Positions 1 through 32,096 of a stretch of DNA of 32,096 nt are shown one piece after another. Positions within the stretch are counted from its first letter, which is position 1, and each line of letters opens with the position of its first letter. Both the position numbers and the translations under genes were made by a program. The DNA is from Candidatus Zhuqueibacterota bacterium (lineage in GTDB: Bacteria; Zhuqueibacterota; Zhuqueibacteria; Oceanimicrobiales; Oceanimicrobiaceae). Where the stretch lies: positions 90,772 to 122,867 of the forward strand of contig JAJDAD010000036.1 of the NCBI GenBank assembly GCA_029262055.1, read 5' to 3'. A model generated the notes under the pieces. The model made no database searches, was not told the DNA's origin, and worked only from the letters and a program-made list of their open reading frames with translations.

Positions 1-333
1 ATCGCCCCGGATCTGGTCAGGTTTCCGGAATTGGTAAATGCCTGCGACCTTGTCGTCTCCAAGCCCGGTTACGGCTTGGTGACCGATATCATAGCGAACA
101 GGACGCCGCTGCTTTATGTTGCGAGAGATGACTTTATCGAATGCGGTGTCCTGGAGGACGGCCTGCAACGCCACGCAGTTGCTAAATCTCTGCCGAGGGC
201 CGATTTTCTTTCCGGTGCGTGGATGGGATTCATGCAGGAGTTATTGGAGGTCAGGCAGGACTTATGGCCGGAAGTGGCGATCGATGGAGCGCAGGTGGCA
301 GCACAGGAGATTATAGATTTGGCGGGCGAATGA
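1..333 (+). CDS. Glycosyltransferase-like protein, 3' end (partial)
   Basis: The reading frame is open from base 1 and ends at TGA 331-333, so the start lies outside the window. The visible 110 residues contain DLVVSKPGYGLVTDIIANR, then TPLLYV, and end with a segment rich in acidic residues and QVAAQEI. This pattern (a glycine-rich KxGYG turn, a hydrophobic strand followed by an R-D-F/Y pair, then a C-terminal helix) closely resembles the C-terminal half of the glycosyltransferase-like N-terminal region of plant and bacterial L-arabinokinase. More generally it resembles GT28/MurG-like folds. The family relationship comes from memory of that motif; the donor and acceptor cannot be told from this fragment. 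A TTG at 31 is internal, not the start. Confidence 0.6.
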   Translation: MAPDLVRFPELVNACDLVVSKPGYGLVTDIIANRTPLLYVARDDFIECGVLEDGLQRHAVAKSLPRADFLSGAWMGFMQELLEVRQDLWPEVAIDGAQVAAQEIIDLAGE

Positions 334-350
334 CCGGCGGACACCGGTCA
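331..350. repeat. Inverted repeat overlapping stop codon
   Basis: A perfect 7-bp inverted repeat, TGACCGG and CCGGTCA, with a 6-base loop begins at the stop codon of the partial glycosyltransferase gene. There is no T-run after it, so it is at most a weak terminator or mRNA 3'-end stabiliser between two convergent genes. Confidence 0.4.
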
Positions 351-438
351 TTCCCGCTGAAAGGATTTAAACAGTTGCTTGCTTGGTGTTCCACGTGATT
401 CATACCGGACGGAGTTATGGGCAACACCCGGATTCTCT

Positions 439-2295
439 TTATTCGGTGGCCGCCACCATCAGTTCCGTCATCCGCTCTACAAACTCGGTTTGCGAAGTCA
501 GGTCCCCTTCGATGAGCAGAGCGCCATCATAGATTTGCAGAATGCTGTTTCTTAAGATGGGATCGCTGTCGTCCGAAATAATGCGTTTGCCAAGATTCTT
601 TATAAGGGGGTGGGAAAGATTGATTTCCAGGATCTTCTTCGAGCCTTGATGGGCCTGGTTCATCATCTTCATCATTCTCTCCATCTGTTTGTCCATGCCG
701 TCCTTGCCGACGACCAGAGTTGCCGCCGAGTCCACCAGACGCTTGGAAGCGATGACGTCTTCGACTTTGTCGGCCAGGGTCTTCTTGAAGACCTCGATTA
801 AGGTCTTCGCAAGTCCCTCACTCAGGGCCTCCTTGTCTTCTTTGTCTTTTTGTTTCAGGTCGAGATCTGCTTTGTCGATGGATTTGATTTTCTTCTTATC
901 ATACTCCTGCAGGGATGGCATGATGAAAACATCGAACGGTTCGCTCAGCAGCAGAACTTCTATCTCGTTCTTTTTGAAGTATTCCAGGTTGGGATTTCTC
1001 TGAAGTACATCGCGGTGTTCCCCTGAGATGTAGTAGATCTCTTCCTGTTCTTCCTGCATTCTGTCTGCGTAGGTTTTGAGCGAGATCAATTCGTCGTTTT
1101 CTGTCTTGGTCGTTTCGAAGCGCAGCAACTCTACAATCTTGTCTTTGTGGGTAAAGTCGCTATTGACCCCGGTCTTGAAGATCGGACCAAAATTCCGGTA
1201 GAATTTGTCATATTTTGTGGTCTCTTTCTTCGCCATCTTGTCGAGCCAGGTCAATATTCGTTTCACCAGAATATTCTTGATCTTGACCATGGCGGGGCTC
1301 GACTGTGTTACCTCACGCGACACATTGAGCGGGAGATCTTCGGTATCCACCACGCCGCGCAGGAAGCGCAGGTACTCCGGTAGAAGCTCGGTGCAATCAT
1401 CCTGGATAAACACTTTGTTCGAATAGAGCTGTAACGACCGCTCAAGGTGCTCCCGTTCGAAAACCGGCGGCGCTGTTTCAGGGATAAAGATGAGCGCCTT
1501 GAAGTTGACCGCGCCCTCAATCGAGAGGTGCAGGTGCGCCAGCGGCGGACTGAAATCATTCGAAATGAACTTATAAAACTCCGCCAGCTCTTCCTCTTTA
1601 ATCTCTTCTTTCTTGCGATGCCAGAGCGCACTGACCCTGTTAACCTCTTCCTTGCCCACAAAAATCGGGAAGTCGACAAAATTGGAGTATTTCTGGATCA
1701 CGCTCTTGACTTTGTACTCTTCGCTCAGGTCAAAGTGCGGTTTCTTGAGCTTGAAGGTGATGCGGGTTCCTCGTTCTTTCCGGTCGATTTCTTCGATGTT
1801 GAATTTGCCCTGGCCGTCTGAAGTCCAGCGCAGGCCCTGGGAGTCCTGGTCGGAGTGGCGGGTTTCGACCGTGACCTTGTCGGTTACCATAAAGACCGAG
1901 TAAAATCCCACGCCAAATTGGCCAATGAGACCGTCGGCGGGTTGTTCGCTCTCCTGCATTTGCTTGAAAAACTCAAGCGTTCCGGAGCTGGCTACAGTTC
2001 CCAGTCTGTCTATCAAATCATCCCTGGTCATGCCCAATCCGGAATCCTCGATTGAGAAAGTGTGCTTTTGGGCGTCGACCTCTATTTTGATCTTGAGATC
2101 AGCTTCCGGGTCTGCGACAGCGGAGTCGGTCAACATCCGAAAACGTATTTTGTTCAAAGCGTCAGAAGCGTTCGAAATGAGCTCGCGTAGAAATACTTCA
2201 GGATGGGTGTAGAGGGAATGGACAATAAGCTGAAGCAGTTGCTTCATTTCGGCTTTGTATTCGAACTCCTGGGACTTTGTTGCTTTGGGGGCCAT
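439..2295 (-). CDS. htpG: Molecular chaperone HtpG (Hsp90)
   Basis: The 618-residue product has the usual length and order of bacterial Hsp90. The N-terminal GHKL ATPase domain shows SNASDALNKIRF (about 41-52), DSGLGM (84-89) and the lid/glycine motif GQFGVGF (125-131). The middle domain carries the conserved LPLNVSRE stretch and the C-terminal part is the dimerisation domain. It is a cytosolic ATP-dependent dimeric chaperone that remodels client proteins. The ATG start is supported by GGAG at 2305-2308 on the complementary strand, nine bases upstream. It lies downstream of the DDAH gene in the same direction but is separated from it by a strong terminator, so it should have its own promoter. 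The 5' leader can form competing hairpins near the ribosome binding site (see findings). Confidence 0.97.
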   Translation of the reverse strand: MAPKATKSQEFEYKAEMKQLLQLIVHSLYTHPEVFLRELISNASDALNKIRFRMLTDSAVADPEADLKIKIEVDAQKHTFSIEDSGLGMTRDDLIDRLGTVASSGTLEFFKQMQESEQPADGLIGQFGVGFYSVFMVTDKVTVETRHSDQDSQGLRWTSDGQGKFNIEEIDRKERGTRITFKLKKPHFDLSEEYKVKSVIQKYSNFVDFPIFVGKEEVNRVSALWHRKKEEIKEEELAEFYKFISNDFSPPLAHLHLSIEGAVNFKALIFIPETAPPVFEREHLERSLQLYSNKVFIQDDCTELLPEYLRFLRGVVDTEDLPLNVSREVTQSSPAMVKIKNILVKRILTWLDKMAKKETTKYDKFYRNFGPIFKTGVNSDFTHKDKIVELLRFETTKTENDELISLKTYADRMQEEQEEIYYISGEHRDVLQRNPNLEYFKKNEIEVLLLSEPFDVFIMPSLQEYDKKKIKSIDKADLDLKQKDKEDKEALSEGLAKTLIEVFKKTLADKVEDVIASKRLVDSAATLVVGKDGMDKQMERMMKMMNQAHQGSKKILEINLSHPLIKNLGKRIISDDSDPILRNSILQIYDGALLIEGDLTSQTEFVERMTELMVAATE

Positions 2296-2303
2296 CTTAA
2301 TTC

Positions 2304-2330
2304 ACTCCATTTGAGGAGATAATAATCTCC
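2304..2330 (-). promoter_or_regulatory. Possible structured leader at the htpG ribosome binding site
   Basis: On the minus strand the leader holds a perfect hairpin, GGAGAT-TATT-ATCTCC (2330-2315). Its 3' arm contains CTCC, which can instead pair with the Shine-Dalgarno GGAG at 2308-2305 across a 6-base loop. The two pairings are mutually exclusive, which is the layout expected of a simple RNA switch or thermometer. Only the complementarity is seen; function is inference. Confidence 0.35.
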
Positions 2331-2358
2331 GAAATTCTATCGTTGTGTACGATTCAAC

Positions 2359-2417
2359 AAAAAAATCCGAACCTCTTCGAGGACTCCAACCCTGGCAGGC
2401 CTTTCAGGTGCGGATTT
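2359..2417 (-). terminator. Rho-independent-type terminator after the DDAH gene
   Basis: Read on the minus strand, AAATCCG-C-ACCT (2417-2406) pairs with AGGT-T-CGGATTT (2374-2363), giving an 11-bp stem with one mismatch, followed by a run of seven T. It lies about 80 bases beyond the DDAH stop and before htpG. The loop itself contains a small CCTC/GAGG hairpin, so the structure may be branched. It would insulate htpG from DDAH transcription. Confidence 0.7.
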
Positions 2418-2497
2418 GTGCACATATGAAAATGTTGCCTCATCAGATTTCTAATATATGAAAACCTGCCTCGAAATTCAATTTTTTTTACAAAATG

Positions 2498-3262
2498 TTA
2501 AGCATTAAAGAGTAGGCTTAAACAGGTCAATCCCGCCTCTGCTTTGGAGAGTTCTGATATGTCGATGGTCCGGACTTTGAAATCCAGGTCGCGTAGCATT
2601 GCTGCGGTTTCAGGAAATTCCTCCGCCACACAAACAGTCTGGCCGATGCAGAGCACGTTGGCGGCCCAGGGCTCTGTTTCGTCCACCGTTATGACATTGA
2701 ATTCCGACAAAGCTGCAATATCGACCCATGCCGGGTTTACCAGCAGGGAACGGCCGCTCAAGGCAGTGCAGGCTGTCTTCAGGTGCAGGCAATCTTCCAC
2801 TTCCACAGAAACTAGGTTGTAATCAAAGACGTCCGCGATCTCTTTGAAGGCGTTAATTCCTGCTTCATTTGTACGGCTTGTTTTGCCGACAAAAAGCGTG
2901 TTGCCCATCTGCAGGACATCGCCGCCTTCCAGGGTGGCCGGGGCCTGAATCACCTCAATGCTCCTGTGACGCGCCAGCTCTGTTGCGATTGCCTGTTCCT
3001 CGCCACGCCGCGCTGCAATGCCGGGCCTGCAAATGACGGCCACCTCGTCGAGTATGACCGCGCTATCCTCCACGAAAACAGAGTCCGGATAGCTGAGATT
3101 GTCGCTGAGAGTGATAATCTCAGCACCAAGTTCTTGCAACGTCTCGCAATATCGCTTATGTTGCTCTACAGCTATTTGCGGATCGATGGCGACTCGTTTC
3201 TTGTGAGTCAATTCGCAGCGAGTGATTTCGGGGGAAACTGTGTGAACAAACGCTTTTAACAT
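2498..3262 (-). CDS. Dimethylarginine dimethylaminohydrolase (DDAH)
   Basis: The 254-residue protein has the length of Pseudomonas aeruginosa DDAH and the same catalytic triad shifted by two positions. Glu112 lies in LEGGD, His160 in EDCLHLKTACT, and the nucleophile Cys247 in GLTCLSLLF. The N-terminal YPDSVFVEDSAVI segment matches the substrate-binding region of the guanidino-group-modifying superfamily. Known members hydrolyse N-omega-methylated arginines to citrulline and methylamines; related enzymes act on arginine or other guanidines, so the exact substrate is inferred. The start has only a weak GGA just upstream. The gene is monocistronic by context: a terminator follows it and a divergent gene precedes it. 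Confidence 0.88.
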   Translation of the reverse strand: MLKAFVHTVSPEITRCELTHKKRVAIDPQIAVEQHKRYCETLQELGAEIITLSDNLSYPDSVFVEDSAVILDEVAVICRPGIAARRGEEQAIATELARHRSIEVIQAPATLEGGDVLQMGNTLFVGKTSRTNEAGINAFKEIADVFDYNLVSVEVEDCLHLKTACTALSGRSLLVNPAWVDIAALSEFNVITVDETEPWAANVLCIGQTVCVAEEFPETAAMLRDLDFKVRTIDISELSKAEAGLTCLSLLFNA

Positions 3263-3575
3263 TCCGGCTCACTAAGAATAATCAAACGGGGACACCGGCT
3301 ACTTCGTCCTTGTGTCACTCCAGTAGTGCAGGGCGATAAGTTAAGTAAACTAGTTTAGTAAAACAAGAAAGCAGTTGCAAAGAAAATTTACACCGGCAGT
3401 GGTAGACAACGACATCTGTTGTTTTTTTTCACACAATAGAAGCAGGGTTGTGTCTGTCATAAGTATTAGCTAAGTAATACTGTTAGGCCAATATCCCGGG
3501 AATGGCATCACTTTTGTTATGACACCAGTTGTCTTGCAAACGAAACGTGATGAAAGAAAATGTCTGGAGGTCGCA
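3263..3575. promoter_or_regulatory. Divergent intergenic region with two palindromes
   Basis: This 313-base AT-rich spacer separates the divergent DDAH and beta-barrel genes. It contains a perfect 12-bp palindrome TAAACTAGTTTA (3346-3357) and a 7-bp inverted repeat AGTATTA/TAATACT with a 6-base loop (3462-3481). These are candidate operator sites. No coding frame in it looks real, and I could not place a convincing -35/-10 pair. Confidence 0.4.
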
Positions 3576-4184
3576 ATGTTAATCAATTCAAAATATGTCA
3601 TAGTTGCGGGGATTATAGTTGGTTGTCTGGCGGCAACAGGTTATGCACAAAGTGAAAAGAAGTCGGTTTCACCTTTCTCGCATAAAGGTATCAAAGCGAT
3701 GGCCGCTTTGGGAGGATTGCGTGTCAATGGCAACGAGAAACTGGACGACGGCCAGACAGTTGCGTTGGGTCTGGGCTACGGATTCAGCAGCCGCACGACT
3801 CTGTGGCTCGCATTGACCGGAGCCGAGCACTCCGATGAGATCCTGAACGACGCCGTTACTGAATTTGATGGCGTCGAGCTCAGCTTTCAATATAAATTTG
3901 TGGCGGACTCGCCGTTGCAGCCTTATGCCAAGGTTGGCGCGGGAGTCTATCAAGTGAAGAGACGTGGCTCCAATCTGTCGCAACAAGGAGGGGGCTTTAA
4001 TGTCGCGCTTGGTGCGGACTACTTCTTCAGCAGGCACGTTGGTCTTGGCGTCGAATTGAACTTCAAAGATATCCGGTATCAGCAGCAACGATTGGAGTTA
4101 CCCGGGGATGACATCGTCACAGATCTGGAGCCTGAGATCAATCGGGATACGAAAGGAGTTATGATTACTCTGACCCTGCAATAG
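3576..4184 (+). CDS. Outer-membrane beta-barrel protein
   Basis: I chose the ATG at 3576 because GGAGG lies six bases upstream and it gives a clean signal peptide: MLINSKYVI, a hydrophobic stretch, then ATGYAQ as a probable cleavage site. The frame is open further upstream to 3519, but that extension would put a charged tail before the signal. The 202-residue product shows alternating hydrophobic/polar strands with glycines and aromatic ends (GLGYGFSSRTTLWLALTG, VGAGVYQVK, NVALGADYFFSRHVGLGVELNF). It finishes in a strand ending MITLTLQ. This is typical of small 8-stranded OmpA/OmpW-like barrels. It should sit in the outer membrane; transport or adhesion function is unknown. Confidence 0.8.
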   Translation: MLINSKYVIVAGIIVGCLAATGYAQSEKKSVSPFSHKGIKAMAALGGLRVNGNEKLDDGQTVALGLGYGFSSRTTLWLALTGAEHSDEILNDAVTEFDGVELSFQYKFVADSPLQPYAKVGAGVYQVKRRGSNLSQQGGGFNVALGADYFFSRHVGLGVELNFKDIRYQQQRLELPGDDIVTDLEPEINRDTKGVMITLTLQ

Positions 4185-4191
4185 AGAATGG

Positions 4192-4221
4192 AAAGCCCCG
4201 GATAGTTGTCCGGGGCTTTTT
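4192..4221 (+). terminator. Strong Rho-independent terminator
   Basis: A perfect 11-bp stem, AAAGCCCCGGA and TCCGGGGCTTT with a 6-base loop, ends in five T. It lies seven bases after the beta-barrel stop. An A/T run on the other side lets it also serve the convergent malate dehydrogenase gene, which stops at 4254. Confidence 0.9.
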
Positions 4222-4253
4222 ATGCATGAATAGGTCCTGGGGGAACCGGTCCG

Positions 4254-5237
4254 TTACAGTAAGTCCGAAACCACTTGTCGCTCTGTTTGCAGCTCCTTGG
4301 TCGTAGCCGCAATTTTTTCCTTGGCGAAATCACTCCACGCCAGCCCTTCAACAATGGAGTAGTTGCACTGCCCGTCGCTGGTAACCGGGAACGAAAACAG
4401 CAGTCCCTCGTCGATGCCGTAGCTGCCATTGGATGGCACGGCTGCCGAAAACCAGTCTCCGTCCTGGGTCGCCTTCAAATAGCTTTTGACATGATCGAGT
4501 GCTGCACTGGCCGCGGATGCTGCCGATGACAGCCCCCGTGCCTGAATGATGGCGGCGCCGCGCTTCTGCACTGTTTCGATAAACTCTCCTCGCAACCAAC
4601 TCACATGCCCGATAAACTCTGAGACCGGCTTGCCTTTGATGCGGGCGTTCTCGGCGTCAGGATACTGGGTCGCACTGTGATTGCCCCAGATGGTCATGTT
4701 GGTGACATCAGAGACTGCAACACCGGCTTTGCCTGCGAGTTGCGCCATAGCCCGGTTTTGGTCGAGCCGCGTCATCGCGCTAAATCTTTCGTTGGGAATG
4801 TCCCTGGCGTTGTGCATGGCGATCAGGCAGTTTGTGTTCGCCGGATTGCCAACCACCAGAACACGCACATCATCGGCGGCGCGGGCGCTGAGGGCCTTGC
4901 CCTGTCCTACGAAAATCGGGCCGTTCTCCTTGATCAGATCACCCCGTTCCATACCGGGACCGCGTGGTTTTGATCCAACCAGCAAAGCCCAATTGACACC
5001 GTCAAAGGCTTCCTCCGCGTTGTCGCTAATGTCGATTTTGTCGAGCAAAGGAAATGCGCAATCATCTAATTCCATTACCACACCTTGCAATGCTTTCATG
5101 GCGGGCGGGATTTCCAACAATCTTAGGGAGACATGTGTTTCCGATCCAAAAACTTCACCCGAGGCCAGCCGGGGCAGGAGCGAGTAGCCTATTTGGCCGG
5201 CGGCGCCCGTAACTGCAACTGTCACTTTATTTGGCAT
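4254..5237 (-). CDS. mdh: Malate dehydrogenase
   Basis: This enzyme oxidises malate to oxaloacetate with NAD(H), a TCA-cycle step in the cytosol. From the ATG at 5237 the product is 327 residues, the usual size of the cytosolic-type family (as in Thermus and eukaryotic cytosol). The Rossmann motif is GAAGQIG (11-17). The mobile-loop arginines are in [11 protein letters not shown] (91-100). NPANTN lies at 131-136, Asp159 in RLDQNRA, and the catalytic His187 in [12 protein letters not shown]. An upstream in-frame ATG would add MTRRSI. I prefer 5237 because AAGGAG stands seven bases before it and the Rossmann fold then begins immediately. Convergent with the beta-barrel gene and sharing its terminator. 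Confidence 0.97.
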
Positions 5238-5453
5238 GATAGATCTCCTTGTCATCGGTGTTCGGTAATCTTGCTTAGGGCCTGATTATATGCCCTTCTA
5301 AGATAAGAATACGCGAAAATTGAGCAAGGGAATTCGGGGCGGAGAGAGCTTCAAACCTGGCGCCGGGCGAGCGTGAAAAAGGATCTCGGTCTTAACAATC
5401 GTCCGGATTGGTGCAGGGGTCAATCAAGAAACTGTTATGGTAAGAGAGGAACC

Positions 5454-5487
5454 GGCGCGCTCGCCAGAAAACACTAGCGAGCACGCC
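5454..5487 (-). terminator. Hairpin after the Spy-like gene
   Basis: GGCGCGCTCGC and GCGAGCACGCC form a 10-of-11-bp stem with a 12-base loop, 29 bases after the stop of the Spy-like gene. No clear T-run follows on the minus strand, so it may be a weak terminator or a 3'-end stabiliser. Confidence 0.45.
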
Positions 5488-5515
5488 AGGTAGCGGAGGG
5501 ATTAGAACGCTTCTG

Positions 5516-6058
5516 CTAATCTTCGTCAATATCGAAATCCGGACTGTCTCCGCCTTCAAAGCCCATTCCCCGGCCGTGATGACGTCCGCGTTTGCCGCGC
5601 CGTTTGCCCGCGTCGTTGCGCATTTCTTTCAGCTTCTGGAACTGCTCTTCAGTCAGGACTTCTCTCATCTTGAGGCGGCCCAGTACGCGGTTGAGCATCA
5701 AGGCTGTGCGAAAATCGCCCATTTTTTCCACATGTTGTCTGACCTGGTTCTCACTTGGCTTTGCAGCATCTATCAGCTCATGCAGTTCTACACGGGCGAC
5801 TTCCAAATCCGCGCGCAGACGAATGGCGTCCTTCTGGCTTGCGGTGCGCTGGTCTTTCAACGTAGCAACCTGGACATCGGTCAAGTTTAGCTCGCTGGCA
5901 AGACGTTCAATTTTGCCGAAGCCGCCGTGTTTTCCACCAAAAGCACCCCGGTGCCCTTTATGTCGGGCTTGCGAGAAACCGCTGTCGGTTTGTCCGAGCA
6001 GGAAGCCACTCAACAGAAGTATCGGTAGAAGCTTTGATTGCAGGTTTCTTACGTCCAT
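5516..6058 (-). CDS. Spy/CpxP-like periplasmic protein
   Basis: The 180-residue product starts with a signal peptide (about residues 1-30, cleavage near GFSQA). It is then almost entirely helical and rich in charged residues. Two LTxxQ motifs, LTDVQ (59-63) and LTEEQ (135-139), mark it as a member of the LTxxQ (Spy/CpxP/ZraP) family. These are periplasmic dimeric proteins that act as ATP-independent chaperones or as sensors of envelope and metal stress. The region around residues 31-48 and the segment RRGKRGRHHGRGMG near the C terminus are rich in Gly, Arg and His and could bind metal; this is inference. The tail is acidic (DFDIDED). The ATG start is supported by AAGGAA upstream. Confidence 0.8.
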   Translation of the reverse strand: MDVRNLQSKLLPILLLSGFLLGQTDSGFSQARHKGHRGAFGGKHGGFGKIERLASELNLTDVQVATLKDQRTASQKDAIRLRADLEVARVELHELIDAAKPSENQVRQHVEKMGDFRTALMLNRVLGRLKMREVLTEEQFQKLKEMRNDAGKRRGKRGRHHGRGMGFEGGDSPDFDIDED

Positions 6059-6195
6059 GGCTGGTTTCCTTCTATTTTGTGATAGTTGAATGTGTTAGTT
6101 GTCATTTGCCCATTAGACCGGCAGGCACTCGATTCCATTCCCACCAAAATTACTTGCTGACCGGCACCACCACACGGTAAGTCCGCTCCCGGCAC

Positions 6196-6208
6196 GCCTG
6201 CGGCAGGC
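6196..6208. repeat. Small GC-rich hairpin
   Basis: GCCTG-CGG-CAGGC is a perfect 5-bp hairpin in the divergent spacer between the Spy-like gene and the lipoprotein gene. No T-run follows. Its role is unknown; it could be a copy of a dispersed short repeat. Confidence 0.25.
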
Positions 6209-6309
6209 CTATCACGCTGTTTGGCTGTAATCGGAGAAATTCAAGTTTCTTTTTGATTCCGGGTGCTGGGAAGATTATCTTGGGATGTCTAAACTATGGA
6301 GTTCCTGAA

Positions 6310-6735
6310 GTGATTCCCAAGAAAAGAGAATTGTGTTGTTCTTTCATGCTTCTCGTCATTGGTTTCTCAAATTGCAGCCGCGACAGTTCGCCTGAAGGGG
6401 TGGCCGACGCATTCCTGTTTCGCTATTTTGTGGAGCTCAATCAACGCGGTGCCCTTGAGATCACGACCGGTCTGGCAGCGAAAAAACTGCAAAAGGAAAT
6501 AGAGTTGACGCAAAGCGTCCGTATGACGCCTGACCTCGACCTGGCCAAGCACAAGCCTTTCCTCGACTACGAACTGGTCAAGTCACAACGCCGTGAGGAC
6601 GATTCGGTGACATTCTTCTACGAGGTCACCATCGAGAATCCGGACGGCGAGGATGGCAAGCGGGAAGTAGTGGTGTCGACCGCCCAGTTTGATGGAGCCT
6701 GGCGGGTGACAAATTTTGATACTTTTTTGAAGTGA
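6310..6735 (+). CDS. Small exported protein, probable lipoprotein, unknown function
   Basis: I place the start at the GTG at 6310, which has GGAG eight bases upstream and gives a normal signal (MIPKKRE, then CCSFMLLVIGFSNC). An in-frame ATG at 6253 would add 19 residues without an obvious purpose. The Cys in IGFSNC is a plausible lipidation site, although Asn before it is atypical. The remaining ~115 residues begin with a helix (EGVADAFLFRYFVELNQRG) and end with beta strands (VTFFYEVTIENPDG, REVVVSTAQFDGAWRVTNFD). That arrangement resembles small NTF2-like or DUF4878-type lipoproteins. I do not recognise a specific family. The next gene lies 214 bases downstream. Confidence 0.6.
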   Translation: MIPKKRELCCSFMLLVIGFSNCSRDSSPEGVADAFLFRYFVELNQRGALEITTGLAAKKLQKEIELTQSVRMTPDLDLAKHKPFLDYELVKSQRREDDSVTFFYEVTIENPDGEDGKREVVVSTAQFDGAWRVTNFDTFLK

Positions 6736-6949
6736 GCGCTGCAGATGATGAGGCGGCTAGGGACTGGAAGGGTGCGGGTGCGTAAGATCTCCGTTTCGTA
6801 AAACTCCTTGCATAAGCTTCCCATAGACACTTATTTTAGAGTCTGTGGCGGCCTCGTGCTCGGAACCGACACGATGCACGGTCTTTGTTGCGAAAGGTTG
6901 CGGGTAGCGCGTACAAAGTGATTAATCCTGGGAGCTAGCGAAAAGACAA

Positions 6950-8041
6950 ATGGACTATTCCGAACTCGACACCCCCGCTTTGTTGATTGACCTGGACCGG
7001 ATGGAACGAAATATAAGCGGGATGGCAGATCTTGCACGGCGCCACATTGTAGCGCTGCGGCCGCACACCAAAACCCATAAATGCCCCGATATTGCCAAAA
7101 TCCAGATAGAGAACGGGGCAGTCGGTATTACCTGCGCAAAAATCGGTGAAGCGGAAGTGATGGTACGCGCGGGGGTTACAGACATCGTGATCGCCAATGA
7201 GGTGATCGGGGAGCAAAAATACCGGCGCCTCCTGGCACTGCTGGACAAGGCGAATGTGTGCGTGGCCGTTGACAGCGAGTTTGGCGCAAATGGTCTGAAT
7301 GCGGCTTTGGCAGCAGCGAACCTAAAAATCGACGTCATGGTCGAAGTAAACTGCGGGCAGGATCGCAGCGGCGTTTTGCCGGGTGAGCACACTTTGCAGA
7401 TTGCCCGCTATGTACAAGGTCTCCCGCAATTGCGTCTGCGCGGTTTGCTCACGCATGGCGGCCAGGCTTACAACAAAGGCAGCATCGCGGAAATTGCAGA
7501 AGTGGGCCAGCATGAGGGACAGGTTTTGGTGGAGACTGCAGACCTGCTGCGCAAAAACGGAATAGAGGTAAGCACCGTAAGCGTAGGCTCTACCCCGACC
7601 GTCAACTATTGCTCATCCGTGCCCGGCGTCACTGAGATACGGCCCGGAACCTATGTGTTTAACGACCTGACCCAGGTTGAGCTATTTGCGAGCAAGATAA
7701 AAGATTGTGCGCTGTCGGTCCTGGCGACTGTAACAAGCAAACCCGCCGCCGATCGGGTGATTCTGGATACCGGCAAAAAATCACTGACCGCCGATACTGC
7801 CGGACGCCTGGGACATGCCAAGGGCTTCGGCCTTATTCCGGCAAAGAACACCGTCATTAGCCGGCTGTCTGAAGAGCACGGCGTTATCATCTCGGAAACG
7901 GATTTTACCATTGGTGAAAAAGTCAGGATTATTCCCAATCATGCCTGCGTTGTAGTGAACATGTTTGAGGCCATGTACGGGGTTCGCGGCCAGGAAGTTG
8001 AGAGGACCTTCACGGTCGCCGGACGGGGAAAAGTTCATTGA
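6950..8041 (+). CDS. D-threonine aldolase / D-serine dehydratase-like PLP enzyme
   Basis: This 363-residue protein is a fold-type III PLP enzyme of the alanine racemase N-terminal superfamily. It has the start signature ELDTPALLIDLDRMERN and the PLP-lysine motif RPHTKTHK (37-44). A TIM-barrel region follows with HGGQAY and SVGSTPTV (phosphate-binding part), and a C-terminal beta domain ends in PNHACVVVN, the His-x-Cys metal pair of eukaryotic-type D-serine dehydratase and D-threonine aldolase. Known members cleave D-threonine and other D-3-hydroxy amino acids or deaminate D-serine, using PLP and a divalent metal. The sequence does not separate these two activities. The ATG has only a distant GGGAG, so translation initiation may be weak. 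Confidence 0.88.
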   Translation: MDYSELDTPALLIDLDRMERNISGMADLARRHIVALRPHTKTHKCPDIAKIQIENGAVGITCAKIGEAEVMVRAGVTDIVIANEVIGEQKYRRLLALLDKANVCVAVDSEFGANGLNAALAAANLKIDVMVEVNCGQDRSGVLPGEHTLQIARYVQGLPQLRLRGLLTHGGQAYNKGSIAEIAEVGQHEGQVLVETADLLRKNGIEVSTVSVGSTPTVNYCSSVPGVTEIRPGTYVFNDLTQVELFASKIKDCALSVLATVTSKPAADRVILDTGKKSLTADTAGRLGHAKGFGLIPAKNTVISRLSEEHGVIISETDFTIGEKVRIIPNHACVVVNMFEAMYGVRGQEVERTFTVAGRGKVH

Positions 8042-8054
8042 GCGCATTCGGGCA

Positions 8055-8078
8055 GAATAGAACGTTTTTAGTCTATTC
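8055..8078 (+). repeat. Inverted repeat after the PLP enzyme gene
   Basis: GAATAGA (8055-8061) and TCTATTC (8072-8078) form a 7-bp AT-rich stem with a 10-base loop 14 bases after the stop. A T-run appears only about 12 bases later. At best this is a weak terminator before lgt. Confidence 0.3.
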
Positions 8079-8195
8079 ATACCTTGCTTTTTCAACGCAA
8101 TCTTATACATTTGGACAGGAAATTTTGCCAATCTGTTCATGCGGTCTGAATACTGATGTTAATAAGATGTCTAAAGTGAAATCCGAAGCTGACTT

Positions 8196-8960
8196 ATGAT
8201 TCCAATATTATTCAAGCTAGGTCCGATCACCATCAACAGCTTTGGTGTGATGGCGATGTTTGCTTTTTTGATCCCCACAGTTTTACTGCGAAAAGAAGTT
8301 GCCCGCATTGGTCTCGATCCTGACTTAGCCAACGGCATCGCTATCGCTGCCATGATCGGCGGCTTTCTCGGGGCCCGGCTTTATTACATTTTTGAACGCT
8401 GGGATCGGTTCCTCGCGGACCCTACATCCTATCTCTTTACGGGGGCCGGGCTTGTTTGGTACGGAGGTCTGTTCGGCGGGACCATTGCCGTCCTCTGGTA
8501 TCTCAAGCGCCAGAAAGTTTCGGTTCCGCTCGTGGTCGACTTGACGGCGCCGCTGCTGGCCTTGGGACAGGTCTTTGGCCGCTGCGGCTGCTTGTTGTCT
8601 GGCGATGGCGACTATGGCCACGCGACCGAGGTGCCGTGGGCAATGTCTTTTCCGGAAGGCATCGTACCAACCAACGAGCTGGTCCATCCCACGCCTATCT
8701 ATGATATGGCGATTTTGTTTGCAATATTTTTACTATTGTGGAGCCTGCGCACACGCCAAATGCCTGCCGGGAGCAAGTTGAGCCTTTATTTCATCCTGAT
8801 CGGGATCGGCCGTATTGTCACGGAGATCTGGCGTACGACCCCGGACGTTCTGTGGGGCTTGACCGCCGCTCAGCTTATAAGCATGGCGCTGATCGTCACC
8901 GGCTCCGGTTTGATTGTTTATTTACACGCAGACAAGGGGCGGGCAAATGCGCGACCCTGA
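8196..8960 (+). CDS. lgt: Prolipoprotein diacylglyceryl transferase
   Basis: Lgt moves diacylglycerol from phosphatidylglycerol to the lipobox cysteine of prolipoproteins, the first step of lipoprotein maturation in the inner membrane. The 254-residue protein has about seven hydrophobic segments and the family's landmarks in order: GARLYYIFERW (59-69), GLVWYGGLFGG (85-95), the signature GRCGCLLSGDGDYG (128-141) with VPWAMSF, and HPTPIYD (164-170). The signature is a variant of the E. coli GRIGNF form; Cys at the Asn position is seen in other phyla. It opens a same-strand run leading into the ccm genes, 50 bases before the zinc-ribbon gene. Several lipoproteins in this window would be its substrates. 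Confidence 0.95.
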   Translation: MIPILFKLGPITINSFGVMAMFAFLIPTVLLRKEVARIGLDPDLANGIAIAAMIGGFLGARLYYIFERWDRFLADPTSYLFTGAGLVWYGGLFGGTIAVLWYLKRQKVSVPLVVDLTAPLLALGQVFGRCGCLLSGDGDYGHATEVPWAMSFPEGIVPTNELVHPTPIYDMAILFAIFLLLWSLRTRQMPAGSKLSLYFILIGIGRIVTEIWRTTPDVLWGLTAAQLISMALIVTGSGLIVYLHADKGRANARP

Positions 8961-9010
8961 AACATCTGCGGCTTATCTGCTGTCTCAACCTACTCAGAGC
9001 GAGTTGTCGA

Positions 9011-9460
9011 ATGACTGAAACACTCTTTATTCTGCTTAGTTTGCTGGTGTCGTTATTTGTTGTTTTTCCAATTTTTCAGGAAAAAAAGTCGAACAAACGC
9101 GGGCGGGCTGCCCACAGCACAAATAACCATGCCGTCGAGCTTGCCGAACAAAAACGCAACATCTACAAGGCGATCAAGGAAATCGAATTTGATTTTGAGA
9201 TGGGCAAACTGTCACAGGACGATTTTGAGGAGCTGCGTCAACAGTACAAGGACGATGCCGTCGGCCTCTTGAAAAAGATCGACCAGGCCGGAGCGCCAGG
9301 TTCCCGCAAGAAGAAGCGCAAGGCAGTACGGGATGGCTCCGGCTCAACAAACTCCGGGGAAAGTGTTAAGTTCTGCTGGGTTTGTGGTACGGGCGCTACT
9401 GCTGACGACAAGTTCTGCGCCAGCTGTGGAACAGATCTGCAAGCAACCGACCGTGGCTGA
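9011..9460 (+). CDS. Membrane-anchored zinc-ribbon protein of the ccm operon
   Basis: The ATG at 9011 gives a 149-residue protein. A larger frame open from 8738 runs inside lgt and is not used. Residues 3-21 form one membrane segment. A coiled-coil-like helix follows (LAEQKRNIYKAIKEIEFDFEM, continuing GKLSQDDFEELRQQYK, about 44-80) that resembles the N-terminal part of CcmI. After a Lys/Arg-rich linker, a C-terminal zinc ribbon CWVC...CASC (Cys122, 125, 136, 139) completes it. It overlaps the predicted start of ccmA by eight bases, so the two are probably translationally coupled. A role in assembling or regulating the CcmABCD machinery is inferred from position and the CcmI-like helix; it has no TPR domain. 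Confidence 0.75.
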   Translation: MTETLFILLSLLVSLFVVFPIFQEKKSNKRGRAAHSTNNHAVELAEQKRNIYKAIKEIEFDFEMGKLSQDDFEELRQQYKDDAVGLLKKIDQAGAPGSRKKKRKAVRDGSGSTNSGESVKFCWVCGTGATADDKFCASCGTDLQATDRG

Positions 9461-10211
9461 GCCAGCATCCGGAGTAGTTCAGGCAGAACCAGATTCCGTT
9501 ATTCAAGTCAGTGGTTTGACCAAAGCCTTCGGCCATCACCACGCCCTGCGCCAGATCAGTTTCGAAGTCCGGCGTGGTGAGTTCCTGACCATCTTTGGCC
9601 CTAATGGTGCCGGCAAGACCACCCTGATTAGAATTCTCTCCACCATGACCCCACCTTCGGGCGGCGACGTCAGCATCGACGGCTTTTCGTTGGCCGATGA
9701 TGCCAACAAAATTCGCAACCGCCTGGGAGTCATCGCACACCAGACTTACCTTTACGAAACCCTTACCGCTGCCGAGAACCTGCGTTTTTATGGCCGGCTT
9801 TATGATTTGCCTGACCTGAACAATCGCATCGAAAAACTCCTGGCCGAGGTAGGCCTGCGCGCACGGCAAAATGACCTGGTTCGTACTTTTTCGCGCGGCA
9901 TGCAGCAAAGGCTGTCGATAGCCCGGGCGTTGTTACACGATCCCTCCCTGCTGCTACTGGACGAGCCATATACCGGCCTGGACCAGCATGCGTCGGAGAT
10001 GTTGTCCGGCTGGCTGGCCCGCCTCAGGGATAACGCTCGCACAATATTGATGGTGACGCACGATTTGGAGCGCGGACTTGATCTCGCCGACCGCGTAGCG
10101 ATTCTGGTCAAGGGGAAAATCGTATTTAGCAAAGCAAGTTCCGATATCGACAAGAGTAAGTTTCAGAAGACTTACTACGAGTTTGTTGAGCAGAATACGA
10201 GGCATACATGA
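9453..10211 (+). CDS. ccmA: Heme exporter ATP-binding subunit CcmA
   Basis: This is the ATPase of the CcmABCD complex, which drives release of heme-loaded CcmE for cytochrome c maturation. From the GTG at 9453 (GTGGCTGA, overlapping the previous stop) it has 252 residues. Landmarks: Walker A GPNGAGKT (49-56), the signature FSRGMQQR (146-153) in place of LSGGQ, Walker B LLLLDEP (166-172), and the switch His203 in VTHD. The D-loop GLD follows Walker B. No ATG is available in frame near the domain start, and the ribosome binding site is weak, consistent with coupling to the gene before it. Its stop overlaps the ccmB start (ATGA). Confidence 0.93.
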   Translation: MAEPASGVVQAEPDSVIQVSGLTKAFGHHHALRQISFEVRRGEFLTIFGPNGAGKTTLIRILSTMTPPSGGDVSIDGFSLADDANKIRNRLGVIAHQTYLYETLTAAENLRFYGRLYDLPDLNNRIEKLLAEVGLRARQNDLVRTFSRGMQQRLSIARALLHDPSLLLLDEPYTGLDQHASEMLSGWLARLRDNARTILMVTHDLERGLDLADRVAILVKGKIVFSKASSDIDKSKFQKTYYEFVEQNTRHT

Positions 10212-10879
10212 TCAGGAGCGTGACCGCAATTTTGATCAAGGACTTTGTGTCTGAATTGCGTGGCAAAGAAATGCTTTTGTCGATGCTTGTTTTCAGTTTG
10301 ATGGTGGCGGTGATTTTCAACTTTTCGTTCCCACCCGGCAGCGAGTTCATCCAGGAAGCGGCACCGGGGATAATTTGGATGACGTTCATCTTTGCCGGCC
10401 TTCTGGGCATGAATCGCTCTTTCGTCTACGAAGTGGATAAAGGATGCCTGCAGGGTATCATGCTGGCCCCCATCGACCGAGCCGTGATCTACATCAGTAA
10501 GCTCATCGTGAATTTTGTGTTCATCCTGCTGGTTGAATTGATTGCGTTGCCACTGTTCGTTGTTTTTTTCAAGCTGGACATTTTGGGTTCGCCGGGCTAT
10601 TTGTTGCTGGTCGTGTTGGTGAGTACCCTGGGCTTTGCGGTTATCGGGACACTGTTCTCCGCCATCGCAGTAAACACCAGAACCAGGGAAGTGATGCTGC
10701 CGATTCTGCATTTTCCGGTTGCCATCCCCATCATTATTTGTGCAGTGCAGGCGACCGCGGCTGTTTTTCAGGGACAGGAATGGGCTGTTGTCTGGGGCTG
10801 GACAAAAATTATAGTCGCCTTTGATGTGATTCTTTTCATAGTTGCTTTTCTCACTTTTGAATATGTTATTGAAGAGTGA
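10208..10879 (+). CDS. ccmB: Heme exporter membrane subunit CcmB
   Basis: This 223-residue protein has six predicted membrane segments and the CcmB pattern. An N-terminal amphipathic stretch (AILIKDFVSELRGKEMLLSM) is followed by GIIWMTFIFAGLLGMNRSF. Then come GCLQGIMLAPIDRAVIYISK, where the cytoplasmic loop contacts the ATPase, and TREVMLPILHFPVAIPIII. It forms the permease of the ABC-type CcmAB unit in the inner membrane. The start ATG overlaps the ccmA stop by four bases, showing tight coupling. The large opposite-strand frame here is a shadow. Confidence 0.95.
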   Translation: MIRSVTAILIKDFVSELRGKEMLLSMLVFSLMVAVIFNFSFPPGSEFIQEAAPGIIWMTFIFAGLLGMNRSFVYEVDKGCLQGIMLAPIDRAVIYISKLIVNFVFILLVELIALPLFVVFFKLDILGSPGYLLLVVLVSTLGFAVIGTLFSAIAVNTRTREVMLPILHFPVAIPIIICAVQATAAVFQGQEWAVVWGWTKIIVAFDVILFIVAFLTFEYVIEE

Positions 10880-10898
10880 AGTACCAGGAGAAAGAACC

Positions 10899-11600
10899 AT
10901 GATTTCTTATACGGAGAAGGAGTCTAATCGGACTCTTATCGTTCTAAGCGCGGTTGTCCTGATCGCTGTTCTCGTCGACCTGTTTTTGATATTTCAGTTT
11001 GCACCGGAAGAGCGCTCAATGGGGCACGTACAACGAATTTTCTATTTCCATGTCCCTTCGGCCTGGATTTCATTTCTGGCGTTTTTTGTCGTGTTTGTCA
11101 ACAGCGGGCTTTATTTGTGGAAGCGGGATCGCAAATACGATCTGCTGGCCTCGACTTCGGCGGAAATCGGCGTTATTTTCGCCACACTAGTCCTCATTAC
11201 CGGACCGATCTGGGGCCGGCCGGTCTGGAACACCTGGTGGGAATGGTCGCCGCGCCTGACTTTGTTTTTGGTTTTGTGGTTTATCTATATTGCTTACTTG
11301 ATGTTACGGTCGTTTGTGGACGAGGAAGAAAAGGCCGCGCGCTTCTCGGCGGTTTTTGGCATAGTCGGATTTGTAGATGTGCCGATAGTCTATCTTTCCA
11401 TTCGCTTGTGGCGCGACATTCATCCTAGCCCGGTTATTGCTGGCGGCCAGAATTCCGGACTCCACCCCGACATGAAAATCGCATTCTTCTTTAGCCTGTT
11501 CACCTTTACAGTACTTTTTTTCCTGATGTTGCTGCACCGGCTTCGGGTTGAAAGAACGGCGATCGCGGTTCGGGAACTCAAGAGACAAATGGCTTATTAG
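10899..11600 (+). CDS. ccmC: Heme-handling protein CcmC
   Basis: CcmC binds heme and loads it onto the chaperone CcmE in the periplasm. The ATG at 10899 has AGGAG nine bases upstream, giving 233 residues; an earlier frame opening at 10842 lies inside ccmB. The protein has about six membrane segments and the heme-handling tryptophan-rich WWD-type motif WGRPVWNTWWEWSPRLT (105-121). Flanking histidines are His51 (YFHVPSAW) and His175/His189 (RDIHPSP, SGLHPD). It follows ccmB by 19 bases. No CcmE, CcmF or CcmH is in the window, so those genes must lie elsewhere if System I is complete. Confidence 0.95.
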   Translation: MISYTEKESNRTLIVLSAVVLIAVLVDLFLIFQFAPEERSMGHVQRIFYFHVPSAWISFLAFFVVFVNSGLYLWKRDRKYDLLASTSAEIGVIFATLVLITGPIWGRPVWNTWWEWSPRLTLFLVLWFIYIAYLMLRSFVDEEEKAARFSAVFGIVGFVDVPIVYLSIRLWRDIHPSPVIAGGQNSGLHPDMKIAFFFSLFTFTVLFFLMLLHRLRVERTAIAVRELKRQMAY

Positions 11601-11614
11601 TTCGAGGGAAGGAA

Positions 11615-12115
11615 ATGATAACGACAAAAAGCAAATTGGTGTCAATCGCGATTACCCTGCTGCTCGCCTGTGTGAGTCATGCGCAGGTGGCGAGGCTGGT
11701 TCATTACGACGGCGTTTTGAAGGATTCGGAGGGCACCCCATTTACCGGAAATGTGGATGTGACGATCAGTCTTTACAATCGTCCGGCAGCGACCGAAGCA
11801 GCCTGGTCAGAAGAGCATCGTGCTGTCGAGGTAGAGGATGGTAAATTCAGCGTATTGCTTGGCAGCGTCAACCCGCTTAAACTGTCGTTTTACGAATACT
11901 TTCTGGAAGTGGAAGTGCCCGGCGCCGGTTTTGAGCCCAGTCCCAAACGGACAATGATCGTTGGTTCCGGCTACAACTTCAGGATGTGGTTTTTGTTTGC
12001 GGCCTACACTATCGTTTGGTTGGCGTTGTTCCTGTATATGGCGTTTATCGGGCGCCGGCAAACGAAGTTGAGGTCGGAGTTGCAGGCGCTGGCAGCGGAG
12101 AAGGGCTCGGTTTGA
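11615..12115 (+). CDS. CcmD fused to an exported beta-domain
   Basis: The 166-residue product has two parts. Residues 1-23 are a signal peptide (cleavage near SHAQ). Residues 25-115 form a beta-rich domain with the pattern VHYDGVLKDSEGTPFTG...VTISLYN...WSEEH...VEDGKFSVLLGSVNPL. This pattern is common in secreted proteins and phage-fibre-like proteins of the FCB group. Residues 122-160 are a CcmD-like unit: NFRMWFLFAAYTIVWLALFL as the single membrane helix, then a basic cytoplasmic tail (RRQTKLRSELQAL). CcmD normally is a ~40-70-residue peptide that holds CcmABC-CcmE together. The gene lies 14 bases after ccmC, the expected ccmD slot. The periplasmic domain's role is unknown. Confidence 0.8.
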   Translation: MITTKSKLVSIAITLLLACVSHAQVARLVHYDGVLKDSEGTPFTGNVDVTISLYNRPAATEAAWSEEHRAVEVEDGKFSVLLGSVNPLKLSFYEYFLEVEVPGAGFEPSPKRTMIVGSGYNFRMWFLFAAYTIVWLALFLYMAFIGRRQTKLRSELQALAAEKGSV

Positions 12116-12150
12116 CAAAAAAATAGGCGCAGCCTGTGGGTTGCTGCGCC
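12116..12150. terminator. GC-rich hairpin beside an A-tract
   Basis: A run of seven A (12116-12123, one interruption) precedes a perfect 8-bp stem, GGCGCAGC (12126-12133) and GCTGCGCC (12143-12150). On the minus strand this is a classic hairpin plus T-run, but no minus-strand gene ends nearby. On the plus strand it follows the ccmD fusion stop directly, with no T-run after it. It probably marks the end of the lgt-ccm transcript. Confidence 0.5.
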
Positions 12151-12289
12151 AATCTGTTCCTTCAGATATGAAGCGGGATATCAGCCCCGCCCCATTTGCT
12201 TCCCTGCTTTTCGACAGAGGGAAAAGATATTGAATCACTGCCATTCTAAAGGTTTTACCCGTGAATGTCAACAAGAAAACTGTTAAATT

Positions 12290-12321
12290 CTGACAATAAT
12301 TGCGAATTTCGGACAATAATT
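12290..12321 (+). promoter_or_regulatory. Direct repeats / candidate promoter of the thioredoxin gene
   Basis: GACAATAATT occurs at 12292-12301 and again at 12312-12321, exactly 20 bases apart, in an AT-rich spacer. TGACAA and AATAAT could act as -35 and -10 elements with an 18-base spacing. The two-helical-turn spacing also suits binding of a dimeric regulator. The start codon lies about 37 bases downstream. Confidence 0.4.
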
Positions 12322-12357
12322 TCTAATTTGAAACCCCTTCATCTACGGAAAAAACCT

Positions 12358-12891
12358 ATGTTAAGCATGAATAAAAACAACTTAATAGCATTTACTTTAC
12401 TGTTGATCTTCCTCGGTGCTTGTCAATCGCAAGAAGTTGAGGAGGTGGAGCGGGCGGGGAAAAAGGCAAGTCTGCCGACATTTGTGTTGCAGACGCTTGA
12501 TGGAGAAAAAGTCGATTCGAATAGATTCGCGGGCAAGGTCCTGGTCGTAGATTTTTGGGCGACGTGGTGCCGGCCTTGTATCAGTGAGATTCCATCCTAC
12601 AATGATCTATACTCAAAATACCAGGACCGGAATTTTCAGTTTCTTGGTGTCACGATGGATTCGGGCGAAGCAGACAACGTCAGGCCCCTGGCGGAGAAGT
12701 TTGGGATTCGGTACCCGCTTTTTATGGGCGATGCCGGCACCGCGGATGCGTTCGGCGGTGTTGAGGGTTACCCAAAAACATACGTGCTCGACAAAGCTGG
12801 GACAATCAGAAAGACCTATCTCGGGAATCGCCCCAACAAGAGCGAAGAAATTGACCGGTTGATTGAGGAACTGCTGGCGGAGAAGTCCTGA
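12358..12891 (+). CDS. TlpA/ResA-like thioredoxin lipoprotein
   Basis: From the ATG at 12358 (a second ATG three codons later is also possible) the product has 177 residues. It has a lipoprotein signal ending LGAC (Cys22) and a thioredoxin-fold domain. The active site is WCRPC (Cys71, Cys74) preceded by VVDFWAT. The cis-proline region is GVEGYPKTYVLD, and GVTMDSG is typical of the AhpC/TSA-like TlpA family. Such membrane-tethered thioredoxins reduce disulfides of apocytochrome c or other envelope proteins. The position after the ccm genes supports a CcmG/ResA-type role, although a spacer with a hairpin and its own candidate promoter suggests separate transcription. Confidence 0.9.
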   Translation: MLSMNKNNLIAFTLLLIFLGACQSQEVEEVERAGKKASLPTFVLQTLDGEKVDSNRFAGKVLVVDFWATWCRPCISEIPSYNDLYSKYQDRNFQFLGVTMDSGEADNVRPLAEKFGIRYPLFMGDAGTADAFGGVEGYPKTYVLDKAGTIRKTYLGNRPNKSEEIDRLIEELLAEKS

Positions 12892-12920
12892 TTTTGGGCG
12901 CGTCCGCTGAATGACCTGGA

Positions 12921-13610
12921 TTAGGGTTGCTCGGCTGAAACCGTGACCGGCGCCTCTGCCGGGGTCGCAAACCTCTGCCGTAAACTTCTGCTTAACTGTA
13001 CTCCTCCCTTTAGCATCACTAGGAAGAGCGCCGGAAAAACAAAAACCGCAACGATAAACCACACCGAGTTCACATAGTCCTTACCATAGTAGCCCAATAG
13101 AAAGTAGCGTGGCATTCTGCCCACGAAGCCTGCAAGCATGAACAAGATGGTGGAGTACTTTTGTGTGATGGCGTAAATGCGCAGCGGCTCGGAGGGAATG
13201 GGCAGAAAAGAGGCAAAGGATAGAATTGTAAATTTTTGCCGATCGAAAAGCGGCGCAGCCTGCTGGTAAAGCCAGGAGTTGCGAAAGTTTGCCACTTTGC
13301 GCGACTTAAACAGGAGGGTGAAAACAACGTACTCCGCCAAATACGCAACCAGGGTTGCACACCCGCCGACCAGAGCCACCAACATGGGGTCAGCGTCTTT
13401 GACTGCTCCGAGGACAATGATATTGGCCGGTAACGGGAAGAATGCTGTCGCAGCAGACATTAGAAGAAAAAAACTGACGAGTCCGAACGCCTGACCGCTA
13501 TCCGAGAGGATGCGCTGGTTGACCCAATACCAGTAGATAGCCACAATCAGAAACCCTGGCAGCGCTTTGACGATTTTGCCTGGATTGAGTTTAATCTTTA
13601 ATTTCTTCAC
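12921..13610 (-). CDS. VTT/DedA-type membrane protein
   Basis: The 229-residue protein begins at a GTG (complement 13608-13610) with a basic N terminus (KKLKIKLNPGK). It has about five to six hydrophobic segments and the VTT (SNARE-associated/DedA) pattern: SAATAFFPLPANIIVLGAV, GCATLVAYLAEYVVF, and the arginine-containing loop FLPIPSEPLRIYAI with GFVGRMPRYFLLGYYG. DedA-family proteins of the inner membrane act in lipid-carrier (undecaprenyl phosphate, phosphatidylethanolamine) translocation. Which lipid this one handles cannot be told. It is convergent with the thioredoxin gene, 29 bases apart, and lies 322 bases downstream of pdxA. Confidence 0.8.
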   Translation of the reverse strand: MKKLKIKLNPGKIVKALPGFLIVAIYWYWVNQRILSDSGQAFGLVSFFLLMSAATAFFPLPANIIVLGAVKDADPMLVALVGGCATLVAYLAEYVVFTLLFKSRKVANFRNSWLYQQAAPLFDRQKFTILSFASFLPIPSEPLRIYAITQKYSTILFMLAGFVGRMPRYFLLGYYGKDYVNSVWFIVAVFVFPALFLVMLKGGVQLSRSLRQRFATPAEAPVTVSAEQP

Positions 13611-13932
13611 CTGTTGACCCTGATTATCCTACACCTTTTTCTGAAAGAAACTATAGTTCCGTGCCTGCTCTCTGAGAGCGCGGTAAATCGAAGCTGAATG
13701 TTAACAAAATTTAAACTTTCCAGCAACAGTTTTCTATCTGCGTTAGCGTCCGATTGCGTAAACTGGCTTTTTCAAAACCAGCAGGGAATTCGTTCGTCAA
13801 CCCCTATTCTTCTGATCCGAGACATGAGTGATCAACTCGGTCACCGGCGTGAAGTTCCTCGGAAAGGCGAGCTGTGTCCGGATCGTATGAGCCGGATATG
13901 TGACCGGCGCCAGCCGTATGACTAGAGTTAGT
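13611..13932. other. Gene-poor spacer between pdxA and the VTT gene
   Basis: No convincing gene is present in these 322 bases; the short open frames here have no recognisable signal or domain. Visible structure: a GCTCT-CTG-AGAGC hairpin near 13667-13679, an imperfect CTGG...CCAG hairpin near 13762, and complementary CGGTCAC and GTGACCG segments near 13839 and 13900 that could fold the interval between them. No tRNA or known RNA was recognised. Confidence 0.4.
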
Positions 13933-14988
13933 TTAGCTCGCCGGTGCGGCCGTACCAGCGTTGGCGTCACTCCCGGCCAATCTGACCGCATAGTCCAGGG
14001 CCTCGATCAGGCTTGCCGGGCTGGCAATGCCTTTGCCTGCAATGTCAAAAGCCGTTCCGTGCGCCACCGATGTTCGTACAATCGGGAGGCCAAGGGTGAT
14101 GTTCACGCCGCAAACTTCAGCGAATCGACCGTCTTTCCCATGTTTGAAGGTGTGCATTTTAAACGGAATCAAGCCCTGGTCATGATACATGGCTACCACT
14201 CCATCATACAGCCCGCTCGCTGCTTTCGCAAACAGCGTATCCGGCGGGATGGGGCCCTCGACTTGCCAACCTTTTGCGCCGGCTTCCTTAACTGCGGGCA
14301 AAATCTCTCTTTCCTCTTCCTGACCGAAAAGACCGTTGTCACTGGCGTGCGGGTTTAATCCTGCCACGCCGATGCAAGGGAGAGCGATTCCCAACTGAAT
14401 GCACGCACGATACAGAAGAGTGATGCTTTCCACAATTCTGTTTTTGTTGACCAGGTTGCACGCTTCGCGCAATGAGACATGCCCCGACACGTGAACGACT
14501 CTGAAATGGCCGTGCGCCATGAGCATGCCGACTGACCTGGCGCCGGTGAAGTGTGCCAGGATTTCCGTGTGACCGGGGAAACCATAGCCTGCCAGGTTGA
14601 GCGCCTCTTTGTGAATCGGGTTGGTCACGATGGCATCGACCTGGCGCGCTTTTGCCAGTTCAATCGCAGTGCGAATCGCTTCAAATGCTGCCTGCCCCGC
14701 GGCTGCGGAGACTTTCCCGGGTGCGATGGGCAACGTGTCGTTGTTACACGGATTGAGAATTGTGATCCGACCCGGCTTGAGCACCGCTTCAGAGACGTCT
14801 GTGACTGTTTGCAGCTCCGGATCTATCTTGAGATCCTCGGCGCAGCGGGCGAAAATTTGCGGGTTGCCCACCAGAAACGGCCGACAGTTTTGGTGAGCAT
14901 CGGCCCTGACAAGGGTCTTGAGCGCGATCTCAGGTCCGACCCCGGCGGGGTCACCCATGGTTATGGCGATGAGTGGTTTGGTTGGCAT
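13933..14988 (-). CDS. pdxA: 4-hydroxythreonine-4-phosphate dehydrogenase PdxA
   Basis: PdxA oxidises 4-phosphohydroxy-L-threonine with NAD(P)+ in the DXP-dependent pathway to pyridoxal phosphate. The 351-residue product shows the N-terminal IAITMGDPAGVGPEI (7-21). VTNPIHKEAL and GFPGHTEILA follow. The three metal-binding histidines are His170 (HVSGH), His214 (GLNPHAS) and His269 (AMYHDQGLIPFK). The segment RTSVAHGTAFDIAGKG (305-320) completes the family landmarks. The length is slightly above the usual ~330 because of a short Ala-rich tail. The ATG start lacks a clear ribosome binding site. PLP made by this pathway would serve enzymes such as the fold-type III enzyme in this window. Confidence 0.96.
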   Translation of the reverse strand: MPTKPLIAITMGDPAGVGPEIALKTLVRADAHQNCRPFLVGNPQIFARCAEDLKIDPELQTVTDVSEAVLKPGRITILNPCNNDTLPIAPGKVSAAAGQAAFEAIRTAIELAKARQVDAIVTNPIHKEALNLAGYGFPGHTEILAHFTGARSVGMLMAHGHFRVVHVSGHVSLREACNLVNKNRIVESITLLYRACIQLGIALPCIGVAGLNPHASDNGLFGQEEEREILPAVKEAGAKGWQVEGPIPPDTLFAKAASGLYDGVVAMYHDQGLIPFKMHTFKHGKDGRFAEVCGVNITLGLPIVRTSVAHGTAFDIAGKGIASPASLIEALDYAVRLAGSDANAGTAAPAS

Positions 14989-15074
14989 ATTGTAGGCACG
15001 ACGTGTGCGACCAGTTCAGACCATGATGTTAAGGAATTCTGCAGTTAAATTTCAAGGAAAACCGGATGAGATGT

Positions 15075-15797
15075 AAAGTGCGAGAGCGTGGCTGTGAGAG
15101 GGGCGGACCGCACCGGTCAGTCTGCGTGACAAGTTGCCAGCTCGAAGCAGACGGTGTAGCGGCCCTGTTATCGAATACCGCTGACCACCAAGTGAGACTA
15201 AGTGACCGTGGGCCGACCTGGAATTCTTGGACATGATTCCACGGTGCGCTTGACCGGACCCGATTCTCTCGGAGGACACATCAGCAAAGCACTTCCCAAA
15301 CAGTAGCTTTACGGGATATGACTTGTCCGGGGAGGCGCTCTGCAATGCACGGCAAGAGGCAGAACGGCAAGGCCTGCGCAATGTGTCTTTTGAGCAACGC
15401 GACCTGACCAGTTGATGAAAAAGATCACAACGGCGGATTCGATCTGGTAACCGCGTTCGATGCAATTCATGATCAGGCCAGGCGGGATAAAGTACTGCTG
15501 GGAGTACACCAGGCTCTGAAATCGGATGGTACCTTTTTGATGCAAGATATCGCGGGGTCGAGTTTTGTCTACAATAATTACGACCATCCGATCGCACCTC
15601 TTCTATACACCATTTCATGCATGCATTGTATGACGGTATCTTTGGCACAAGGCGGCATGGGGCTGGGAGCCATGTGGGGTCGGGAAAAGGCTAGCGAAAT
15701 GCTGAAGGAGGCAGGGTTCATGAATACGGTCATCAAGAGCTTGCCTCACGATTTTCAAAACAGTTACTATATCACCGACAAGAATGCCGGTGCATGA
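15075..15797 (+). pseudogene. Decayed SAM-dependent methyltransferase
   Basis: The 3' part is well preserved. From 15411 one frame reads [20 protein letters not shown], then [31 protein letters not shown], and ends [14 protein letters not shown] at TGA 15795-15797. A second frame just upstream (15284-15412) reads AKHFPNSSFTGYDLSG and [13 protein letters not shown] before a stop at 15413, so a frameshift separates the two. Further upstream the same family can be traced only faintly (VRE...WL near 15077, LEFLDM near 15220), with an in-frame TGA at 15251 where the SAM glycine motif should be. Intact relatives have a winged-helix N-terminal domain plus a class I methyltransferase domain, about 350 residues. 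The left boundary is approximate. Sequencing error alone would not explain the eroded 5' half. Confidence 0.8.
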
Positions 15798-16105
15798 CTG
15801 CGAATAGACAGCAAGTAATTGCGCGTACCAAGCGGCCCTGTCGGGTTAGACCCCGGCAGGGCTTTGTTTATTGTATTTTTTTTGTTCTTCGTACTTTTAG
15901 GGACATTTATTCATTGCCAAGCAGTGACAGAATTGTTAAATTTCTATCCCATCCCTGCCCGACTTGCATCCATGAATTGATGGTCGATTAGCAAACCGAG
16001 AACAAATATTGCCGATAGAACCACCGGGATAGCGACGGCATAGAATTGCCCACCACACGCATCCAATGGTGAGGGTAAGATCCGGTCCAAGAAGAGTGCG
16101 AAGAA
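15798..16105. other. Spacer after the methyltransferase pseudogene
   Basis: Apart from the terminator at 15835-15865, I see no gene, RNA or clear promoter in this 308-base spacer. Short open frames on either strand lack any recognisable feature. Confidence 0.5.
15835..15865 (+). terminator. Rho-independent terminator
   Basis: GCCCTG-T-CGGG (15835-15845) pairs with CCCG-G-CAGGGC (15852-15862), with a short TTAGA-type loop, followed by TTTGTTTATTG and a later run of eight T. It lies about 38 bases after the methyltransferase pseudogene and is a relic of its once functional transcript. Confidence 0.85.
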
Positions 16106-16450
16106 ATGCAAAAGAAGTATATCAGCATAACCCATACTGCGAGCGGCACGAAGCTGGCCGAGGGACCGCTTGGCTGGGGCATAACCTCTTTCGAAGGGAA
16201 CCTGTATGTGAGCCGAAAGCACTTGTTAACGGACCGGTTCAAAGTGAATTTCATTCCGGGTCTGTGTGTTTACAAGTTTCTTTACGTTTGGCTGGACCTG
16301 CTGCTTCCCGATGGAAAGAAGATCAAAAACCTCGGCTGGATGTACTGGCTGCCCAACCCGCTACTTCCCTTTATCTGGTTTCGGGTTGGCCTGCCGCGCG
16401 TTCACCCTGCATTGGAGATTGTTGAGTTCCAAAGCACAACATCTGAATAG
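16106..16450 (+). CDS. Conserved-looking small protein, unassigned
   Basis: The ATG at 16106 follows a purine-rich GAAGAGTGCGAAGAA stretch and gives a 114-residue product. It is rich in Trp, Tyr, Leu and Pro: WGITSFEGNLYVSRKHL, then VNFIPGLCVYKFLYVWLDL, GKKIKNLGWMYWLPNPLL, and PFIWFRVGLPRVHPALEIVE. There is no signal peptide. The aromatic segments are short and interrupted by charged residues, so it is more likely a compact soluble beta-rich domain than a membrane protein. I have an impression of having seen this pattern among uncharacterised bacterial proteins (possibly DUF427-annotated) but cannot assign it with confidence. The next gene is 211 bases downstream. Confidence 0.65.
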   Translation: MQKKYISITHTASGTKLAEGPLGWGITSFEGNLYVSRKHLLTDRFKVNFIPGLCVYKFLYVWLDLLLPDGKKIKNLGWMYWLPNPLLPFIWFRVGLPRVHPALEIVEFQSTTSE

Positions 16451-16661
16451 AACACCGACCGCATATTAGGCCTTGATCACTGTCCGTTAGGAAATATCAT
16501 CTAGATGAAGTAGACTAAATACAGCAGCGTTCACCAGACAGGGATGAGCCCTACGATCCTTTTTGAAGATGACAGAGGACGATTCATGAGCAGAGGAGGC
16601 TGGATAGTTCAGTGACAGAGTGGAGAGCGGCGTGTGAGGACAAAACGCAAGGAGAACGCAG

Positions 16662-17507
16662 ATGCCAACCATAAAACTCTTTCCGATGCCGTTGGCCGGC
16701 TGGCAGCCTACCCGCGACACCATTCAGCGTTATTGTCAGGTCATAGGAAAAATACGAAGCGCGTTTTCCTACCGCAGAAAACACTGGTGGCATGTTGATT
16801 TGCGTCCCGACGTGACAGGGTTGTGTACTCCACCGATCCCGGCCAAAGAAGGAGCGGACGCCTTTCTGTTCAAGATGCATCTGGATCTCATGTCACATTG
16901 CATGGTATTGACATCAAGCAAGGGACAGGAGCACAGCATCCAGCTTGGCGGCCAGTCTGTGGCTGCGTTTGCCACCGAGGTATTGGCGTCGCTCACCGGA
17001 ATGGGTCTGGAGCCGAAAGTAGACTTGGAGATGTTCGACGACCAGTCTACGGGTGAGTACGATGCCGGCGCCGTCGAAAGATACTGGCAGAACCTGGGTC
17101 AGATTGCGACCGTCTTTGATGAATTCCGGTCCGGGCTCCGACAGGAAACCAGTCCCATCAGTTTTTGGCCCCATCATTTTGACATGACGTTTATCTGGTT
17201 CTCCGGCCGGTTGGTCCCGAATTTTAACCCGGCTGATGAGGAAGGGGCAGACGAGCAAATGAGCTTCGGTTTTTCAACGGGTGATGAAGGGCTTCGGGAC
17301 CCGTACTTTTACATTTCGGCCTACCCTATGCCAGAGGCGCTCCCGAGAGCTGTTTTACCGGATGGCGTTACCTGGTACGAGGAGAGTTGGCAGGGGGCAT
17401 TGCTCCAATTCGGAGATTTGTTGACATCGGACAATCCCAGAGGTCAATTGCTGCAGTACCTCGGGACGATGTTCAGGGCTGGAGAAAAACTCATGGCTGC
17501 TAACTAG
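16662..17507 (+). CDS. DUF5996 family protein
   Basis: The ATG at 16662 has AAGGAG seven bases upstream. The 281-residue product begins LPLAGWQPTRDTIQ-like (here MPLAGWQPTRDTIQRYCQVI) and has KHWWHVDLRP, a beta-strand pair with the HSIQLGG motif, and FWPHHFDMTFIWFSGR. It then has DEQMSFGFSTGDEGLRDPYF and a C-terminal helix after WQGALLQFGDLL. This order matches DUF5996, a family of unknown biochemical function found in many environmental bacteria. The conserved His pair in WPHHFD and the acidic GDEG could form a metal site; this is inference. The GNAT gene starts seven bases after its stop and is probably co-translated. Confidence 0.8.
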   Translation: MPTIKLFPMPLAGWQPTRDTIQRYCQVIGKIRSAFSYRRKHWWHVDLRPDVTGLCTPPIPAKEGADAFLFKMHLDLMSHCMVLTSSKGQEHSIQLGGQSVAAFATEVLASLTGMGLEPKVDLEMFDDQSTGEYDAGAVERYWQNLGQIATVFDEFRSGLRQETSPISFWPHHFDMTFIWFSGRLVPNFNPADEEGADEQMSFGFSTGDEGLRDPYFYISAYPMPEALPRAVLPDGVTWYEESWQGALLQFGDLLTSDNPRGQLLQYLGTMFRAGEKLMAAN

Positions 17508-17514
17508 GGCTGTT

Positions 17515-18036
17515 TTGCGTGCCCGGGATTACACGATTCGGCCGGCCAGGCCTGAGGAGCTTCCCACCCTAATTGACATTGAAACCGAGTCAGATGAAGG
17601 CTTCCGGGAAGTTGGGTTCGGTTTTGTGACAGAGTTTGAGCCAATTTCGGTACTGGTTTTGGAATCCCAGCACTCACAGCACTTGGTCTGGGTCGTGGTT
17701 GACTCTCGCGACTTACCCGTCGGCTTTGCCCTGGTCAAAATTGTGGATGACGGGTTTCACCTGCTGCAGATGGCCGTGGTCCCTGCCCATGGCAGGCGTG
17801 GCCTCGGGAAACGTCTGGCTCAGGCGGTTATCGCCGCGGCCGGAGAGCGCGGCTACCACAAAGTAACGCTCACGACTTTTGAAAACATCCCCTGGAATGA
17901 GCCGTTCTATGCAAAGCTCGGGTTTCGGCGCATGCAGGCAAATGAGCTTGGTGTGGAACTGACAGCCATAGTGGCGGGTGAACGTTCGATGGGGGTTGCC
18001 GCGCGTCCGCGCGTATCGATGCAACTGGATTTGTGA
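17515..18036 (+). CDS. GNAT family N-acetyltransferase
   Basis: The frame has no nearby ATG; I use the TTG at 17515, seven bases after the DUF5996 stop, with no clear ribosome binding site, implying translational coupling. The 173-residue product has the GNAT fold: YTIRPARPEELPTLI (beta1-alpha1), PVGFALV (beta2-3) and FHLLQMAVVPAHGRRGLGKRL, where RRGLGKR (94-100) binds the acetyl-CoA pyrophosphate. VTLTTF follows, then WNEPFYAKLGFRRM (127-140), the usual C-terminal tyrosine motif. The acetyl acceptor is unknown. Its stop is 15 bases from the convergent amidase gene. Confidence 0.85.
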   Translation: MRARDYTIRPARPEELPTLIDIETESDEGFREVGFGFVTEFEPISVLVLESQHSQHLVWVVVDSRDLPVGFALVKIVDDGFHLLQMAVVPAHGRRGLGKRLAQAVIAAAGERGYHKVTLTTFENIPWNEPFYAKLGFRRMQANELGVELTAIVAGERSMGVAARPRVSMQLDL

Positions 18037-18051
18037 AGTGCGGAGTCGGAA

Positions 18052-20214
18052 CTACCTCCCCGGCATGCTCCCGTCACCTTCAGCTTCTTCTCTCAATATT
18101 TGCCTCTTGTAGTTTACCACGCCTTGAAATAGTCTGGCAACGTCTCTCCTAAAATCACCTGGTCTATTGTAATGCAGGAGTACCTGGATCGCCGTTTTGT
18201 TCGTAAGCGTTACTTCGGGCACACTGGTGTCCTGATGCAGCTGCGTTTGAGTGCCGGGCTGTTTGGCGAATTCGGCAAGGATGGCAGTCGCGATTTGTTC
18301 ACCGACCTTGTTTGCCGGGTAGATGGTTGCCCGCACCAACGCCAAGTCAGAGTTGTGTTTCTGATAGCCTACCTGCAGGTACCAGCCATCTTGAATCGCA
18401 TTTACTTTCCGGATTCGCTCTTTTGAAGCTAGAGTGCTGTCCTGTTCTCGTACCAGAATTCCGGTGGCGCCGGCCCAGCGCAGGGTTTTTGTCAGGGCCT
18501 GGGAAAACTTCAAGTTCAACTGCGCCGCATTTGTTTGACCGTCAAAAAGATCGCCGTTGTCATCCCCGCCGCGGGCCGCATCGACAATCACGACTTCACC
18601 ATAAAGAAGGCCGCCCAAAATCGCACGCATTTCGATATCGACAAGCTGGCTGTTTGTGGAATCAATATGCACCGTTCGCCTCTGGCCGGCATAACCATCT
18701 TTACTGACGAGAAGCTGCTTGCTTCCGACCGGCGGGTTCCTGAAAAAATAGAAACCGTTTTCATCTGTTCGTGTTGCGGTTGCATCGCCCATCGCGACCT
18801 CCGCGTTGACTATTGGTGTCCCGGTAGAGTCGTCCATTACGGCTCCACTTATTACCCACGTATGTCCGGGAGGTGCCAGGGATAGAAGGAGTGTGTCTGT
18901 ATAGGATCCTGCTGTTGCAATCAGATAGACCAGGCCCATGTCCTGTTCTGCCTGGTAGTATGCGCTCGTCATGCCGTTGCTGAGCTGGGGAGCTGCAGGC
19001 GTAACTTTGCCGCGGCTGGCCTCAAGCTTGATCGGCGTTCCATCCCATACCGTTTCAGAGTCGTTGTCGAATACAGTCAGCCGGATTGGGACCCGGGCAT
19101 TCTCGTCAGCCGGCACATATTGCGATACGACTTCGAACCGGATCGAATCCGCAGGCGCCGCTACGATGAGTGTGTCCACGCGCGGGAGGCTGTGGTTCTT
19201 AAACATGTTTTCCAGATCTACTTGCACGAGATGTTGACCGTTGCTCAAGACCGAGTCGGGACTGAAAGTGACGGAGCGTTTGTCGTCCGCGACCTGGACC
19301 GGCACGCCTCTGCCATCTATTTGGGCGGTGACGGAGTTGCCAAACACCCTCTCCCCGGCCAATCCGCGATCGACCAGCGCTGTCAAGCCGTCAAAAAGGG
19401 CATATTCTATGGTTGGGGCCTTAGTCGTGGAGATGCCCGCAGGCGTTCGTTTCTCAGTTCTGGGCACGCCGCCCGCCGCCCAGCGTGCCAATCCCAGGAA
19501 GATCCCGTATGCCTCACGCCGGTTGTACCTGAGATTTGTCAGCCGTTTCTCCTCAGCCGGATAGGAGTAAAAGGAAGACTCTAGGAGAATAGCCGGAATC
19601 AGGGACTGCCGCAGCAGGCCAAATCCAGCAGGATAGATCAAGGTGTCGGTCAGCAGGCCATCGTCCAGCACCTGCGGCAGGCGCAACGCTTCGACCAGGC
19701 CAAAATAGATGTTGCGCGCCAGGTCCATGCAGACTGGAGAGTAGTCAGGCGTCAAGTGGTAAAAGACCGACGAGTAGTTGGTAGCCGGATTGTCGCCGGC
19801 ATTGTGGTGCAGGGAGACCATGAAATCGCACCCGGCTCCTGCTGCCATTTCGGCCCGGTCCTTGAGCGAAACAAAGCTGTCATCGGTGCGCGTCATGAAC
19901 ACCGTGGCGCCGGCTCTTTCAAGAAATTCTTTCAGAAAAAATGCGACTTTGAGATTCACCACGGCTTCACGTTTACCGGTTGGTCCACGTTTGTAACCTG
20001 GTATATGCGCATTGCCGCCGTGACCGGGATCCAGCGCAATTTTGAAGTTACTGAGATTGTACGAATACGGCGGGATTACGTAATTCTCTTTGGGTAACTC
20101 GACCCAATCCTTCCAGGTCAGGCTGCCGGATGAACAGCCCATGGTCAGGAATGTTGTGATCACGGCAGCACGAAAAATGGCATTCATTCCGTTGCGCTTT
20201 ATTTGGTTTTTCAT
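18052..20214 (-). CDS. Lipoprotein N-acetylmuramoyl-L-alanine amidase with dead second amidase domain
   Basis: The 720-residue product has a lipoprotein signal ending LTMGC (Cys27). Residues 57-245 are an Amidase_3 domain with all zinc and catalytic residues: His65 (DPGHGG), Glu83 (KREAVVN), His136 or His137 (SLHHN), and Glu212 (AILLESSF). It should cleave the amide between MurNAc and the peptide stem in the periplasm or at the outer membrane. A beta-rich middle (about 265-445) and a carboxypeptidase-type regulatory domain (452-530, ISGAVMDDSTGTPIVNAEV...TDENGFYFF) follow. Residues 537-715 again look like Amidase_3 but lack the zinc ligands. The start has little ribosome binding signal; a second Met at residue 10 is possible. 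Confidence 0.9.
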   Translation of the reverse strand: MKNQIKRNGMNAIFRAAVITTFLTMGCSSGSLTWKDWVELPKENYVIPPYSYNLSNFKIALDPGHGGNAHIPGYKRGPTGKREAVVNLKVAFFLKEFLERAGATVFMTRTDDSFVSLKDRAEMAAGAGCDFMVSLHHNAGDNPATNYSSVFYHLTPDYSPVCMDLARNIYFGLVEALRLPQVLDDGLLTDTLIYPAGFGLLRQSLIPAILLESSFYSYPAEEKRLTNLRYNRREAYGIFLGLARWAAGGVPRTEKRTPAGISTTKAPTIEYALFDGLTALVDRGLAGERVFGNSVTAQIDGRGVPVQVADDKRSVTFSPDSVLSNGQHLVQVDLENMFKNHSLPRVDTLIVAAPADSIRFEVVSQYVPADENARVPIRLTVFDNDSETVWDGTPIKLEASRGKVTPAAPQLSNGMTSAYYQAEQDMGLVYLIATAGSYTDTLLLSLAPPGHTWVISGAVMDDSTGTPIVNAEVAMGDATATRTDENGFYFFRNPPVGSKQLLVSKDGYAGQRRTVHIDSTNSQLVDIEMRAILGGLLYGEVVIVDAARGGDDNGDLFDGQTNAAQLNLKFSQALTKTLRWAGATGILVREQDSTLASKERIRKVNAIQDGWYLQVGYQKHNSDLALVRATIYPANKVGEQIATAILAEFAKQPGTQTQLHQDTSVPEVTLTNKTAIQVLLHYNRPGDFRRDVARLFQGVVNYKRQILREEAEGDGSMPGR

Positions 20215-20353
20215 TTTAGTTTTAGCATTTGACGACTTGCAATTTTAGGCAATATTTCTAACTTATACAAGTTTTTGCAACCCCTTTTGACCACCTAAAA
20301 GTCTAAATACTCGTGTCTGCCCAACAACGACGCCGAATCTCAAGAGGACTTGT
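20215..20353. promoter_or_regulatory. Divergent promoter region, amidase / phytase-nuclease genes
   Basis: This 139-base AT-rich spacer lies between two divergent genes for exported proteins and must hold both promoters. A near-palindrome ACTTATACAAGT sits near 20261. The plus-strand gene has GAGG six bases before its ATG. I cannot assign -35/-10 boxes with confidence. Confidence 0.45.
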
Positions 20354-23245
20354 ATGCTAAGAGCGACAACGACTTTTCTAATACTGGCGCTTCTGTGCTT
20401 TGCAGTTTCACCCTCAGTGGCACAGGAGTATTCTTTCGATTTTCTGGGAATGGCTTCGTTTCAGACGGGGCATATGTACAAAGATGTCGAACTGGGCGGT
20501 CTCTCCGGGATTTCGTACGACCCGGCCCGCAATCTGTATCTGGTTATCAGCGATGATCGCAGCAATCTTGCCCCGGCCAGGTTTTATACCCTGCAAATCG
20601 ACCTTGCCGACGGCAAGCTCCGGGAGGGGGATGTGCAATTCCTGACTGCTAATACTCTGATGGCTCGGGATGGTAAGTCATTTGCCAGAGGCAGTATTGA
20701 TCCGGAGGGGATTGTCTGGCTCGACCGGCAGACAATCCTCGTCTCTTCAGAAGGCAGTTCGGACACGGTCCACCCTCCGTTTATCCGCAAGTTTTCTCTG
20801 GAGGGCGGTTACCTTGGTCCTCTGGAGTTGCCGCAGAAATTCATTCCTAGTCCTGAGCGCGATCATGGCATACGGAGAAACAAAGGTTTCGAAGCCCTCA
20901 GTGTCACTGCTGATAGCCGGTACCTGTATGCCGCCAATGAAGAAGCTCTTATCCAGGATGGCCCCGAGGCCGGACTGGGAGTGTCTTCGCCGGTGCGTAT
21001 TCTCAAATATGACATTGCCGGCGAACGCCTGCTTTCAGAATATCTTTATGAGGTCGAGGCCGTCGATGTGGCTCCGAGCCCTAGCGGTGGTTTTCATGGC
21101 AACGGGCTGGTCGAGCTTATTGCGCTCAACGAGAATTCCCTGATCGCCATGGAGCGGCGGTACTCCCAGGGTGTCGGTACCGGCATCAAGCTTTTTCAGG
21201 TTTCTTTAGCCGATGCCGACGACATCTCGATGCATGATGGCCTGAAGGGCCTGGATCTTGACAATGTAAAAAAGGCTGAGAAGAGCTTTTTGTTCGATGT
21301 TTCTGATACCGGCGTTGCACCAGACAATGTCGAGGGCATGACTCTGGGCGCCCGCTTGCCCGACGGACGGACAAGTCTGATTCTGGTGAGCGACAACAAT
21401 TTCAACAAAGAGCAAATGACACAATTTATAGCACTGGCCCTGCCGCAGCAGGAGGTGAAAGTTGCGGAGCCGACAATCTCGGAGATTCAGGGTGCGGGCC
21501 ATCGCTCTCCGCTTCTGCACCAACCCGTGCAAGCGGTCCGGGGAGTCGTCACCGGCAAGAAGACCCTGCGCAATCGACACGGCTATTGGATTCAAGATTC
21601 TGACGGCGACAGGGATGACGCCATATCGAATGGCATTTTTGTCAGTACCGACCGGCAGCCGGTCGGCGTTGAAGTCGGTAATCTGGTCCAGGTGTCGGGC
21701 ACGGTTGCTGAGGTCGGCAGGCGAGCGGAATTGACTATCACCCAAATCATCCAGTCCAGGGTCGAGGTTTTGTCCGCACAAAACGAGTTGCCGCGTCCGG
21801 CTACCTTTGGTAAAGACAGATATAAACTCCCCGACAGCAATATAGATGACGACAAGATGACCAGCTATGATCCCGCGACTGACGCCATCGATCTGTTTGA
21901 GAGTCTGGAAGGCATGCTGGTGCAGGTAGAAAAGGCTGTTGTAGTTGGACCGACAAGTCGTTTTTCTGAATGCGTCGTGTTGGCCAATGAAGGCAAAAAA
22001 GCCGGCCAACGCAGCAAGCGCGGTGGCATCGTTGTGCAACAGGACGATTTCAACCCGGAACGTATCCTGGTCAACTTTTCGCAGGAGCCGGAAGTCCCTG
22101 CTTTGACTGTCGGTGACAGATTCAAGGAAAGTGTTGTCGGCGTGCTCGACTACAGCTTTGGCAATTACAAACTGATGTGCAGCAGTCCTCTTCCCGAGCG
22201 TAAAGAGAAAGGTCTGCGCAAAGAAGTTGCGGAGTTGAAAGCCGGTGGCGAGCAAGTTACCATCGTCACTTACAACGTGGAGAACCTGGATGCTGAGGAC
22301 ACTGCTGAAAAATTTTCTACAATCGCGGAAAATATCGTCAAGGGCCTGCTTAGCCCGGACATCCTGGCTTTGCAGGAGGTGCAGGATGACAACGGCGCGG
22401 CCGATAACGGCGTAAGTTCGGCCACGAAAACGTTTGGGCGCCTGATAAGCGCGATTCAGGAAGCGGGCGGGCCTGAGTATGATTTTTGCCAGATCGACCC
22501 GGTTCACAATCAGGAAGGTGGGCAACCTGTCGGCAACATCCGGGTCGGTTACTTGTTCAACCCCGGGCGTATACACTTTGACAGGCGTGGTAGCGCCGGG
22601 TCCCTGGACGCGGTTGGCGTCCGTGCATCCGGAGATAGGGCACACCTTAGCCTTAACCCCGGGCGGGTTGCGCCGACAGCACGAGCATTCGCCAGGGACC
22701 AGGGCCGGAGCTATAGCAGTAGTCGCCCACCTCTCGCCGCAGAGTTCGGGTTCAACGGCCATCGGCTTTTCTTGATCAACAATCACTTCCGGTCCAAAGG
22801 TGGAGATGAGAGACTGTTTGGGGCACGACAACCTCCCCGCTTTAGAAGCGAAATCCAGAGAAATGAACAAGCGGAGGTAGTGCGGGCGTTTGTTGATTCC
22901 CTGCTGTCCCGGAACAGCGACGCCAATGTAATTGTGCTCGGTGATTTGAACGAACACGAATTCAGGGCGCCCCTGCAAACCCTTGTGCATGACGATGTAC
23001 TCACCAACCTGGTGGAGCGCGTTTCCCTCAACCGGCGTTACACGTATGTTTTTAACGGGAATTCTCAAGTGCTGGACCATGTTCTGGTGAGTAAGAATTT
23101 GCTGGACACTGCCGAGCCGGCCATCGAGATCGTACACATCAATGCCGAATACGCCCACAGTGAGCGGGCGAGCGACCACGATCCGGTTCTTGCCCGGTTT
23201 AAGTTGCCGGCAAACCCTGCCAAGTCAACTCGTTCTGAGAAATAA
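20354..23245 (+). CDS. Secreted phytase-like / endonuclease-exonuclease-phosphatase fusion
   Basis: The 963-residue product has a signal peptide (cleavage near SVAQE, residue 24) and three regions. Residues 28-362 match the 'esterase-like activity of phytase' propeller family (GGLSGISYDPARN, VISDDRS, DPEGIVW, NKGFEALS, DNVEGM). Residues 373-620 resemble the OB-like region found before secreted nucleases (VRGVVTGKKTLRNRHGYWIQ). Residues 634-950 are an endonuclease/exonuclease/phosphatase domain with Asn641 (TYNVENL), Glu675 (LALQEV), His811 (NNHFRS), Asp864/Asn866 (LGDLNEHE), Asp908-His909 and Asp941-His942 (SDHDP). A secreted phosphodiesterase or nuclease that helps gather phosphate is a reasonable inference. 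The catalytic residues appear complete. GAGG precedes the ATG by six bases. Confidence 0.9.
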   Translation: MLRATTTFLILALLCFAVSPSVAQEYSFDFLGMASFQTGHMYKDVELGGLSGISYDPARNLYLVISDDRSNLAPARFYTLQIDLADGKLREGDVQFLTANTLMARDGKSFARGSIDPEGIVWLDRQTILVSSEGSSDTVHPPFIRKFSLEGGYLGPLELPQKFIPSPERDHGIRRNKGFEALSVTADSRYLYAANEEALIQDGPEAGLGVSSPVRILKYDIAGERLLSEYLYEVEAVDVAPSPSGGFHGNGLVELIALNENSLIAMERRYSQGVGTGIKLFQVSLADADDISMHDGLKGLDLDNVKKAEKSFLFDVSDTGVAPDNVEGMTLGARLPDGRTSLILVSDNNFNKEQMTQFIALALPQQEVKVAEPTISEIQGAGHRSPLLHQPVQAVRGVVTGKKTLRNRHGYWIQDSDGDRDDAISNGIFVSTDRQPVGVEVGNLVQVSGTVAEVGRRAELTITQIIQSRVEVLSAQNELPRPATFGKDRYKLPDSNIDDDKMTSYDPATDAIDLFESLEGMLVQVEKAVVVGPTSRFSECVVLANEGKKAGQRSKRGGIVVQQDDFNPERILVNFSQEPEVPALTVGDRFKESVVGVLDYSFGNYKLMCSSPLPERKEKGLRKEVAELKAGGEQVTIVTYNVENLDAEDTAEKFSTIAENIVKGLLSPDILALQEVQDDNGAADNGVSSATKTFGRLISAIQEAGGPEYDFCQIDPVHNQEGGQPVGNIRVGYLFNPGRIHFDRRGSAGSLDAVGVRASGDRAHLSLNPGRVAPTARAFARDQGRSYSSSRPPLAAEFGFNGHRLFLINNHFRSKGGDERLFGARQPPRFRSEIQRNEQAEVVRAFVDSLLSRNSDANVIVLGDLNEHEFRAPLQTLVHDDVLTNLVERVSLNRRYTYVFNGNSQVLDHVLVSKNLLDTAEPAIEIVHINAEYAHSERASDHDPVLARFKLPANPAKSTRSEK

Positions 23246-23254
23246 AGGAGAACA

Positions 23255-23617
23255 ATGCCGACTTTTATACCAGGGCCGACACAGATAGAGGCCGCAGGCA
23301 GCCCACCTAAAAGAATCGAAGAGTACATAGGAAGAATCAACTCCGGCAGTGAAGGGGTGAGCGTTGCTCGCATGCAAAGTCCTGAAGGATGGAGCGAGCC
23401 GGGCCAGAAGCCCGAGTTTGACGAATACACGATTGTCCTGAAGGGGCTGCTGCGCGTGGAGACCGACTCCGAAACCATCGACGTCCCGGCCGGCAGTGCG
23501 ATTATCGCTCATGGCGGTGAGTGGGTACGATACAGCTCGCCCAAACCCGGCGGCGCCGAATACATCGCCGTATGTTTGCCCGCCTTTTCCCTTGAAACCG
23601 TGCATAGAGAGGAATAA
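23255..23617 (+). CDS. Cupin domain protein
   Basis: The 120-residue protein starts nine bases after the phosphatase fusion, with AAGGAG four bases upstream. It is a single small cupin: EFDEYTIVLKGLLRVETD (first motif, with Asp/Glu in place of the usual His pair), then IDVPAGSAIIAHGGEWVRY (second motif). The typical metal-binding histidines are incomplete, so it may bind a ligand rather than catalyse. Its substrate is unknown. It is followed by msrA after five bases, so cupin, msrA and the FmdB gene look like one transcript. Confidence 0.8.
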   Translation: MPTFIPGPTQIEAAGSPPKRIEEYIGRINSGSEGVSVARMQSPEGWSEPGQKPEFDEYTIVLKGLLRVETDSETIDVPAGSAIIAHGGEWVRYSSPKPGGAEYIAVCLPAFSLETVHREE

Positions 23618-23621
23618 TACT

Positions 23622-24161
23622 GTGACTGAAAAACTGGAAACTGCGACGGTAGCAGGAGGCTGCTTCTGGTGCATCGAAGCAGTGTTTCAGCAACTCAAGG
23701 GCGTGCACAGCGCTACCTCCGGTTACGCAGGCGGGCAGTCGGAGAATCCAACCTACCGGCAGGTCTGCTCAGGTACGACCGGACACGCGGAGGTTGTGCA
23801 AATCAAGTTCGATCCCGATGTCATATCGTTCGGGGATCTGCTCTATGTGTTCTGGCGGGTGCACGATCCGACAACGCTAAACCGGCAGGGCGCCGATGTT
23901 GGCACGCAATATCGTTCGGCGATCTTTTTTCATAATGAGGGGCAAAAGGCCACTGCTGAAAAATCACTGCAGAAGACAGATGCATCCGATCTCTGGCCGG
24001 ACGCCATCGTTACCGAGATTGCGCCATTAGTCAATTATCATCCGGCTGAAGACTACCACAACGATTATTTTCAGCTTAATCCGAATCAGCCGTACTGCCG
24101 GGCTGTCATCGACCCCAAAGTCACAAAATTCAGAAAGGAATTTTCTGACAAAATAGGGTAG
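23622..24161 (+). CDS. msrA: Peptide methionine (S)-S-oxide reductase MsrA
   Basis: MsrA repairs methionine-S-sulfoxide in proteins using thioredoxin-type reductants. The GTG at 23622 gives 179 residues with the start just ahead of the motif and GAGGAA upstream; a longer frame from 23496 lies inside the cupin gene. The catalytic motif is GGCFWC (12-17, nucleophile Cys14), followed by YAGG and TGHAEVVQIKFDP. GTQYRSAIFFHNEGQ, AEDYHNDYF and PYCRAVIDPK follow. The protein has the usual family length. A lipobox or signal is absent, so it is cytosolic. Confidence 0.96.
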   Translation: MTEKLETATVAGGCFWCIEAVFQQLKGVHSATSGYAGGQSENPTYRQVCSGTTGHAEVVQIKFDPDVISFGDLLYVFWRVHDPTTLNRQGADVGTQYRSAIFFHNEGQKATAEKSLQKTDASDLWPDAIVTEIAPLVNYHPAEDYHNDYFQLNPNQPYCRAVIDPKVTKFRKEFSDKIG

Positions 24162-24177
24162 GATGAAAGGAGCTGTC

Positions 24178-24675
24178 ATGCCTGTTTATGAATTCTATTG
24201 CAAGGACTGCAACACGGTGTTCAAATTCTTTTCGCGTACGATCAACACCGAGAAGATCCCGGCCTGCCCGAAATGTCCCAATTTACAATTGAGCCGAAAA
24301 GTGTCGAGCTTCGCGACCATCAGCAGCGCATGTGCGTCTGAGACCGATGGACCGGGCATGCCGCCGATGGACGAAAGCAAGATGGAAAAAGCTATGGAAA
24401 TGCTTGCTCGTGAAGCCGGCAGCATGAATGAGGATGATCCACGCCAGGCCGCCGCCCTGATGCGCAAGCTCTCGGATGCCACCGGGATGACGATGGGCGC
24501 CGGCATGGAAGAAGCCCTGAGCCGCATGGAAAAAGGCGAAGATCCGGATAAAATCGAAGAAGAAATGGGAGACCTGCTGGGGGGGGAAGAACCTTTCGGT
24601 TTCGAGGAACAAAGCAAAGGCGGTAGCCCACGAAAGTCCAGCCCGGACATTGACGACACCATTTATGATCTGTAG
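24178..24675 (+). CDS. FmdB-family zinc-ribbon protein
   Basis: I start at the ATG at 24178, which has AAAGGAG six bases upstream and gives the family's standard opening MPVYEFYC; the frame is also open from an ATG at 24163. The 165-residue protein has the FmdB/CxxC zinc ribbon Cys8, Cys11, Cys30, Cys33. An Asp/Glu/Met-rich helical tail follows (MEKAMEMLAREAGSMN, MEEALSRMEKGEDPDKIEEE), ending in DIDDTIYDL. FmdB-type proteins are small putative regulators or metal-handling proteins; the role here is unknown. It lies 16 bases after msrA and ends 21 bases from the convergent giant gene. Confidence 0.85.
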   Translation: MPVYEFYCKDCNTVFKFFSRTINTEKIPACPKCPNLQLSRKVSSFATISSACASETDGPGMPPMDESKMEKAMEMLAREAGSMNEDDPRQAAALMRKLSDATGMTMGAGMEEALSRMEKGEDPDKIEEEMGDLLGGEEPFGFEEQSKGGSPRKSSPDIDDTIYDL

Positions 24676-24696
24676 TGTGCCGAGTCGCTTCTCCTT

Positions 24697-27600
24697 CTAC
24701 TTCAGGAAGACCATTTTTTTTGTTGCCACGAATTGCCTGTCTACCGGCCCCTCCGAACGCGCTATGAGCCTGTAGAAATACGTTCCTGTAGCCGCGATTA
24801 CCCCGCTATCCGTTTTTCCATTCCAAATGACTTGATGGACTCCCGCGGATTTGTTTGCCCCGGACAGTAAGCTTACGATCTCCTGCCCCTGTACGTCAAA
24901 TATCTTCAGGGTTACGGCTGCGCGCGCAGGCAGCTCAAACTGAATCTGAGTTTCCGGATTAAACGGATTCGGGTAGTTTTGGTGCAGCAGAAATCTTTCA
25001 GGCAATGCTGTGCCAGGAACAGTGACCGCGGTTAGCAGCTCCGGATATTGAAAGAATCCCGGGCCGGAGTAGTCGGAAGCTCCTCCGTATGGGTCGCTGG
25101 CCTTAATGCGCCAGGAGTAGAATTGCCCCGGCTCAAAACCGTAGGCAGGTTCCAAGTCGGCGATTAGTAAGCTTGTATCGCCGATGGCTTCTCTGGCAAA
25201 CAGCTGCCGGGAAAAGTCGACATCACGCGCAATCTGAATTGCATAGCTAATGGTATGGCCACTGTCCGGATCCGCTGCCTTGCCCCAGGTCAACGCGTTC
25301 GTTGTCTGAATCTGGTCCGGTGGGCTCAGAACCGGCGTCGACGGGGCCGAGTTTACGTACAAGCTGACCGGAACCTCCAGTACAGGTGTGACTTCGTGGT
25401 CACAGATGACCCGTAGCCGGGCTGACCGGATGCCGGTCGCGTTCGGCCGGGCCCAGGTGACAAATCCTACGACTTGCCCGGTTGCAAGTCCGATTGGCAG
25501 GCCGGCCGGCTCTACCAGGAACTGGTTTGAATCGGCTCCGGTAATATGCACGGCAAGAATTTCGGCGTACGACTCCGTATGGTTGCTGACTTGAAGAGTC
25601 GTTGTGCTACTGTCGCCGGGATTGAGAATACCGAAGTCATAAAGAACGGGCGTAATCGCAAGCTCCAGAGCCGGAAAAGTCGATGAGTTTGCAACCCCGG
25701 GCGTTCCCCCGGTCGCGGCGCTGGCTTGCCAGTTTTCGGATGCTGCGTTGTCGCTGACCGGGTCGCGGAGTTCGAGGGAGGGGCCGGCACCGTTTGCCTC
25801 AGCGGGCCAGGGCGATACGTTGCCGTAAGTAACGGTGTCGATCACGCGCCCCTGATCGTCCACGAGTGTTATTGTTTCACCTGCGTTAACCAGATTGCCT
25901 GCGGTCCATTCTGTGCTGCCGGGATAGGCGGACGAGTCGATGGCCAGAACCAGAAAAGTCCCGGCTTGCAGAGAGTCGTTCCCCCGAAAGGTGTGCGTGA
26001 TGCCGTCAGTGAACGTCCAGCCGGCCAGAGAGACGTCGATAGAATCTGACACGTTGACCAGTTCGAGAAATTCGAACTCGCGGTCCGGGCCTTGTTGCGT
26101 GCCGGGATTGTAGTGAATTTCGTTGATCACCACGACGCCGGTGAGAGCAGGCAGGGAGTCAAGCGTAGCAGTGCCGGAGAGCGGAACTGTCAGAAACGGC
26201 GTCACCGGGTCATTGCTGCTGACAAGCAACTGAGCGTTTGCGGGACCTGGCGCCAGCGGCTCAAAGAGCAGAGTGAATTCAGTCATGTCATTGGGTTGAA
26301 TCGAAATAGGAACGGCAGGCATGTCCAATCGCCACTGGCTGGAATCAGGGCCGGTGATGCTGGCCGTGGAAATTTCCAGCAGGGCGTTGCCGGTGTTGCT
26401 CAGCATAAGTGCACGTGCGACCGTTTCCTGCACCCTGACGACTCCGAAATCAAGACTATCCGGCGTTGCCGTGATAACCGGAGCGGCCAGGAGTGAGCCA
26501 GTACCTTTTCCGTTCAGGCTGACATAGAATTTTTCCGCAACCGGGTCATTGCTGCGAAAGCGGATGAGTCCCCGCAGCAAGCCGAGGGTGTCGGGTCGGA
26601 AAAACACGGTAAACTGCTCGCTCCCGGAAGGTGGCAACGTAAGCGGCAGTTGCGTGTCGTTGATTTTGAACTGCCGGGCGTTCGATCCCGCCACGTCGAT
26701 GTCGTCGACCACCAAGTCGCTGTTGCCGGCATTGCGCAGGTCAAAGCGTACCTCTGCCTGCTGGCCGATGTCGACTTGTCCAAACCGAATCTTGTCCACC
26801 GAAGCCGTAATGTGCGGCGCGAGCACGCTGCCCGCCAGAGTGATTTCCAGCGGATCTTCGTCCGGATCATTGCTGCGGATGCGCAGGACCGCAGTCTTGT
26901 CGCCCGGGGAAGTTGGTCTGAAGCAGACGATGACTTTCTGGTCTCCCTTCACTCCGACGGTGAATGGCGCCTCTCCCTTGCGAAGCAACCAGTGCTCGGC
27001 GTCCGGCCCCACGACATTGGTGGAATCGACGGACAGAACCGCATTGCCGCGGTTTTTGACAAACAGATCGAAGTCCAGTTCCTGGCCGACCGGGACATCT
27101 TCAAATACCAGGTTGGATTCAGGGACCGCGATATCCGGCACTGGCGGTTCCTCGACAGTGGTTTCTTCATGGTCGCCATTGTTGCCCGGCACGGGATCGC
27201 TGGTCGCGGAAGAAACGCGGGCGCTGGTGGTCTGTCGCCCGGTGCTGGTTCCTCGCGCCACAATTTCGATCGCGACGATTTCGTCCTCGTTTATTTCACC
27301 AAGATCGCAGCTAACCACACCGCCCGAGTGACTACAGGCTTCCGAATCACTATAGACAAATTCGAGGCCGTCCGCAAGCTCTGCGACCAGCACAGCGTGT
27401 TGCGCCGCATCGGCTCCCTTGTTTGAAATCCGCACGCCGAAGGTGACTTCCTCTCCAAGCGTGATTGGATCAGGAGCATCCTTCAACGTCAAGACCAAAT
27501 CCGCTTGCGGTAACCGGTTCCTACCGCCGGGAGTGGGCGGAGCCGGTTCATAAGCAGCGGTGTTGCGTACGCCGCCGGCTCCGTTCGGGATTCTCTGCAA

Positions 27601-30216
27601 TGAGTGGCCGGCGGGATCACCCCCGGCGCTTTCATCGGCCTGAGGTTGACCGGCGTTGAGAAGGGCGAGCAATCCCGGGTCGTCCGGGTCGCCGGTGGCA
27701 TAGACGATCGCGTCGACAAGTTTGCTGGCAGAGATGGCTGTCCCATTTGGAAAATTCGCCGCACCGCCAAAGTAGAGCGCCACCGCATCCGGGCCATTTT
27801 GCAGGGTCGCATTGGCGATGGGCAAGTCGAGGTTCGGCGTTGCCGCACTGCCAAGCACGAAGAAACCATCCGCATCAGTTTGAGAGCCGGCGAGGTCCAC
27901 AGACGCATACGAGACGTCGCTTGTACCGTTGAACAGAACCACAACCAGGCCGTCCAGAGAAGTATTGCCCTGGCCGCCGTCGAACAGCTCGATAAACTCC
28001 ATGTCATCCGCACCCGGGGTGTCGGAATCGACTTCGTTAATTAGTACAGATGTTGTCGGCACCGGTACGACGCCGGTGCTTTCGCTGGCGGTATTGTTCT
28101 GTTCGTCCGGGTCATCTGTATCCGAGATCACCTCCGCGTTGTTGGTAAGCTGGCCAATCGAATTTGACAGCACGGTAAGCGTAACTTCCACCCGGCCGCC
28201 ATTCACCATGTTACCGAGCTGTGCCGTCACGATGCCGTTGGCATGAGAACTGGTCCCTTGCTCCGAGAGCGCTGACACAAAAGTCACCTCCGGCGGGAGC
28301 GGGTCGCGCACGATTACGTTTTCCGCCGTGTCGGGGCCGTTGTTGACGACTGTCAAGGTGTAGACTATCTCGTCTCCGGCAAACACTGGATCGCCTGCGT
28401 CGATTTTTGTGAGCATCAAATCTGACTGTAGAGTCAGGAGGTTCTCCGCGCCAGGAGTCGGTGGAATCGCGATGTAGCTGTCTGTGTTGCGGGCGCCGCC
28501 CGTGCCGTTCGGGAGGCGCTGCAGAGAATGGGCGTCTTTGTCCCCACTGCCGTTTTCGTCCGCCTGCGGCTGCCCGGCGTTCAGGAGTGTTTTCAAAATT
28601 TCGTCGTCCGGATCGCTGGTATCGTACACCAGCGCATCGACCAGCTTACTCGTGTTGAGCGGCGTACCGTTAGCAAAGTCAGTTGCGTCGCCAAAATAGA
28701 GCGCAACTGCGTCAGCACCGTTCTGTAGCGCATTGTTTGAAATCACCAAATTGACATTGGCAACATTTGCGTTACCCAGGACAAAATAGCCGTCGGCGCT
28801 TGTGCTGTTGCCATCCAGATCAAATACAGCATACGACTGGTCATTGCTGCCGTTGTAGAGCACGACCACTAACCCGTCCAGGTTTGTGCCGCCGGCGCCA
28901 CCATCGAACAGTTCGATAAACTCCATCTCGTCGGCGCCCGGCGTGTCGGAGTCGACTTCATTGATCAGCACCGGAGTCGTTGGCAATGGCAGTACCTGGG
29001 TTTCTTCGGAGTCCGTGTTGTTAGCGCCAACCGGGTCGTCAGTATGGGATGTAACCTCGGCTGAGTTACTTAGCGTGCCGGATGCGCCGGCCTGCACCAC
29101 GATTGTAACAGTTACGGTTTGACCATTCAAGATCTCACCCAGGTCGGCGCTGACTAGACCGGCTGACTCTGAGGCATTGCCCTGCTGTGCCACGACCGAT
29201 ACGAACGTTGCCGTCGCCGGCAGCAGGTCACTGATCGTTACGTTGCTCGCCGTATTGGGACCCAGGTTTGTGACGGAGATTGTATAGCTGAGATTGTCGC
29301 CGACAAAAACCGGATCTGCATCGTCCGTTTTCAGCACCGCAAGATCTGCTTCCGGCGTGGCCATGAGATTGTTGAAGTTCACAAAAGCCGACTCCCCGGA
29401 ACCCAAGTGAATGGTGGCGCCGGATCCGGACCGCGTGCTGCCTGATCCGGTGACGGTCACGTCATCCAGGATCCAGCCGGATTTCTGAGTTTCAGTAATC
29501 GCGTAGTCGCCGGGTACCAGATTATCGAATGTCCGGCTCTGGCCGTGATCCAGACCGAAAGTGCCCAAATCACCCGTGAAGTCAAAGCCGGTGGCCCCCG
29601 CCGGCGAAGTGGCTTTGCTGACAGTAATGCTGCCCGGGGCGCCGGCAGAGCAGCCGGAGAAAGGCGTCCCGTCCAACTGCGTCCCGGGGGAAAACAAGGC
29701 ACCTGAAGATGCTGAGATAGTCGCGTGCCGGACCAGGACGCTGCCGCTGACGTCAGGATCCCGGGTAATCGACTGGTCACTGCCTGCTTCGCTGCCGTAG
29801 GTGTAGCTGGACACATCGGAGGTGCCGTCGTTCAGGGAGACGGTGTCGCCCGTATTGTTTAATCCGAGCGAGGTGGCGGTTTGTACCAAAGCGCCGCCGA
29901 ACGAACCCGTGGGGGTGCCGCCGCCAAAGATCACAAGCGCACAGTTAGCCGGAATGACCGTCCCGCCCGGAAACGTGTGCCGGACGTTTATCTCGTCAGA
30001 CAAGGTCCAGCCGGAGATATCCACCGCGGCAACAGACGAATTGACCAGCTCGACGAACTCGTCGTCGTCCGAGCTTCGGACGCCGTCGCGGTTGGCATCT
30101 CCCGCCGGTGCGGCTGCCGGATCTGCGTGAATTTCATTGATAATGATTTGCGCTGCCAGTTCTGAGGATATTGCGATCAGGCTAAAGGCAAGTATCAGTT
30201 GCGGGATTCTCGTCAT
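24697..30216 (-). CDS. Giant T9SS-sorted secreted protein with lamin-tail, DUF11 and HYDIN-like repeats
   Basis: The ATG at 30216 has GGAGG five bases upstream; the GTG just before it is probably not used. The 1,839-residue product has a signal peptide (to about LAAQ). Modules in order: lamin-tail domain (LTD, IIINEIHADPAA); a prealbumin-like stretch (GFDFTGDL..ITETQKSGW); DUF11; LTD (LINEVDSDTPGADEMEF); DUF11; LTD (LINEVDSDTPGADDMEF); DUF11; three ASPM/HYDIN-like beta domains (IRFGQVDIGQ, LDFGVVRVQET); another LTD (VVINEIHYNPG); one more HYDIN-like domain; a fibronectin III-like domain; and a FlgD-like C-terminal T9SS type A signal (NYPNPFNPETQI...GTYFYRL). It is likely a surface or extracellular structural protein anchored or released by T9SS. 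No catalytic domain is visible. Confidence 0.9.
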   Translation of the reverse strand: MTRIPQLILAFSLIAISSELAAQIIINEIHADPAAAPAGDANRDGVRSSDDDEFVELVNSSVAAVDISGWTLSDEINVRHTFPGGTVIPANCALVIFGGGTPTGSFGGALVQTATSLGLNNTGDTVSLNDGTSDVSSYTYGSEAGSDQSITRDPDVSGSVLVRHATISASSGALFSPGTQLDGTPFSGCSAGAPGSITVSKATSPAGATGFDFTGDLGTFGLDHGQSRTFDNLVPGDYAITETQKSGWILDDVTVTGSGSTRSGSGATIHLGSGESAFVNFNNLMATPEADLAVLKTDDADPVFVGDNLSYTISVTNLGPNTASNVTISDLLPATATFVSVVAQQGNASESAGLVSADLGEILNGQTVTVTIVVQAGASGTLSNSAEVTSHTDDPVGANNTDSEETQVLPLPTTPVLINEVDSDTPGADEMEFIELFDGGAGGTNLDGLVVVLYNGSNDQSYAVFDLDGNSTSADGYFVLGNANVANVNLVISNNALQNGADAVALYFGDATDFANGTPLNTSKLVDALVYDTSDPDDEILKTLLNAGQPQADENGSGDKDAHSLQRLPNGTGGARNTDSYIAIPPTPGAENLLTLQSDLMLTKIDAGDPVFAGDEIVYTLTVVNNGPDTAENVIVRDPLPPEVTFVSALSEQGTSSHANGIVTAQLGNMVNGGRVEVTLTVLSNSIGQLTNNAEVISDTDDPDEQNNTASESTGVVPVPTTSVLINEVDSDTPGADDMEFIELFDGGQGNTSLDGLVVVLFNGTSDVSYASVDLAGSQTDADGFFVLGSAATPNLDLPIANATLQNGPDAVALYFGGAANFPNGTAISASKLVDAIVYATGDPDDPGLLALLNAGQPQADESAGGDPAGHSLQRIPNGAGGVRNTAAYEPAPPTPGGRNRLPQADLVLTLKDAPDPITLGEEVTFGVRISNKGADAAQHAVLVAELADGLEFVYSDSEACSHSGGVVSCDLGEINEDEIVAIEIVARGTSTGRQTTSARVSSATSDPVPGNNGDHEETTVEEPPVPDIAVPESNLVFEDVPVGQELDFDLFVKNRGNAVLSVDSTNVVGPDAEHWLLRKGEAPFTVGVKGDQKVIVCFRPTSPGDKTAVLRIRSNDPDEDPLEITLAGSVLAPHITASVDKIRFGQVDIGQQAEVRFDLRNAGNSDLVVDDIDVAGSNARQFKINDTQLPLTLPPSGSEQFTVFFRPDTLGLLRGLIRFRSNDPVAEKFYVSLNGKGTGSLLAAPVITATPDSLDFGVVRVQETVARALMLSNTGNALLEISTASITGPDSSQWRLDMPAVPISIQPNDMTEFTLLFEPLAPGPANAQLLVSSNDPVTPFLTVPLSGTATLDSLPALTGVVVINEIHYNPGTQQGPDREFEFLELVNVSDSIDVSLAGWTFTDGITHTFRGNDSLQAGTFLVLAIDSSAYPGSTEWTAGNLVNAGETITLVDDQGRVIDTVTYGNVSPWPAEANGAGPSLELRDPVSDNAASENWQASAATGGTPGVANSSTFPALELAITPVLYDFGILNPGDSSTTTLQVSNHTESYAEILAVHITGADSNQFLVEPAGLPIGLATGQVVGFVTWARPNATGIRSARLRVICDHEVTPVLEVPVSLYVNSAPSTPVLSPPDQIQTTNALTWGKAADPDSGHTISYAIQIARDVDFSRQLFAREAIGDTSLLIADLEPAYGFEPGQFYSWRIKASDPYGGASDYSGPGFFQYPELLTAVTVPGTALPERFLLHQNYPNPFNPETQIQFELPARAAVTLKIFDVQGQEIVSLLSGANKSAGVHQVIWNGKTDSGVIAATGTYFYRLIARSEGPVDRQFVATKKMVFLK
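27512..29350 (-). repeat. Tandem ~0.9-kb DUF11+lamin-tail units inside the giant gene
   Basis: Two adjacent units, about 28436-29350 and 27512-28435, each encode a DUF11 domain followed by an LTD-like domain with near-identical landmarks. Shared landmarks are LINEVDSDTPGAD(E/D)MEFIE, LDGLVVVL(Y/F)NG, the pair NGADAVALYFG / NGPDAVALYFG, LLNAGQPQADE, HSLQR(L/I)PNG and PTPG. Boundaries are approximate. A third DUF11 without its LTD partner follows. This indicates internal duplication. Confidence 0.8.
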
Positions 30217-30570
30217 CACAACCTCCGCTACGATAGGTGAGTATGTTCTTGCGGACCGCCACCTGATGGGCTTTGGTCGTATTTGGTTTTTGCCCTGAGA
30301 TTGGTTTTGCTACAACGCTGGTGTCTTGGGATTTTCTGATCGCGGGATGTCGGAAAGAGTCGAATGAGGGGTCTGTGAGCCCAATTCCCTCCCAGCACGT
30401 TTGTAAGGATAAAAAAGTCCAATCTTAAAGTCAACTCTTTACTGGCTGCGATTTGCGGAGAACTCCGGATGTGAAACCAAGTCTGCAAAACGTTGTGCTG
30501 CGCCGGCTTTTCCCCAAAGAAAAATCTAAAAAAGAGTGTACATTAGTGCACTTATTGATTATGTTGCTCC
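30217..30570. promoter_or_regulatory. Divergent intergenic region, giant gene / polymerase gene
   Basis: This 354-base spacer separates two divergent genes. It holds the GGAGG ribosome binding site of the giant gene at its left end and the LexA-box-like palindrome near its right end (30535-30552). The middle shows no gene or clear RNA; the short frames crossing it have no features. Confidence 0.5.
30535..30552 (+). promoter_or_regulatory. LexA-box-like palindrome before the dnaE2-like gene
   Basis: AGTGTAC-ATTA-GTGCACT is an 18-base inverted repeat with one mismatch, 18 bases before the polymerase start codon. Its core TGTAC-N4-GTGCA differs by one base from the Fibrobacter LexA box TGCNC-N4-GTGCA as I recall it. 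DnaE2/ImuC genes are classical SOS targets, so an operator is plausible. Confidence 0.5.
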
Positions 30571-32096
30571 ATGTCCTCTTTCGTCCATTTACACACGCAC
30601 AGCAATTTCAGCTTTCTGGATGGCACGATGTCATTGCAGGCGCTGGTCGAGCGCACCGGGCAGCTTGGCATGTCGGCGGTCGCATTGACGGATCACAACG
30701 GTTTGTACGGCGCAATCGAATTTTACCAGCTTTGCAAGGAACATGGCATCAAGCCGATTATAGGAAGCCAGGTCGGGCTGGCGGACGGTTCCTCGCTGGT
30801 TCTTCTGGCGCGGGACATGACGGGCTACCGCAATCTCTGCCGGATTATCACAGGCGCACGTCTGCGCGGCGGCCATTTGCGCTTCGAGTGTGAATTGGAT
30901 GATATCCTGGCGCACAAGGACGGGCTCTTTGTTTTATCCGGCGGCAAACGCGGACTGATTTCGCGCCTGGCGCTCAATCGCAATTTTGAAGAGGCCGAAG
31001 CACACTGCCGCTGGATGAAGGAACGCCTTGCGGACGATTTTTATCTCGAGTTACAGCGCTTCATCCCCTGGGATGATCTTTTGAATGATCATCTAACGCG
31101 AATTGCCAACACTTGCGACGTGCCGGTGGTCGCCAGCAATGATGTGCACCTGCTTTCGGTCAAAGAATTTTCCCTCCGAAAAGTTCTGCACGCAATCGAC
31201 CAAAACACCCTGCTCGAGCAGGTGCGAAGCGCCGGGCACAAACAGCAGTATTTGAAAGCACCGCGGGAAATGCAGCGGCTTTTCCCCGGAAATCCGCAAG
31301 CCATTGAAAACAGCCTGCGGATCGCGGAAAGATGCAATCTCGAGCTGGCGCTGGGCAAACCGGTTTTTCCGGTCCTCGAAGTTCCCGGGGATGAAACGCC
31401 CGCGTCGCATTTGCGCAAGCTTTGTTTTAGCGGTGCAGAACAGCTCTACAAACCGCGGACCGCAGAAGTCGAGCGGCGCATCAATTACGAACTCAGCGTA
31501 ATCGGCGAGCTCGGTTTTACAGAATATTTTTTGGTCGTGAAGGATATCGTTGAGTTTTGCCGCCGGGAAGCGATCCCCTGTGTCGGCCGGGGGTCCGCGG
31601 CTGACAGCATCGTTGCCTACGTCCTCGGCATCACTTTCGCGGACCCGATTCGGTTCAACCTTTATTTTGAGCGGTTTTTGAATCCGGAGCGGACCGATGT
31701 CCCAGACATCGATCTCGATATCTGCTGGAAGAGCCGGGACCGCGTGCTCGACTATGTTTACAAGCGCTTTGGCGCGGAAAAGACAGCCATGATTTGTACT
31801 TTCAGCACCTTTCAGAGCCGGGCTGCGATTCGGGAAGTAGCGAAAGTCTTCGGCCTGCCCGAGGAGGAGATCCGCGAGCTTACCCGGGATTTTCCGCATA
31901 TGGCCAAGATGTCCGAGCTCGATGAGAATTTGAACACAGTTCCGCAATTGAAAACGGCTTATTCTTTTGACAAAACCCTGACAGAGATCATCGCCATCAG
32001 CAAAAAACTGGCGGGCTTTCCCCGGCATCTCTCGATTCATTCCGGCGGCGTGATCATCGCGCCGGACAAGCTCACGGATTACACACCGCTGGAAAA
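30571..32096 (+). CDS. DNA polymerase III alpha subunit, DnaE2/ImuC-like (5' part)
   Basis: The frame opens with ATG at 30571 and stays open to the window edge (508 codons seen of ~1,000 expected). The PHP domain starts at once: VHLHTHSNFSFLDG (HxH at 8 and 10), ALTDHNGLYGAIEFY (Asp41, His42), IKPIIGSQV and SNDVHLL. The polymerase core shows GFTEYFLVVKDIVEFCRR, GRGSAADSIVAYVLGIT, FERFLNPERTDVPDIDLDI (catalytic Asp379 and Asp381), then ICTFSTFQSRAAIREVAKVF. FLDG after HSNFSF, DHNGLYGA and the short spacing before the core fit the error-prone DnaE2/ImuC branch better than replicative DnaE1, but this is a judgement by eye. Translation signals upstream are weak. The PHP residues look intact. Confidence 0.88.
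   Translation, partial: MSSFVHLHTHSNFSFLDGTMSLQALVERTGQLGMSAVALTDHNGLYGAIEFYQLCKEHGIKPIIGSQVGLADGSSLVLLARDMTGYRNLCRIITGARLRGGHLRFECELDDILAHKDGLFVLSGGKRGLISRLALNRNFEEAEAHCRWMKERLADDFYLELQRFIPWDDLLNDHLTRIANTCDVPVVASNDVHLLSVKEFSLRKVLHAIDQNTLLEQVRSAGHKQQYLKAPREMQRLFPGNPQAIENSLRIAERCNLELALGKPVFPVLEVPGDETPASHLRKLCFSGAEQLYKPRTAEVERRINYELSVIGELGFTEYFLVVKDIVEFCRREAIPCVGRGSAADSIVAYVLGITFADPIRFNLYFERFLNPERTDVPDIDLDICWKSRDRVLDYVYKRFGAEKTAMICTFSTFQSRAAIREVAKVFGLPEEEIRELTRDFPHMAKMSELDENLNTVPQLKTAYSFDKTLTEIIAISKKLAGFPRHLSIHSGGVIIAPDKLTDYTPLE

Follow-up and report, generated by a model that had tools for sequence, protein, structure and literature searches.

A predicted lipoprotein amidase with a conserved second Amidase_3 domain that lacks the zinc site

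The 32,096-nucleotide stretch of Candidatus Zhuqueibacterota DNA analysed here (the window) encodes a 720-residue predicted lipoprotein with two amidase domains, the second of which belongs to the Amidase_3 fold family yet fails its defining features as an enzyme. We consider it almost certain that this second domain is a conserved non-catalytic Amidase_3 domain. Regarding its function, we tentatively prefer a role in holding peptidoglycan, by analogy with amidase folds that recognise this polymer without zinc, and both propositions taken jointly are put forward just as tentatively. The original prediction, made from the sequence alone, had described a peptidoglycan-binding or regulatory module, which was a sensible guess.

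Domain layout and fold of the second domain

The protein consists of an active amidase domain, two Ig-like domains, a carboxypeptidase regulatory-like domain and the pseudo-amidase, in this order (Table 1). Residues 455-529 match CarboxypepD_reg in Pfam (PF13620, E 1.6e-12), and fold comparison relates this domain to the transthyretin-like domain of carboxypeptidase D (5aq0, Z 14.4). Residues 250-450 align with the β-sandwich domains of GH2 enzymes and intimin, the rmsd being large for a joint alignment of the two domains. A linkage through a carboxypeptidase-type regulatory domain had been proposed; this domain is indeed present, but the linker is larger than envisaged, with two Ig-like β-sandwiches preceding it. 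Pfam matched no M23/LytM domain in the 720-residue protein, and a search of NCBIfam gave sub-threshold matches only.

Table 1. Features of the gene and its predicted product, in window coordinates.
Feature	Position	Strand	Basis
Whole gene, 720-residue predicted lipoprotein	18052..20214	-	Translation; orthologues of the same layout
Signal peptide, residues 1-27, with lipobox-like LTMGC at its end	20134..20214	-	Read from the sequence; Cys27 kept in 12/12 aligned relatives
Catalytic Amidase_3 domain, residues 55-250; H65, E83, H136 and E212 intact	19465..20052	-	Pfam, E 7.7e-43 over residues 59-243; ligand columns
Two predicted Ig-like β-sandwich domains (the arm), residues 256-449	18868..19449	-	Secondary structure; fold comparison
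Carboxypeptidase regulatory-like (transthyretin-like) domain, residues 452-531	18622..18861	-	PF13620; fold comparison
Pseudo-amidase, residues 537-712; Amidase_3 fold without zinc site	18079..18606	-	Pfam; fold models; ligand columns
R548, in place of zinc ligand His65	18571..18573	-	Alignment
A563, in place of zinc ligand Glu83	18526..18528	-	Alignment
G616, in place of zinc ligand His136	18367..18369	-	Alignment
L679, in place of catalytic Glu212	18178..18180	-	Alignment
TIYPAN, residues 630-635, pseudo-domain signature (HYPGS-like in other phyla)	18310..18327	-	Alignments
TNKTA, residues 671-675, pseudo-domain signature	18190..18204	-	Alignments

A loose lipobox rule, which asks for a Cys following a hydrophobic run, was satisfied by 82 of the 91 open frames; six have none and three lack an in-frame first-domain motif. 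Two proteins are repeated among the 91 frames, and of the six, at least L160 has a lipobox by eye. Two proteins from the phylum of G211 (L092 and L094) have a signal peptide in which no clear lipobox Cys is seen; their second domains keep the catalytic-Glu position and have lost the zinc ligands. A further carboxypeptidase-regulatory-like stretch follows the pseudo-amidase in L094, L095, L097 and L182, as judged by eye only. Moreover, two paralogues, L101 in G211 (1463-3031, minus strand, 523 residues) and L102 in G347 (943-2559, plus strand, 539 residues), comprise only the first four domains, the second amidase domain being absent, and both genomes also encode the full version. Thus, the arm and the cutting domain can exist without the pseudo-domain.

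Residues 532-720 alone match Amidase_3 in Pfam with an E-value of 1.7e-11 and 44.9 bits, where the curated cut-off is 27, and match no other family there. As Pfam scores both domains, automatic annotation would count both as amidases. The gapless match at an offset of 480 that had been described (AGAT at 101 and 581; MTRTDD at 107 over LVREQD at 587) holds: the 61-residue pairing of residues 83-143 with 563-623 contains 15 identities and reaches a BLOSUM62 score of 46, compared to 22 for the best of 2000 shuffles of residues 532-720. A plain count of identities over all offsets did not pick out 480, and the signal therefore resides in substitution scores and profiles rather than in raw identity. 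The replacement of DPGHGG by DAARGG is likewise found, at residues 62 and 545; a loop shorter by three residues makes the offset there 483 instead of 480.

An AlphaFold2 model of the second domain alone, built on a 14-row alignment, has a mean pLDDT of 86.9 and a pTM of 0.85. Its top 24 matches in the PDB are all Amidase_3 structures (Z 20.1 to 14.6), headed by CwlD (7rag; Z 20.1 over 165 residues, rmsd 2.3), and the first entry below them is a poly-gamma-glutamate hydrolase with a Z of 11.3. PGRP is not among the fold matches listed, an absence that is no test of a PGRP fold. In the full-length model, whose pTM is 0.54 and whose first-domain loops have low pLDDT (shallow alignment), residues 537-706 adopt the Amidase_3 fold as well. 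The modelled fold is thus the anticipated one and not another.

The surroundings of the gene include a divergently oriented neighbour (20354-23245, plus strand) of 963 residues with phytase-like esterase and endonuclease/exonuclease/phosphatase domains. Further away are a putative surface protein of 1840 residues (24697-30219, minus strand) with DUF11, lamin-tail and ASH/HYDIN-type Ig domains and a C-terminal FlgD_ig stretch, an HSP90 family protein (439-2295, minus strand) and a prolipoprotein diacylglyceryl transferase (Lgt; 8196-8960, plus strand), the latter in keeping with lipoprotein processing.

Lost ligands, distribution and selection

The loss of zinc and catalytic residues stated in the original prediction is borne out by the alignment, in which H65, E83, H136 and E212 correspond to R548, A563, G616 and L679. 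In the translation, residue 83 is Glu and residue 563 is Ala, and SLHH (134-137) lies over QVGY (614-617), so that Gly-Tyr takes the place of the two histidines. Only the statement that Glu212 has no counterpart has to be corrected, as the aligned position exists and is occupied by Leu679.

This state extends to the relatives. In the joint alignment, none of the 93 second domains has the three zinc ligands intact; 83 keep none and at most 10 keep one, the latter figure being an upper bound, as the E83 column can be aligned only arbitrarily in rows that lack the first-ligand loop. This loop is missing as a whole in most rows from the phylum of G122. All four zinc and catalytic positions are kept in 90/90 first domains and in 41/41 other amidases. 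A Glu stands in the catalytic-Glu column of 56/93 second domains, mostly from the phylum of G122 (the column is meaningless for L185, which has a frame change within the second domain and was read as is). It is thus too simple to say that every second domain has lost all four positions. Judging from the alignment, such a Glu without zinc ligands makes up no active site of the known kind.

A search of 388 genomes with the middle and second domains gave matches at E 1e-20 or better in 25, several of them outside the phylum. The occurrence of the two-domain architecture in other genomes, which the original prediction had proposed to look for, was found in 93 genomes from eight phylum-level groups, as defined by the search tool. 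The window's class contributes 11 of its 63 genomes; there, the second-domain profile scored above 245 bits, while all other listed matches scored 63.5 bits or less. The remaining second domains come from the phyla of G122 (62/84 genomes), G217 (6/8), G181 (5/7), G105 (3/3), G322 (2/2), G211 (2/2) and G200 (2/2). The total of 93 is the sum of second domains actually seen, with each genome entered once: L093 repeats L104 (G122), L189 repeats L098 (G181), L181 and L187 repeat L097 and L099, and seven loci from a contig scan that repeat genomes already in the set, with equal scores, were left out. Also outside the count are L191 (G481), which stops before the second domain, the single amidase-type match in G390 and an additional partial match that L192 has in another open frame. 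The first domain lies off the contig in L098, where a false first-domain match was removed, and in another frame in L180.

The second domains have signatures of their own. TNKxA occurs in 74/85 second-domain rows and in 0/85 first-domain rows; the former 85 include one repeat (L093, which all 85-row counts still contain), and the latter include that repeat and one false match. Many second-domain rows also have a [HI]YP-[GAN]-[SN] stretch at the strand after the third-ligand strand. Furthermore, the position equivalent to H137 of the active domain, adjacent to the lost third ligand, is His or Tyr in 82/85 second-domain rows, which fits a retained pocket.

Four close pairs gave dN/dS values of 0, 0.26, 0.09 and 0.21 for the second domain and of 0.25, 0.07, 0.03 and 0.06 for the first, as calculated with an in-house Nei-Gojobori script on small numbers in the closest pair. 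The second domain is under purifying selection. Among KSB1 orthologues, its identity to the window protein is 33-45%, compared to 69-81% for the first domain.

In our best tree, sampled from 23 of the 93 second domains, 23 first domains and 35 of the 41 other amidases, the 23 second domains split from the 58 catalytic domains with a support of 100/98, and KSB1 pairs with the phylum of G122 in both halves. A smaller tree of 14 second domains, 14 first domains and 41 others gave the corresponding split (14 versus 55) with a support of 98/91. AU tests on this smaller tree did not reject a grouping of second and first domains within the protein family (p 0.165 and 0.198). The trees suggest, but do not prove, one old origin of the second domains, and long branches could add to their grouping. 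The second domain had been regarded as a duplicate of its own partner domain. This is not shown, since the sampled second domains group together and apart from the catalytic domains, although the AU tests leave it standing as an alternative; a recent tandem duplication is disfavoured on the same grounds. Taken together, purifying selection, the domain's own signatures and the single split from catalytic domains identify the second domain as an old pseudoenzyme domain and not a decaying copy.

Candidate roles of the zinc-free domain

The predicted product is a lipid-anchored wall amidase that contains the amidase fold twice. The first of these folds, N-terminal and with a complete zinc site, should cut peptidoglycan and would be situated near the membrane, while the three sandwich domains would keep the pseudo-amidase at a distance from it. 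The C-terminal fold should be unable to bind a catalytic zinc in the usual way. It may, however, retain a modified substrate cleft that holds the stem peptides of peptidoglycan uncut. In doing so, the pseudo-amidase could tether or position the active domain on the sacculus, much as zinc-less PGRP domains bind peptidoglycan.

In favour of this candidate explanation are the fold, the lost ligands, the purifying selection, the signatures, the His or Tyr beside the third ligand, Cys27, the long arm and the precedent of PGRP-SA. Three observations count against it. Evolution is faster in the second domain than in the first, which would also fit a surface that docks a changing partner protein; the cleft must differ in those rows from the phylum of G122 where the first-ligand loop is deleted; and the Glu in the catalytic column of 56/93 second domains makes other chemistry possible.

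The main rival, which we regard as plausible but rather doubtful, is a regulatory pseudoenzyme. Here, the second domain would bind an active amidase, its own or another, or a division protein and switch or aid activity, as EnvC, DipM, GerS and CwlM do for their targets. Degenerate hydrolase domains that control wall enzymes are well precedented, the cases reported including CwlM (PMC4946905), GerS (PMC8496864) and DipM (PMC10336132). In keeping with such a role, the active domain lies in the same chain wherever upstream sequence is present in one frame. The closest structural match is CwlD from the CwlD:GerS complex, though this match reflects the amidase chain and not its partner. A fixed contact of the two amidase folds finds no support in the full-length model, whose pTM is 0.54. 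No conserved partner gene adjoins the gene either: among seven loci compared, only the DUF5996 gene (16662-17507 in the window) recurs, and at one of them (L035).

Alternatively, the second domain might be a mere spacer or offer a surface for dimerisation or protein docking, its old cleft being without a ligand. Its faster evolution relative to the active domain would agree with this, as would the paralogues L101 and L102, whose arm does without it. The low dN/dS and the signatures that persist both within phyla and from one phylum to another call for more than a spacer, and we consider this explanation unlikely.

A remaining enzymatic function of the second domain, based on a different metal site or different chemistry, is very improbable. 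The catalytic-column Glu would be compatible with this, as would the single acidic or His residue that a ligand column retains in some rows; in the window protein, however, the four positions are R, A, G and L, and no common alternative ligand set appears at these columns. Finally, the lost ligands and the presence of the gene in only 11 of the 63 genomes of its class might point to a copy of the first domain that is decaying and being lost. This is ruled out for practical purposes by a dN/dS of 0 to 0.26, the kept fold, the same zinc-free state (zinc set intact in 0/93) in eight phylum-level groups and the one common split from catalytic domains.

Comparison with known amidases and pseudoenzymes

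Compared to the catalytic Amidase_3 domains (PF01520; CwlD, LytH, AmiA/B/C and Rv3717/Ami1), the second domain shares the whole-domain fold and the profile match. It differs in the zinc set, in signatures of its own and in Leu679 for the catalytic Glu, which in active members ends the strand before the last helix.

Wall amidases must be kept in check. EnvC, NlpD and DipM resemble the second domain as inactive wall-hydrolase domains in the envelope that are tied to amidase control, DipM reportedly being a regulator of this kind (PMC10336132). In contrast, their degenerate LytM (M23) fold has no match in the window protein. GerS is a lipoprotein that activates CwlD (PMC8496864). Both systems combine a lipoprotein and an amidase that act together, and CwlD has the nearest fold to our second domain; GerS, however, is a separate protein, whereas both parts are found in one chain here. 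GerS is not known to have an amidase fold.

CwlM of mycobacteria is a degenerate Amidase_3 protein turned regulator (PMC4946905, PMC12723410). It misses zinc ligands, has a non-enzymatic role and stimulates MurA (PMC4946905). Unlike the window protein, CwlM is cytoplasmic, phosphorylated and equipped with peptidoglycan-binding domains, and the text available to us describes no second active amidase. The window protein is a predicted lipoprotein whose signal peptide with LTMGC speaks against a cytoplasmic location, and it has an active amidase in cis. TftA of Nostoc has an Amidase_3 domain in which the putative active-site His and Glu are replaced by Lys and Gln (PMC10710843); its partner domain is a glucosaminidase, and a second Amidase_3 domain is not described in the consulted part of that report.

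Insect receptors of the PGRP-SA type are a precedent for the holding role that we prefer. PGRP-SA has lost two of four zinc ligands and kept its docking groove for peptidoglycan (PMC515366), an amidase fold that recognises the polymer without zinc. They differ from the window protein in being animal immune receptors. The PGRP (Amidase_2-like) fold is not known to be related to the Amidase_3 fold.

Pseudoenzymes derived from wall hydrolases are thus already known. A tandem of active and inactive Amidase_3 domains in a lipoprotein found across phyla may be new: our search of the open PMC literature, which mostly does not include subscription journals, found no paper on such a protein. Possibly, and as a tentative generalisation, zinc-free domains of the Amidase_3 type read peptidoglycan in the envelopes of many bacterial phyla; as a general reader fused in cis to a working amidase, and descended from the same fold as the cutter, such a domain would be a bacterial parallel to the animal PGRP receptors. 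If the pseudo-amidase reads peptidoglycan or gates the active domain, the protein would offer a self-contained, one-chain model of amidase control that could be produced and studied as a single piece. The amidase controllers cited above are separate proteins, while here an old pseudo-amidase resides in the same chain as the active amidase.
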